Origin: a virus | DNA length: 52,932 nucleotides | Strand: one strand, 5' to 3' | IMG/VR virus record: IMGVR_UViG_3300020578_004316 | Location: 1-52,932 of that record | Part shown: piece by piece, positions 1 to 52,932 of the stretch | How positions within the stretch are numbered: the first letter of the stretch is position 1 | Layout: each line of letters starts with the position of its first letter | Program-made: the position numbers and the translations under genes | The notes under the pieces: generated by a model | Told to the model about the DNA's origin: nothing | Databases searched by the model: none | Seen by the model: the letters and a program-made list of their open reading frames with translations, nothing else

Positions 1-8
1 TAGGATAA

Positions 9-95
9 CATACAGACAGATTCATAGCCTGTCGATTAAAAAATTTTAGGAGCTGTGGCCCAATCTTTGGATTGGGTCACTTTTTTTTGTATATT
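9..95. repeat. Direct repeat copy 1 (terminator plus promoter module)
   Basis: This 87-base unit recurs at 641-728 with one substitution (C33 to T) and one extra A in an A-run. It contains a small hairpin (GACAG 15-19 with CTGTC 29-33, 9-base loop), a strong terminator (55-88) and a host-type promoter (66-97). In the second copy the hairpin pairing is kept by a G-T wobble. The copies flank the gene at 110-613. Confidence 0.93.
55..88 (+). terminator. Rho-independent terminator in repeat copy 1
   Basis: An 11-bp stem (55-65 with 70-80, one G-T pair) closes a TTTG loop and is followed by eight T residues. It would end transcription arriving from upstream of the window. Confidence 0.9.
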
Positions 96-97
96 TA
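66..97 (+). promoter_or_regulatory. Host-type (Bacteroidota) promoter overlapping the terminator
   Basis: TTTG (66-69), a 20-base spacer and TATATTTA (90-97) match the Bacteroidota primary-sigma pattern TTTG-N19-21-TAnnTTTG. The -33 element is the loop of the terminator at 55-88. The same geometry occurs at 699, 29700, 42987 and 45259. Promoter activity is inferred. Confidence 0.6.
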
Positions 98-106
98 TAA
101 TAAAAT
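92..106 (+). promoter_or_regulatory. T4-late-like promoter box upstream of 110
   Basis: The box reads ATATTTATAATAAAAT and resembles the T4 late -10 element TATAAATA, which is read by a gp55-type sigma factor and needs no -35 element. Its first T of TTTATAA is 16 bases before the ATG. Here it overlaps the -7 element of the host-type promoter, so this gene may be read both early and late. Confidence 0.6.
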
Positions 107-109
107 AAA

Positions 110-613
110 ATGACACAAGAACAACTTCGTATGCAAATGTTGGCTGGTATCATTACTGAAGACCAATATAAAGCTAAATTAAATGAAAATTATAATTTAG
201 ACAAAATACTAGATAAAATAGATAAAAAAGGTATAAAATCATTAGATAATAAAGAAAAGTATTTTTTAGATTCTTTTGAAAGAGAAAAAAATACCCCAAA
301 AAATATAAATAAAATAGAAGCTCAAGATGAAGGATTAGGTATATACATTCCTGATTTTGAAGGGTTTGATTATGAGGGAGAAATTAAAGGAGATAATGTA
401 TTATTTCGTTTTAATGAAGAAGTAGAAGAAGAAGATAGATATAGACCTTTCATATATGGTTTAATAGAATTAGATATTCCTTTTAAACTTGAACAAGACG
501 CTGATGAAATATATGATAAAGTTGGTGACTTGGAACTAGGTAGTAGAATAGATATGATTACTGTAAATATAAAATATTTTGATATAATAGATGATGAAGA
601 TGAAGATTATTAA
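110..613 (+). CDS. Hypothetical acidic protein with scaffold-like N-terminal motif
   Basis: I do not recognise this 167-residue protein. Its first 24 residues contain LRMQMLAGIITEDQYKAKL, which closely matches the last residues of the scaffold protein at 12653-13684 (LRMQKLAGII-stop) in both protein and DNA. The motif ends in I-T-E, the type of site cut by T4 prohead protease gp21, so the segment may be a capsid-targeting leader (inference). The rest is very acidic and lysine-rich, with no membrane segment. The gene stands alone between two direct repeats, each with a terminator and promoter, and so is a self-contained cassette. Confidence 0.8.
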   Translation: MTQEQLRMQMLAGIITEDQYKAKLNENYNLDKILDKIDKKGIKSLDNKEKYFLDSFEREKNTPKNINKIEAQDEGLGIYIPDFEGFDYEGEIKGDNVLFRFNEEVEEEDRYRPFIYGLIELDIPFKLEQDADEIYDKVGDLELGSRIDMITVNIKYFDIIDDEDEDY

Positions 614-640
614 ATGAATAAAGAGCCTTCACAAAATAAG

Positions 641-728
641 CATACAGACAGATTCATAGCCTGTTGATTAAAAAAATTTTAGGAGCTGTGGCCCAATCTT
701 TGGATTGGGTCACTTTTTTTTGTATATT
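641..728. repeat. Direct repeat copy 2 (terminator plus promoter module)
   Basis: Second copy of the unit at 9-95, 88 bases, differing by one substitution and one inserted A. The small hairpin is GACAG 647-651 with CTGTT 661-665. Recombination between the copies would precisely remove or duplicate the gene at 110-613. Confidence 0.93.
688..721 (+). terminator. Rho-independent terminator in repeat copy 2
   Basis: Same 11-bp stem and TTTG loop as copy 1 (688-698 with 703-713), followed by eight T residues (714-721). It ends transcription of the gene at 110-613. Confidence 0.9.
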
Positions 729-730
729 AA
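699..730 (+). promoter_or_regulatory. Host-type promoter overlapping the terminator, upstream of 744
   Basis: TTTG (699-702), N20 and TATATTAA (723-730). The -33 element is the terminator loop. No late box accompanies this copy. It is the only promoter visible for the 744-3045 operon. Confidence 0.6.
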
Positions 731-743
731 AGCAATAAAAGTT

Positions 744-1217
744 ATGAATATATTTTATATTAATGAAGATCCGATTATTGCTGCTAGGGAGTTAGCAGAT
801 GATCATATTAGAAAGATGCAAATTGAATGTGCTCAAATGTGTTGTGTTGCTCATTGGGTAAACGGTTCAACAGCACCATACAAACAATCACATACAAACC
901 ATCCTTCTACAAAATGGACAAGAGAATCTATACAACATTATAGATGGCTTGTAGCACATGGTTTAGAAATTTGTAACGAATTTGAAAAACGATATGGTAA
1001 AAAACATAAAACTCAAGATGTACTCGAATGGCTTCGAGACAATGAACCAAATTTACCTGACAATGGATTTATGGATCCCCCTCAGTGTATGCCTGATGAA
1101 TTTAAATTAGAGAATGCTATAGAAGCATATAAAAATTTTTACATTAACGATAAAGTAAAGATAAAACAATTAGATTGGAAAAAATTAAACAATAAACCAG
1201 AATGGATAAGCAAATAG
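744..1217 (+). CDS. Conserved phage protein of the NIFYxNxDPxxAA type
   Basis: This 157-residue protein starts MNIFYINEDPIIAARELADD and carries HIRKMQIECAQM, then SHTNHPSTKWTRES and a PPQCMPDEF segment. I recall this pattern (NIFYxDxDPxxAA, KMxxExAQM, THxNHPSxxWxRES) from uncharacterised proteins in many marine and freshwater tailed phages; no function is assigned. The conserved His, Cys and acidic residues would suit a metal or nucleic acid enzyme, but that is a guess. ATG 744 is chosen because an in-frame start at 705 lies inside the terminator stem. Its end overlaps the next gene by 16 bases. Confidence 0.8.
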   Translation: MNIFYINEDPIIAARELADDHIRKMQIECAQMCCVAHWVNGSTAPYKQSHTNHPSTKWTRESIQHYRWLVAHGLEICNEFEKRYGKKHKTQDVLEWLRDNEPNLPDNGFMDPPQCMPDEFKLENAIEAYKNFYINDKVKIKQLDWKKLNNKPEWISK

Positions 1218-2518
1218 TAATTGTAGGAGCTGGAGTAGCAGGCGTAAATGCTGCAACAAAATTAGTGGATAATGGATATCCTGGAAAATTAATTACCATA
1301 ATTGATATGGGTAAAGATCCATACAATCGTAAACCTGAAGAAGTAATGACTGGGTTTTTAGGTGCTGGAGGATGGAGCGATGGTAAATTAACTTACCATA
1401 CAGCAATTGGAGGCCAACTATCAAAATATTGTGGTGAAGAAAAAGCAATGGAATTAATGGATCAAGTTATTACCAACTTTAAACGTTTCCACCCTAAACC
1501 AGAAGAAGTACAATGCTCAAACCCAGAGGAAGAACCTGATTTTATTAAACCATATTTTGGTTTGCGATTGTTTCCTGTATGGCACGTAGGTACAGATTAT
1601 CTATCTGAAATTGCTAAAAATTGGTACGATTATTTAGTATCTAAAGGAGTTAAGTTTGTATGGGAACGAAAAGTAGAATGGATTAATTTTAATAATAGTA
1701 CTTTATTTTATAAAACATTAGATTCAATAAGTGGTTTAACTGTAGAGTATGATGAACTTATCTTTGCAGTAGGTAAATCAGGTATTGATTTTGCCCAAGA
1801 AATAGCAAACGAATATCAACTTCCAGATGAACCTAAATCAGTACAAATTGGAGTTCGATTTGAAGCACCACAAGAACACTTTCAAAAATTAATTGATATT
1901 TCATATGACTTTAAGTTATATAAAAAATTTGAAGATAAAGGAGTTTCATTACGTTCATTCTGTACAAATAATAATGCTGCTTATGTTGCTGTAGAAGAAA
2001 CATATGGAGATCATAGTTACAATGGTCATGCTAAAAAAGATGAGCGTTATCGAAATGATATGACCAATTTTGGTATTTTAATGGAGATTAATGGTATTAA
2101 GGATCCATTTACTTGGTCACGTAATGTAGTAAGTAAATTACAATCAAATGGTACTGGTTTATATTATAGCCCATCTCGCCAACCATCAACTACATCAGAA
2201 GGTAATAATGTAACTTCAACTCAAATTAGTTTAGATACACTTACTCATGTTGTAGAGCCGGTAATGGAAGGTTATTTTAGATATGTTATGGATTTTATCC
2301 AAGACATGAAAAAAGTATTCCCAACATTACAAGATGATTGGGGAATTTATATGCCTGAAGTAAAATATTTGTCACCTGAACCGTTAGTAAACTATAAAGA
2401 TCTTAGTTTAACAAAATACTCTAACGTACATTTCGTAGGTGATGCTTTAAGTGCAAGAGGCATTACAGTATCAGGTGCACAAGCAATTTATGTAGCAGAA
2501 AATTTATTAAAGTTATGA
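1202..2518 (+). CDS. FAD-dependent oxidoreductase (COG2509-like)
   Basis: A 438-residue flavoprotein. The N-terminus has a Rossmann dinucleotide-binding motif (VIVGAGVAG, residues 6-14). GAGGWSDGKL (54-63) resembles the GGAGxFSDGKL signature of the uncharacterised FAD-dependent dehydrogenases of COG2509. Near the C-terminus, VHFVGDALSARGITVSGAQ fits the closing FAD-contact segment. No signal peptide or membrane helix is seen, so it should be cytoplasmic; the substrate is unknown. It overlaps its upstream neighbour by 16 bases and its downstream neighbour by ATGA, so the three are probably one operon. Such enzymes are uncommon on phages, and transfer from a bacterium is likely (inference). Confidence 0.85.
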   Translation: MDKQIVIVGAGVAGVNAATKLVDNGYPGKLITIIDMGKDPYNRKPEEVMTGFLGAGGWSDGKLTYHTAIGGQLSKYCGEEKAMELMDQVITNFKRFHPKPEEVQCSNPEEEPDFIKPYFGLRLFPVWHVGTDYLSEIAKNWYDYLVSKGVKFVWERKVEWINFNNSTLFYKTLDSISGLTVEYDELIFAVGKSGIDFAQEIANEYQLPDEPKSVQIGVRFEAPQEHFQKLIDISYDFKLYKKFEDKGVSLRSFCTNNNAAYVAVEETYGDHSYNGHAKKDERYRNDMTNFGILMEINGIKDPFTWSRNVVSKLQSNGTGLYYSPSRQPSTTSEGNNVTSTQISLDTLTHVVEPVMEGYFRYVMDFIQDMKKVFPTLQDDWGIYMPEVKYLSPEPLVNYKDLSLTKYSNVHFVGDALSARGITVSGAQAIYVAENLLKL

Positions 2519-3045
2519 AAATAGGTCTTTGTGGAACAATTTCAGTTGGTAAAACAACATTAGTTAATGCATTAAAAGAATTACCTGAATTTGCTGGATA
2601 TGAATTTAAAACAGAACGTTCAAAGTATTTACGTGATTTAGGTATTCCGTTAAACACGGATTCAACATTAAAAGGTCAAATAGTGTTTATGGCTGAACGC
2701 GCAAGTGAACTTATGTTAAATAACATGATAACAGATAGAACTGTAATTGATGTTATGGCATTTACACGTTTAGCTAAATCAATAGCATACTTTGTAGCAG
2801 ATGATTTTAACGATGCTGTATCGCATTTACTTCGTGAATATGATTACATATTTTATGTTTCACCTGAAGGTGTAGAACTTGAAGACAATGGAGTACGTGT
2901 CGTAGATGCTGAATATAGAAAAAAAATAGATGAAGAAATACAACAACTTATTATAAGACATAAAAATAAATTTAAAAACTATGCTGAATTATCGGGTAGT
3001 ACTGAGGAAAGAATACAGAAATTGAAACAAGTAATAGGTTTCTAA
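2515..3045 (+). CDS. P-loop ATPase/kinase-like protein (NadR/AAA_28-like)
   Basis: A 176-residue protein with a Walker A motif at its very start (GTISVGKTT, residues 7-15). An acidic DRTVIDVMAF segment lies at the position where NadR-type and deoxynucleoside-type kinases keep a catalytic Asp. Size and layout fit the AAA_28/NadR-kinase-like P-loop group, so phosphorylation of a nucleoside or nicotinamide riboside is possible, but the substrate cannot be read. The start overlaps the stop of the flavoprotein gene (ATGA), which suggests translational coupling and a joint role in redox cofactor or nucleotide metabolism (inference). Confidence 0.78.
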   Translation: MKIGLCGTISVGKTTLVNALKELPEFAGYEFKTERSKYLRDLGIPLNTDSTLKGQIVFMAERASELMLNNMITDRTVIDVMAFTRLAKSIAYFVADDFNDAVSHLLREYDYIFYVSPEGVELEDNGVRVVDAEYRKKIDEEIQQLIIRHKNKFKNYAELSGSTEERIQKLKQVIGF

Positions 3046-3060
3046 TATTTATAAATAAAA
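3045..3060 (+). promoter_or_regulatory. T4-late-like promoter box upstream of 3067
   Basis: ATATTTATAAATAAAA, the fullest match to the late consensus in the window. It begins on the last base of the preceding stop codon, 19 bases (from TTTATAA) before the ATG. Confidence 0.7.
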
Positions 3061-3066
3061 TTAAAT

Positions 3067-3981
3067 ATGAAAAAATCTCGTTTACTTGAAATTATACGTG
3101 AAGAAATTAACGAAGCCTTTTATAGATTAAAAAATCCTGCAGACGAAAAAAAAGGATTTGAACCCCAAATCAACGTTTCAGGAATGCCTGAACCTGAAAT
3201 TTTATCTAAATATAAAAAATTAGCTGAAGAGGAACTTGAAGAAGAACAATTAGATGAAATGGCATATAATATTGTTCTTTCTAACCCAGAAAAATTAGCA
3301 AAATTAAAAGATGAAATTAAAGATTCAACTAAAGAAGGAAAAAAATTACTTTATAAAATAATAGATATTATCCAAAGAGATAAAAAAGAAAATAAACCCA
3401 TTCGTCAAAGAGATATTGCTAATGAGTTAGGCATTATTCAACAAAAGGTTAACCCATTAATTAATTATTTAATTGATTATGGTATCCTAGATAAAGGTGA
3501 ATCTGTAACTGGAGTAACCAAGAAAAAAGTAACAGATAAACCCCAAGGAAGACCTTCCAATCCAGATAAACCAGAAAAAGCACCTTCAACAGGGCAACGA
3601 GGCAGAAAACCAGGAACCAAAACAGCTACTCGCACACCAGGAAATGATGGATTTGATGATGTATCATATTCAGACGAAGAAGTAGAAGACACCTACTATA
3701 AAGATGAAGATGAATTTACATCACCTAGTGAAGAAGGTCCTTCATCTGCAGAAATTAAAGGTGATAAAACCGCAAAAGAATTAGCTCAAGCATCCCCAGC
3801 AAGTAAAGATGAAAACTTTGATCGTATCCGTACAGGATTAATGAATAAAGTTAAAAAAGCTAAAGGTGAATTAAGTGCTGAAGATAAAAAATTAGCTATT
3901 CAAATTATTAACTCTGCTAAAGAAAAATATAAGTTTAATGCTGTTCAAGTAGATGCTTTAAGAGCAGTTGCAGGTTTATAA
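3067..3981 (+). CDS. Putative head-targeted DNA-binding protein (winged helix and AT-hook-like motifs)
   Basis: I know no named homologue for this 304-residue protein. It begins MKKSRLLEIIREEINEAF, a leader shared with the protein at 44734, containing I-R-E as in T4 gp21 cleavage sites and comparable to the capsid-targeting leaders of T4 internal proteins. Residues 93-145 look like a winged helix-turn-helix (IRQRDIANELGI, then a recognition helix and a basic wing). Two AT-hook-like cores follow, GRP at 161-163 and RGRKP at 178-182, in a Lys/Pro-rich linker. The C-terminal third is acidic, then helical. A DNA-binding protein carried in the head is a reasonable reading but is inference. It has its own late box. 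Confidence 0.7.
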   Translation: MKKSRLLEIIREEINEAFYRLKNPADEKKGFEPQINVSGMPEPEILSKYKKLAEEELEEEQLDEMAYNIVLSNPEKLAKLKDEIKDSTKEGKKLLYKIIDIIQRDKKENKPIRQRDIANELGIIQQKVNPLINYLIDYGILDKGESVTGVTKKKVTDKPQGRPSNPDKPEKAPSTGQRGRKPGTKTATRTPGNDGFDDVSYSDEEVEDTYYKDEDEFTSPSEEGPSSAEIKGDKTAKELAQASPASKDENFDRIRTGLMNKVKKAKGELSAEDKKLAIQIINSAKEKYKFNAVQVDALRAVAGL

Positions 3982-3982
3982 G

Positions 3983-4345
3983 ATGATAAAAGATAAAACA
4001 TTCCAATTAAAGTTATCCCATCTAATTATAGGTGGGATACTTTTACTATTGTTGTTATTTTTAATTTATGTAAAAGTTAAACCTACCCAAATAAACACAT
4101 ATGACAAAGAAAAAAGGGAGATAGATAGCTTAAGAATTGAAATTAACAAATACAAAAAATTAAATGATACTTTAAACTATCAAATAATTAAACAAACTAA
4201 AGTTATAGATTCATTAAATAATGAAATTAAAATTACGGAAAAAGAATTAATTAAAACACGTTTGTATTATGATAAGAAAATTAAAGATCTTACTAGTTCT
4301 TCTCCTACTGAACTCAACGACTTTTTCTCAAAAAGATACAAGTAG
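3983..4345 (+). CDS. Membrane-anchored coiled-coil protein, inner-spanin candidate
   Basis: 120 residues from ATG 3983, one base after the previous stop; an upstream in-frame TTG is less likely. A single membrane helix near the N-terminus (LIIGGILLLLLLFLIYVKV, about residues 14-32) is followed by a long Lys/Asp/Asn-rich heptad region, which is the inner-membrane spanin plan. The end overlaps the next gene by 77 bases in another frame, as in Rz/Rz1-type pairs. No holin or endolysin is adjacent, so lysis function is inferred from architecture only. Confidence 0.65.
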   Translation: MIKDKTFQLKLSHLIIGGILLLLLLFLIYVKVKPTQINTYDKEKREIDSLRIEINKYKKLNDTLNYQIIKQTKVIDSLNNEIKITEKELIKTRLYYDKKIKDLTSSSPTELNDFFSKRYK

Positions 4346-4697
4346 AATTTGTTTTTCATACGATAAAGCAAGACGTATTGCTATTGACTTAGTTAGAGGT
4401 GATTCGGCTATGGCTGAACTTAAAATAGCAAATAAATTAGTTTATCAACTTAACGAAAAAATTGATTCTCAAGATAGTATCATCGTTTTATATACTGAAA
4501 AAGAAAAATCACATCAAAAACAGATAGCTGATTATGAAAAAACGATTGAAAAAAAAGATAAAATAATCACTGGACTTGAAAAAGACGTTAATGATTTAAC
4601 CCGTAAAAACACCAATCTTAAATCAGGACTTAAGTGGTTAGGCGGAGGATTCGTGGCTTCCTTACTTACTATTGTTACCTTTATAGTAGTTAAATAA
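4269..4697 (+). CDS. Exported coiled-coil protein with C-terminal membrane helix, spanin-like partner
   Basis: 142 residues: a signal peptide (MIRKLKILLVLLLLNSTTFS, cleavage likely before Gln21), a central coiled coil and a C-terminal membrane segment (about 122-141, GFVASLLTIVTFIVV). There is no lipobox cysteine, so it is not a classical outer-membrane spanin lipoprotein; an exported N-terminus with a C-terminal anchor resembles a unimolecular spanin lacking the lipid anchor. The start lies inside the preceding gene and the stop overlaps the terminase start (TAATG). Function is uncertain. Confidence 0.65.
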   Translation: MIRKLKILLVLLLLNSTTFSQKDTSRICFSYDKARRIAIDLVRGDSAMAELKIANKLVYQLNEKIDSQDSIIVLYTEKEKSHQKQIADYEKTIEKKDKIITGLEKDVNDLTRKNTNLKSGLKWLGGGFVASLLTIVTFIVVK

Positions 4698-6298
4698 TGG
4701 AAGAAAAAAGTTTAAAACAGGTAGTCCGAGAGGAATATATAAAATGCGCCCAATCACCAGCGTATTTTATGAAAAAATACTGTTACATCCAACATCCACA
4801 ACGTGGACGAATTCAATTTAACCTTTATCCATTCCAAGAAAAAGTACTTACTTTATTCCAAGAGAATCCATATTCAATAGTACTTAAATCCCGCCAGTTA
4901 GGTATTTCAACATTATCCGCAGGTTACTCATTGTGGTTAATGTTATTTCATGAAGATAAAAACGTATTATGTATTGCAACTAAACAGGAAACCGCTAAAA
5001 ACATGGTTACCAAAGTTAGATTTATGTACGAAAGTTTACCTTCGTGGCTTAAATTTGCAAACAAACCTGACGAAGCAAACAAATTAACACTTCGATTACC
5101 AAATGGATCTCAAATCAAAGCAATAGGTGCCTCAAGTGATGCAGGTCGATCAGAAGCCGTTTCTTTGTTGATTATAGATGAGGCTGCCTTCATTCACAAT
5201 ATTGGTGAGATATGGGCCTCAGCTCAACAAACCTTAGCTACTGGTGGAGGTTGTATTGCATTATCTACACCTTATGGTACAGGTAACTGGTTCCATAAAA
5301 CATGGGTTGCTGCAGAAATGGGTGATAATAGTTTTTTACCTATTAGATTACCTTGGCAAGTACATCCTGAACGAGATCAATCATGGAGAGATCAACAAGA
5401 TGCTGATTTAGGTATCCGAATGGCAGCACAAGAATGTGACTGTGACTTTACAACATCTGGTGACACTGTATTTACACCAGAAGATATTACTTTTTACGAA
5501 CAATTTCACGTGAAAGAACCTCTTGAAAAACGTGGAGTTGACCAAAACCTATGGATTTGGGAACCAGCCGACTATTCTAGGAACTATTTGATCGTAGCTG
5601 ATGTAGCACGTGGTGATGGTAAGGATTTTTCAGGGTTTCACATCTTTGATGTTGAAACATTCACTCAGGTAGGTGAATATAAGGGTCAAATCAATACAAA
5701 GGATTATGGACACTTGTTAACTAGCATTGCAACGGAATATAACAATGCTTTACTTGCAGTCGAAAATCAAAGTGTAGGATGGTCAACAGTACAAACGATT
5801 TTAGATAGAGGTTATCAAAACTTTTATTATTCACCAAAAGGTGGAACAAACAATGTAGATAATTTCTTTGATCCTTATATGGATCACAGTAAAATGACAC
5901 CTGGTTTTACCATGTCAAATACAACTCGTCCAATAGCAATTGGTAAATTTCAAGAAGCTATTATAGATAAAGCAGTTGTTTTCCATTCTGTGCGCCTATT
6001 AGAGGAAATGAAAGTATTTATATGGAGAAACGGTAGAGCAGAAGCTCAAGGAGGATACAATGACGACTTGATTATGGCATTTTCTATTGGGTGTTATTTA
6101 CGTGAAACCGCTTTTAAACTTAGAACAAATAGTATGGAAATGACTAAAAGTATGTTGAATAGTATAGGAAATTCTCGTACATCATATGCTGGAGGTTATT
6201 CCAATGGGCCAAATTATGCTGATAAGTATAACAATAACCCATTTAAAATAGACAACCCTTACTCAAATGGTCAAGAAGATATTTCTTGGCTTTTATAA
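4697..6298 (+). CDS. 17: Terminase large subunit (T4 gp17-like)
   Basis: The 533-residue DNA-packaging motor ATPase and nuclease. The Walker A region is KSRQLGIST (64-72); the lysine of classical P-loops is replaced, as in many large terminases of the SRQxG type. Walker B is LLIIDEAAF (about 157-165), followed by the coupling motif ALSTPYGTGN. The RNase H-like nuclease domain has DVARGDGKDFSGF, AVENQSVGW and a final YNDDLIMAF, which supply the expected acidic metal ligands. It starts by overlapping the preceding stop and is followed after 8 bases by the portal gene. The N-terminus (LKQVVREEY) resembles the leader motif seen in other proteins here, perhaps by chance. Confidence 0.96.
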   Translation: MEEKSLKQVVREEYIKCAQSPAYFMKKYCYIQHPQRGRIQFNLYPFQEKVLTLFQENPYSIVLKSRQLGISTLSAGYSLWLMLFHEDKNVLCIATKQETAKNMVTKVRFMYESLPSWLKFANKPDEANKLTLRLPNGSQIKAIGASSDAGRSEAVSLLIIDEAAFIHNIGEIWASAQQTLATGGGCIALSTPYGTGNWFHKTWVAAEMGDNSFLPIRLPWQVHPERDQSWRDQQDADLGIRMAAQECDCDFTTSGDTVFTPEDITFYEQFHVKEPLEKRGVDQNLWIWEPADYSRNYLIVADVARGDGKDFSGFHIFDVETFTQVGEYKGQINTKDYGHLLTSIATEYNNALLAVENQSVGWSTVQTILDRGYQNFYYSPKGGTNNVDNFFDPYMDHSKMTPGFTMSNTTRPIAIGKFQEAIIDKAVVFHSVRLLEEMKVFIWRNGRAEAQGGYNDDLIMAFSIGCYLRETAFKLRTNSMEMTKSMLNSIGNSRTSYAGGYSNGPNYADKYNNNPFKIDNPYSNGQEDISWLL

Positions 6299-6306
6299 AA
6301 TAAAAC

Positions 6307-8205
6307 ATGGCAGATACAGGATTATTTAGTAGATTAAGACGATTATTTTCAACAGACGTTATCATCCAAAACGATGGAGATAACCAATTAAAAGTATTCG
6401 ATACCAATAAAATACAAGTTTCAGGTGAATATGAAACAAATGCACTTGTAGACCGATTTAACCGAATTTATACTAACTCACATACATCAATTTATGGATA
6501 CCAAAGTAGTTTCAACTATCAAACTTTACGCCCTACGCTTTATTCTGAATATGATTCAATGGATACAGATGCTATTATTGCCTCTGCTTTAGATATTATA
6601 TCCGATGAAAGTACTTTACGCAATGATATGGGTGAAGTATTACAAATTCGTAGTTCGGATGAAGACGTACAAAAAATTCTATACAATTTGTTTTACGATA
6701 TATTAAATATAGAATTTAATTTATGGCCTTGGATTCGTAATATGTTGAAATATGGTGATTTTTTCTTAAAACTAGAAATTGCTGAAAAATTCGGTGTATA
6801 TAACGTAATTCCTTATAATGCATTCCATATTGAAAGACAAGATGGATATGATAAAGAACACCCAAATTCAGTACGTTTTAGATTTGATCCTGACGGTATT
6901 TCATCTCCTTCAAATTATGGTTACTATAATGTACCAAATGCCGGGAATCAAGCAAATGCTATTTTCTTTGACAATTATGAAATGGCTCATTTCCGTTTAT
7001 TAACGGATACTAACTTTTTACCTTATGGTAGATCGTATTTAGAGCCTGCTCGTAAATTGTTTAAACAATACACTATGATGGAAGATGCGATGTTAATCCA
7101 TCGTATTGTTCGTGCGCCTGAAAAACGTATATTCTATATCAATGTTGGAAATATTGCACCTGCTGAAGTGGAAAACTTTATGCAGAAAACAATCTCTAAA
7201 ATGAAACGCACTCCATATATTGATCAACAAACAGGTGATTATAACTTAAAGTATAATATGCAAAACCTACTTGAAGATTTTTATATTCCGATAAGAGGTA
7301 ATGATGCTTCAACCAAAATTGATAATTTAGCAGGTTTACAATGGCAAGGTATTGAAGACGTTACTTACCTAAGAGATAAATTATTTGCTGCCCTTAAGGT
7401 TCCTAAAGCGTTTATGGGGTATGAAAAAGATTTAACAGGTAAAGCTACGTTAGCTGCTGAAGATATTCGTTTTGCACGTACAATTGAACGCATCCAGCGC
7501 ATTGTAGTATCTGAATTGACTAAAATTGCTTTAGTTCACTTATACACTCAAGAATACCGTGATGAAAGTATGACAAACTTTGAGCTATCATTAACTACTC
7601 CATCAATTATCTACGATCAAGAAAGAGTAGCTTTAATGAGAGAAAAAGTTGATTTAGCTAACCAAATGATGGAAAACAAAATTCTTCCTACTGATTGGAT
7701 TTATGAAAATTTATTCCACTTAAGTGAAGATCAATATGACGAATATAGAGACTTAATTATCCAAGATGCTAAACGTAAATTCCGTCTTGCTCAAATTGAA
7801 AATGAAGGAAATGACCCACTTGAAACTGGTAAATCATATGGTACGCCGCATGATTTAGCTTCTTTATATGGTAGAGGAAGATATGAAGATAACAGCGTAC
7901 CTGTTGGATATGATGAAGAAAAAGATTTAGGTCGTCCTTCTGAAAAAGTAACTGATAAAAATACTCAAGACAATGCATTTGGAAAAGATAGAATTGGTAC
8001 TGATGGTGTTAAAAAGGATGGAGATGAATCAGATTCAATCAAACCTCAATATAAAGGTGGAAGTCCATTAGCACTTGAAACTAAAAATAAAAGAAATCGT
8101 AATGCTAGAATGTTTAACGATATAAAAAACCAAAGCAAACAAATAATCTTCGAATCAGATATTAGAGGAAACTCGCTATTAGATGAATCACAAATACGAG
8201 AGTAA
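6307..8205 (+). CDS. 20: Portal protein (T4 gp20-like)
   Basis: A 632-residue dodecameric head vertex protein through which DNA is packaged and ejected. DTDAIIASALDIISDESTL near the N-terminus, RAPEKRIFYINVGN in the middle and KVPKAFMGYEKDLTGKATLA are typical gp20 signatures. The last 100 or so residues are charged and low in complexity, ending in a Lys/Arg-rich tail. It sits in canonical order between the terminase and the head-core and protease genes. Confidence 0.95.
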   Translation: MADTGLFSRLRRLFSTDVIIQNDGDNQLKVFDTNKIQVSGEYETNALVDRFNRIYTNSHTSIYGYQSSFNYQTLRPTLYSEYDSMDTDAIIASALDIISDESTLRNDMGEVLQIRSSDEDVQKILYNLFYDILNIEFNLWPWIRNMLKYGDFFLKLEIAEKFGVYNVIPYNAFHIERQDGYDKEHPNSVRFRFDPDGISSPSNYGYYNVPNAGNQANAIFFDNYEMAHFRLLTDTNFLPYGRSYLEPARKLFKQYTMMEDAMLIHRIVRAPEKRIFYINVGNIAPAEVENFMQKTISKMKRTPYIDQQTGDYNLKYNMQNLLEDFYIPIRGNDASTKIDNLAGLQWQGIEDVTYLRDKLFAALKVPKAFMGYEKDLTGKATLAAEDIRFARTIERIQRIVVSELTKIALVHLYTQEYRDESMTNFELSLTTPSIIYDQERVALMREKVDLANQMMENKILPTDWIYENLFHLSEDQYDEYRDLIIQDAKRKFRLAQIENEGNDPLETGKSYGTPHDLASLYGRGRYEDNSVPVGYDEEKDLGRPSEKVTDKNTQDNAFGKDRIGTDGVKKDGDESDSIKPQYKGGSPLALETKNKRNRNARMFNDIKNQSKQIIFESDIRGNSLLDESQIRE

Positions 8206-8216
8206 AAAAATTCCAC

Positions 8217-8233
8217 ATATTTATAAATAAAAT
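8217..8233 (+). promoter_or_regulatory. T4-late-like promoter box upstream of 8243
   Basis: ATATTTATAAATAAAAT, a full consensus match, 23 bases before the ATG. It lies in the first gap after the terminase-portal pair. Confidence 0.7.
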
Positions 8234-8242
8234 AATATTAGA

Positions 8243-9100
8243 ATGCAAATCAAACATTCAAAGTATAAAAATACTGGTATCCTTTTTGAACTTTTAGTTC
8301 GCCAAATCACTACTGATACATTAGATGGTAAGGATTCACTAGCAAAAGATATACTTAAAAAATATTTCGTTAAGTCGGAATTAGGTCGTGAGTATAAGTT
8401 GTATGAAACTTTATTAAAAAAGACGTCCTTAACTGAAGGGAGAGCTAATGTTGTAGTTAGCACATTAATTGACTCATCTAAAGCATTGAATAGAGGAGCT
8501 ATTAAACGTCAAAAATATAATTTGATCAGTGAAATTCAGAAACACTACAACATCAACGAGTTTTTTAACCACAAGCTCCCTAATTATAAAATATATGCTG
8601 CTTTCTATACATTGCTAGAAATTACTAACACCCCAGAAGCAGTAGATCCCGAACAAACTATCAACAATAAAGTAACTATTTTAGAGCATTTAACTGCAGC
8701 TAAAATTACTGAAGGTAAAGTTCGTGATGAAGTAATGTCTGAATTTGAAAAAGCTGATAAAGATGTACGTTTGTTAGCTTACAAAATGGTATTAGAAAAC
8801 TTTAACGAAAAATACGATACATTACACCCAAAACAAAAATCGATATTAAAAGAGTATATTACCTCTATTGACAATACACCTCGTTTAAGGGAATTTTATA
8901 CCAATAAGGTAACAGAAATTAAGAGTGAATTGGCTACGTTAAATAAGAAAACAAAAAACCCAACCACTAAAATTAAAATTGACGAAATCATCACAGTTAT
9001 TAACCCCCCAGCTAAAAACGCTAAAATAACTGACAACGATTTAGTTGACTTGTTACAGTACTATGACTTAATCAACGAATTAGAAACTGTAAATGGATAA
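8243..9100 (+). CDS. Conserved head-module protein between portal and protease
   Basis: 285 residues, predicted mostly helical, starting MQIKHSKYKNTGILFELLVR. I recall similar sequences beside the prohead protease in other marine T4-type phages, but they have no assigned role. Its position matches where T4 carries prohead core genes 67 and 68, so a core or assembly role is likely (inference from position). The stop overlaps the next start by 8 bases. Confidence 0.78.
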   Translation: MQIKHSKYKNTGILFELLVRQITTDTLDGKDSLAKDILKKYFVKSELGREYKLYETLLKKTSLTEGRANVVVSTLIDSSKALNRGAIKRQKYNLISEIQKHYNINEFFNHKLPNYKIYAAFYTLLEITNTPEAVDPEQTINNKVTILEHLTAAKITEGKVRDEVMSEFEKADKDVRLLAYKMVLENFNEKYDTLHPKQKSILKEYITSIDNTPRLREFYTNKVTEIKSELATLNKKTKNPTTKIKIDEIITVINPPAKNAKITDNDLVDLLQYYDLINELETVNG

Positions 9101-9542
9101 TATTAAAGAAATAATTCGTAAAAAACTCAAAGAAATGAGTGCTACTAATGTTGGTGGCGCTACAGTTACTCCTGGGGAAGGTACAGGAGTAGCTACTAAA
9201 CCAGCATTTAATAAAGATAAAAATGCTAAAGGAGCTAAAAATATTTCTTACTATAAACTAGGATTCAAACTAGCTCCAGATATTAAGCCAAAGTCATACG
9301 ACAAGAAAAAACTTTTTGAAGATGATGTGTTAAACGAAATGAACGATGTTCAAAAAATGCGTATAGCTTCATTAGATGAAATAGAAAAATTGATGAACGA
9401 GATTCAACCACTAGTTTCAAACGCTAAAAATGAAACAATTGAACTATATGGTGGAAATGCTGGTTCATATGATATAAATAAACCAATCGAAATAGTTAAA
9501 AGCTATTTAAAAGACATAAAACAACTTTTATCAGAAAAATAA
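9093..9542 (+). CDS. Putative prohead core protein with capsid-like TNVGGA junction
   Basis: 149 residues. The leader MDNIKEIIRKKLKE (1-14) ends in L-K-E and is followed by MSATNVGGA (15-23). This aligns without gaps to the capsid protein, where LVVE (58-61) is followed by QSSTNVGGA (62-70). The shared E-x-S-x-TNVGGA suggests that both are cut after the Glu by the prohead protease encoded at 11836. A basic stretch (KDKNAKGAKNISYYKLGFK) and a helical C-terminus follow. It is coupled to both neighbours by overlaps (8 bases upstream; TAATG downstream). Role inferred from position and motif. Confidence 0.75.
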   Translation: MDNIKEIIRKKLKEMSATNVGGATVTPGEGTGVATKPAFNKDKNAKGAKNISYYKLGFKLAPDIKPKSYDKKKLFEDDVLNEMNDVQKMRIASLDEIEKLMNEIQPLVSNAKNETIELYGGNAGSYDINKPIEIVKSYLKDIKQLLSEK

Positions 9543-11833
9543 TGAAAAAGACCCTACAAGATCAGTATTTATCAATCAAAGAAGGTAAAGGACATAAAGG
9601 TGTTTTCCTTACAGAGGCAAAACGTCAATTTCCAAACATTGTACGCAACGCTGCTACATTTGATGAAGCAGTAGCATCACTTAAAACTAAAAACATCATT
9701 TCAGAAAATATAATTTCGGTGATGCCTGCAATTATGGATCGTCCTAAAAAAGAATCTTATGAAACTGCATTTGAAGCATTTTTAGCTGAAGCTAGAAAAG
9801 CAAAAGAAAACGAAGACGAGAAAGTTAAAGCAGAAGAGAAAAAAGTTTCTAAACCTGTAGAAAAAGATCTTGAAAAAAACTTTGACTATTCAGACGAAAA
9901 AAATCCTGATAACATGATCTTTGATCAAATTATGATGGGTTACTATGCTGAAATGAAAGATCCTAAAAATGCTGATAAAACGATGCAAGAATTAAAAGAC
10001 ATCGTATTTAAAAACTTATCAAAAGATCCAATCCATTATACAAAAGATGGTCAATTTGGAATTAAAGATTTAGGATATGTAACTGAACACCCTGGTTTAG
10101 GTGAGCCAAAAGAAGCTAAAGGAAAATACAAGTCAAGTGGATATGGTGATTTAAAAGAGTCTATCCAACCAAAACTTACATCAGATGAAGCATCTAAGTT
10201 ATTTGACTACCATGAAAGGACAGGAATGCTCCCTAAAGATATGACTTCAGAAGAATATGATGAAATAATGTCATATTATAATATTAAAAGAAATTATGAT
10301 GATGATACTGACCCTGCAGGTGGAAGTGGTTTACATAGCCATTTAGAAGAAGCTAAATTACGCAAAGTAATTCGTGAAATGATTGATGAAGAAATTGACG
10401 AAGCTGTTTATTTTGATCCTCAACCAAACCCACTAAAAGATTTAACAAAAATGTTAGTTAGTGCTGGAATAAATGCTGAACTAAGAGGACTTAATTATGA
10501 TTTTATTAGAGTTGATGACGACAAATATGAAATAAGCTTACAAAATGGAATGTATCGCGTTAGAGATTTAAGTAAAGTTGGATCACCTATTGTAGGAAAA
10601 TATAATACTCCACAAGAAGTTGTTGCCTATTTTACAAAACTATCTAAGTCAAGTTTTCCAAAAGAATATAGACCTTTTCATATTGATAGAAGTTTAGAAG
10701 AAACTAAATTACGCAAAATAATTCGTGAAATGGTTGATGCTGAATTAGAAGAAGCAGGTAGAGGTTTCGCTACTATGGGAACTATTAATCTTAAAGGTGA
10801 CGGTGATGGAAAATTATTTATCCCTAAATACTACATTTTACCTCCTGTAGCTAGGAAAAAACTTAACTTGTTAAATCCTGGAGAAAACGCCCCAGCATAT
10901 AATGAGTCTATGATGATTCCTCATATAAAAGTTTTACCTGATAATACAATTTTATTTTCAAATTATCTTGTACTTGCTCTAGATAACCCTTCAGATAATA
11001 GAAATCCTCTTAACAATATTTTAAAAAGTCTTGATTCAAATTTTTATTGGAGTCAGTTTAAAACATATATTAAAAAGTTTATTGGTACTAATACATTAAA
11101 GTATCCTATTAAAGGAAAAGATGTTATATATCAAGCTCTTGAATTTCCTAGTGATTTTGAAGTATTAAAATTAAAAGATTGGGTTGAAAATGAACTTTCA
11201 AAACAATATGCTAAACTTCAAAAAGCTGAATCTGGTGTAATAGGAAGAGGACGCCCAGTTAACATTGAAAGTTTAAAGAAATTTATAGCTAATTTAGAAG
11301 TTCTTAATCAAGATCCTGAAGGTGGAATGGTAGTTGTTTTACCTCAAATGTTTGAAGAATCATATGATGCAGAATCTTTACGTGAAAGTGTAGAAAAAGA
11401 TTTAGCTGATATAAACAAAGAAGCAGAACACGAAGTTCTACAAGCTAAATTAGACAAAATTGACGCACTAATTGACCATAGACGTTCAAAACTTACTAAA
11501 CTTGATGAAGATGAGGATATGAAAGCTTTAACTGACAAGAAAAAGGTTAAAGAACTTGAAAAAGACATCAAAAAACTAGAGCAAGCAAAAGCAAAAGTTG
11601 AAAAAATGATGTCCAAATTTAAAGGCAAGAAAAAAGAAGATAAAGAAGTTATTGATGAAATGGAAGATGAACCTTCATCTGAATACATGGAATATAAAAA
11701 AGATGCTGAACGTCGTTATGATGAAGGACAAGATATTGATTCTATTATAGACACTTACACCAACATTCCTTTAGATATGAAAAATCAATTACGTGATGAT
11801 TTAGAAGGAAAAATGAATGGAATGGATTTTTAA
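9542..11833 (+). CDS. Large multi-domain prohead core / internal protein
   Basis: 763 residues, not recognised as a whole. The N-terminus (MKKTLQDQYLSIKEGKGHKG) contains I-K-E-G and then L-T-E-A (about 28-31), a perfect T4 gp21-type site. Residues 268-288 and 385-405 are two copies of one linker (LRKVIREMIDEEIDEA and LRKIIREMVDAELEEA), exactly 117 codons apart. Domains of about 96 and 200 residues follow the linkers and are unrelated to each other. The C-terminal quarter is a highly charged coiled coil like scaffold proteins. Placement immediately before the protease gene and repeated I-R-E sites suggest a cleaved core protein or cargo carrier (inference). Confidence 0.75.
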   Translation: MKKTLQDQYLSIKEGKGHKGVFLTEAKRQFPNIVRNAATFDEAVASLKTKNIISENIISVMPAIMDRPKKESYETAFEAFLAEARKAKENEDEKVKAEEKKVSKPVEKDLEKNFDYSDEKNPDNMIFDQIMMGYYAEMKDPKNADKTMQELKDIVFKNLSKDPIHYTKDGQFGIKDLGYVTEHPGLGEPKEAKGKYKSSGYGDLKESIQPKLTSDEASKLFDYHERTGMLPKDMTSEEYDEIMSYYNIKRNYDDDTDPAGGSGLHSHLEEAKLRKVIREMIDEEIDEAVYFDPQPNPLKDLTKMLVSAGINAELRGLNYDFIRVDDDKYEISLQNGMYRVRDLSKVGSPIVGKYNTPQEVVAYFTKLSKSSFPKEYRPFHIDRSLEETKLRKIIREMVDAELEEAGRGFATMGTINLKGDGDGKLFIPKYYILPPVARKKLNLLNPGENAPAYNESMMIPHIKVLPDNTILFSNYLVLALDNPSDNRNPLNNILKSLDSNFYWSQFKTYIKKFIGTNTLKYPIKGKDVIYQALEFPSDFEVLKLKDWVENELSKQYAKLQKAESGVIGRGRPVNIESLKKFIANLEVLNQDPEGGMVVVLPQMFEESYDAESLRESVEKDLADINKEAEHEVLQAKLDKIDALIDHRRSKLTKLDEDEDMKALTDKKKVKELEKDIKKLEQAKAKVEKMMSKFKGKKKEDKEVIDEMEDEPSSEYMEYKKDAERRYDEGQDIDSIIDTYTNIPLDMKNQLRDDLEGKMNGMDF
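10342..10404. repeat. Linker repeat copy 1 inside the core protein gene
   Basis: 63 bases encoding LEEAKLRKVIREMIDEEIDEA (residues 268-288). It matches 10693-10755 at 55 of 63 positions, and the first 46 bases differ at only three. Confidence 0.9.
10693..10755. repeat. Linker repeat copy 2 inside the core protein gene
   Basis: Second in-frame copy, 351 bases downstream of the first and encoding residues 385-405. The high DNA identity in an otherwise non-repetitive gene points to a recent duplication or an insertion using this sequence as a junction. Confidence 0.9.
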
Positions 11834-11835
11834 TT

Positions 11836-12468
11836 ATGGACAAGCAACTTTTAATAGAAACTAGACACTTTGTTCCCAAACCAGTAAAACTGATTGAGGG
11901 AATGAACAAAGGCGGAAATATTTTCGTTGAAGGTATATTAGCTACTGTTGAAGTTAAAAATGGAAACGGCCGTTACTATAAAAAAGAACTATGGGAACGC
12001 GAAATCGACAATTTTATACGCAAAATCAAACAACATTCTACTGAAACAGTAGGTGAGTTGGACCACCCCGATTCTCAAGTAATTAACCTACGTAATGCAT
12101 CACATGCAATTCGTGAAGTATGGTGGAGAGGAGATGAAATCCATGGAAAAGTAGAAATATTTTCTGACCCAGGTGACTTAGGAACTACCTCAGGACGTAT
12201 TGCTGGAGCATTAGTTAGAAATGGTTTAATTATTGGTGTTTCTTCTCGTGGGATGGGATCATTAAAACAAATGGGTGAGGTAATGGAAGTACAAGACGAT
12301 TTTGAACTATTAACATGGGATCTTGTTTCTAATCCATCTAACCCAGATTCATGGATGAAAAATGGAGCATTAAATGAATCTAGATCTACTTATCTTAACC
12401 AGTATGCTCGTACTAATTCAATTATTACTGAAATTTTATGTGCAAAAGGTACGTGTCCGTTATTTTAA
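11836..12468 (+). CDS. 21: Prohead protease (T4 gp21-like serine protease)
   Basis: 210 residues. The herpesvirus-assemblin-like protease fold is indicated by GRYYKKELWEREI, the catalytic His in VGELDHPDS (H77) and the catalytic Ser in IGVSSRGMG (S136 or S137). In T4 this enzyme matures the capsid by cutting scaffold, core, internal and capsid proteins after I/L-x-E, and also cuts itself. Its own start contains L-I-E (residues 6-8). It lies between the core proteins and the scaffold, as in T4, and a terminator follows at 12491. Confidence 0.94.
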   Translation: MDKQLLIETRHFVPKPVKLIEGMNKGGNIFVEGILATVEVKNGNGRYYKKELWEREIDNFIRKIKQHSTETVGELDHPDSQVINLRNASHAIREVWWRGDEIHGKVEIFSDPGDLGTTSGRIAGALVRNGLIIGVSSRGMGSLKQMGEVMEVQDDFELLTWDLVSNPSNPDSWMKNGALNESRSTYLNQYARTNSIITEILCAKGTCPLF

Positions 12469-12490
12469 AATATGCAAACCGGTAAAAATT

Positions 12491-12516
12491 GCCCTTTTTT
12501 TAAGGGCTTTTTTTTT
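12491..12516 (+). terminator. Rho-independent terminator after the protease gene
   Basis: A 6-bp stem GCCCTT (12491-12496) with AAGGGC (12502-12507), a T5 loop, then nine T residues. It separates the packaging and core genes from the scaffold-capsid unit. Confidence 0.85.
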
Positions 12517-12544
12517 GCTTTTGCGACTTTAACATTTTTCTTAC

Positions 12545-12560
12545 ATATATATAACACGAA
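12545..12560 (+). promoter_or_regulatory. Divergent late-like promoter box before the scaffold-capsid unit
   Basis: ATATATATAACACGAA resembles the late-box variant at 22462 (ATATTTATAACAAAAT). It is about 95 bases from the scaffold ATG, far longer than the 11-28 bases seen elsewhere, which leaves a structured leader. A TTTG upstream at about 12519 has poor spacing for a host-type promoter. Confidence 0.4.
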
Positions 12561-12561
12561 T

Positions 12562-12626
12562 ATGCTACCCCTCACATTATGTAGCATTATATTAAAAAAA
12601 TTCTATTACGTTTTTTAATAAACGTA
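12562..12626 (+). promoter_or_regulatory. Two hairpins in the scaffold-capsid leader
   Basis: Hairpin 1 pairs ATGCTAC (12562-12568) with GTAGCAT (12581-12587) across a 12-base loop. Hairpin 2 pairs TACGTTT (12607-12613) with AAACGTA (12620-12626) across TTTAAT. Neither has a T-run, so they are not terminators. They may stabilise the mRNA or control translation of the most abundant virion proteins (inference). The 184-base gap holds no gene. Confidence 0.5.
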
Positions 12627-12652
12627 CTTTCCCAACAAATAATTTAGGAAAA

Positions 12653-13684
12653 ATGGCAACAAACAGAGACTTGCTTAAAGAAGCAATCGCAGATGCTAAA
12701 GCTGTTAAAGAAACTGCTATCGCAAATGCAAAAGCTGCTCTAGAAGAAGCCTTCACACCTCAATTGAAATCAATGTTTGCCGCAAAACTTCAAGAAATAG
12801 AACTCGACGAAGATCTTGAAGAAAACTACGGTATGTCTGAAGATGAAAAAATGAAAGAAGCTAAAGACATAAATAAAATGGATGAAGCTGAATACATAGA
12901 TGAAACTGAAGATACAATGAATGAAATTGATTTGGAAGAGCTTTTACGTGAGCTAGAATTAGAAGAAGATGATATGGGAGAAAATCTTTACGAAGCTGAA
13001 GGAGATGACGAAGACGATACAGATGTATCTGATGAAGAATCTGAAGAAGGTGAAGAAGAAGGTGAACCACTAGACCTCGAAGACATGACAGATGAAGATC
13101 TTAAAGATATCATCGAAGATGTTATTAAAGACATGATCGCATCAGGTGAACTTGAAGCTGGTCATGAAGGTATGGGTGATGAAGAAGGAATGGAAGTGAA
13201 AGATGAAGAAGTAGATTTAGCTGAATTGCTACGCGAAATCGAAGAAATGGAAGATGTTGATTCATTAGAAGAAGCTAAAAAGAAAAAAGAAGAGAAAAAA
13301 GAAGAAAAAGAAGACGAAGACAAGAAAAAAATGAAAAAAGAACTTGACGAAGCTTATTCTGCAATTAAATCTCTTAAAGCTGAATTAAATGAAATTAACT
13401 TGTTAAATGCTAAACTTCTTTATACTAACAAAATCTTCAAAGCTAAAAATTTGAACGAAAGTCAAAAAGTAAAAGTGTTAAGTTCGTTTGACAAAGCTAC
13501 TACTGTAGGTGAAGTAAAATTAGTATTTGAAACTTTAAACGAGGGAATTAAAGTTGCTAAAAATACAATTAAAGAAAACTTAGGTAGTGCTTCTAAATCG
13601 ACAATTACACCAAACGTTAAAAAACCAATCGTAGAGTCAAACGATGCATTCTTACGTATGCAAAAATTGGCTGGAATAATTTAA
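12653..13684 (+). CDS. 22: Prohead scaffold core protein (T4 gp22-like)
   Basis: A 343-residue, extremely acidic helical protein placed between protease and capsid genes, as is T4 gp22. It has Glu/Asp-rich blocks (about 60-190), a Lys/Glu-rich coiled coil (about 205-245) and a more ordinary helical C-terminus. Possible protease sites recur: ELLRELE, ELLREIEE and several L-x-E triplets. The last residues, FLRMQKLAGII, are repeated at the N-terminus of the protein at 110-613. In other phages scaffold C-termini bind the capsid protein, so this may be a docking tag (inference). The capsid gene follows after 28 bases. Confidence 0.9.
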   Translation: MATNRDLLKEAIADAKAVKETAIANAKAALEEAFTPQLKSMFAAKLQEIELDEDLEENYGMSEDEKMKEAKDINKMDEAEYIDETEDTMNEIDLEELLRELELEEDDMGENLYEAEGDDEDDTDVSDEESEEGEEEGEPLDLEDMTDEDLKDIIEDVIKDMIASGELEAGHEGMGDEEGMEVKDEEVDLAELLREIEEMEDVDSLEEAKKKKEEKKEEKEDEDKKKMKKELDEAYSAIKSLKAELNEINLLNAKLLYTNKIFKAKNLNESQKVKVLSSFDKATTVGEVKLVFETLNEGIKVAKNTIKENLGSASKSTITPNVKKPIVESNDAFLRMQKLAGII

Positions 13685-13712
13685 TTAACAATTTAAAACA
13701 AAAACAAACAAA

Positions 13713-15410
13713 ATGTCAAGTATTAATTCTTTATTAGAAAGCTCGGCTTCTGGATGGAAAAACATGCAGAACGATGCTGCTCGTATGGCCGCTAAATGGG
13801 GCAAAACGGGATTATTAGAAGGATTGAATAGTGAAGTTGAGAAAAACAACATGGCTTTAATCCTCGAAAACCAAGCAAAACAACTTGTTGTTGAGCAATC
13901 TTCTACAAACGTAGGTGGTGCTAACTTCGTTGTAGGACAAGGTGAGCAATGGGCTGGAGTAGCTCTTCCATTGGTACGTAAAGTATTCGGTTCTTTATCA
14001 TCTAAAGAATTCGTTTCTGTACAACCAATGAATTTGCCTTCTGGTCTTGTATTCTTCCTAGATTTCCAATATGGCGATGCTAATGGAAAAGTTGCTCCTA
14101 TCGGAAATTTTGGCCCTGGTGGTAACACTTATGGCGCTACTTCATCTATGTATGGTAATACCAACCCTGGAGCGGCTAACGATGCTAGCCAAGGTTTATA
14201 TGGTGCTGGTAGATTTGCTTATTCAATCAACCAATTCTCTGCATCAATCACTAACGTAACTGTTGCTACAGCTTCTTGGAGTAACCTACAGTATGGTGCT
14301 GAATTTTTAACAACTTCACAATCATACACTCGTGTTGATGTTCCGTTAACAACTGTTTCCAATTATGACTCTAAAGGAGTTCGTGCATTTGTTATAGCTT
14401 CAGGCTCAACATTAACTGCTGCTACTAATGCTTTATTATTGCCACAGTTTACTACTGTAACTAATAATACAGCATCATTTATCTTTGATGGTGCGGTAGG
14501 TGCTTTAAATATTCCACAAGCAGGTACTAACCAATTATTCTACAATATCCAACCAGTTGATAACAACCGTGGTGATTTTGAAGATAAATCAAACACAGCA
14601 ACTCCACTAGCTGGTGGTTATCCTAATGCTGATTCTACAGCTGCTGATCAATTAGCTATTCCTCAAATCAATATCCAAATGAAATCTGAGGCTATTGTTG
14701 CTAAAACTCGTAAGTTAAAAGCACAATGGACACCAGAATTTGCTCAAGATTTGAATGCATACCAATCTTTGGATGCTGAAGCTGAATTAACTTCAATCAT
14801 GAGCGAATATATTGCATTGGAAATTGACCTTGAAGTAATCGATATGTTGATCCAAGATGCTTCTGCATGGGATGAATACTGGAACGTAGAGAACAACCAA
14901 GCATTAAATTTTAATAAAACAGGATATATTGATCTTGGATTCTTTAATACCCAAGGTCAGTGGTTCCAAACACTAGGAACTAAAATGCAAAAAGTTTCTA
15001 ATAAAATTCACCAAAAGACTTTACGTGGTGGTGCAAACTTTATCGTAACTTCTCCAAGTGTAGCAACTATCCTTGAATCAATCCCAGGATTTGCTTCATC
15101 TTCTGATGGTGATGTAACAAAAGCAAGCTATGCATTTGGTATCCAAAAAGCAGGTCAAATGAATAACCGTTATACAGTTTACAAAAACCCTTACATGACC
15201 GAAGGTCTAATGTTGATGGGTTATAGAGGATCTCAATTCCTTGAAACTGGTGCGGTATTTGCTCCATATGTACCTCTAATTATGACTCCATTAGTGTACG
15301 ATCCAGACACATTTACTCCACGTAAAGGTCTATTGACTCGTTACGCTAAGAAAATGATTCGTCCTGAATTTTTTGGTCGTATCTTTATTTCTAACTTAAA
15401 CCTTGTTTAA
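13713..15410 (+). CDS. 23: Major capsid protein (T4 gp23-like)
   Basis: The 565-residue shell protein. The N-terminal part (SGWKNMQNDAARMAAKWGK, LLEGLN) and the C-terminal block (PLIMTPLVYDPDTFTPRKG, then MIRPEFFGRIFI) are characteristic of gp23. Maturation probably removes about 61 residues: LVVE61 is followed by QSSTNVGGA, matching the junction in the core protein at 9093 and close to the 65-residue propeptide of T4. Other candidate sites are ILE52 and LLE36. A strong terminator follows at 15436, and no separate promoter is seen before the gene. Confidence 0.95.
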   Translation: MSSINSLLESSASGWKNMQNDAARMAAKWGKTGLLEGLNSEVEKNNMALILENQAKQLVVEQSSTNVGGANFVVGQGEQWAGVALPLVRKVFGSLSSKEFVSVQPMNLPSGLVFFLDFQYGDANGKVAPIGNFGPGGNTYGATSSMYGNTNPGAANDASQGLYGAGRFAYSINQFSASITNVTVATASWSNLQYGAEFLTTSQSYTRVDVPLTTVSNYDSKGVRAFVIASGSTLTAATNALLLPQFTTVTNNTASFIFDGAVGALNIPQAGTNQLFYNIQPVDNNRGDFEDKSNTATPLAGGYPNADSTAADQLAIPQINIQMKSEAIVAKTRKLKAQWTPEFAQDLNAYQSLDAEAELTSIMSEYIALEIDLEVIDMLIQDASAWDEYWNVENNQALNFNKTGYIDLGFFNTQGQWFQTLGTKMQKVSNKIHQKTLRGGANFIVTSPSVATILESIPGFASSSDGDVTKASYAFGIQKAGQMNNRYTVYKNPYMTEGLMLMGYRGSQFLETGAVFAPYVPLIMTPLVYDPDTFTPRKGLLTRYAKKMIRPEFFGRIFISNLNLV

Positions 15411-15435
15411 GATTTAAGTAAATAAAAAGTCTAAG

Positions 15436-15463
15436 AAAGCCTGGCGAAAGCCGGGCTTTTTTT
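15436..15463 (+). terminator. Rho-independent terminator after the capsid gene
   Basis: GCCTGGC (15439-15445) pairs with GCCGGGC (15450-15456) around a GAAA tetraloop, flanked by A-T pairs and followed by T7. Confidence 0.92.
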
Positions 15464-15475
15464 ATTTTCCCTACA

Positions 15476-15491
15476 ATATTTATTAACAAAT
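15476..15491 (+). promoter_or_regulatory. T4-late-like promoter box upstream of phoH
   Basis: ATATTTATTAACAAAT, a weaker match (TTATTAA instead of TTATAA), 21 bases before the ATG at 15500. Confidence 0.5.
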
Positions 15492-15499
15492 ATAGTTAT

Positions 15500-16198
15500 A
15501 TGAGTGATTTTAATAGAACACAGCAAGCACAAGAGGTTTTTAAAGAAAAAAGAAAACCAAAAGGTCCAATCAAATTTAACATTCAATTAAACGAAGAACA
15601 AAAATTAGCTAAAGCTAAAATTTTAACAGATGTAGTAACTATTTTACGTGGCAAAGCAGGATCAGGTAAATCTTTATTAGCAGCAAACGTTGCTCTTAAC
15701 ATGCTATTTAATAAAGAAATTGAAAAAATTATTATCACTCGACCAACTGTAGTAGCAGGACAAGATATTGGATTTCTTCCAGGTGATGTCAATGAAAAAT
15801 TAGCCCCATTTACTGCTCCTGTATATGAAAATATGCACCGTTTATATAGCAAAGAAAAAATTGAAAAATGTATAGCGGAAGGTGAAATAGAAATTGTACC
15901 AGTTTCATTTATGCGAGGTAGAAACTTTACAAACTGTTTAGTTGTAGTAGATGAAGCACAAAACCTAACAGACAATCAAACAGAATTACTTTTAACTCGT
16001 ATTTGTTCAGGTAGTAAAATGATTTTTTGTGGTGATGGTGCACAAATTGACTTACGAGATAAAAAAACATCTGGGTTTGATGTTATATGCAAACATATGA
16101 AAGAAGTACCTGGATTTAATGTAATTACCTTAGAAAAAAACCATAGACATCCAATAGTAGACGATATTTTAGAAGTATACAAATCTTTCAGAGGCTAG
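15500..16198 (+). CDS. phoH: PhoH-like ATPase
   Basis: 232 residues. Walker A is GKAGSGKS (51-58); the PhoH signature includes TRPTVVAGQDIGFLPGD, and Walker B is LVVVDEAQN (about 147-155), followed by GDGAQIDL. PhoH-family P-loop ATPases are very common in marine T4-type phages; an RNA-related or phosphate-stress role has been proposed but remains unsettled. It stands alone behind the capsid terminator. Confidence 0.94.
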   Translation: MSDFNRTQQAQEVFKEKRKPKGPIKFNIQLNEEQKLAKAKILTDVVTILRGKAGSGKSLLAANVALNMLFNKEIEKIIITRPTVVAGQDIGFLPGDVNEKLAPFTAPVYENMHRLYSKEKIEKCIAEGEIEIVPVSFMRGRNFTNCLVVVDEAQNLTDNQTELLLTRICSGSKMIFCGDGAQIDLRDKKTSGFDVICKHMKEVPGFNVITLEKNHRHPIVDDILEVYKSFRG

Positions 16199-16200
16199 CC

Positions 16201-16216
16201 ATATTTATAAATAAAA
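16201..16216 (+). promoter_or_regulatory. T4-late-like promoter box upstream of 16222
   Basis: ATATTTATAAATAAAA, a full match, 18 bases before the ATG. Confidence 0.7.
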
Positions 16217-16221
16217 TATAA

Positions 16222-16710
16222 ATGGCCAATTTGTATGTAACCATTACTGAGGAAATTACTCTTCCAAACAATACTACTGAAAAAACTTATGTGTTTAAAA
16301 ACATTTCAGGAATTAACCAAATAGTTCGCCGTGTAGATACTATTGCTACTACTTTTAGTGGTTCAGGTATTGAAATTATCCGCTTTTGTAATAGTGAAGA
16401 AGAACAAACAGGTGGAGCATTTGTAAAATCTCAAGTACAATATATTAGAATTACAAACATATCAACCCAATATAACACTTCAGTATATTTAGTTGCAAAC
16501 GATAATACCGAAAGTGCATTATTTGATTTAGCTCCTGGAAAATCTATAATGTTAGGGGATACTGAGATAAACACCCCATCAATTAATGATTATGTTGTAG
16601 ATGGGTATGTTGATGAAGCTTATTATAGCGATTTTGTATATTTAAGCTCTATAAAAGCAAAAGCAATCGGAGGAAATACACAATTAGAATATTTTGTAGC
16701 ATCCACTTAA
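16222..16710 (+). CDS. Hypothetical beta-rich virion protein
   Basis: 162 residues, not recognised. Alternating hydrophobic and polar stretches, many Thr/Ser/Val and segments such as YVFKNISGINQIVRRV suggest a beta-sandwich. It has no signal peptide, membrane helix or coiled coil. Its late-type promoter and place at the head of the fibre-like group suggest a virion surface or fibre-attachment part (inference from context). Confidence 0.65.
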   Translation: MANLYVTITEEITLPNNTTEKTYVFKNISGINQIVRRVDTIATTFSGSGIEIIRFCNSEEEQTGGAFVKSQVQYIRITNISTQYNTSVYLVANDNTESALFDLAPGKSIMLGDTEINTPSINDYVVDGYVDEAYYSDFVYLSSIKAKAIGGNTQLEYFVAST

Positions 16711-16726
16711 TATTTATAAATAAAAG
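16710..16726 (+). promoter_or_regulatory. T4-late-like promoter box upstream of 16730
   Basis: ATATTTATAAATAAAAG, overlapping the last base of the preceding stop codon, 17 bases before the ATG. Confidence 0.7.
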
Positions 16727-16729
16727 AAA

Positions 16730-17080
16730 ATGGCAAATTTAACTTTAAGACAAGTAAAAGGTTCTCCACTTACTATCGCTGAATTAGATGGTAACTTTGA
16801 ATACTTTACAGGTTCACATGCAATAACAGGTTCACTTATAGTAACCGGTGGAATTACAGGAAGTATTTCAGGAGATGTTACAGCATCTTATTTAAGTCCT
16901 TTACAACAAGATGTTCAACTTACTGGATCTTTAGTAGTTGATGAAGGATATATTGCTAATTTCCCAACAAATTCTATCTCCTTATTTATTCCTCCAGGAT
17001 ACAATGCATTATTAGTAGGACCTGTTTATAATTCAGGTTCAATTATTGTAAGCACTGGTTCTAGATTAGTAATACTATAA
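16730..17080 (+). CDS. Short fibre-like protein
   Basis: 116 residues. The N-terminus LTLRQVKGSPLTIAELDGNF is the phage fibre/appendage attachment motif (KGSPLTxxExDxNF). Repeats of the form TGSLIVTGGITGSISGDVTASYL then suggest a beta-helical shaft. It is short for a complete fibre, and may be an adaptor for the three longer fibre-like proteins downstream. The next gene follows after 9 bases. Confidence 0.72.
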   Translation: MANLTLRQVKGSPLTIAELDGNFEYFTGSHAITGSLIVTGGITGSISGDVTASYLSPLQQDVQLTGSLVVDEGYIANFPTNSISLFIPPGYNALLVGPVYNSGSIIVSTGSRLVIL

Positions 17081-17089
17081 TATAAAAAA

Positions 17090-18613
17090 ATGAGTACATT
17101 AAGTGTAAATAACCTCGAACCTACCTCAGGAACTACAGTCATTATCAATGCTGACACTAAAATCATATCTGCTACCGGAAAAGAAATAGATCTTGGGGGT
17201 GCTACTAATGATTTTAGTGGATCGTTAAATGTAACTGGATCAATTGCTAATAAAGATGGTGACTTAATTATTAATAATGGTAACTTAATCCTTAAATCAG
17301 GATCTTTTGAATGCACTGGGTCATTTACAAACTCAGGTTCTGTGGATTTTGAAGGACCTACAACAGTAACTGGATCATTTGAAGTATTAGGTGATACTGA
17401 TTTTACTGGTAATATAACTATTAGTGGGTGTTTAGATATTAATTGTTATAATGATGAAGATAATCCTATTTTTTGGGCCGTAGATGGTAGAACAACTCCT
17501 GCTCCAAACGGATTTGAATATGTTTCTATTAACTTTAATACATATGGAAATTTAACAGTAGGAATTGCTGCAGCAGCTGTTGCTTCAAACAACGTATGTT
17601 ATATTTACGATTCTGCTACTGGAATATATGCCCCCTATGGATATGCAGGAACCAATTTTGATGGTGTAGTTACATATATTTCAGCTTCTGGTCCAGATAT
17701 TGCTACAGGAACAATAGTTCAAATTGGTTTTCCGTTCCCTATTTCAGGAGCTATACCAATTTACCCAATTGGGACAGGATCTATAACCCCAGTTGCTTCT
17801 TTTTGCTGTGATGAAATTACATTATACAGTGATGTAACAATTTCCGGTGGATTAGATGTATATGGTCCTACAAATTTACATGATGGATTAATTGTAACAG
17901 GATGTATTGAAATGTATTGTCCTGGAGACGAAGCAACAGCATGGTATGGATATGAAGGATCAGTTAGATTTTCAAAATCTTCTGCTAGTGCATACCTTAA
18001 TTATGCTTGGTTAGATCCTTCTTATGGAGATGTTAGAACCCCTATTTCAGCATCTGCAGCTGCAAATGGAGGAACACTTCAATTATTTAATACAGCAACA
18101 GGAACTACTCAAACTGTAACTCATATAGGTTCAACTTGGACTCAAACTCTTACTATTATCGAGTATTCAACTTCAACACTTACAGCATTTAATCCAATGC
18201 CCGTAATTCATATTGGAAACCAAACTCCAAATCTACAATCATTTGGAGCTGATGTTTTAATGGGCTCAGGTTCATTAACTCCAACCCAAACCGCAACTTT
18301 TTGTTGTGATGGAAACGTATTATACGGAGATACAACATTTACTGGATCAGTTACAATTACAGGTTCAACTTCTACATCTGGTTCAGTTACAGTAACAGGA
18401 CCTACAGAAGTTACAGGTTCAGTAGACATTAAAGGAGATGGAAAAATTTCAGGATCTCTTGAAGTATCTGGAGGACTCGCTTTGCCTAGAGTATTAGATG
18501 GTCCCCCAGAATATACTGGTAAAAAAGGTGAAATAGTATTTGTAGTAAATTCCGACAACTATTTCTTTTATGTATACTTAAATAATGCCTGGAGATCAGG
18601 TTCTTTAGCATAA
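17090..18613 (+). CDS. Fibre-like protein A, with internal domain duplication
   Basis: 507 residues. The N-terminal segment MSTLSVNNLEPTSGTTVII is shared with the proteins at 18694 and 20426. Shaft-like GSxxVTG repeats alternate with two related modules (about 110-245 and 270-410). Each module starts near GC(L/I)(D/E) followed by a CxxxxE or CPGDE segment and ends in TPxxxFCCD (about 238 and 403). The last 40 residues (YTGKKGEIVF to LNNAWRSGSLA) match the end of the protein at 18694. No signal peptide. Probably a host-binding fibre or head decoration; the location next to head and neck genes is unusual for tail fibres. Confidence 0.75.
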   Translation: MSTLSVNNLEPTSGTTVIINADTKIISATGKEIDLGGATNDFSGSLNVTGSIANKDGDLIINNGNLILKSGSFECTGSFTNSGSVDFEGPTTVTGSFEVLGDTDFTGNITISGCLDINCYNDEDNPIFWAVDGRTTPAPNGFEYVSINFNTYGNLTVGIAAAAVASNNVCYIYDSATGIYAPYGYAGTNFDGVVTYISASGPDIATGTIVQIGFPFPISGAIPIYPIGTGSITPVASFCCDEITLYSDVTISGGLDVYGPTNLHDGLIVTGCIEMYCPGDEATAWYGYEGSVRFSKSSASAYLNYAWLDPSYGDVRTPISASAAANGGTLQLFNTATGTTQTVTHIGSTWTQTLTIIEYSTSTLTAFNPMPVIHIGNQTPNLQSFGADVLMGSGSLTPTQTATFCCDGNVLYGDTTFTGSVTITGSTSTSGSVTVTGPTEVTGSVDIKGDGKISGSLEVSGGLALPRVLDGPPEYTGKKGEIVFVVNSDNYFFYVYLNNAWRSGSLA

Positions 18614-18629
18614 AACATAATACAATTTA

Positions 18630-18670
18630 AAATTTAAGGCACCGTTTAAATGTTTTTTATTTTTTTTTTC
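18630..18670 (+). terminator. Weak AT-rich terminator candidate
   Basis: ATTTAA and TTAAAT can pair around a GC-containing loop (GGCACCGT), followed by a long T-rich run. The stem is weak, so efficiency is doubtful. Confidence 0.35.
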
Positions 18671-18687
18671 ATATTTATAAACAAAAT
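18671..18687 (+). promoter_or_regulatory. T4-late-like promoter box upstream of 18694
   Basis: ATATTTATAAACAAAAT, 20 bases before the ATG. Confidence 0.65.
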
Positions 18688-18693
18688 AAAAAA

Positions 18694-20400
18694 ATGAGTA
18701 CATTAAATGTAAACACAATATCCTCAACTACAGGAAATAACCTTGTTATATCTGGTAGTTTAACCGTAACAGGAAATATTAGTGGATCAATCACAAATGC
18801 TTTAACCGCTTCTTATGCTTTGAACGGTGGTGGAAGTGTTAACACTAGTTCTTTACTAGTTACAGCTTCATTTTCTGACCCTAATTTAACTTTTGAAAAG
18901 GGGGATGGAAGTACATTCAATGTTGATATTTCAACTTTAATACCTACAAACACTACATCTGCATCATACGTTGCTGGTGCAAATGTTGATGGGTATGTAA
19001 ACAATGCAACTGAAGCTGACTCAGTATATACTACTACCTCAGGGCTTCCACCTGGAAATTACCCAATTTTGCTTGGATGGCCAGGAGTATTTGATAATTT
19101 TTCAGGTGTTTATAGTAAAACTACTTTAACATTTAACCCATCAACAAATAACCTTACATTTTCAGGTTCACTTTTAATTAGTGGATCAATTATACCAGCT
19201 ACAAATGGTGCCTCTACTACTTCATCATTTAGTTTAGGTTCACCTACAAACGCATGGAAAGATATTTATGTATCAAATGGTACAATAAACTTTTTAGACG
19301 GAAGTGGAACTATTCAAGGAACTTTATCTTCAACTGCAAATGGTATTGCTACAGACGGAGATGCATATTTTAATTCAGTTAGAGTAGGACAAGGCCCTAA
19401 ATCAGGATCAAGTAATATAGTTGTAGGAGATTTATCTTTTTCAGCATCATCTAATGATGATAGATTGGGCAACACTGCTATAGGATCTAACACTTTAGTA
19501 TCTTATATTGGAGGTCCTTCAGGACTTAACAGTTACAATACTGCTCTAGGATCATATTCATTAGAAAATCTTACTTCAGGTGGACATAACACTGCAGTAG
19601 GACATTCTTCTTTAAAAAATGCATCTACAGGTATCCAAAACACAGCAGTAGGATATCATTCTTTAAGTTCTGTTACCTCAGGAACTAACAATATAGGGGT
19701 AGGAACAAATGCTATGAATGCTAATACTACAGGTTTTCAAAATGTAGCAATAGGTGATAATACTTTTGAACATTTAACTGCTGGGAATGATAACGTAGCT
19801 GTTGGATTTTTAGCTGGAAGAAATGCTTCTGCAAACTCTACTGGAAATGTTTATTTAGGAATTAAAGCAGGACCTTCTTCTCAAGTAAATCAAAGTAATA
19901 AACTTTACATTAATAATGATTATGGTGACCCATTAATTGGAGGTGATTTTTCCTCTAGAAAAGTTATTATATCTGGATCCTTTTCCTCAGGACAAGAAAA
20001 CAGTGTTTTAGGATCATATTCTCATGCAGAAGGTAGGATCACTCAAGCCGTAGGAGATTACTCTCATGCTGAAGGTTCAGGTACCCAAGCCGTAGGTGAT
20101 TATTCTCATGCAGAAGGATTAGGCACAATAGCCTCAGGCTCATACCAACATGTCCAAGGCCAATTTAATACCCAAGGAGATGATACTTCATTAATGATTG
20201 TTGGTAATGGTACAGGACAATTAGCTCGTTCAGATGCTTTCAAAGTTAGAATGTCCGGTTCAATTGTATTACCTACAACCCAATCAGCTGCTCCTTCTTG
20301 GACAGGAACTGATGGAGAAATTGTCCCTGCAACCGTAGGAGGCCAATATTTCCTTTATATGTGGATGAACGGAGCTTGGAGATCAGGTTCATTTGTATAA
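18694..20400 (+). CDS. Fibre-like protein B with YadA-head-like repeats
   Basis: 568 residues. It shares the MSTLxVNxI N-terminus and the WTGTDGEIV to NGAWRSGS C-terminus with fibre A. Residues about 258-382 are repeats of the form NTAxGxxSLxxxTxG, the left-handed parallel beta-roll pattern of trimeric autotransporter (YadA) heads. Residues about 437-490 carry three 14-residue YSHAEGxxTQAVGD repeats. Both patterns are known from adhesins and phage tailspikes, so trimeric receptor binding is likely. The repeats are similar at the DNA level and could vary by recombination. Confidence 0.8.
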   Translation: MSTLNVNTISSTTGNNLVISGSLTVTGNISGSITNALTASYALNGGGSVNTSSLLVTASFSDPNLTFEKGDGSTFNVDISTLIPTNTTSASYVAGANVDGYVNNATEADSVYTTTSGLPPGNYPILLGWPGVFDNFSGVYSKTTLTFNPSTNNLTFSGSLLISGSIIPATNGASTTSSFSLGSPTNAWKDIYVSNGTINFLDGSGTIQGTLSSTANGIATDGDAYFNSVRVGQGPKSGSSNIVVGDLSFSASSNDDRLGNTAIGSNTLVSYIGGPSGLNSYNTALGSYSLENLTSGGHNTAVGHSSLKNASTGIQNTAVGYHSLSSVTSGTNNIGVGTNAMNANTTGFQNVAIGDNTFEHLTAGNDNVAVGFLAGRNASANSTGNVYLGIKAGPSSQVNQSNKLYINNDYGDPLIGGDFSSRKVIISGSFSSGQENSVLGSYSHAEGRITQAVGDYSHAEGSGTQAVGDYSHAEGLGTIASGSYQHVQGQFNTQGDDTSLMIVGNGTGQLARSDAFKVRMSGSIVLPTTQSAAPSWTGTDGEIVPATVGGQYFLYMWMNGAWRSGSFV

Positions 20401-20425
20401 AATATAAAAAAACAAAAATAAAAAA

Positions 20426-22033
20426 ATGAGTACATTAAAGGTAAATAATATTGAACCTACTTCAGGCAATTCTGTAGTAGTAAATAGTGAATTATTAATT
20501 AAAGGACCTGGAGGTAATATTGTAGTAGGCGGAACTGGATCTTCTAACTTATCAGCATCATATGCTACTACAGCAGGATGTGCTAGTAACATTAATATTT
20601 CAACTATTGTTCCTGGAGACACTACAACCTCAGTTGTTTTAGTAAACGAACAAGCCGTAGGTTGCCAATCACCCTTTATTGATTCAGGTTTAACTTATAA
20701 TGCTGCTACAAATGTATTAAACACTACAGTAACAACAGCTCAAACTGCTTCATATGTTGCTGCTTCAAACGTTGTAGGAACAGTTGCAAATGCTACAAAT
20801 GCTGCAACTGCTTCATATGTTAATACATTAAATCAAAACGTAACAATAAACGGAAACGTAACAGCAAGTGGAGATATTAGACTTACTACCTCAGGAAGTG
20901 CTGTTGTTCGTCCTATAATTTCTTTAGTACCTACTGGAACTGCTTCATTTAATCCAAATTCAACAAATACTACTACATATTCAAATTACGGAATTAATGT
21001 AATTTCCACAGCATCCTCTCAATCATATTGTTTAAGATTACCTCAAACACCTACTCAAGGTAAAACAGTTACACTTGTTAACAAAAGTGGTATAAATGTT
21101 CTTGTTTTCCCAAGCGTAATAGGTGGAGACATTAATGGAGTAATTGATGGATACTTAGTTATTCCATCTGATGGAAAATCATATTCATTTGATTGCTACG
21201 AAAACCCACTCCCAGGTGGATGGTCTGTAACAAATGTTAACGCATCATCAACAACAATTACTTCTGGAGTTGTTAACTTTAATCATAGTACATCTTCTTA
21301 TCATATTGCCTTTGTAAATAATTCAATTAAAGTAAGTGGAAGTAATTTGAGTAGTGCCAATGCATACAATGGATTAAACACAACTCAATATGCTGTAGGT
21401 AATTTTACAAATGCTTTTGGAACTTATATTTTTGGACGTACTTATCCTGATACCATTATTGGACAAAACGTATGGAAATCTATTAATAGTATTCAAGTTT
21501 TAACAAATATTACTGCTAGTAATTCTACAGCATATTTAAGACTTTCATTAGGAACTACTATTGAATACTATGAAAATTCAAACCCAATAGGACCAGTTAC
21601 TCCATTTAATCCTATTTTAACATATAATAATTTTAATACAAATGTAGTAACTCCATGGATTAATAACCATCCTGGAACAACAAATTCATGGATGTACTCT
21701 ACAATTCAATTCCCACCTCAAACAACCTCTGTTGTTCCTGGAACATTTGTTTCTTCTTCTCAAAACCCATACACTTCAGATAATATTGGAGACCCAGGAA
21801 CCTTAATAATTAACATCCCATCTTTACCAACATATACTGCTGCTGGAGGTGGATTTAAAATGCTAGGAAGAAATTACATAGGATCATTTGTTCATCCTGT
21901 TCAAGGATTACTTGATGCATATTACAATGCTGAATTTTGTCCTATTTTTGAACTGAGCGTTTATGATAATCTATTCAACCCAGTTAACGTTCCTAATGCT
22001 AAACTTCAAGTATCTTACAACGTATCACTTTAA
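20426..22033 (+). CDS. Fibre-like protein C
   Basis: 535 residues. The N-terminus MSTLKVNNIEPTSGNSVVV is shared with fibres A and B. A Thr/Ser/Asn-rich shaft (TASYVAASNVVGTVANATNA and similar) follows. The C-terminal 280 residues are a different domain rich in Asn, Tyr and Pro, and the common WRSGS ending is absent. This one therefore keeps the anchor but carries a different tip. No late box is evident in the 25-base gap, so it is probably cotranscribed with fibre B. Confidence 0.72.
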   Translation: MSTLKVNNIEPTSGNSVVVNSELLIKGPGGNIVVGGTGSSNLSASYATTAGCASNINISTIVPGDTTTSVVLVNEQAVGCQSPFIDSGLTYNAATNVLNTTVTTAQTASYVAASNVVGTVANATNAATASYVNTLNQNVTINGNVTASGDIRLTTSGSAVVRPIISLVPTGTASFNPNSTNTTTYSNYGINVISTASSQSYCLRLPQTPTQGKTVTLVNKSGINVLVFPSVIGGDINGVIDGYLVIPSDGKSYSFDCYENPLPGGWSVTNVNASSTTITSGVVNFNHSTSSYHIAFVNNSIKVSGSNLSSANAYNGLNTTQYAVGNFTNAFGTYIFGRTYPDTIIGQNVWKSINSIQVLTNITASNSTAYLRLSLGTTIEYYENSNPIGPVTPFNPILTYNNFNTNVVTPWINNHPGTTNSWMYSTIQFPPQTTSVVPGTFVSSSQNPYTSDNIGDPGTLIINIPSLPTYTAAGGGFKMLGRNYIGSFVHPVQGLLDAYYNAEFCPIFELSVYDNLFNPVNVPNAKLQVSYNVSL

Positions 22034-22049
22034 TTAAAAATAAAACATC

Positions 22050-22412
22050 ATGCCATTTATATCTTTATACAGTGCAATTTTAGAACAAGTTCCAACTGCT
22101 ATTATCCCTAATATTGGATCTGATTCTACTAATACTATAGACGGAACATGGGAAAAAGTAGATACTGGATCCTTTTATTTTTTATCATCTGGCTCATTTA
22201 CAGGACTTTCTGGAAGTTATACAGGAAGTATAGGAGCTTATTTAACGTATACTCCTTCTTCTTCAAATGATACAGGAAGTATAATATTCTCTATAGCTAA
22301 TGATAGTACAGCAAGTTTAAAAACTACATTTGATCCATCAACATTTACCCTATCAGATTTAGTTATACAAGGAACATGTTCTCTTAGTATAGGAATCAAT
22401 TATATAGACTAA
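22050..22412 (+). CDS. Hypothetical small virion protein
   Basis: 120 residues, not recognised. Rich in Ser, Thr, Gly and Ile with repeated TGS motifs (GSFTGLSGSYTGSIG), like the fibre shafts next to it. It lies 16 bases behind fibre C and before a terminator, so it is the last gene of the fibre unit. It may be a fibre tip or chaperone; there is no direct evidence for either. Confidence 0.6.
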   Translation: MPFISLYSAILEQVPTAIIPNIGSDSTNTIDGTWEKVDTGSFYFLSSGSFTGLSGSYTGSIGAYLTYTPSSSNDTGSIIFSIANDSTASLKTTFDPSTFTLSDLVIQGTCSLSIGINYID

Positions 22413-22433
22413 TTAAAAACATACTTTTAAAAT

Positions 22434-22460
22434 GGGCCTCTAAATGAGGCCCTTTTTTTT
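22434..22460 (+). terminator. Rho-independent terminator after the fibre unit
   Basis: A perfect 7-bp stem GGGCCTC (22434-22440) with GAGGCCC (22446-22452), a TAAAT loop and eight T residues. Confidence 0.93.
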
Positions 22461-22461
22461 C

Positions 22462-22477
22462 ATATTTATAACAAAAT
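22462..22477 (+). promoter_or_regulatory. T4-late-like promoter box upstream of the neck genes
   Basis: ATATTTATAACAAAAT directly follows the terminator T-run, 19 bases before the ATG at 22484. Confidence 0.65.
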
Positions 22478-22483
22478 ATCAAC

Positions 22484-23629
22484 ATGAACATCCCTATTTG
22501 GCCCGGCTCAAGTTCATTCCAACCAGGAGACACACCGTTTGGATTTTATGATAATGATCCTCAATTTCAAATTGATGCAGATAAATTTGCAAAATTTGCT
22601 GCTCAACGTTTAGGATATCCTTTAGTAGAAGTTGAATTACAAGATATTAATTTTTATACTACACTTGAAGATGCAGTAACAACTTATGGAAATGAATTAT
22701 ATGCTTATCAAGTAGCAGAAAATTTATTAACTTTTCAAGGAAACCCTCAAGTAATAGGCTCAGCAAATAATAGAGTTATTCAAGATAATATGGCATCTGT
22801 TATTCGTTTATCTCAACAATATGGAGAAGAAGCAGGTGTTGGAGGAACAATAAGTTATAAAACAGGTTCTCTTGATTTAGTAGCAGGACAACAAGATTAT
22901 GATATGAATCAATGGGCTATTGATAATGGGATTCAAGGTCGTATTGAAATAAAACGTATATTTTATGAAGCACCACCTGCAATTACTCGTTACTTTGATC
23001 CATATGCTGGAACCGGTACTGGCATGATGCAAATGCTTGATAGCTTTGGGTGGGGATCATATTCTCCAGCTATTAACTTTATGTTAATGCCTATTAACTA
23101 TGACTTACAAAAAATTCAAGCTATAGAACTTAACGACCAAATTAGAAAATCTCAATTTACATTTGAACTTGTAAATAATAATTTACGTATTTTTCCTATT
23201 CCAAGAGGTAAACAAAAATTGTGTTTTAAATATATTTTAGAATCTGATAGAAACATGCCATATGTTCCTAGTACAGGGCAAGATATGATCACTAACGCTT
23301 CAAATGTACCGTATGAAAACCCAATTTATCGACAAATAAATTCAATTGGTCGTTCTTGGATATTTGAGTATGCTTTAGCTTTATCAAAAGAAATATTAGG
23401 ATATGTTAGAGGGAAATATTCTACAGTCCCTATCCCAGGAGCTGAGGTAACATTAAACCAAGGAGATTTAATTTCAGCTGCAACTAGTGAAAAAACAGCA
23501 TTAATAGAACGTTTAAGAGCATATTTTGATACTACTTCACGTAAAACTTTATTAGAAAATAAAGCATTAGAAACAGTTAGTCAAAAAAATATATTAGCAG
23601 AGGTTCCAATGACAATTTTTATAGGATAA
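22484..23629 (+). CDS. Neck / head-completion protein (T4 gp13-like candidate)
   Basis: 381 residues beginning MNIPIWPGSSSFQPGDTPFG, followed by RLGYPLVEVELQDINFYTTL. The sequence resembles neck proteins I recall from marine T4-type phages, and the order (this gene, then gp14-like, then gp15-like) matches T4 genes 13, 14 and 15. These proteins close the portal after packaging and form the head-tail joint. The gp13 assignment rests mainly on order. Confidence 0.7.
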   Translation: MNIPIWPGSSSFQPGDTPFGFYDNDPQFQIDADKFAKFAAQRLGYPLVEVELQDINFYTTLEDAVTTYGNELYAYQVAENLLTFQGNPQVIGSANNRVIQDNMASVIRLSQQYGEEAGVGGTISYKTGSLDLVAGQQDYDMNQWAIDNGIQGRIEIKRIFYEAPPAITRYFDPYAGTGTGMMQMLDSFGWGSYSPAINFMLMPINYDLQKIQAIELNDQIRKSQFTFELVNNNLRIFPIPRGKQKLCFKYILESDRNMPYVPSTGQDMITNASNVPYENPIYRQINSIGRSWIFEYALALSKEILGYVRGKYSTVPIPGAEVTLNQGDLISAATSEKTALIERLRAYFDTTSRKTLLENKALETVSQKNILAEVPMTIFIG

Positions 23630-23630
23630 T

Positions 23631-24203
23631 ATGGCATTATTTGGCACACAACGTGATGTTTCTTTACTTAGGCATCTTAATCGTGAGTTGTTATGGGATA
23701 TTATTACCCAACAATGTGTATTTTACCAATTAAAAACTGCTGAAACTAAAGTAAACATATATGGTGAAGCAGCAGGTGCTAGGTACTATGAAGAACCTGT
23801 GCTTTTAAACGTGTTAATTGATAGAGGTGACTTCTCTAACCCGGTTGATGACTTTGGTGTAACTACTGATAGACCAATGACATTTAAATTTTTACGTGAC
23901 GATTTACGTGGCAAAAATCCTGTTAATTCTGGTGGAGGCCCTGATATAGGTAATTACCCTGGAACATCTTATGGAGCTGATGTACTCCCTAAAGTAGGAG
24001 ATATTATAATGTGGGATAATTCATATTGGGAAATTGATAATGTAAATACTAATCAACTATTTGTTGGAAAAGATCCAGCATACCCATATAACCAAAACCC
24101 ATTGAACCCAGGATTAGAAAATTTTGGATCAAATTTATCCATTATTTGTACTGCACACTATGCACCTGCGGATAGAGTACAAATAACTAGAGAAAGAATA
24201 TAA
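23631..24203 (+). CDS. 14: Neck protein (T4 gp14-like)
   Basis: 190 residues. The opening MALFGTQRDVSLLRHLNREL, then NIYGEAAGARYYEEPVLLN and RGD-containing LIDRGDFSNPVDDFGV, correspond to the gp14 family of T4-type phages. With gp13 it forms the neck where the tail docks. It is separated by only 1 base from each neighbour. Confidence 0.85.
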   Translation: MALFGTQRDVSLLRHLNRELLWDIITQQCVFYQLKTAETKVNIYGEAAGARYYEEPVLLNVLIDRGDFSNPVDDFGVTTDRPMTFKFLRDDLRGKNPVNSGGGPDIGNYPGTSYGADVLPKVGDIIMWDNSYWEIDNVNTNQLFVGKDPAYPYNQNPLNPGLENFGSNLSIICTAHYAPADRVQITRERI

Positions 24204-24204
24204 C

Positions 24205-25110
24205 ATGCCCTCAATTAAAAAACCTAATCCAAAATCTCAATTAGAGATACAAAATAGCCAGATAGAACCATATGTGTTTCCTGAAACGAGTGAGTCTTAT
24301 GGTAACCCTAACATTCCTTCTAATTTTAACCAATTTACAGATAAAAAACAAAGCGGAATAGATTTTAATCGTTCTGAACAAATGTCATTTAAAGATGATA
24401 CTACTAAACCATTTACTGTAGGTTTACAAGATATAGATGAATCTATAATGTATTATTTTCAAAATGTTATTCGCCCAACAGTAATACAAAACGGAAATAG
24501 ATTAGCAGTACCTGTAATATATGGTTCACCTGAAAAGTGGAAATCAGTACAAAAAGATGGATATTACAAAGATAAAAATGGAGCTATTATGGCCCCGTTA
24601 ATTATGTTTAAAAGAGATACAATTGATAAAAACCGTTCTTTAACAAATAAATTAGACGCTAATACACCTCATTTGTATGCATCTTGTATGAAAACATATA
24701 ATTCAAAAAATGCATATTCAAATTTTAGCATATTAACAAATAGAATTCCTGTAAAACAGTATGTAGTTAATGTAGTACCTGATTATGTTACATTAACATA
24801 TTCATGTGCTATTCAAACATATTATGTTGAACAAATGAATAAAATTATTGAAGCAATCAACTACGCTTCAGACTCATATTGGGGAGACCCAGAACGCTTT
24901 AAATTTAAAGCATCTATTGATTCATATACTACAGCAATAGAAGTATCGGATTCAACAAACCGTATTATTAAAGGAACATTTTCAATTAAATTATTTGGAT
25001 ATATTATTCCGGATACTATTCAAAAAGAGATTACAGCTATTAAAAAATATAATAGCAAAGCTCAGGTTATCATTACAGCAGAAGTAGTTAATAATTTAAA
25101 TAGTAAATAA
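24205..25110 (+). CDS. 15: Tail terminator / proximal sheath stabiliser (T4 gp15-like)
   Basis: 301 residues. The core VPVIYGSPEKWKSVQKDGY, then DKNGAIMAPLIMFKRDT, is the gp15 signature. The protein caps the tail tube and sheath and connects the tail to the neck. The first 60 residues are a Pro/Asn/Ser-rich extension. Confidence 0.87.
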   Translation: MPSIKKPNPKSQLEIQNSQIEPYVFPETSESYGNPNIPSNFNQFTDKKQSGIDFNRSEQMSFKDDTTKPFTVGLQDIDESIMYYFQNVIRPTVIQNGNRLAVPVIYGSPEKWKSVQKDGYYKDKNGAIMAPLIMFKRDTIDKNRSLTNKLDANTPHLYASCMKTYNSKNAYSNFSILTNRIPVKQYVVNVVPDYVTLTYSCAIQTYYVEQMNKIIEAINYASDSYWGDPERFKFKASIDSYTTAIEVSDSTNRIIKGTFSIKLFGYIIPDTIQKEITAIKKYNSKAQVIITAEVVNNLNSK

Positions 25111-25111
25111 A

Positions 25112-25258
25112 ATGGCAGCAAAAGCAAAATCTCAATCAGTAATTTCGTTTGTCCGTAAACCTAAAAAAAGAAGACCAGGAGTTCATGCAAAATCAAAAAC
25201 TAGTAAAAACAAAAACAGCAAAAACTATGTAAAAATGTATGTTTCTCAAGGGAAATAA
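25112..25258 (+). CDS. Small basic protein (48 residues)
   Basis: A short gene reading MAAKAKSQSVISFVRKPKKR, then RPGVHAKSKTSKNKNSKNY and ending VSQGK. It is strongly basic. I recall RPGVHAKxKTSKxKxSKNY as a conserved small protein in other aquatic T4-type phages, without known function; nucleic acid or capsid binding is possible from charge alone. The start lies 1 base after the gp15 stop, which supports it as a real translated gene. Confidence 0.75.
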   Translation: MAAKAKSQSVISFVRKPKKRRPGVHAKSKTSKNKNSKNYVKMYVSQGK

Positions 25259-25259
25259 T

Positions 25260-25275
25260 ATATTTATAATAAAAT
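25260..25275 (+). promoter_or_regulatory. T4-late-like promoter box upstream of 25282
   Basis: ATATTTATAATAAAAT, starting 2 bases after the preceding stop, 19 bases before the ATG. Confidence 0.68.
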
Positions 25276-25281
25276 AAATTT

Positions 25282-25545
25282 ATGGGAATAGTTTCGGATA
25301 AAAAGTTTTTAACAGACGAAGAAAAAAATACATTAAAAGAAATTCAACAAAAAACTCAAGTTTTAATACTAGAACTAGGTGAAATTGAAATGATTAAAAT
25401 TCAAATTGATAACAGACATCAAGCTGCTAAAGCATTTTTAGATGAATTATCACTCAAAGAAGAAAATTTTAATCAATTAATTGTTGAAAAATATGGTAAA
25501 TCTAGTATCAACCCAGAAACTGGTGAAATTACTGTATTAGGATAA
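25282..25545 (+). CDS. Small helical protein upstream of the sheath genes
   Basis: 87 residues, almost wholly helical and charged, probably a coiled coil (LTDEEKNTLKEIQQKTQVLI), ending INPETGEITVLG. I recall similar short proteins near tail genes of marine phages; function unknown. It has its own late box and is followed by another. Confidence 0.7.
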   Translation: MGIVSDKKFLTDEEKNTLKEIQQKTQVLILELGEIEMIKIQIDNRHQAAKAFLDELSLKEENFNQLIVEKYGKSSINPETGEITVLG

Positions 25546-25563
25546 TTTAATCTGAAATACACC

Positions 25564-25579
25564 ATATTTATAATAAAAT
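25564..25579 (+). promoter_or_regulatory. T4-late-like promoter box upstream of the first sheath gene
   Basis: ATATTTATAATAAAAT, 24 bases before the ATG at 25591. Confidence 0.7.
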
Positions 25580-25590
25580 AATATATTACA

Positions 25591-27348
25591 ATGGCAGAAA
25601 CAATTGTATCACCTGGTGTATTAGCAATAGAAAATGACCAATCTTTTATTACACAAGCTCCTGTACAAGCAGGTGCAGCTATTATAGGACCAACGGTTAA
25701 AGGTAAAGTAGGTATTCCTACATTAGTTACAACATTTAGTGAATACCAAAATAAATTTGGCACTACTTTTTTAAGTGGAAGCCAAACCTATACCTACCTT
25801 ACCTCTATTTCAGCCTTTAATTATTTTAATAGTGGTGGTACTTCATTATTAGTAACTCGTGTAGTTAATGGTAGTACAACTACTAATTGGACTCCTGCAA
25901 CATCATCATTTATTTCTGCATCTGCTCATGCTGTTGGTGCTCCTTATAATACAGATGTATTTGTTTTAGAAACAATTTCTGAAGGAGAAATAATGAATAA
26001 TACAGGTCCTACAGGATCTAATGGAACTTTATTAAGCGGTTCAGCAAACAATTTTAGATGGCAAATAGTATCCCCAGATATTAATACCGGTACTTTTACA
26101 GTATTAATTAGACAAGGAAATGATACTACAAATTTTATGTCTATATTAGAAACTTGGGGCCCTGTATCTTTAGACCCATTTTCTGCAAATTATATTGAAA
26201 AGATAATAGGTAATCAAGTTGAAACTATTTTAAATGACCCAACAACAGGTGAATATTATGTTCAACTTTTAGGAAATTATCCAAATCAATCATCATATGT
26301 TAGAGTTAAACGAGTAAACCAAACTACACCAGATTATTTTGATAACAATGGCATTCCAAAAAATCAATTTACTGGTTCTTTACCTATTGTTAGCAGTGGA
26401 TCATTTGGAGATGGGAAAGGAAGCAATATCCCCACAGGGGTTGCAGGAGCATATTATGAAACTATCTCAGCAACTAATATCCAAGGCTTAACAGCTAATG
26501 ATTACACAGAATCTATTGCTTTATTAGCAAATAAAGACGCATACAATTATAATTTTATAACAGCTCCTGGGTTAATAGGAAATTCTTCATATCATTTTAA
26601 CACAGTTCAACAACTAATTACAATGGTTCAAGATAGAAGAGATGCTATGGCTATAGTAGATGTTGTTGGATATAATTCAAATTTAACCCCTGTAACTACC
26701 GCAGCTAGTGCTTTTGATACATCATACGCAGCAACTTATTGGCCTTGGTTAAAAACTATTGACCCCAATTATGGTAATCAAGTTTGGGTTCCCGCATCAA
26801 CAATGATCCCAGGTGTATATGCATTTAATGATAATGTAGCATTTCCTTGGTTTGCACCTGCAGGCATTAATAGAGGTCTTATGACAACAGTAGTTCAAAC
26901 TGAAAGAGTATTAACTCAAACAAATAGAGATTCACTTTATCAAGGAAATGTAAATCCAATTGCAACATTTCCTGGATCCGGGGTAACAGTATTTGGGCAA
27001 AAAACATTACAAAAGAAAAAAAGTGCTTTAGATCGTGTAAATGTACGACGTTTATTAATTGAACTTAAAAACTACATATCTCAAATAGGAGACACATTTG
27101 TATTTGAACAAAATGATGCTGTTACTAGGAATAATTTTGTAGCAGCTATTAACCCATATTTAGCTTCTGTTCAACAACAACAAGGTTTAACAGCTTTTAG
27201 AGTTATCATGGATGAATCAAATAACCCACCTTTAGTAGTAGATAATAATAAATTAGTAGGACAAATTTATTTACAACCTACTAGAACGGCTGAATTTATT
27301 ATATTAGACTTTAATATATTACCTACAGGTGCAACATTTCCTGCTTAG
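25591..27348 (+). CDS. 18: Tail sheath protein 1 (T4 gp18-like)
   Basis: 585 residues of the contractile sheath. Signatures: MAETIVSPGVLAIENDQSF, then VQAGAAIIGPTVKG at the N-terminus; a central WPWLKTIDPNYG; GVYAFNDNVAFPWFAPAGIN, then NPIATFPGSGVTVFGQKTL; DRVNVRRLLIELKNYI; and the C-terminal TRTAEFIILDFNILPTGA. The sheath contracts to drive the tube through the host envelope. A second, related full-length sheath gene follows directly. Confidence 0.95.
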   Translation: MAETIVSPGVLAIENDQSFITQAPVQAGAAIIGPTVKGKVGIPTLVTTFSEYQNKFGTTFLSGSQTYTYLTSISAFNYFNSGGTSLLVTRVVNGSTTTNWTPATSSFISASAHAVGAPYNTDVFVLETISEGEIMNNTGPTGSNGTLLSGSANNFRWQIVSPDINTGTFTVLIRQGNDTTNFMSILETWGPVSLDPFSANYIEKIIGNQVETILNDPTTGEYYVQLLGNYPNQSSYVRVKRVNQTTPDYFDNNGIPKNQFTGSLPIVSSGSFGDGKGSNIPTGVAGAYYETISATNIQGLTANDYTESIALLANKDAYNYNFITAPGLIGNSSYHFNTVQQLITMVQDRRDAMAIVDVVGYNSNLTPVTTAASAFDTSYAATYWPWLKTIDPNYGNQVWVPASTMIPGVYAFNDNVAFPWFAPAGINRGLMTTVVQTERVLTQTNRDSLYQGNVNPIATFPGSGVTVFGQKTLQKKKSALDRVNVRRLLIELKNYISQIGDTFVFEQNDAVTRNNFVAAINPYLASVQQQQGLTAFRVIMDESNNPPLVVDNNKLVGQIYLQPTRTAEFIILDFNILPTGATFPA

Positions 27349-27372
27349 TAATATATTTTAAAAAAAAAATTG

Positions 27373-27388
27373 ATATTTATAATAAAAA
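27373..27388 (+). promoter_or_regulatory. T4-late-like promoter box upstream of the second sheath gene
   Basis: ATATTTATAATAAAAA, 19 bases before the ATG at 27395. Each sheath gene thus has its own promoter. Confidence 0.68.
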
Positions 27389-27394
27389 AATAAA

Positions 27395-29125
27395 ATGGCA
27401 AAATTCACAGTTTCTCCTGGAGTAGCAGTTAGCGAAATAGATAATACATTTTTAACAGGACAACCAGTTCAAGCAGGTGCGGCTATTATAGGACCAACAG
27501 TTAAAGGTCCAGTTGAAAAACCAACTTTAGTAACATCTTATTCAGATTTTCAAATGTTATTTGGAGATACTTTTATTAGTGGTGGTAATGCTTATTCATA
27601 TTTAACTTCAATTGCTGCTTACAATTATTTTAATTACGGTGGTACTTCATTGTTAGTGGCCCGTGTTGTTTCAGGATCATATTCTTCTGCTACTAGTAGC
27701 TACATGCCTACAGGATCTAGTGGCCCAACTTCAGGTTTCTCTCCATTTGTTTTAGAAACAATTTCTGAAGGTACCATTATGAACAACTCAGGTTCAGGAG
27801 CTTTAGGTTCATTGCTTCCAGGAAGTAAAGAAAATGTAAGGTGGGAAGTCACTAATGTAAATACTGGGTCAGGTACATTTAATGTATTGATTAGAAGAGG
27901 AGACGACACTCAAACTAATAAAATTGTTTTAGAGTCTTGGAACAATGTAAATTTAGATCCTAATTCATCTCGTTTTATTGCTCAAGTAATTGGAGATCAA
28001 AAATTAAACTATGATTCTGGCAATGTTCAAATGGTATTATCTGGAAGTTATCCAAATAATTCAAAATTTGTTCGTGTAAAAGAAGTAAATTATACTACTC
28101 CAAACTATTTAAATTCAAATGGAGTTGTAGCTAATCCATTATACACAGGGTCTCTTCCAGCAAATGGAAGTGGTTCTTTAGGTGGTGCTTTTGGAGGAGC
28201 CACAGGAACTGTTTTAATTTCATCAGCTATTAATTTTTATGAAAATATAAATTCATCTAATACTCAAGGATTAGTAGGAAGTGATTATAATACTATGATT
28301 GCTTTATTTGGTAATCAAGAAGCATATCAATTTAACCTTTTATTTGCCCCTGGATTATTAAACGATACTCATACTGGTCAAATTACAAATATTATTACTA
28401 ATACAATTGCTAGAGGTGATAGTATGTTTGTAGCAGATTTAGTAGCATATGGAAGTACAGTTTCTCAAGCTATTACACAAGCTCAAACTCGTGATACTTC
28501 ATATGCTGCTTCATATTGGCCTTGGGTTCGCATTATTGACCCATCAACAGGAAAACATATTTGGGCCCCAGCTTCAACTGTAATACCAGGTGTATACGCC
28601 TTTAACGATAAAGTATCTGCTCCTTGGTTTGCACCTGCAGGTATTAATCGTGGTGGTTTAGGTACAGTATTACAAGCAGAATTAAAATTAACTCAAAATA
28701 ATAGAGATTCTTTATATTCAAATAATATTAATCCAATTGCTACGTTACCTAAACAAGGTGTTGTAGTATTTGGACAAAAAACTTTACAAAAAGCAGATTC
28801 AGCTCTTGATCGTGTAAATGTAAGACGTTTATTAATTGAACTTAAAAATTATATCCGCCAAATTGCTGATACAATTGTATTTGAACAAAATACAATTCAA
28901 ACTAGAACTTCATTTTTAGCTAGAGTTAATCCATATTTAGAAGCTATCCAACAAAAACAAGGATTATATGCTTATAAAGTAATAATGGATGATTCAAATA
29001 ATGGACCAGCTGTAATTGATCAAAACCAATTAATTGGACAAATTTATATTCAACCAACACGTACCGCTGAATTTATTTCTTTGGATTTTATTTTACTCCC
29101 AACAGGAGCAGAATTTCCAGGGTAA
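27395..29125 (+). CDS. Tail sheath protein 2 (T4 gp18 paralogue)
   Basis: 576 residues, with all sheath signatures of its neighbour in the same order (VQAGAAIIGPTVKG, GVYAFNDKVSAPWFAPAGIN, DRVNVRRLLIELKNYI, TRTAEFISLDFILLPTGAEF). The ends are well conserved between the two and the middle, surface-exposed part differs strongly. Neither copy shows a frameshift or loss, so both are probably functional. The two may form a mixed sheath or serve different parts of the tail (inference). Confidence 0.94.
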   Translation: MAKFTVSPGVAVSEIDNTFLTGQPVQAGAAIIGPTVKGPVEKPTLVTSYSDFQMLFGDTFISGGNAYSYLTSIAAYNYFNYGGTSLLVARVVSGSYSSATSSYMPTGSSGPTSGFSPFVLETISEGTIMNNSGSGALGSLLPGSKENVRWEVTNVNTGSGTFNVLIRRGDDTQTNKIVLESWNNVNLDPNSSRFIAQVIGDQKLNYDSGNVQMVLSGSYPNNSKFVRVKEVNYTTPNYLNSNGVVANPLYTGSLPANGSGSLGGAFGGATGTVLISSAINFYENINSSNTQGLVGSDYNTMIALFGNQEAYQFNLLFAPGLLNDTHTGQITNIITNTIARGDSMFVADLVAYGSTVSQAITQAQTRDTSYAASYWPWVRIIDPSTGKHIWAPASTVIPGVYAFNDKVSAPWFAPAGINRGGLGTVLQAELKLTQNNRDSLYSNNINPIATLPKQGVVVFGQKTLQKADSALDRVNVRRLLIELKNYIRQIADTIVFEQNTIQTRTSFLARVNPYLEAIQQKQGLYAYKVIMDDSNNGPAVIDQNQLIGQIYIQPTRTAEFISLDFILLPTGAEFPG

Positions 29126-29140
29126 AAGTTTGAAATTTAG

Positions 29141-29156
29141 ATATTTATAATAAAAT
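29141..29156 (+). promoter_or_regulatory. T4-late-like promoter box upstream of the tail tube gene
   Basis: ATATTTATAATAAAAT, 28 bases before the ATG at 29172, the longest spacing among the standard boxes. Confidence 0.68.
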
Positions 29157-29171
29157 TAAAATAGAAAACAA

Positions 29172-29660
29172 ATGGCAATTTTAAACCCAAACGAAATATT
29201 TTACACAGCGTTTGAACCAAAACAAACAAACCGTTTTATCCTTTATTTAGATGGGATTCCTTCATATCTTGTTAAACAAATAGGAGCTGTTTCTTTAACC
29301 CAATCTACAGTTACTCTTAATCACATTAATATTCAACGTTATGTGAAAGGAAAAACAAAATGGAATACTATCCAATTTACAATGTATGAATCAATTACTC
29401 CTTCTGGAGCCCAAGCAGTAATGGAATGGGTACGTTTAGGACATGAATCAGTAACAGGTAGAGATGGGTATTCTGATTTCTATAAAAAAGATCTTACATT
29501 TAACGTTTTAGGTCCTGTAGGTGATATTGTTTCTGAATGGATTATTAAAGGAGCTTTTATTACTGAAGTTAACTTTGGAGACTATAACTGGGATGATGAT
29601 GGAACCCCAGTAAATATCCAAGTAACAGTTCAACCTGATTACTGTATTTTAAACTACTAA
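29172..29660 (+). CDS. 19: Tail tube protein (T4 gp19-like)
   Basis: 162 residues, the usual size. AFEPKQTNRFILYLDGIPSY, KWNTIQFTMYESITPSGAQ and the C-terminal FGDYNWDDDGTPVNIQVTV fit gp19, whose hexameric rings stack to form the inner tube. It follows the sheath genes as in T4 and ends at a strong terminator (29685). Confidence 0.93.
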   Translation: MAILNPNEIFYTAFEPKQTNRFILYLDGIPSYLVKQIGAVSLTQSTVTLNHINIQRYVKGKTKWNTIQFTMYESITPSGAQAVMEWVRLGHESVTGRDGYSDFYKKDLTFNVLGPVGDIVSEWIIKGAFITEVNFGDYNWDDDGTPVNIQVTVQPDYCILNY

Positions 29661-29684
29661 TATTAGGTTAATAATTTATCAGGT

Positions 29685-29716
29685 AAAGCTCCAAAGAAAT
29701 TTGGGGCTTTTATTTT
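29685..29716 (+). terminator. Rho-independent terminator after the tube gene
   Basis: GCTCCAAA (29688-29695) pairs with TTTGGGGC (29700-29707) around GAAA, extended by three A-T pairs and followed by a T-rich run. Its 3' arm supplies the TTTG of the promoter at 29700. Confidence 0.88.
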
Positions 29717-29731
29717 CTTTTAATATATTAA
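29700..29731 (+). promoter_or_regulatory. Host-type promoter of the T9SS-protein gene, overlapping the terminator
   Basis: TTTG (29700-29703), N20 and TATATTAA (29724-29731), with the same spacing and -7 box as the promoters at 699 and 45259. Only four bases separate the -7 element from the ATG at 29736, so the transcript would be leaderless or nearly so. No late box precedes this gene, although its neighbours have one. Confidence 0.58.
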
Positions 29732-29735
29732 GGCT

Positions 29736-32198
29736 ATGAAAAAAATTAATTTACTTTTATTTATACTACTAACAGGTTTTATTTATAGTCAATATTGCCC
29801 TTATTTAGGTCCTAATCAAATATTACCTTGTGGTGTAACTTCAACTACTTTAACCGCAGATTTAAGCCAATGTGGAGCAGGTAATAACCCTAATCAAACT
29901 ACAAATTATACAGTTTCTCAAATACTATATGTGCCCCAAGTTAATACAGGTACTTTAGTAGCCTTAAGTGATGACTCCCAATCAGGCACGTTTAACATTG
30001 GATTTACTTTTTGTTTTTATGGACAAACCTATACTCAGTTTCGAATAGGCTCAAATGGTTGGATCTCGTTGGGTGCAGGTGTACAGCCAACTACATTTAC
30101 AACACAAGCAATACCATCAGTAAACGCAGCAGTACCAAAAAATTGCATAATGGGCCCGTGGCAAGATTGGAATCCTAGTCTAGGCGGACAAATACGCTAC
30201 CAAACCTCAGGCACGGCTCCTTGCCGCAAATTAACAGTAAGTTGGATCGGAGTGCCTATGTTTTCGTGCACTAACTTACAAGGCACATTTCATATAGTAA
30301 TTTATGAATCAACTAATTATATTGAAAGTTATCTTGCTAATAAACCTGGTTGTAATCAATGGGCTAATGGTACTGCAGTGCATGGCGTACATAATGTTGT
30401 AGGAACGCAGGCAGTAACAGTACCTGGTAGAAATTCAACTCAATGGACTGCAGTAAATAATGCTTGGAGATGGACACCTAGTGGTGCACCTGTTTTGCCA
30501 ACTTTAGTTTGGTATCAAGTAGGAAATCCTGTTCCTATTGCTCAAAACGTAAATCAAATTACAGTTACACCTTCTCAAGGTGGAGCTTACTATACTTGTC
30601 ATTTGGAGTATCCGGCTTGTAATGCAGGTTGGGCAACTTGTAGTGCATTAGGTGGTGGACTAGGGCCTGATACTATTCAAGTTGTTCCGGGTCCACCAAA
30701 TTTAAATCAACCGAATTTTGTAGTAACAAATCCATTATGTAACGGAGATTGTAACGGATCTATTACAGTAAACCCAACAAACGGTACTCCTCCTATAGGA
30801 TATGTTTGGAGTAGCGGCCAAAATACCCAAACAATTAACAATCTATGTGCAGGAACTTATACAGTAACTGTAACAGATGCAAACAACTGCACTATTACAG
30901 CAAATACTACATTAATAGATCCACCTATTTTACAAGTGCCATTGATGGCAGCAACAAACCCTATTTGTTTTGGAGATTGTAATGGAACTGCAACAGCAAA
31001 CTCAATTGATGGTATTGCTCCATACACTTATTTATGGGGAGATGGACAAACAACACAAACCGCAACTAATTTATGTGCAGGAGCTTATAATGTTATAGTA
31101 ACAGATGCAAATGGGTGTCCTGCTTTAAATACTATTGCTTTAGTAAACCCTCCAATGGTTGTAGTAGGAAATATTACTTCACTAGATACAATCTGTTATT
31201 TATCTTCTAATGAAACATATTCAGTACCAAGTTTAGGTGCAGGATATTCTTACACTTGGTCAAGTGTTGGAAACATCACTTCAGGTCAAGGAACAAATAG
31301 TATTACAGTAGATTGGTCTCTATTTCCTGCAGGATTTATGCCTGGAGCTGTTAATGTTGTAGCGATAAATCAATTTGGTTGTACAAGCTTACCACAAGAT
31401 GTTAATGTTTATATTTTAAATGTTTTACCTACGATAGACTCGATTACTTCATTATGTGATTATAGTAATTGTGTAACATTAACTGGAGCTCCTGTTGGGG
31501 GAACATTTACAGGAAATGGAGTAAACGGGAATACATTTTGTCCTTCACCTTTATTAGCAGGAACCAATACAATAACATATACTTATGTGCAATCAAATTG
31601 TACTTTTGATACTACTCGCCAAATAACTGTTTATTCTAGACCTGTTATTTCATCTATACAAAATGATTTAGGAAACCTAACATCTGAATTTATAGAATTG
31701 TGTGAAGGCGATAGTATAGGAAGAATTTATAGTGCAACTGTTTTAGGAGGTGGAGATGTAGTGTGGATTTTAAACCAAGATAGTATTACAAACCCAATTT
31801 TACCTATTTCTTGGGATAGTTTTGGATCCTTTACATTTTCAGCTGTAGGATACCAAAACGGATGTGTATCATACCCAACATCTTATTTGACAACTATTCA
31901 AAGATGCCCTGAAGAATTAATTTATATCCCAAATACATTTACCCCTGATGGGAATGAAATCAACCATGCTTGGCACCCAGTCTTTACTTCAGGTTTTGAC
32001 CCACAAGATTTTTATTTAACTATCTATAACAGATGGGGAGAATTAATGTTTAAAAGTTATAATAGTACAGTTCCTTGGGATGGAACATACAACAATACAA
32101 AATGTCAAGATGGAGTTTATACTTGGGTTATAGTTTATGGAGACAAAAACACAGATAAAGAAACATTAATTAAAGGAAGTGTTACCCTTATTAGATAG
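29736..32198 (+). CDS. Secreted surface protein with SprB repeats and T9SS type B sorting domain
   Basis: 820 residues. Signal peptide MKKINLLLFILLTGFIYS, cleavage before Gln19. A Cys-containing beta-rich N-terminal domain (about 40-250; GFTFCFYGQTYTQFRIGSNG) is of a kind found in Bacteroidota surface proteins. Two SprB-type repeats follow (about 331-395 and 407-470), each with NPxCxGDCNG, LCAGxYxVxVTDANxC and a closing PP. The C-terminus (about 728-820; IPNTFTPDGNEINHAWHP, then LTIYNRWGELMF, WDGTYNN, DGVYTW) is the gliding-motility-associated CHU_C domain, which directs export and surface anchoring by type IX secretion. Its GC content is locally higher (about 50% at 30181-30240). It sits between tube and baseplate genes with its own promoter, so it is probably a host-derived moron; a virion role is possible. 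Confidence 0.9.
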   Translation: MKKINLLLFILLTGFIYSQYCPYLGPNQILPCGVTSTTLTADLSQCGAGNNPNQTTNYTVSQILYVPQVNTGTLVALSDDSQSGTFNIGFTFCFYGQTYTQFRIGSNGWISLGAGVQPTTFTTQAIPSVNAAVPKNCIMGPWQDWNPSLGGQIRYQTSGTAPCRKLTVSWIGVPMFSCTNLQGTFHIVIYESTNYIESYLANKPGCNQWANGTAVHGVHNVVGTQAVTVPGRNSTQWTAVNNAWRWTPSGAPVLPTLVWYQVGNPVPIAQNVNQITVTPSQGGAYYTCHLEYPACNAGWATCSALGGGLGPDTIQVVPGPPNLNQPNFVVTNPLCNGDCNGSITVNPTNGTPPIGYVWSSGQNTQTINNLCAGTYTVTVTDANNCTITANTTLIDPPILQVPLMAATNPICFGDCNGTATANSIDGIAPYTYLWGDGQTTQTATNLCAGAYNVIVTDANGCPALNTIALVNPPMVVVGNITSLDTICYLSSNETYSVPSLGAGYSYTWSSVGNITSGQGTNSITVDWSLFPAGFMPGAVNVVAINQFGCTSLPQDVNVYILNVLPTIDSITSLCDYSNCVTLTGAPVGGTFTGNGVNGNTFCPSPLLAGTNTITYTYVQSNCTFDTTRQITVYSRPVISSIQNDLGNLTSEFIELCEGDSIGRIYSATVLGGGDVVWILNQDSITNPILPISWDSFGSFTFSAVGYQNGCVSYPTSYLTTIQRCPEELIYIPNTFTPDGNEINHAWHPVFTSGFDPQDFYLTIYNRWGELMFKSYNSTVPWDGTYNNTKCQDGVYTWVIVYGDKNTDKETLIKGSVTLIR

Positions 32199-32202
32199 TA
32201 CA

Positions 32203-32214
32203 ATATTTATAATA
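32203..32214 (+). promoter_or_regulatory. T4-late-like promoter box upstream of 32217
   Basis: ATATTTATAATA, only 11 bases from TTTATAA to the ATG. If it works like the T4 element, transcription would begin at or just inside the start codon, giving a leaderless message. Confidence 0.5.
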
Positions 32215-32216
32215 GT

Positions 32217-32588
32217 ATGAAACTGAACCACTTACGTACTTTAGTTAAAGAAGAGCTTAATAAGCAATTAAATGAAAAATACCAAGATAAATTTAAAATG
32301 GTTGGTATGCTTATTTCTAACATTAAACAACGCCCCCAAAAAGAAATATTTTCCGACATCCGCTCTATCCCCGGAGTTACAGTAGCATCTTCAAAAGAAC
32401 CTATGCCATATAATGAACAAAATACAGAAAAATTTCAAACTATTTTAACTATTAAAGTAGATGGTCATCCTTGGATTACAAAAGGTGGTTTTGATCGTTC
32501 AAAAATGGAAGACATACGTAAAGAAATATTAAAAGTAGAAGGAGTTTTATCATATAATGTAAATCCTGATAATATCTCTTCTCTTTAA
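32217..32588 (+). CDS. Small alpha/beta protein with leader-like N-terminus
   Basis: 123 residues, not recognised. The N-terminus MKLNHLRTLVKEELNKQLNE resembles the leaders of the proteins at 3067 and 44734. The remainder has a beta-alpha-beta rhythm (SDIRSIPGVTVASS, TILTIKVDGHPW, MEDIRKEILKVEGVLSYNV) that suggests a ferredoxin-like fold, as in small regulatory or binding domains. It resumes the phage tail module after the T9SS gene. Role unknown. Confidence 0.68.
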   Translation: MKLNHLRTLVKEELNKQLNEKYQDKFKMVGMLISNIKQRPQKEIFSDIRSIPGVTVASSKEPMPYNEQNTEKFQTILTIKVDGHPWITKGGFDRSKMEDIRKEILKVEGVLSYNVNPDNISSL

Positions 32589-32629
32589 TATATGTATATA
32601 GGACAATTAAGTTATATTAAATAAAAATT

Positions 32630-33358
32630 ATGGAAGAATTTAAATTACTAACTGAAACAGTTGAGTTACCCTCTAAAGGCTTACTATACCCTGAAGATTC
32701 TGAATTAGCAAAAGGTACTGTTGAAATTAAATACATGACTGCTAAAGAAGAAGATATTCTTACTAACCAATCATATATTAAAAACGGTACTGTACTAGAT
32801 AAATTAATGAAATCATTGATTGTATCGAAAATTAACTATGATGATCTATTAATAGGTGATAAAAATGCAATTATGGTTGCTGCCCGTATTTTAGGATATG
32901 GAGCTGAATACACTTTTAATTATTTAGGTGATTCACACACAGTAGATTTATCTCAAGTTGAAAACAAACCACTTAAAGAAGAATTATTTACAAGTCATGT
33001 AAATGAATTTACTTTTACTCTTCCTAAATCAGGTAATGTAGTTACATTTAAACTTTTAAGTCATAAAGACGAACAAGATATTACACGTGAACTAGAAGGT
33101 TTAAAAAAAATCAATAAAGATGCTTCCCCTGAACTTTCAACCCGTTTAAAATACCTAATTACCTCAGTAGAAGGAAAACGAGATAAAAAAGATATTCGAG
33201 AGTTTGTTGACAATTATCTTCTCGCCCAAGACTCCAGGGCATTAAGAGAATATGTTAGAGAAATTCAACCCGATGTTGATTTAACTTTTTTTCCCGACGG
33301 GAGTAACGATAGAATCAATATCCCAATTGGGATTAGCTTTTTTTGGCCTGACCTATGA
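32630..33358 (+). CDS. Baseplate hub / tail assembly protein (T4 gp26-like)
   Basis: 242 residues. VELPSKGLLYPEDSELAKG, then VEIKYMTAKEEDILTNQSY, is the signature of the T4 baseplate (gp26-type) assembly family. The protein ends ISFFWPDL. A run of seven T (33338-33344) lies just before the stop, and a +1 or -2 shift there would continue in frame into the next gene. The pair sits directly before the tape measure gene, where many phages make chaperones by frameshifting. The leader TATATTAAATAAAAATTATG has no standard late box. Confidence 0.8.
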   Translation: MEEFKLLTETVELPSKGLLYPEDSELAKGTVEIKYMTAKEEDILTNQSYIKNGTVLDKLMKSLIVSKINYDDLLIGDKNAIMVAARILGYGAEYTFNYLGDSHTVDLSQVENKPLKEELFTSHVNEFTFTLPKSGNVVTFKLLSHKDEQDITRELEGLKKINKDASPELSTRLKYLITSVEGKRDKKDIREFVDNYLLAQDSRALREYVREIQPDVDLTFFPDGSNDRINIPIGISFFWPDL

Positions 33359-33359
33359 A

Positions 33360-33638
33360 ATGGCTCCCCAAGCTAGGGCTGCTGTATTTACACAAATCCA
33401 CGAAATAGTTTTTCACGGTAAAGGAGGATATGATTGGGATACAATTTATAACATGCCTATATGGCTTCGCCGTTTTACATTTTCAAAAATTCAAGACTTC
33501 TACACTGAAGAAAAAAATGCCCTTGAAAACAAAGGAGGTGATGGAAAGAAAACCGTCATTAATTCAGATGGTACAATAAAAGCTCCTGAATTACTTCAAA
33601 AAGCATTACAAAATAAAAAATCTCCTAAATATAGCTAA
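33360..33638 (+). CDS. Baseplate/tail assembly protein, possible frameshift partner
   Basis: 92 residues from ATG 33360, which begins 1 base after the preceding stop; an upstream in-frame TTG at 33327 is an unlikely start. MAPQARAAVFTQIHEIVFHG, then YDWDTIYNMPIWLRRFTFSK, is a small protein I associate with gp26-linked genes in marine T4-type phages (a gp51-like position). Its frame is open back through the T-run at 33338, so it may also be made as an extension of the upstream protein. Confidence 0.72.
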   Translation: MAPQARAAVFTQIHEIVFHGKGGYDWDTIYNMPIWLRRFTFSKIQDFYTEEKNALENKGGDGKKTVINSDGTIKAPELLQKALQNKKSPKYS

Positions 33639-33653
33639 AAATATTAATTTTCA

Positions 33654-33669
33654 ATATTTATAACAAAAT
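33654..33669 (+). promoter_or_regulatory. T4-late-like promoter box upstream of the tape measure gene
   Basis: ATATTTATAACAAAAT, 20 bases before the ATG at 33677. Confidence 0.67.
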
Positions 33670-33676
33670 CATTTAA

Positions 33677-36085
33677 ATGGCTGATGATATAAAACAAATA
33701 GAAGAAAAACTTAATAAACTTAAGGCTTCATTAGATAAAGTTGGCCAAAAAGCCCTAGAAAGAATTATAGCAGCACTAAAATCAGGAGGTGCTGGATTAG
33801 ATGAATGGAATGATCAATTAGCTACATTTCAAGATAAAGTAGATAAAGTTAATAGTTCTTTAAGTTATGTAGCCCAATCATTTAAGGATTCTGTTAATGA
33901 ATTATCTAGACAAAACAAGTACCTTACTTCTTCTCGAAGCATTATTAGCAAAATTTCCACTACAGCCCGTGAAGTCCTTTCAGCAAGAAGAGGAGAAACT
34001 TCTTTAGATGAAAAAAGTGTAAAACTAGCTCAAGAAAAAATAAAGTCACAAAGAGAAGAACTTAAACAAGCCAAAGAATCAGGTAATTTAACCCAAGCAC
34101 AACAAAAAGAAATCCAATCAGTTATAGATTCTTTAGATGATTATGAAAAAGGTCTTAAGGGAGCTTTAAAAACCCATAAAGAAATAAATAAACAATTGGG
34201 TATTATTCCTCAAGTATTTGGTGGATTAGATAAAGGCTTAAGTAAATTAGGGATGTCTGGGTTAGGCATTTCTGAAGCATTATCAAAAACTCAAAAATTA
34301 GGACAAGAAGCAGCAAGTTTAGGAGATAAAGAATTTAAAAAGTTTAGTGCTTCTAAAACATTTTTTAAAGAATTAGGTAGTAATTTTTCTGAAATTGCTT
34401 CAAAAGCTAATATCATCCAATTTGTTATTGTAGGATTAATTGATGGGTTTATGTCTGCGGACAAACAATCCGGTGAATTAGCTAAAACATTAGGAATAAC
34501 TTATGATACAGCTAGTAATCTTAGAAAAGAATTTGCAGCAGTAGCTAATACCTCATTAGATTCTAATGTAACTGTAAAAGGTTTACAAGAATCCTTAGCT
34601 GCTGTTAATACCGAGTTAGGAACGTCTGCTAGAATATCTACAGAAGAATTAACTCTTATGACTAAGCTTAATAAACAAGCTGGTATATCTTTAGAAACTC
34701 AAGCCAAATTACGTACTACTGCTGTTGCTACTGGTGAAACATATAAAAATTTTGTAAAATCTTTTCAAGATTCTGCAAAAAGTGCTAAATTTCAAGCGGG
34801 TATTGCTCTTGATACTAAAAAGTTAATGACTGATATGGTCAATGTTTCAAATAGAACTAAATTATCTATTGAAGGAGGAGCAGCAGGATTAGCTAAAGCA
34901 GCAGTAGCTGCAAAAGTTATGGGAAGTGACTTAGAAAAAGTAGCAGCAATTTCAGATAAACTTCTTAATTTTGAACAATCTATTGAAGCCGAATTAAGTG
35001 CTGAATTATTAACTGGTAAAGATATAAATTTAGAAAAAGCAAGACAAGCCGCCTTAAACAATGATTTAGCAACAGTAGCAGAAGAAATCACTAAACAAGC
35101 TGGATCAGCAGCAGAATTTAGTAAGATGAATAGGCTTCAACAAGAAGCTATGGCTGATGCTGTTGGTATGACCGCAGATCAATTAGCTGATACTTTAGTT
35201 GAACAAGAAGCTTTAAAATCGATAGGGAGAGATTTAAACGAAGAAGAACAAGCAGCATTTGAAGCAGCTAAGGCTAAACATGGAGTAGAAAAAGCTTCAG
35301 CAATGTTAAAAAAAGATGGAATAGGGGATCTTCTTAAAGAACAATCTAACCAAGAAAAGTTTACAGCAACTATAGAAAAATTAAAAGAAATTTTTACTCA
35401 AGTTGGAGATGCTTTAATGCCTATATTTACTATGCTAGCAGATATTGCTACTACTATTATGCCTGTTATAAATTTTTTATTAGCCCCTTTAATAGAAGGA
35501 TTTAGACTTATAGGTAATCTTGTGAAAGGATTTGTTAAAGGTTTAAAAGAAGGTCAACCTCTTATGGTTGCTTTAGCAGCTGGATTAACAGCTATGTTAG
35601 CTCCAACACTAATGACTGCTATATTTAGTATATTTAGAGCATTTTCCATGATTCCTTTTGGATTAGGCATCCCACTAGCAATTACTGCAGTAGCTGGAAT
35701 GATAAGTTTAGCTACTCAAGCAAAAACAGCTAATGACTTAATGTCAGCCCCCCCAGGATACGGTAAACGCACTCTATTAGGACCAGAAGGAGCAATCCAA
35801 TTAAACGATAAAGATACAGTTATTGCCGGTACAAATTTATTTGGAAACGACGTTAAATCTGAACCAGGTAAAGCTACTCAAATGGGTAAAAAAGGAGAAA
35901 TTAAATTAGGTGGTGATTCTTCAGCAGTAGTAAACGCTATTATGGAGTTAAGGAAAGACGTAAATGCTTTAGCTAATCGTCCAATAAATGTACAAATTGA
36001 TGGAAAAAATGTAACTAAAGCTATTTACTCTAATCCTAATACTGTAGGAGATGAAAGTAGAACAAAAGCTTACAAAATATTTTAA
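33677..36085 (+). CDS. Tail tape measure protein
   Basis: 802 residues. The long helical N-terminal half (IEEKLNKLKASLDKVGQKAL onward) is rich in Lys, Glu, Ser and Ala. A hydrophobic stretch lies at about 625-690 (LVALAAGLTAM-like, then MIPFGLGIPLAITAVAGMIS), as expected of tape measure proteins that set tail length and insert into the host membrane on ejection. The T4 counterpart is gp29. It directly follows the putative assembly chaperone pair and has its own late box. Confidence 0.82.
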   Translation: MADDIKQIEEKLNKLKASLDKVGQKALERIIAALKSGGAGLDEWNDQLATFQDKVDKVNSSLSYVAQSFKDSVNELSRQNKYLTSSRSIISKISTTAREVLSARRGETSLDEKSVKLAQEKIKSQREELKQAKESGNLTQAQQKEIQSVIDSLDDYEKGLKGALKTHKEINKQLGIIPQVFGGLDKGLSKLGMSGLGISEALSKTQKLGQEAASLGDKEFKKFSASKTFFKELGSNFSEIASKANIIQFVIVGLIDGFMSADKQSGELAKTLGITYDTASNLRKEFAAVANTSLDSNVTVKGLQESLAAVNTELGTSARISTEELTLMTKLNKQAGISLETQAKLRTTAVATGETYKNFVKSFQDSAKSAKFQAGIALDTKKLMTDMVNVSNRTKLSIEGGAAGLAKAAVAAKVMGSDLEKVAAISDKLLNFEQSIEAELSAELLTGKDINLEKARQAALNNDLATVAEEITKQAGSAAEFSKMNRLQQEAMADAVGMTADQLADTLVEQEALKSIGRDLNEEEQAAFEAAKAKHGVEKASAMLKKDGIGDLLKEQSNQEKFTATIEKLKEIFTQVGDALMPIFTMLADIATTIMPVINFLLAPLIEGFRLIGNLVKGFVKGLKEGQPLMVALAAGLTAMLAPTLMTAIFSIFRAFSMIPFGLGIPLAITAVAGMISLATQAKTANDLMSAPPGYGKRTLLGPEGAIQLNDKDTVIAGTNLFGNDVKSEPGKATQMGKKGEIKLGGDSSAVVNAIMELRKDVNALANRPINVQIDGKNVTKAIYSNPNTVGDESRTKAYKIF

Positions 36086-36091
36086 TATACA

Positions 36092-36107
36092 ATATTTATA
36101 ATAAAAT
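36092..36107 (+). promoter_or_regulatory. T4-late-like promoter box upstream of 36116
   Basis: ATATTTATAATAAAAT, 21 bases before the ATG. It is the last late box in the window and would serve the baseplate genes to 42980. Confidence 0.7.
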
Positions 36108-36115
36108 AAATAACC

Positions 36116-36412
36116 ATGGGAATCTTAACTAAATTAACAACTCAAGGATCTGCTTTTACAGCATATGATGGAACTACTCCAACAGTAAACCCACTTGCAA
36201 CCCAACAATCTAAGTTGCATGCTGATGGAAACCAACCAGGATATTCATTAAATGGTGCTAATGCTGGTCAAGTAACGGCAGATTATAATGCTTATCAAGA
36301 TGGTACTCCAAATCAAATTCCATTACCTTCATTATTAGATATAAATGGAGTTATCCCACCTGTATCACCTGGGGGGCAAGGTTTACCATATTTGAATAAC
36401 TTACCACAGTAA
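36116..36412 (+). CDS. Hypothetical small baseplate-region protein
   Basis: 98 residues, not recognised. Rich in Gly, Asn, Gln and Pro (LHADGNQPGYSLNGANAGQ), with little predicted helix and no membrane segment, and ending in a Pro/Gly-rich tail. Position suggests a baseplate part. The next gene starts 10 bases later. Confidence 0.65.
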   Translation: MGILTKLTTQGSAFTAYDGTTPTVNPLATQQSKLHADGNQPGYSLNGANAGQVTADYNAYQDGTPNQIPLPSLLDINGVIPPVSPGGQGLPYLNNLPQ

Positions 36413-36422
36413 AATTAATTAA

Positions 36423-38531
36423 ATGGGTCTTTTACTGAAATTAAATAATGGGGATACCCAATTAAAATCACTTAAATTTGGTAAGGACAGACCAGGAGGG
36501 GGAGATAGTGGACAACCTTATATTCCTCAAAACATACAAACAGGTATTCAAAATCCTGCTTTTTATAACGATTTTGTTATACGTGGAGGAATTGAAGCCC
36601 CTTTAAGTGCAGCTGAAGACGTTGCTCGTTTAACAAAATACTTTATAAACATAAAAAACCCAAGTGGTCTTTTATTTATAGCAAAACAAAACCTACTTTC
36701 TCGAGTAGGAACAAAAACAGAAGCATCTAAAGGTTTAGGTTATGCTGGAGGTTTTTTAAATGAAGGAGCATACACACCATTATCTACATTAGCTGAAGCT
36801 GGGATAGTATGGGCTGGAGGCCATGTGAACAAACAAGGTTTAGATCCTACTGGTTTATTTTCATTTGCTTCTATTAACAAATATCAAGATGTTATTTCCC
36901 AAAATCAACTTACTGGGAGAATTGATTTAGAAAATAATAGATTAGTTAGGCTTTCCACTTTAATCCCAGTAAATAGAGGAATAAATAATTTTGCAAATGT
37001 TGTAGAATATAAATTAAACCCCCAATTAGAAAATGATGTTCTAATTTCCTATGGAGGTGGATCTGATTCTGTTTTAGGAATAGGAAAAACTAAAATTAAG
37101 TTTGCAACTGGAAATGATGGTGTCCCTTTAAAAACATTGATACCTAAACCAAAAGATTATTTAGTAGATAAACCATATGACCCAACCAATGAAGATAAAT
37201 TCCAGTTACCTATCAATGCATCTTCAGATTATAACGAATACATAAAAAATTTTTCAAGTAATTTTGCTGAAAATGATTTAACCAAAAACGGAAAAAATTC
37301 GTTTACACAAAATTTTATAGTAGACGTTTACGAATCTGAGTCTCTTAAAAGTAATAGTAATATAGGAAAAGGTTCATGGACACAACAAAATTTTGTCAAT
37401 CAACCTCCTAATCCAAATGCAACTACATTAGAGGATTTTAGACAAATACTAAAACCAACAGAAAGCCCTCAATATACCTTTTTAAGCCTTTCCCCAAGCT
37501 ATAAAAGATATATGATAGAATCTGATGATACTTCAATTTCAGCAAATGCTACTGGATATGGAAGGATAGGTTTACGTAGCCCTGGACAAAAAGGAGATAT
37601 ATCAAATTATGTCCAAGGTAAAAAAGATCCTGCGGGAAATATATTAGGTCCTGTTGATTTTATTAATGCTTTGCCTATATATAAATCAAGTAACGTAACA
37701 TCTAAAAATGAATATAAAAATGATTTAATTAAATTTAGAATAGATATTTTAGATAATGATGAGAATACTAGATTTTTTATGCATTTTAGAGCATTTTTAG
37801 ATTCTTTTTCAGATTCATACGGGGGTGATTGGAAATCTTTAAATTACATGGGAAGAGGAGAAAATTTTTATAAATACGATAAATTTTCTAGAAGTATTAG
37901 TGTAATATTTATTGTAGCTGCTTTATCAAAACAAGAACTTATACCAATGTATAAGAAATTAAATTATTTAGCTTCTTCATTAGCCCCATCATATTCGAGT
38001 AAAGGATATTTAAGAGGAAATATTGCATACCTTACAGTAGGAGCATGGTGTTATGAACTCCCAGGAATAATTAATAGTGTAGAATATTCAGTTCCTGAAG
38101 AAGCTCCTTGGGAAATAGCCATTCCTATTAAAGATGAAAATGGTAAAGGAGTTGGAACTCAATTTGATGACGATACTGTAAGAGAAATGCCTCATATGAT
38201 AAAAGTAACTATGAAGTTTACTCCTATTCATACATTTAGACCTGAAATTATGGATATTGAAACTAAGAAAGATATTAACCAAACTGATAACCCATTAAAT
38301 GATTCTAATGACTATGGAAATCAAAGATATATTAGCTTAGAAACATCATATAATGTAATTAAACAAAAACCTGAAGATAAAAAAGCAGAAAAAATATCTT
38401 TAGATATCCCATTAAAACCACTTACACAAACTAACTTACTTTTACAACAACCTGTTACTAAACCTACAGGCCCCGTTACTACAGTTTTAAATGAGGGGGA
38501 AATTAATAATGATTTTTCTTTATTTGTATAA
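36423..38531 (+). CDS. Large baseplate protein, tube-initiator-like candidate
   Basis: 702 residues, not confidently recognised. The N-terminal half has Gly/Pro/Asn-rich segments. The C-terminal part (about 440-610) contains FFMHFRAFLDSFSDSYGGDW, then FYKYDKFSRSISVIFIVAAL, which resembles beta-rich tube-like domains of baseplate cap proteins such as T4 gp48 and gp54. It lies just upstream of a LysM/gp53-like protein and the hub, which supports a baseplate role. No single family can be named. Confidence 0.68.
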   Translation: MGLLLKLNNGDTQLKSLKFGKDRPGGGDSGQPYIPQNIQTGIQNPAFYNDFVIRGGIEAPLSAAEDVARLTKYFINIKNPSGLLFIAKQNLLSRVGTKTEASKGLGYAGGFLNEGAYTPLSTLAEAGIVWAGGHVNKQGLDPTGLFSFASINKYQDVISQNQLTGRIDLENNRLVRLSTLIPVNRGINNFANVVEYKLNPQLENDVLISYGGGSDSVLGIGKTKIKFATGNDGVPLKTLIPKPKDYLVDKPYDPTNEDKFQLPINASSDYNEYIKNFSSNFAENDLTKNGKNSFTQNFIVDVYESESLKSNSNIGKGSWTQQNFVNQPPNPNATTLEDFRQILKPTESPQYTFLSLSPSYKRYMIESDDTSISANATGYGRIGLRSPGQKGDISNYVQGKKDPAGNILGPVDFINALPIYKSSNVTSKNEYKNDLIKFRIDILDNDENTRFFMHFRAFLDSFSDSYGGDWKSLNYMGRGENFYKYDKFSRSISVIFIVAALSKQELIPMYKKLNYLASSLAPSYSSKGYLRGNIAYLTVGAWCYELPGIINSVEYSVPEEAPWEIAIPIKDENGKGVGTQFDDDTVREMPHMIKVTMKFTPIHTFRPEIMDIETKKDINQTDNPLNDSNDYGNQRYISLETSYNVIKQKPEDKKAEKISLDIPLKPLTQTNLLLQQPVTKPTGPVTTVLNEGEINNDFSLFV

Positions 38532-38540
38532 AATAATGTT

Positions 38541-38855
38541 ATGAACCGATATCAACCTATACCAATCATAAGCACTGTTGAAAATCCTAAATTAAGATAT
38601 ATTAATTCAAAATATCCTTCAATTTCCCTTGATTCTACAGACATTTATGTGTATACTACTCAAGGAGATAGATATGATGTTTTAGCTCAAACATATTATG
38701 GTGATTCTTCATACTGGTGGGTAATAAACAGAGCAAACCCATCTCAAGATGCTGGATCTTTATTCCCTTCAATAGGAGCACAAATAAGAATCCCAGCCTT
38801 TGAAAGATTGTTTAACATAATATCCCAGTACGAAGCATTAAATTTAAATATATAA
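38541..38855 (+). CDS. 53: LysM-like baseplate wedge protein (T4 gp53-like)
   Basis: 104 residues. The segment from YVYTTQGDRYDVLAQTYYGD through SYWWVINRANP to IGAQIRIP is a LysM-like fold (start-up motif, conserved YGD and a closing IRIP), the fold of T4 gp53 and of tail LysM proteins such as P2 gpX. In T4, gp53 clamps the baseplate wedges. Neighbouring genes lie within 10 bases on either side. Confidence 0.78.
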   Translation: MNRYQPIPIISTVENPKLRYINSKYPSISLDSTDIYVYTTQGDRYDVLAQTYYGDSSYWWVINRANPSQDAGSLFPSIGAQIRIPAFERLFNIISQYEALNLNI

Positions 38856-38858
38856 GTT

Positions 38859-41800
38859 ATGTCAATAATAGGACAGGAAATAGAAAGTTATACTATAAGC
38901 CAAATTAATGCAAGACAAAAGTTACATGGAAGTGGAACTTCTACTAGTAGAACACCACAACAAATTAGTGTATTAAATTCAAATTCTTCTTGGGTAAAAT
39001 TAGCATCTGGAATTTCAGTAAATGCTAGTAGATTAAGAGATATACAAGTAAGTACATCTTATAGTGGGATGGAGTTAGCAAAAAATAATGTTTTATTTGG
39101 AGGAACTTCTAAATTAGTAGGAGGACAAAGACTTCAACAAAAAGAAGGATTTTTACCCTACCAATCCAATAGTTCATATTTACATGGAGATTTTGGATAT
39201 TCTCCTATGCCCGGAATTATAAGTGCTGATATAAAAGCATTAAATAGGGGTTCGCTTAAAAAAGCAACAGTTAAACTTACTGCTAATAATAAACAACAAT
39301 TTGATGTTATTGATCTTCTTTATCTAAGATTAGGATATACTGTTTTACTTGAATGGGGAAATAGTATGTACACTTCTAACGGTACCGATAGACAATTAGT
39401 TCAACAAACCATTGTAGAAGATGAAAAAAGATTTTTTAACCCAGAATATGGAAAAGGAAAGTCTCATAGAGACATACTTTTCGTAATAGAGTATTATCGA
39501 GATAAATATAAGGGAAATTATGATGGGCTTTTAGGTAAAGTATCAAATTTTAATTGGACTTTTCAATCTGATGGGTCATATGATATAGAAATTACTATAA
39601 TAAGTTTAGGTGATGTAGTTGAATCTTTAAAAACTAATATTTCATCAAACCGACAATTAAGCCTATTTATTGAAAATACTCTTGCTGCTAACCCCTCAGG
39701 AAGTGAAGGAGGAAATAATCTTATTGAAGAAAATGCTGATTCTAATGATATAGCAGCAATGTTATATTGTTGGAAATATGTTAATAAAGATTTATTAACT
39801 TATCAATCCTATGAAGATAGCATTTATATAAGACGTCCAGATGAAGGAGATAGATTTGTAGGAGCATTTTTAGAAACCTCAACTACTCTTACTTCTACAT
39901 TTGTTACATATAGATTTGCTTACCTAGCTTATGGATATGATATAGAAATATACCCAGACTTAAGTCCAGATACTTACTATAAATCTGTTGAAATACCTTA
40001 TGATCTTAATATTTATCCAAATCACGAAGAAGAAGCTCAAAAAGAACGTAAATCAAGAGATGATAAATTAATAACGGATGGAAAAAATCGATTAAGTTTT
40101 GTTAATCCTAGTGGTATTCAAGATTATAAAAGAGTTTTAGCAGGTTATGAAAGTTTAGGGAATAAAAAAACAACTATTGATAGTCCTTTAACTAATTTTA
40201 GTAAAAAAGATGCATGTTTTATAACTACTGAACCTGATAAACAATTTTATTTAAGATTTGGAGCTTTATTACAGTATTTAAGAACTACTATTATTCCTAA
40301 AGTAGATACATCTAATTCGAATTATAAGAATAAACCACCTGTATTTAGTATAAATACTGATGTATATGGAACTGGAGACTTAGGAAATTATATGTATTCG
40401 TTACCAAATCAAATTTCTTTAGATCCAAGAGTTTGTATAGTAAGAAATGATAAATTTCAAACTTCTAATGGAATAACAGAAGTATACAGACATTTATTGC
40501 CTTTTAGATCTGAAGATTATTCATCAAAACCTAACCCTAATAAGGCATATATTATGAATATATATCTAAATTTTGAATTTATAATAAATTGCATTAATAA
40601 TAATTTAGATGAAAAAGGAGATATTGGAATATTTGGATTTTTAAAAGCAATATGTGATGGTTTAAATAAATCTTTAGGAGGAATAAATAATTTAGAACCT
40701 ATCATAAATGAAGATACTAATACTCTTTATATTATTGATACTACTCCTATCCCTGGTATAGGTTCTGAAACAGCTTCTTATACATTACAATTATTTGGGT
40801 ATAATGCTTCTACTTCTAACTTTGTTAGAAACGTTGATTTAAAAACAGCTATCACCCCAGAATATGCAACTATGATTACAGTAGGAGCAACCGCAGGAGG
40901 ATATGTTAAAGGAATAGAAGCTACAGCATTTTCAAAATGGAATGATGGGTTAACCGATAGATTTAAAGAAAAACTTATCCCGGGAAATGAAAATTCTCAA
41001 GAAGAAAACGGTGAAGATGAAGCTGCATCAAACTATATTAATAAATTTTTATCGGCTAAAGCAGGCAATGCTTCTCGTTATGGGTTTAAAGGGAACATAG
41101 TAAGTACCAATGCTAAAAACCTTCAAATAGACCCAGGTGCTATTGAAAAAAATATCTCAGTTGTAACAGAATACTATAAATATTTAATTGCATCTCAAAA
41201 GAACCAACAAGGTGGAACTGTTGGGTTTATTCCGTTTAAATTGAATTTTTCTATGGATGGAATATCGGGTATAAAGATATACAACAAATTACACGTTGAT
41301 ACTCGTTTTTTACCTAAAGCATATGGAACTGAACTAGATTTAATTGTAACAGGAGTTAGCCATAAATTATCAAATGATGACTGGGAAACAAATATTGAAA
41401 CTACATTAATTCCTAAAACAAATGAATTAAAAGATTTAGTTATTACAGCTGAAGCTATAGTAGAAGATATAAACAATAACCCACCTAAATACGATAAACC
41501 AACTATGACTCCACCTCCTAGTTTAATTCAAGCTATGAAAGAATATGGTATAACTGATCCTTTAGAAAAAGCTCATTTTTTAGCTCAATGCAACACTGAA
41601 TCCGCTAGATTTTCTGCAACAACCGAATTTGCTTCTGGAGAAGCATATGAAGGTAGAAAAGATTTAGGCAATACATCTCCTGGAGACGGAAAAAAATATA
41701 AAGGAAGAGGTTATATTCAATTAACAGGAAAATCAAATTACATTAGTTATAATGACTATCTTAAAACTAAAGGTAAAACAGATGATGTAGTAAAAAATCC

Positions 41801-42038
41801 TACATTAGTAGCTACTAAATATGCCGCTGATGTATCTGTTTATTTTTGGAAAGTAGCAGGTCCTAAAGGAGTTAAAAAATTTTCCCAAAAAGCAAAAGAA
41901 GGATCATCTGTTGCAATAATTAACAAAATAGGATCTTGGATAAATGGAAAAAATCCCCCAAATGGATATCAAGATAGAATTAATAAATTTAAATACTATT
42001 GGGATATTTTACAAAAAGACCCTAACGCTTTTTCTTAA
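38859..42038 (+). CDS. Baseplate hub protein fused to a GH19-type lytic domain
   Basis: 1059 residues. The N-terminal about 270 residues (GIISADIKALNRGSLKKATV, LLEWGNSMYTSNGT, GKVSNFNWTFQSDGSYDIEI) look like a gp27-type hub domain. The middle is long and unassigned. Residues about 885-1055 form a glycoside hydrolase 19 / chitinase-like lysozyme domain: AHFLAQCNTESARF with the catalytic-type Glu914, then GRGYIQLTGKSNY at 949-961. Peptidoglycan cutting during entry is likely, the role that the gp5 lysozyme plays in T4. In T4 hub and lysozyme are separate chains, so this single chain is notable. It could also act in lysis. Confidence 0.82.
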   Translation: MSIIGQEIESYTISQINARQKLHGSGTSTSRTPQQISVLNSNSSWVKLASGISVNASRLRDIQVSTSYSGMELAKNNVLFGGTSKLVGGQRLQQKEGFLPYQSNSSYLHGDFGYSPMPGIISADIKALNRGSLKKATVKLTANNKQQFDVIDLLYLRLGYTVLLEWGNSMYTSNGTDRQLVQQTIVEDEKRFFNPEYGKGKSHRDILFVIEYYRDKYKGNYDGLLGKVSNFNWTFQSDGSYDIEITIISLGDVVESLKTNISSNRQLSLFIENTLAANPSGSEGGNNLIEENADSNDIAAMLYCWKYVNKDLLTYQSYEDSIYIRRPDEGDRFVGAFLETSTTLTSTFVTYRFAYLAYGYDIEIYPDLSPDTYYKSVEIPYDLNIYPNHEEEAQKERKSRDDKLITDGKNRLSFVNPSGIQDYKRVLAGYESLGNKKTTIDSPLTNFSKKDACFITTEPDKQFYLRFGALLQYLRTTIIPKVDTSNSNYKNKPPVFSINTDVYGTGDLGNYMYSLPNQISLDPRVCIVRNDKFQTSNGITEVYRHLLPFRSEDYSSKPNPNKAYIMNIYLNFEFIINCINNNLDEKGDIGIFGFLKAICDGLNKSLGGINNLEPIINEDTNTLYIIDTTPIPGIGSETASYTLQLFGYNASTSNFVRNVDLKTAITPEYATMITVGATAGGYVKGIEATAFSKWNDGLTDRFKEKLIPGNENSQEENGEDEAASNYINKFLSAKAGNASRYGFKGNIVSTNAKNLQIDPGAIEKNISVVTEYYKYLIASQKNQQGGTVGFIPFKLNFSMDGISGIKIYNKLHVDTRFLPKAYGTELDLIVTGVSHKLSNDDWETNIETTLIPKTNELKDLVITAEAIVEDINNNPPKYDKPTMTPPPSLIQAMKEYGITDPLEKAHFLAQCNTESARFSATTEFASGEAYEGRKDLGNTSPGDGKKYKGRGYIQLTGKSNYISYNDYLKTKGKTDDVVKNPTLVATKYAADVSVYFWKVAGPKGVKKFSQKAKEGSSVAIINKIGSWINGKNPPNGYQDRINKFKYYWDILQKDPNAFS

Positions 42039-42041
42039 AAA

Positions 42042-42980
42042 ATGTATTACCCAAAATCTCAAATAAAAACAAATCTTTTTACTAACGGTAAAGAATATAT
42101 CCTTTCTACTACTAAAAAGGAATATAAAGGATATTACTATGAAATTTCAAATGGAAACAAATACACAGGTAAATCCCCCCAAGAAGGAAATAATATCCTT
42201 TTACTTTCTCCAGATACAATTTTTTTTGATATCAACACATCAATTTTAACCCCTGAAGCTGATTCTCTTACATCCCCAGTTAATAATTTAATAATTCCCC
42301 AAGATACAATCCCTAACCAATCTTTACCTCCTATTCGTTCTCTTCCTAAATTTAACCCAACCACTCCAACCACTCAAGACCAACAAAACGGACAATTTAA
42401 TAGATACTTCTGTAAGAAAAACAATGAAATAAGATATCTTGAAATAGATAAAAATACCTTTCTACAACTTCAAAAGAAAAACCCTAGAATAGCTTGGGAC
42501 CTATACACCCCAGTTTCTTTAACTTGGCAAATTACAGGTAATAAAGAGCAAGTTTATAGATCAAATAAAGCATCTGCTATTGCTATAGAACAAAATTTAA
42601 AATGGTATGGTTTTTCTCAATACTTTCAAGATAAATTCTTAAAATATTACACCCCATTAACCCTTAATAATTTATACACTGCAGGAGGTGAATTTACTAC
42701 TCAAAATGGGCAAAATTACATAGGATATTACCATATCCATGAAGGAAAAACTCCTATGATAGGAAAAATCCATACTAATACCCCCCATGAAACCTTAATC
42801 CCAACTAATTCACAAGTAATTAATAAAAATCAATCTAATTTACAAAATATTCCAACAACATCTTCTCAAAATAATACTTTAAAAAATACAAATATTTCTT
42901 ATCTCCAATCTCAAAACATGAGAAATGCAGGGAATATAAGTGGAGGAGGTGGAAGCTATGGAGGAGGTGGAGGATATTAA
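42042..42980 (+). CDS. Conserved virion-region protein with duplicated YxGYYHxH module
   Basis: 312 residues. Two related modules: residues about 10-55 (LFTNGKEYILSTTKKEYKGY) and about 213-258 (LYTAGGEFTTQNGQNYIGYY, then HIHEGKTPMIGKIH and an H at PHETLIP). The second copy has the full set of histidines; the first has lost most. I recall the YxGxYHxH pattern in many T4-type marine phage proteins of unknown function. The C-terminus is a Gly-rich tail (GGGGSYGGGGGY). It ends the late tail region, and a host-type promoter follows. Confidence 0.7.
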   Translation: MYYPKSQIKTNLFTNGKEYILSTTKKEYKGYYYEISNGNKYTGKSPQEGNNILLLSPDTIFFDINTSILTPEADSLTSPVNNLIIPQDTIPNQSLPPIRSLPKFNPTTPTTQDQQNGQFNRYFCKKNNEIRYLEIDKNTFLQLQKKNPRIAWDLYTPVSLTWQITGNKEQVYRSNKASAIAIEQNLKWYGFSQYFQDKFLKYYTPLTLNNLYTAGGEFTTQNGQNYIGYYHIHEGKTPMIGKIHTNTPHETLIPTNSQVINKNQSNLQNIPTTSSQNNTLKNTNISYLQSQNMRNAGNISGGGGSYGGGGGY

Positions 42981-42986
42981 TTTTAG

Positions 42987-43018
42987 TTTGGCTTTTTAAA
43001 ATTTAATTAGTATCTTTA
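42987..43018 (+). promoter_or_regulatory. Host-type promoter of the DNA polymerase gene
   Basis: TTTG (42987-42990), N20 and TATCTTTA (43011-43018), the best match to TAnnTTTG in the window. The ATG at 43023 is four bases further on, so the message should be leaderless or nearly so. Confidence 0.68.
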
Positions 43019-43022
43019 CAGC

Positions 43023-44270
43023 ATGTACTGGCTGATAGAAAATCCTCAACATGTAGATATTTTAGCAAAGATAGAATATGAAGTTGCTTATGTTGAAGTA
43101 ATTCCTACTTCACACAACTTACATCCTGTTGAAAATGAAGTATGTGCTTTATACATTCGTCCAAGAGATGATTCAAAAGGATATATTATCCCAATCAACC
43201 ATAGTGAAACAATAAATTCTACAATAGATGATTGTTTAAAGGTATTAAACAGTATAAAAAATATTTACGTAAGGGATAGAAAGGAATTTCTACATTATTT
43301 TTGCCTTAAGCATTGCTACCAATACTCACCCTCCCCCTATACGTATATACCTCAACAAACAACGGCTCACACGCACATTTACAACAAGTATCCAAACATA
43401 CAATACTTAAACACAATAGTACCGATTGTAAAACACTATGAGGTATGTGAACAAAACTATGCTAACTTTAAAGGTGAAATAAACCCATTTTACAACAAAG
43501 CAGCACTTGTGTTTAATCAACTAGAACGAACGGGTATTAAAGTAGACCCATTGTTATTCGAGGAATACTTTGATCAACAAGTAAACGAATTTGTTTACAC
43601 GCAATACAATTTAAACACGCTAACAACAAGACCATCAAATACATTTAATACTATTAACTTTTCAGCCCTAAACAAAGACAATGAAGAAAGAAAATGCTTT
43701 ATACCCCGTAATGAGAGTTTTATTGAGTTTGATATTTCTGCTTATCACCCTACCCTTTTGGCTAGTCTTTGCGGTTACGACTTTAGTAGTGACGATATCC
43801 ACTTATCTTTTGCTCAAATGTATGGAGTTGACTATGCCAAAGCAAAAGAGATCACGTTTAAACAGCTTTATGGAGGAATTTGGAAAGAATACGAGACCTT
43901 GGACTTTTTTCGACAAGTAAAAGCATATACAGACGATTTGTGGAAAACATTTAATACAAACGGATACATTAAATGCCCTATTTCAGATCATAAATTTATA
44001 AAAAAGGATCTGGAGAATATGAATCCACAAAAGCTTTTAAATTACGTACTACAAAACTTGGAGACCGCAAATAATGTTCTTATATTATATGAGATATTTA
44101 AGATTTTGCGAGGGAAAAATACTAAACTCGTGTTATATGTGTACGATTCATTTTTATTTGATGTAGATGAAAGTGAAATAGATACAATAGAGCAAATAAA
44201 ACAGGTATTTAAAGATAAAAAATTACAAATAAAAATTAAAAAAGGTAAAAACTACCACGAAATTAAATAA
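43023..44270 (+). CDS. Divergent family A DNA polymerase
   Basis: 415 residues, far shorter than usual Pol I proteins. The N-terminal about 150 residues look like a degenerate 3'-5' exonuclease domain (IKNIYVRDRKEFLHYF). The polymerase part has RPSNTFNTINFSALNK; motif A FDISAYHPTLLA (about 235-246), with the catalytic Asp kept and His where E. coli Pol I has the steric-gate Glu; motif B KEITFKQLYGG, with the Lys, Phe and Tyr of the O-helix kept; and motif C YVYDSFLFDV (about 371-380), with the Asp kept and HDE changed to YDS. T4 itself uses a family B enzyme (gp43), so this is a replacement. It precedes gp32, UvsX and helicase genes. Confidence 0.82.
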   Translation: MYWLIENPQHVDILAKIEYEVAYVEVIPTSHNLHPVENEVCALYIRPRDDSKGYIIPINHSETINSTIDDCLKVLNSIKNIYVRDRKEFLHYFCLKHCYQYSPSPYTYIPQQTTAHTHIYNKYPNIQYLNTIVPIVKHYEVCEQNYANFKGEINPFYNKAALVFNQLERTGIKVDPLLFEEYFDQQVNEFVYTQYNLNTLTTRPSNTFNTINFSALNKDNEERKCFIPRNESFIEFDISAYHPTLLASLCGYDFSSDDIHLSFAQMYGVDYAKAKEITFKQLYGGIWKEYETLDFFRQVKAYTDDLWKTFNTNGYIKCPISDHKFIKKDLENMNPQKLLNYVLQNLETANNVLILYEIFKILRGKNTKLVLYVYDSFLFDVDESEIDTIEQIKQVFKDKKLQIKIKKGKNYHEIK

Positions 44271-44275
44271 AAGTT

Positions 44276-44737
44276 ATGTACAATACTTTAGAACGCCCCT
44301 ATCATATGTATGATCAATACGACTATGATTTTACATTTGATACGTTATTGATGAACAATAGATTGTTTTGTACTTTTACACCATTGAGTGAATTAGAGGC
44401 GTTGATTCTAGCATTAACAAATCGTTACAGTATAATGTACAATAAAATGTTTGTGTTGCATATTAAAAGCAATAACGAATATGTTATCACATATAATGTA
44501 GATCAAGGAAACGTAAATGACATTCCTGACAATACTATTTTAGTACATAGAAAAAAAGAATCAAATACACTTTATACAATAAACGCGTTAAACGAGTTAA
44601 TTAAAAAGTTAAACGGAGGTGTAGTTGATACTAACTTTTCAGTAAATTGGCAACATTATAGAAATTGTATATTGTTAACTCAACACAATGAGATTAAACA
44701 ATTAAATACAAAGATTTTTAAAATTGTTGAACTGTGA
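44276..44737 (+). CDS. Hypothetical protein of the replication module
   Basis: 153 residues, not recognised. It starts MYNTLERPYHMYDQYDYDFT and contains YTINALNELIKKLNGGVVDT, then VNWQHYRNCILLT, a pattern I associate with unnamed proteins of Bacteroidota phages. No membrane or signal segment. It lies 5 bases behind the polymerase gene, and its stop overlaps the next start (GTGA), so it is translated with the replication genes; a regulatory role is possible but unsupported. Confidence 0.7.
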   Translation: MYNTLERPYHMYDQYDYDFTFDTLLMNNRLFCTFTPLSELEALILALTNRYSIMYNKMFVLHIKSNNEYVITYNVDQGNVNDIPDNTILVHRKKESNTLYTINALNELIKKLNGGVVDTNFSVNWQHYRNCILLTQHNEIKQLNTKIFKIVEL

Positions 44738-45252
44738 AAAAATCTCAATTAAAGCAAATTATTAGAGAAGAAATACAAAAAGTATTATCTACTATCCCAA
44801 CTATTGAATTAAATACTTCTTTTCTTCAATCTCAAGATGATTTTGAAAGAGGAGGGGATACAGGATATACTGTATGGAAACCCGAATTCAAAAATGGTTT
44901 AAAAGCAACCCAACAAAATTTTAAATCATCTGGTAAACCTGCTATTCCTGCTCAAAAAATACCATTTGAGATGATAGATACTATGAGTGATGAAGGAGGA
45001 GATATACCTTATATTAATGTTAAATTTAAAAAACCACTAAATGAAATTTTTATAGATTTAGATGATTATGATCCTGAAGAGTTTGGTGTAGAAGATTTTG
45101 ATAAATTTGATGAAATAGTTGAATCTAAACCCAACCCAACATTACAGGATGTTTCTGAATTAATTGATTTAAAAAATAAAAATTTAAGTTTTTATGGATG
45201 TTATGTTTTGGATATTAAACCAAACGAAATAATTAAAATTTCAAAGAAATAA
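44734..45252 (+). CDS. Hypothetical protein with IIREE leader
   Basis: 172 residues starting at a GTG that overlaps the previous stop. GTG is chosen because the leader MKKSQLKQIIREEIQKVL matches the start of the protein at 3067 from its first residue. The leader contains I-R-E as in gp21 sites. The rest is acidic, with a DDYDPEEFGVEDFDKFDEIV block and no known domain. If the leader targets capsids, this protein would be head cargo despite lying among replication genes (inference). Confidence 0.7.
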   Translation: MKKSQLKQIIREEIQKVLSTIPTIELNTSFLQSQDDFERGGDTGYTVWKPEFKNGLKATQQNFKSSGKPAIPAQKIPFEMIDTMSDEGGDIPYINVKFKKPLNEIFIDLDDYDPEEFGVEDFDKFDEIVESKPNPTLQDVSELIDLKNKNLSFYGCYVLDIKPNEIIKISKK

Positions 45253-45258
45253 AAATAG

Positions 45259-45290
45259 TTTGGCTATTTAAAAAAAGGTTATTATATTAA
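45259..45290 (+). promoter_or_regulatory. Host-type promoter of the gp32 gene
   Basis: TTTG (45259-45262), N20 and TATATTAA (45283-45290), 28 bases before the ATG at 45319. The first bases after the TTG (GGCT) are shared with the promoter at 42987. Confidence 0.65.
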
Positions 45291-45318
45291 ACGTTGTAAA
45301 CAATAAAAATAGTTATAT

Positions 45319-46143
45319 ATGAATCTCGATGCAATCAAGAAAAAACTTGAATCAATGCAAAAAACCTCTAATGGAGGATCTAACAATTCAAGTAACGTCA
45401 AGCGTTTTAAACCAACGATTGGCAAACAAACAATCCGTATTGTACCTTTTAAATACAATAAGGAATTTCCATTTACGGAAATGAAATTTTATTACGGAAT
45501 TGGAAGCCGTAAAGTAATCGCTTCACCTTTAAACTGGGGTGAAAAGGATCCAATTGCAGAATTTGCAAAACAATTACGTGGAACAAACGACAAAGAAAAT
45601 TGGCGTTTAGCTAAAAAATTAGATCCGAAAACTCGTATCTACGCTCCTGTAATTGTACGTGGTGAAGAATCTGAAGGTGTTCAATTGTGGGAATTTGGTA
45701 AAGAAATTTACGAAGCATTTTTGCAAATGGCTGCTGATGAAGAAGTAGGTGATTTTACAGATATTATGTCTGGTAGAGACATTAAGTTGGTTACTGTAGG
45801 ACCTGAATCAACAGGAACAGCTTACAATAAAACAACTATTGCTCCGTCAATGAAAACATCTGCACTATCTGAAGATTCTAAACAAATTGAAAAATGGTTA
45901 GAAGAGCAAGAAAATCCAAAAGATATGTACAAGCCGCTTCCATTTGATACAATCAAACAAGCACTTCAAGAATGGTTAGATCCTGAAGCAGAGGAAGAAG
46001 AAGCAACAACTGAACCTGCAGACGAAATAAAAGAAGAACCTAAGTCAAATTACAGTTTATCTACTAAACCAGCAGTTAAAAAATCAAAAGCAGAAGCATT
46101 TGACGATTTGTTTGGTGAGGATGATGATGATGCTCCATTTTAA
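45319..46143 (+). CDS. 32: Single-stranded DNA-binding protein (T4 gp32-like)
   Basis: 274 residues. The N-terminal Lys-rich cooperativity region (MNLDAIKKKLESMQ), the OB-fold core (KQTIRIVPFKYNKEFPFTEM, YYGIGSRKVIASPLNWGEKD) and the acidic C-terminal tail (DDLFGEDDDDAPF) match gp32. The tail recruits replication partners in T4. There is no cysteine at all, so the zinc site of T4 gp32 is absent. It opens the replication-recombination operon behind its own host-type promoter. Confidence 0.9.
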   Translation: MNLDAIKKKLESMQKTSNGGSNNSSNVKRFKPTIGKQTIRIVPFKYNKEFPFTEMKFYYGIGSRKVIASPLNWGEKDPIAEFAKQLRGTNDKENWRLAKKLDPKTRIYAPVIVRGEESEGVQLWEFGKEIYEAFLQMAADEEVGDFTDIMSGRDIKLVTVGPESTGTAYNKTTIAPSMKTSALSEDSKQIEKWLEEQENPKDMYKPLPFDTIKQALQEWLDPEAEEEEATTEPADEIKEEPKSNYSLSTKPAVKKSKAEAFDDLFGEDDDDAPF

Positions 46144-46158
46144 TTAAGTAAATAAGTT

Positions 46159-47244
46159 ATGGCTAAAGGAAGAAAATCGCTTACTGAAGCGGCGGGTAAT
46201 GAACTAAAATCCGCGTTCAATTTAGATAAATTTAAGGCGAATAAAGGTTTAGCATCAAATGTTAAATTTAAAGAGCAAAGATGGATTCCATTTTCACCTG
46301 CTCTTCAAGAAGCATTGTCTATCCCTGGTATTCCTATGGGACATAATTCAATGGTTCGAGGTAAAAGTAACACAGGTAAATCAACTATGACTATTGAAGT
46401 AGCAGTTAATGCTCAAAAGATGGGAATATTACCTGTGTTGATTATTACCGAAATGAAACACGATTGGAACCACTGGAAAACAATGGGTTTTGAAATCGAA
46501 GATGTAGTTGATATAGAAACTGGTGAGATTATTGATCAAACAGGTTTCTTTATTTACCGAGATAGAAGTTCATTAAATTCAATTGAAGATATTGCTGAGT
46601 TTATTATCGACTTACTAGCCGAACAGAAAAAAGGTAATCTACCATATGATTTACTATTCCTTTGGGATTCAGTTGGTTCAATTCCATGTCAAATGTCAAT
46701 TGAACAAGGTAAAAATAATCCAATGTGGAACGCAGGAGCTATTGCAACTCAATTCGGTAATTTTATTAATCAACAGATTGTAATGTCTCGCAAAGAAAGC
46801 TCAAAATACACAAATACTTTATTTGTTGTAAATAAAGTAGGCGTTGCTCCGGCTTTAACTCCTATGTCACAACCTAGGATGACAAATAAAGGTGGAGATA
46901 CATTTTACTATGACGTGTCATTGTGTTTAACCTTTGGAAATGTTACAAATGCTGGTACTTCTAAACTTAACGCTGTTAAAGACAAGAAAAAAGTTGAATT
47001 TGCATTACGTACAAAAATTGCTTGTGATAAAAACCATATTAATGGAATTACTACAATGGGTACTATTGTTTCAACAGTACATGGATTCATTAAAGATGAT
47101 CCAAACGCAATTAAAAAGTACAAAGATGCTCACGTTCACGAATGGGCAGATATTTTAGGAAAAGGTAATTATACAGTACAGGAAGACAATAGTGAGTGGG
47201 ACGAAAAAGCACCTACACCTGATTTATTTGAAAACGAAGATTAA
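46159..47244 (+). CDS. uvsX: RecA-like recombinase (T4 UvsX-like)
   Basis: 361 residues. Walker A is GKSNTGKST (68-76) and Walker B is DLLFLWDSVGSIP; the RecA-core stretch FVVNKVGVAPALTPMSQPRM and a following GGDTFYYDVSL fit UvsX. It forms filaments on single-stranded DNA for strand exchange and recombination-dependent replication, loaded alongside gp32. It lies 15 bases behind gp32 and 1 base before the nuclease gene. Confidence 0.92.
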   Translation: MAKGRKSLTEAAGNELKSAFNLDKFKANKGLASNVKFKEQRWIPFSPALQEALSIPGIPMGHNSMVRGKSNTGKSTMTIEVAVNAQKMGILPVLIITEMKHDWNHWKTMGFEIEDVVDIETGEIIDQTGFFIYRDRSSLNSIEDIAEFIIDLLAEQKKGNLPYDLLFLWDSVGSIPCQMSIEQGKNNPMWNAGAIATQFGNFINQQIVMSRKESSKYTNTLFVVNKVGVAPALTPMSQPRMTNKGGDTFYYDVSLCLTFGNVTNAGTSKLNAVKDKKKVEFALRTKIACDKNHINGITTMGTIVSTVHGFIKDDPNAIKKYKDAHVHEWADILGKGNYTVQEDNSEWDEKAPTPDLFENED

Positions 47245-47245
47245 T

Positions 47246-48277
47246 ATGAAAAAAAACCTCTTAAACCTCTTAGATAACATACAAGAACACGGGGAAGAAA
47301 CCCCACAATCGGAGCGCTACCTGCTTATAGATGGACTCAATCTCTTCTTTCGAAATTTTAGTGCAATTAATGCAGTCAATTCAAACGGAGTCCATATAGG
47401 GGGTTTAGGAGGATTTTTTCGTTCTTTGGGGGCTTTAATTCGCACCATTCAACCAACCCAAGTTTATGTTGTGTTTGATGGTGCGGGTTCCTCCAATAAT
47501 AGAAAAAATATTATACCGGAATATAAATCTGCAAGAAATATAACTCGAGTAACAAAACATGAATTGTTTGATAGTTTGGAAGAAGAAGACGACTCTAAAG
47601 TAGATCAAATTGTTCGAATCATTCAATATTTAAAAACACTACCTGTTAAAACAATATCTTTACCTCGAGTAGAAGCAGATGATATTATTGCATATTTAAG
47701 TGATACATTGCCTACAAAACCTAAAGATAGAGTATTCATAGTATCCAGTGACAAAGACTATTTACAGTTGGTAACCGAAAAAGTAATCGTTTATCGCCCA
47801 ATTGAAAAAGAATATTACACTACAGATACTGTAAAAGAAAAATTTAATATTCCTCCCCACAATTTTTTATTATACAAATTGTTGATAGGTGATAATTCCG
47901 ATGGAATTATAGGTATTAAGGGATTAGGACCTAAAGGTTTATTTAAAAAATTCCCTGAATTAGCTGAACGTGATTTATCGTTTGATGATCTGCTAGATAT
48001 AGCGGAAGCTAAATTAAAAGAACATATTGTGTATGCAAGAGTGTTACATGATGTTCCCCTATTAGAAGACAAATACAAAGTCATGGATTTATCTAATCCT
48101 ATGATGAGCGATACAGATAAAATGTTTATAGATAAGTTTGTTGAAACAACCCACTTAAACTTTTTACCTCACACATTTGTTGAAATGTGCAACGAAGACC
48201 AAATTGGAAACTTAATTCGAAATACTGAATTCTGGGTTCAAGATGTTTTCAAAGATTTGTTGGTTACCCGACAATAA
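47246..48277 (+). CDS. 5'-3' exonuclease / RNase H of the FEN family
   Basis: 343 residues from ATG 47246; an in-frame GTG at 47192 lies inside uvsX and is less likely. Acidic metal-site motifs of the FEN/PIN family are visible: LLIDGLNLFFRNF, YVVFDGAG, VEADDIIAYL, VSSDKDYLQL, then the helix-hairpin-helix region GDNSDGIIGIKGLGPKG. T4 RNase H removes RNA primers and the separate 5' nuclease of Pol I does the same. As the polymerase at 43023 has no 5' nuclease domain, this enzyme probably supplies it (inference). Confidence 0.88.
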   Translation: MKKNLLNLLDNIQEHGEETPQSERYLLIDGLNLFFRNFSAINAVNSNGVHIGGLGGFFRSLGALIRTIQPTQVYVVFDGAGSSNNRKNIIPEYKSARNITRVTKHELFDSLEEEDDSKVDQIVRIIQYLKTLPVKTISLPRVEADDIIAYLSDTLPTKPKDRVFIVSSDKDYLQLVTEKVIVYRPIEKEYYTTDTVKEKFNIPPHNFLLYKLLIGDNSDGIIGIKGLGPKGLFKKFPELAERDLSFDDLLDIAEAKLKEHIVYARVLHDVPLLEDKYKVMDLSNPMMSDTDKMFIDKFVETTHLNFLPHTFVEMCNEDQIGNLIRNTEFWVQDVFKDLLVTRQ

Positions 48278-48307
48278 GTTATTAAATTTAAATAAAAGTT
48301 ATAATAT

Positions 48308-49660
48308 ATGACACTTCATTCAATAGATGAATACGGACCCACGTTTCAAATGAAAGTAATATCTTCATTATTAACGCATAAAGAATTTTTACAAAACATC
48401 AATGATGTACTGAGCGATGAATATTTTTCAAACCCAGCACATAAATGGGTTATAAATGAAATCTTAAAGTACTACGAAAAGTACCACACAACCATTTCAA
48501 TGGATATTTTAAAAGTTGAAATGAAAAAGTTAGACAATGAAGTACTTAAAGTATCTGTTAAAGAACAGTTACGAGAAGCATATAGAGCAGACATTGAAGA
48601 TTTACAGTATGTACAAGAAGAATTTTCTACATTTTGTAAAAACCAACAGTTAAAAAAAGCTCTATTAAATAGTGTTGATTTGTTAAAAGCAGGCGATTAC
48701 GATTCTATCAAATACATGATTGAATCAGCAATGAAAGCAGGTGCTGATAAAAACATTGGACACGAATATAAAAAAGATACCGAATCACGTTACCGTGAAG
48801 ACCATAGAACAATAGTACCTACTCCTTGGCCTGAAATTAATGAACTAGTTCAAGGTGGTTTAGGTAATGGAGATTTAGGTTTAATTTTTGGTAATCCTGG
48901 AGGAGGTAAATCTTGGACATTAGTTGCTCTAGGTGGTTATGCTGTAAAAATAGGATACAATGTTATCCACTATACTTTAGAATTAAGTGAAGCATATACT
49001 GGAAGACGATATGACGCTTTCTTTACTGGTGTACCTGTTGACCAATTAGAAAAACATAAAGATGCTGTAGAAAATTCAACAGCTGATTTACCAGGTGAAT
49101 TAATTATTCGTGAATTTCCTATGGGAAAAACAACAATTTCTACAATAGAAGCGCACATAAACAAGGTAAAAGATTTAGGAATCACCCCAGACCTTATCAT
49201 AATAGATTACATTGACCTTCTTTCTTCAAAACGAAAAAGGAGTGATCGTAAAGAAGAAATTGATGATATTTATACAAGTACTAAAGGATTAGCTCGCGAA
49301 TTAAACATACCAATTTGGTCAGTTTCGCAAGTAAATCGCGCAGGAGCCAAGGATGATGTTATTGAGGGCGATAAAGCCGCGGGAAGTTATGACAAAATGA
49401 TGATAACTGACCTTTCAATATCGTTATCAAGAAAGAAAGAAGATAAAGTTAACGGAACAGGAAGACTTCATATTATGAAAAACAGATATGGGATGGATGG
49501 ACTTACCTTCCAAGTTGAAGTTGACACTTCAACCGGTAGAATTAAAGTAGGAAACCACTATGACGAAGAAACTGATGCTCCAAAGAAATTATCAAATGAA
49601 GAATATGAAGATCTTGACAGAAAAATGCTAGCAAGTAAATTTTTTGAACTAAATACATGA
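48308..49660 (+). CDS. 41: Replicative DNA helicase (T4 gp41, DnaB-like)
   Basis: 450 residues. The N-terminal DnaB-type helical domain (EFLQNINDVLSDEYFSNPAH) is followed by a RecA-like motor with Walker A GNPGGGKSWT (about 194-203), a Walker B LIIIDYIDLLSS (about 296-307), and SVSQVNRAGAKDD, the sensor and arginine-finger region. It unwinds DNA at the fork as a hexamer. No primase gene is visible in this window. The stop overlaps the nrdB start by 4 bases (ATGA). Confidence 0.93.
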   Translation: MTLHSIDEYGPTFQMKVISSLLTHKEFLQNINDVLSDEYFSNPAHKWVINEILKYYEKYHTTISMDILKVEMKKLDNEVLKVSVKEQLREAYRADIEDLQYVQEEFSTFCKNQQLKKALLNSVDLLKAGDYDSIKYMIESAMKAGADKNIGHEYKKDTESRYREDHRTIVPTPWPEINELVQGGLGNGDLGLIFGNPGGGKSWTLVALGGYAVKIGYNVIHYTLELSEAYTGRRYDAFFTGVPVDQLEKHKDAVENSTADLPGELIIREFPMGKTTISTIEAHINKVKDLGITPDLIIIDYIDLLSSKRKRSDRKEEIDDIYTSTKGLARELNIPIWSVSQVNRAGAKDDVIEGDKAAGSYDKMMITDLSISLSRKKEDKVNGTGRLHIMKNRYGMDGLTFQVEVDTSTGRIKVGNHYDEETDAPKKLSNEEYEDLDRKMLASKFFELNT

Positions 49661-50607
49661 TAACTGAACCACGCAATTTTTACAAACCTTTTGAGTATCA
49701 AACCGCATTTAATTTTTATAAAGACCAACATAGAGCACATTGGCTAGCAGATGAAGTACCACTAGCTTCAGATTTAAATGATTGGAAACTTAAATTAAAC
49801 GATTCTGAACGAAATTTAATTGGAAATATTTTAAAGTCATTTGCCCAAACAGAAGTACACGTAAACGACTATTGGTCAACAAAAGTATCTATATGGTTTC
49901 CAAAACCTGAAGTACAAGCAATGGCTCGTGTATTTGCTGACTTTGAAAGTATCCATGCTGAAGCATATGCTCGTTTAAATGAAGAACTTGGTTTAGATAA
50001 TTTTGCAGCGTTTTTAGAAGACGAAGAAGCTAAAGCAAAAATTGATCGTTTAGTTGAAACACCTGGAGAAACATTACATGAAAAAGCACTTTCATTAGCT
50101 ATATTCTCTGCATTTACTGAAGGTGTAAATTTATTTTCTTCATTTGCTGTTTTGATGTCATTTCAATTGCGTAACCTAATGAAAGGTACAGGCCAAATTG
50201 TAGAATGGAGCGTACGTGATGAATCATTACATTCAAAAGCAGGATGCTGGTTATTTAGAACACTAGTAAGCGAAAACCCAGATCTAGATGACCATAAATT
50301 AATGGGTGAAATTTACAAAGCATGTGAAGTTTCAGTTAACCTAGAATTTGACTTTATAGACAAAGCATTTGAAATGGGTGATATTGAAGGTTTATCAAAA
50401 GAGCAATTAAAAAACTTTATCAAAGCACGTGCAAACGAAAAATTAAACGAATTAGGTTATAGTTCACTTTACAACGATGTAGATCCTAATTTACTGAGAC
50501 AGATGGAATGGTTTAACCATTTAACAAGCGGAAAAACACATCAAGATTTCTTTGCAAACCGAGTAACAGATTATTCAAAATCAACCGCTGATTGGAGCGA
50601 TTTATAA
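49657..50607 (+). CDS. nrdB: Ribonucleotide reductase beta subunit (class I, probably Id-like)
   Basis: 316 residues, ferritin-like. Metal-ligand candidates: E66 (QTEVHV), E97 and H100 (FESIHAEAY), then FTEGVNLF and RDESLHSKAG. Y104 is at the radical position. By spacing to E97, the first ligand is Glu where class Ia/b enzymes have Asp. The characterised class Id beta of Flavobacterium johnsoniae, a dimanganese enzyme, also keeps an unreactive Tyr104. The class Id call is inference; class I NrdB is firm. It provides radicals for NrdA at 51195. Confidence 0.92.
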   Translation: MITEPRNFYKPFEYQTAFNFYKDQHRAHWLADEVPLASDLNDWKLKLNDSERNLIGNILKSFAQTEVHVNDYWSTKVSIWFPKPEVQAMARVFADFESIHAEAYARLNEELGLDNFAAFLEDEEAKAKIDRLVETPGETLHEKALSLAIFSAFTEGVNLFSSFAVLMSFQLRNLMKGTGQIVEWSVRDESLHSKAGCWLFRTLVSENPDLDDHKLMGEIYKACEVSVNLEFDFIDKAFEMGDIEGLSKEQLKNFIKARANEKLNELGYSSLYNDVDPNLLRQMEWFNHLTSGKTHQDFFANRVTDYSKSTADWSDL

Positions 50608-50613
50608 AAAATT

Positions 50614-51069
50614 ATGATAAAATTAACAAACTTATTAAAGGAAATAATTGATATATATTCTCCTGAAGAATTAAATTCTAAAGATATTGAATATGATATT
50701 GAAAAAGAAGCCCCAACTCGTTTTAGAGCCAATTTAAAATATAAAGATCAATATTATACTTTAACAATTCTCCCTTTATTTAATTCTAAAAGACCATCTA
50801 TAAATTTTGGAAGTACTGATGAAAATTATGAAAATTTAAATTTAAACCAATTATTAAATTCTCCATATTCATCTCGAATATTAGCTGCAATTTTTGGTCT
50901 AATAAGATATTGGGTAGATAAACATAATATTCAACAATTTGAATATGGGGCAGAAGGTAAAACAAGAAACCAACTCTATAACTACTACTTAACTAAACAC
51001 TTTCCAGATTTTCAAAATACTCAAGAAAAAATTGGAGATGCAACTTTACAAGTATGGAAGAAAATATAA
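50614..51069 (+). CDS. Hypothetical protein inserted between nrdB and nrdA
   Basis: 151 residues, not recognised. The N-terminus MIKLTNLLKEIIDIYSPEEL contains L-K-E and resembles the other leader-like starts in this phage. Antiparallel strands (RFRANLKYKDQYYTLTILPL) and a helix with AAIFGLIRYWVDKHNIQQF follow, then YNYYLTKHFPDF, reminiscent of small acyltransferase-like or nuclease-inhibitor folds, without convincing motifs. It overlaps the next small gene by 16 bases. Confidence 0.68.
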   Translation: MIKLTNLLKEIIDIYSPEELNSKDIEYDIEKEAPTRFRANLKYKDQYYTLTILPLFNSKRPSINFGSTDENYENLNLNQLLNSPYSSRILAAIFGLIRYWVDKHNIQQFEYGAEGKTRNQLYNYYLTKHFPDFQNTQEKIGDATLQVWKKI

Positions 51070-51194
51070 TATATAAAATAGAAATCATCCAACTTATTGA
51101 ATCTAAATATAATATTGAAATAAAAGATGAAGAAGTTGAAAATATATTAACTTTAGAAAATCTAATTGAATTAATAAAAAGTAAAACAAAATAA
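51054..51194 (+). CDS. Mini acyl-carrier-protein-like protein (46 residues)
   Basis: A short gene starting within the preceding coding region and ending immediately before the nrdA ATG. The protein, from MEENIIYKIEIIQLIESKYN through IEIKDEEVENILTLENLIEL to KSKTK, matches the pattern of the second half of acyl carrier proteins (ExxxxLExxFxIxIxDEExxxIxTxxxLIxxI). The Asp-Ser-Leu phosphopantetheine site is missing. It may be a binding module, or only a chance likeness in a small helical protein. The exact fit between neighbours supports translation. Confidence 0.6.
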   Translation: MEENIIYKIEIIQLIESKYNIEIKDEEVENILTLENLIELIKSKTK

Positions 51195-52919
51195 ATGAGC
51201 ACACAAGTAGATACAACAGATTGGACAAAAGGTAAAAATTATCCTACATGGATGAATGAGATTTCATTATCAATGATTTCTAAAGGTTATTTATTGCCTG
51301 ATGAAGATGTTTTTGATGCATTTAAACGTGTTTCTAAAGCAGCAGCACGTCGTTTAAAACGTAAAGATTTATACCCATTCTTTTTAGAAGCAATAGTAAA
51401 AAATTGGTTATGTTTAGCTTCACCTGTACTTTCAAATTTAGGTACAGAACGTGGAATGCCTATTTCATGTTTTGGAATTGATACAGATGATTCTATTGAA
51501 GGAATTGCTCTAGCTAATTCAGAATTAATGCGTTTATCATCTCAAGGTGGAGGTGTAGGAATTGGTGTATCCCGTATTAGAGGGCGTGGTAAACAAATTA
51601 AAGACAATGGTGTATCTGAAGGTGTAGTTCCTTGGATTAAAATATATGATTCAACTATTTTAGCAACCAATCAAGGTTCAGTTAGACGTGGAGCAGCTTC
51701 AGCTAACTTACACATCAACCACCCAGATATTGAAGAATTTTTAATGATTCGTCGACCAAAAGGAGATGTAAACCGTCAATGTTTAAACATGCATCAATGT
51801 GTTGTAATTGATGATGAATTCATGAACAAAGTAGAGGAACGTGACCCAAAAGCATTAAAATTATGGGGTGAAATATTAAAAACACGTCTAGAAACAGGTG
51901 AACCTTACATTATGTTTGAGGACAATGTTAATAATGCAAATCCTGAAGCATATAAAAAGAATAATTTACATGTTTCTATGACAAACATCTGTTCTGAAAT
52001 TTCATTATACACAGATGAATTACATTCATTTATTTGTTGTTTATCTTCTCTTAATTTAGCAAGATGGGATGAATGGAATGAGTATAAATTTGAAAATGGA
52101 ATGACTTTACCTGAATTAACTTGTTGGTTTTTAGAAGGTGTATTACAAGAATTTATTGATCGTTCAAAAAACATCCGTTTCATGGAAAACACATACCGCT
52201 CAGCATCTAAAGGTAGAGCAATTGGTATTGGTGTTTTAGGATGGCATACATTTTTACAAGAAAAAGGAATACCGTTTGCGGGATTGCAAGCAAATTCTTA
52301 TACAAGAGTTATGTTTGAATTCATTGAAAAAGAAGCACTAAAGGCTTCCCGCGCCCAAGCTGAACTATATGGAGAACCTGAATGGTGTAAAGGTACCGGA
52401 CTGCGCCATACCCATCATTTAGCAATTGCCCCAACAGTTTCTAATGCCCATATTTCAGGTGGTGTTTCACCTTCAATTGAACCAATCCCAGCAAACGTAT
52501 TTAACTTAAAAACAGCAAAAGGTACCTTTATTAAAAAGAACCCAACATTAGAAAAATTACTTGAATCTAAAGGATACAATATTGACAGTGTTTGGGATCA
52601 AATTGCAAAAGATAAAGGTTCAGTAATGGGGTTACCTGATTACATTTTGACGGATGAAGAAAAAGAAGTTTTTTTGACATTCAAGGAAATTAACCCATAT
52701 GAAATTGTTCGTCAAAATGGTATTAGACAAAAATATGTTGACCAAGCTATTTCATTAAACTTAACATTTGATCCTTCTGATTCACCAAAATATATTAGTG
52801 ATGTACATAAATTAGCTTGGAAAGAAGGTATTAAAACACTTTATTATATGCGATCTGAATCGATTTTGCGCGGGGATGCAATTCAACGAGACGACAATTG
52901 CGTAGCTTGTGAAGGTTAA
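51195..52919 (+). CDS. nrdA: Ribonucleotide reductase alpha subunit (class I)
   Basis: 574 residues. Active-site features: Cys92 (MPISCFGI), the thiyl-radical motif N264-I-C266-S-E268, a second redox Cys at 281 or 282 (FICCLSSLN), the Tyr pair in LYYMRSESIL and a C-terminal Cys569-x-x-Cys572. It reduces ribonucleotides to deoxyribonucleotides together with NrdB. There is no N-terminal ATP-cone, so it is shorter than E. coli NrdA but complete, and overall dATP inhibition is probably lost (inference). It begins directly after the preceding stop. Confidence 0.94.
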   Translation: MSTQVDTTDWTKGKNYPTWMNEISLSMISKGYLLPDEDVFDAFKRVSKAAARRLKRKDLYPFFLEAIVKNWLCLASPVLSNLGTERGMPISCFGIDTDDSIEGIALANSELMRLSSQGGGVGIGVSRIRGRGKQIKDNGVSEGVVPWIKIYDSTILATNQGSVRRGAASANLHINHPDIEEFLMIRRPKGDVNRQCLNMHQCVVIDDEFMNKVEERDPKALKLWGEILKTRLETGEPYIMFEDNVNNANPEAYKKNNLHVSMTNICSEISLYTDELHSFICCLSSLNLARWDEWNEYKFENGMTLPELTCWFLEGVLQEFIDRSKNIRFMENTYRSASKGRAIGIGVLGWHTFLQEKGIPFAGLQANSYTRVMFEFIEKEALKASRAQAELYGEPEWCKGTGLRHTHHLAIAPTVSNAHISGGVSPSIEPIPANVFNLKTAKGTFIKKNPTLEKLLESKGYNIDSVWDQIAKDKGSVMGLPDYILTDEEKEVFLTFKEINPYEIVRQNGIRQKYVDQAISLNLTFDPSDSPKYISDVHKLAWKEGIKTLYYMRSESILRGDAIQRDDNCVACEG

Positions 52920-52932
52920 CAATATGTATAAT

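What the first reader, a model, noticed from the sequence alone, without database searches (positions are those of the whole stretch)
29736..32198. T9SS-exported, SprB-repeat surface protein encoded inside the phage tail module
The protein has a signal peptide, two SprB-type repeats and a C-terminal gliding-motility/CHU_C sorting domain, a combination used by Bacteroidota for type IX secretion. It lies between tail tube and baseplate genes, is bracketed by a terminator and its own host-type promoter, and has locally higher GC. A phage that places an adhesin-like protein on the surface of its host could block superinfection, alter gliding or attachment, or spread infected cells. I know of no described phage system of this kind.
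Basis: partly seen in the sequence, partly recalled or inferred. Interest (0 to 1): 0.87.

Follow-up and report, generated by a model that had tools for sequence, protein, structure and literature searches.

The report
Phage gene for host-surface T9SS protein
A virus of Bacteroidota bacteria carries, inside its tail-gene block, a swappable gene for a protein built to be exported by the host's own type IX secretion machine onto the infected cell's surface; related viruses share it widely, and it most likely changes how the infected cell meets other viruses or surfaces, although its effect is untested.

Summary
ORF 29736-32198 encodes 820 aa: a signal-peptide-like N-terminus, a ~300-residue domain without a Pfam family, two SprB repeats, a PKD-like domain and a type B T9SS sorting domain (TIGR04131/CHU_C above curated cut-offs). 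It is not an assembly join: the order tail tube - this gene - g32217 recurs in many independent contigs. The phage is T4-like, related to Flavobacterium phage immuto, which lacks the gene. The site is a cassette: 44 of 66 distinct backgrounds carry an allele (420-820 aa), 22 are empty, with flanks up to 98.6% identical between states. Alleles interleave in a tree with copies in other large phages where the gene lies outside this tail context; most bacterial homologues branch apart. All aligned alleles keep the sorting domain; dN/dS is 0.18. Flanking genes carry a phage late motif (tube 63/63, g32217 66/66); this gene never does (0/44). No phage record searched encodes a PorP/SprF shuttle. Best reading: a host-derived moron, exported by Sec and the host T9SS, displayed on the infected cell and probably affecting adsorption or attachment. 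Phage T9SS cargo was published in 2019-2020, so the principle is known; this type B, SprB-bearing, widely exchanged form is a new variant.

The parts
29736..32198 (+). CDS, 820 aa: T9SS type B cargo protein (called T9SSp here)
29736..29789 (+). signal-peptide-like N-terminus, residues 1-18, predicted cut before Gln19
   Evidence: sequence; hydropathy; pattern kept across 41 homologues with Gln19 invariant. No SignalP run
29790..30692 (+). N-terminal ~300-residue domain, the most conserved part; no Pfam family; no PDB fold match at E<=0.001
   Evidence: model pLDDT 92.2, pTM 0.87; fold searches; paralogues in bacterial genomes
30717..30824 (+). SprB repeat 1 (residues 328-363)
30960..31073 (+). 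SprB repeat 2 (about residues 409-446; limits read from the sequence)
   Evidence: one search reports two stretches; limits by eye
31161..31388 (+). PKD_6-like domain (residues 476-551)
31923..32195 (+). type B T9SS sorting domain (CHU_C / TIGR04131)
   Evidence: present in 41 of 41 aligned homologues
29172..29660 (+). tail tube gene immediately upstream
   Evidence: PHROG 4542, E 4e-24; late motif at 29141
29685..29710 (+). intrinsic-terminator-like hairpin after the tail tube; also present in empty sites
29700..29729 (+). TTTG-N20-TATATT element, possible host-type promoter sharing its TTTG with the terminator arm
   Evidence: exact in 37 of 39 distinct leaders; published consensus TTTG/TANNTTTG in PMC6847099
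32203..32211 (+). phage late motif ATATTTATA of the downstream gene
32217..32588 (+). g32217, downstream neighbour of unknown function that bounds the cassette site

Best explanation
T9SSp is a moron taken from a Bacteroidota surface-protein family. It is made during infection outside the late-gene control of its tail neighbours in this phage group, sent through the inner membrane by Sec, moved across the outer membrane by the host's type IX system through its type B C-terminal signal, handled by a host PorP/SprF-type shuttle, and displayed on the infected cell rather than built into the virion. Its most likely benefit is to change adsorption: it masks or competes with host T9SS adhesins (SprB/RemA-like) that other phages use, giving superinfection exclusion. 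Shown here: gene, domains, shared locus, cassette behaviour, purifying selection, lack of the late motif, lack of a phage shuttle. Inferred: actual export, timing, function. The confidence below is for surface display as a non-virion moron; superinfection exclusion itself I put at about 0.35.
For: Sorting domain over curated cut-offs and in 41 of 41 homologues at 27-87% identity. Signal-peptide-like start in the aligned alleles. Purifying selection: median dN/dS 0.18 overall, 0.13 N-domain, 0.14 sorting domain. Cassette: 44 occupied and 22 empty among 66 distinct backgrounds, flanks up to 98.6% identical between states, so it is dispensable for the tail. Late motif before tail tube 63/63 and g32217 66/66 but T9SSp 0/44. 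Copies at this site and in other phage contexts interleave (at least 4 label changes forced), 12 of 14 bacterial copies on a separate well-supported branch. No PorP/SprF match in 23 phage records against 11 of 11 bacterial genomes. Literature: type B signals need cognate or shared orphan shuttles of low abundance (PMC12618676) and are held on the surface by PorP-like proteins (PMC9143113); gliding-protein mutations give phage resistance and SprB/RemA may be receptors (PMC13288928).
Against: No experiment on export or function. No SignalP-type prediction. Some of the same phages carry further proteins with T9SS signals, so adsorption need not be the theme. The promoter fits the host consensus only in part and would give a nearly leaderless mRNA, unusual in F. 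johnsoniae (PMC6847099). In other phage lineages (L020, L040, L054) a late-like ATATTTAT does precede the gene, so separate timing is not general. The phage type B signal is only 31-40% identical to the bacterial signals compared over their length, so shuttle recognition is uncertain.
Confidence: 0.68

Rival explanations
1. Virion component: a tail or head decoration protein made with the tail genes and carried by the particle.
For: Lies between tail tube and baseplate hub; one weak PHROG match to Hoc-like decoration through an Ig-like stretch, E 2.5e-8.
Against: Signal-peptide-like start and T9SS sorting domain in every aligned allele; absent from a third of close relatives with the same tail genes and from the isolate immuto; no late motif (0/44); in other phages it lies away from homologous tail genes.
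Confidence: 0.07
2. Attachment or motility modifier: the protein makes infected cells stick, aggregate or glide differently so that progeny are released near new hosts.
For: SprB repeats and an architecture like Bacteroidota adhesins; by sequence and fold the repeats match the Aureispira grappling hook protein GhpA; [quoted passage not shown]
Against: Short alleles without SprB repeats keep only the N-domain and sorting domain, so the repeats are not essential; a lytic cycle leaves little time for behaviour.
Confidence: 0.2
3. Shuttle or translocon competitor: the type B signal occupies scarce PorP/SprF shuttles and lowers surface SprB, so the effect is depletion of host adhesins rather than an action of its own N-domain.
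For: Shuttles are scarce and limit secretion of overproduced type B cargo (PMC12618676); phages bring no shuttle.
Against: The N-domain, not only the sorting domain, is under strong purifying selection (dN/dS 0.13) and is the most conserved part, which pure competition does not explain.
Confidence: 0.13
4. Secreted effector against neighbouring microbes or a nutrient-capture protein.
For: The N-domain is uncharacterised with no solved relative; T9SS often exports enzymes.
Against: No catalytic family found; type B signals usually tether proteins to the surface.
Confidence: 0.08
5. Assembly join to host DNA.
For: Host-like protein with somewhat higher GC.
Against: Same junctions in dozens of independent contigs with diverged sequences.
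Confidence: 0.01

Closest known systems
Cryophage T9SS type A cargo genes (Bellas et al. 2020, PMC7468147)
   Same: Bacteroidetes phage genes with T9SS sorting domains, hypervariable between variants, proposed to reach the host surface and affect superinfection or competition
   Different: Type A signals on an endoglucanase, a GH39 and a PA14 protein in a 76 kb phage; here type B signal, SprB repeats and a conserved N-domain, in T4-like and jumbo-size phages, at one defined tail locus in the T4-like group
T9SS-sorting-domain proteins near the head genes of BACON-carrying crAss-like relatives (de Jonge et al. 2019, PMC6949934)
   Same: Phage proteins with T9SS sorting domains beside structural genes
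   Different: BACON-linked, upstream of the head section; no SprB repeats described in the passages read
SprB and other type B T9SS cargo of Flavobacterium johnsoniae (PMC12618676, PMC9143113)
   Same: Signal peptide, type B sorting domain, SprB-type repeats
   Different: Phage-encoded, 820 aa instead of a 669 kDa adhesin, no shuttle gene beside it (like the three orphan type B cargos)
Bacteroidota chromosomal proteins with the same N-domain and type B signal (L061, L062, L084)
   Same: N-domain, repeats, CHU_C; several lack an adjacent shuttle gene
   Different: 830-1248 aa; L061, L063, L065 and L084 are 27-37% identical to T9SSp overall; separate branch for most
GhpA grappling-hook protein of Aureispira (9flp)
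   Same: Related repeats by sequence and fold
   Different: 5898 aa; the matched stretch is the repeat region, not the N-domain

Membership tests
T9SS type B cargo (TIGR04131) | C-terminal sorting domain over the curated cut-off | tested here: met
   41.6 bits against 35; CHU_C 50.8 against 27
T9SS type B cargo (TIGR04131) | Sec signal peptide | tested here: inconclusive
   Typical pattern, hydropathy 2.1, conserved; no dedicated predictor
T9SS type B cargo (TIGR04131) | cognate or shared PorP/SprF shuttle | tested here: inconclusive
   None in 23 phage records, present in 11 of 11 bacterial genomes; must come from the host, which is unidentified
T9SS type B cargo (TIGR04131) | secretion shown | not testable with these tools
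   needs an experiment
SprB adhesin | SprB repeats plus type B signal | tested here: met
   two SprB repeats, CHU_C
SprB adhesin | very large size, adjacent sprF | tested here: not met
   820 aa, no adjacent or phage-borne sprF. Not filed as SprB
Phage virion decoration protein (Hoc-like) | found in the virion, late expression | tested here: inconclusive
   No late motif 0/44; export signals; virion proteomics not available
Phage moron | extra gene, present or absent at the same site between close relatives | tested here: met
   44 occupied and 22 empty backgrounds, flanks up to 98.6% identical
Phage moron | own promoter and terminator | tested here: inconclusive
   terminator precedes it; promoter match partial; no terminator directly after it
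Superinfection exclusion protein | blocks a second phage | not testable with these tools
   needs adsorption and plating assays

The most novel reading that the evidence does not exclude
A protein family shared by unrelated large Bacteroidota phages (T4-like to jumbo) serves as a common, exchangeable surface shield: each phage makes the host's own gliding-linked secretion machine display a phage-chosen adhesin-like protein that blocks rivals' receptors, with allele switching driven by competition between phages.
Probability: 0.28. Interest if true: 0.82.

Novelty: new variant of a known kind. Interest (0 to 1): 0.62.

Why it matters
It extends phage use of type IX secretion from a few reported cases to a widely distributed gene family with type B signals, found in T4-like phages and in records up to 634 kb. 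If the protein reaches the surface, these phages remodel the same adhesin layer that several Bacteroidota phages need for entry, which would give a direct test of surface-level superinfection exclusion in this phylum. The conserved N-domain also marks an unstudied family of bacterial surface proteins.

Tried and rejected
Assembly chimera: rejected by recurrence in many contigs. Virion decoration from the Hoc-like PHROG match: only an Ig-like stretch. Phage-encoded shuttle: none found; the first search had no positive control, repaired with bacterial genomes. N-domain as a known fold: no Pfam family, no PDB fold at E<=0.001, a few viral matches of unnamed proteins; a nidogen-like fold suspected from the sequence was not confirmed. 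GhpA similarity: confined to repeats. sigma-70-type promoter scan: fewer hits than shuffles, uninformative. Assumption that the gene avoids late-type motifs everywhere: rejected, since L020, L040 and L054 carry ATATTTAT before it. L061/L062 as mis-binned phage: rejected, neighbours are chromosomal. Literature search by CHU_C and SprB-repeat terms gave nothing relevant.

Full report
Observation. Curated profiles support its parts: two SprB repeats, a PKD-like domain and a C-terminal CHU_C domain, all over Pfam cut-offs, and TIGR04131 over its cut-off. The first 18 residues look like a Sec signal peptide followed by a Gln that is invariant across the alignment. No dedicated signal-peptide program was available.

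The phage. The window is a 52.9 kb IMG/VR virus record. It has T4-type terminase, gp20 portal and gp23 capsid, two tail sheaths, tail tube, baseplate hub, tape measure and an endolysin-bearing protein, then DNA polymerase, gp32, helicase and ribonucleotide reductase genes. The nearest isolates are Flavobacterium phages vB_FspM_immuto (capsid 56%, tube 58% identity). In immuto the tube is followed directly by the baseplate hub, and no TIGR04131 match is present.

A cassette, not a join. A scan of IMG/VR gave 59 loci with the protein; the wider search with the N-domain gave 197 related stretches, of which 80 were kept. In the phage group of the window the order is sheath, sheath, tube, T9SSp, g32217, baseplate hub. 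A separate search by the neighbour g32217 found both occupied and empty sites. Counting distinct tube sequences, 44 are occupied and 22 empty; the proportion is biased because part of the set was found through T9SSp itself. Alleles are about 820, 733, 654 and 420-442 aa; one is a stub of 82 aa (L100) and one is split into two frames (L126). Flanks of an occupied and an empty site can be 98.6% identical (L124 and L162). This is what a dispensable, exchanged moron looks like.

Exchange between phages. Other copies, mostly 47-65% identical, lie in contigs up to 436 kb and in a 634 kb record (LR745206), with none of the window's tail genes in the flanks examined (up to 8 kb each side). Of 23 records searched (the window included), 16 have a terminase-type match, 12 of them strong. 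In a tree of the N-terminal 330 residues the two contexts interleave; well-supported branches force at least four changes of context, while 12 of 14 bacterial copies form a separate branch. Long branches and a row of doubtful placement (L092) limit the deeper forks. The bacterial relatives L061 and L062 are on real chromosomes, so the likely source is a Bacteroidota surface-protein family. The N-domain occurs 2-11 times in each of four bacterial genomes tested.

Selection. Nine alleles of the 820-aa class give a median dN/dS of 0.18; N-domain 0.13, sorting domain 0.14, SprB part 0.24. The two ends are conserved and the middle varies from none to two SprB repeats. All 41 aligned proteins keep CHU_C. 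The N-domain is therefore probably the working core, and export is kept.

Control. Late genes of this phage are preceded by ATATTTATA: 14 of 16 occurrences in the window stand before start codons, 0.6 expected. The motif precedes the tube in 63 of 63 backgrounds, g32217 in 44 of 44 occupied and 22 of 22 empty ones, and T9SSp in 0 of 44. T9SSp instead follows the tube terminator with TTTG-N20-TATATT (spacing 20 in most) in 37 of 39 distinct leaders. The published Bacteroidetes consensus is TTTG/TANNTTTG (PMC6847099), so the match is partial; the TTTG is part of the terminator stem, which confounds its conservation; and an RNA from there would have almost no leader. Similar elements precede the DNA polymerase and gp32 genes, with 5 such elements before genes against 1.5 expected. 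Early or separate expression is therefore plausible, not shown. In other phage lineages an ATATTTAT motif does precede the gene.

Export route. None of 23 phage records has a PorP/SprF match; all 11 bacterial genomes with homologues do, so the profile works. Type B cargo needs a cognate shuttle, but three orphan cargos of F. johnsoniae share one (PMC12618676), and several bacterial relatives of T9SSp also lack an adjacent shuttle gene. The phage protein probably uses a host shuttle; which one is unknown. PorP-like proteins hold type B cargo on the surface (PMC9143113).

Function. Gliding-machinery proteins matter for adsorption in related hosts and SprB/RemA may be receptors (PMC13288928). Masking or displacing them would give superinfection exclusion; I hold this at about 0.35, with attachment or motility changes (0.2) and shuttle competition (0.13) next. 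The N-domain fold has no solved relative at E<=0.001.

Novelty. Phage-encoded T9SS cargo and its possible role in superinfection exclusion were published by Bellas et al. 2020 (PMC7468147), and T9SS-sorting-domain proteins in crAss-like relatives by de Jonge et al. 2019 (PMC6949934). New here, as far as these searches reach: the type B, SprB-bearing family, its wide spread and exchange among large phages, the defined cassette site behind the tail tube, and its exclusion from the late-motif set in this group.

Noticed in passing
window, before late genes (e.g. 25564, 27373, 29141, 32203, 33654): A phage late-promoter-like motif ATATTTATAAnnAAAAT stands 6-23 nt before the start codons of structural genes; 14 of 16 copies are upstream of starts.
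   Followed up: yes
window 66-96 and 699-729: The stretch TTTGGATTGGGTCACTTTTTTTTGTATATT occurs twice near the left end, before two small ORFs.
   Followed up: no
window 25591-27348 and 27395-29125: Two tandem tail sheath genes, both matching PHROG 23; relatives keep both, immuto has one.
   Followed up: no
window 38859-42038: A 1059-aa protein in the baseplate region carries an endolysin/chitinase-like C-terminal domain (residues 887-1053).
   Followed up: no
records of L026, L048, L049, L051 (G006, G014, G015, G017): These phages also have a second short open frame (190-198 aa) with a TIGR04131 signal.
   Followed up: no
7 of 25 phage records, including those of L029, L036, L161, LR745206, LR756502: Type A T9SS signals (PF18962) over cut-off also occur in large Bacteroidota phage records.
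   Followed up: partly
L020:10524-12842: A second gene with a signal-peptide-like start and an Ig_7 (CHU_C-associated) domain lies directly behind T9SSp in this phage; no sorting domain was found.
   Followed up: partly
L022:7215-7682, L029:5392-5817: An FKBP-type peptidyl-prolyl isomerase-like gene on the opposite strand lies upstream of T9SSp in the jumbo-size group (recognised by eye).
   Followed up: no
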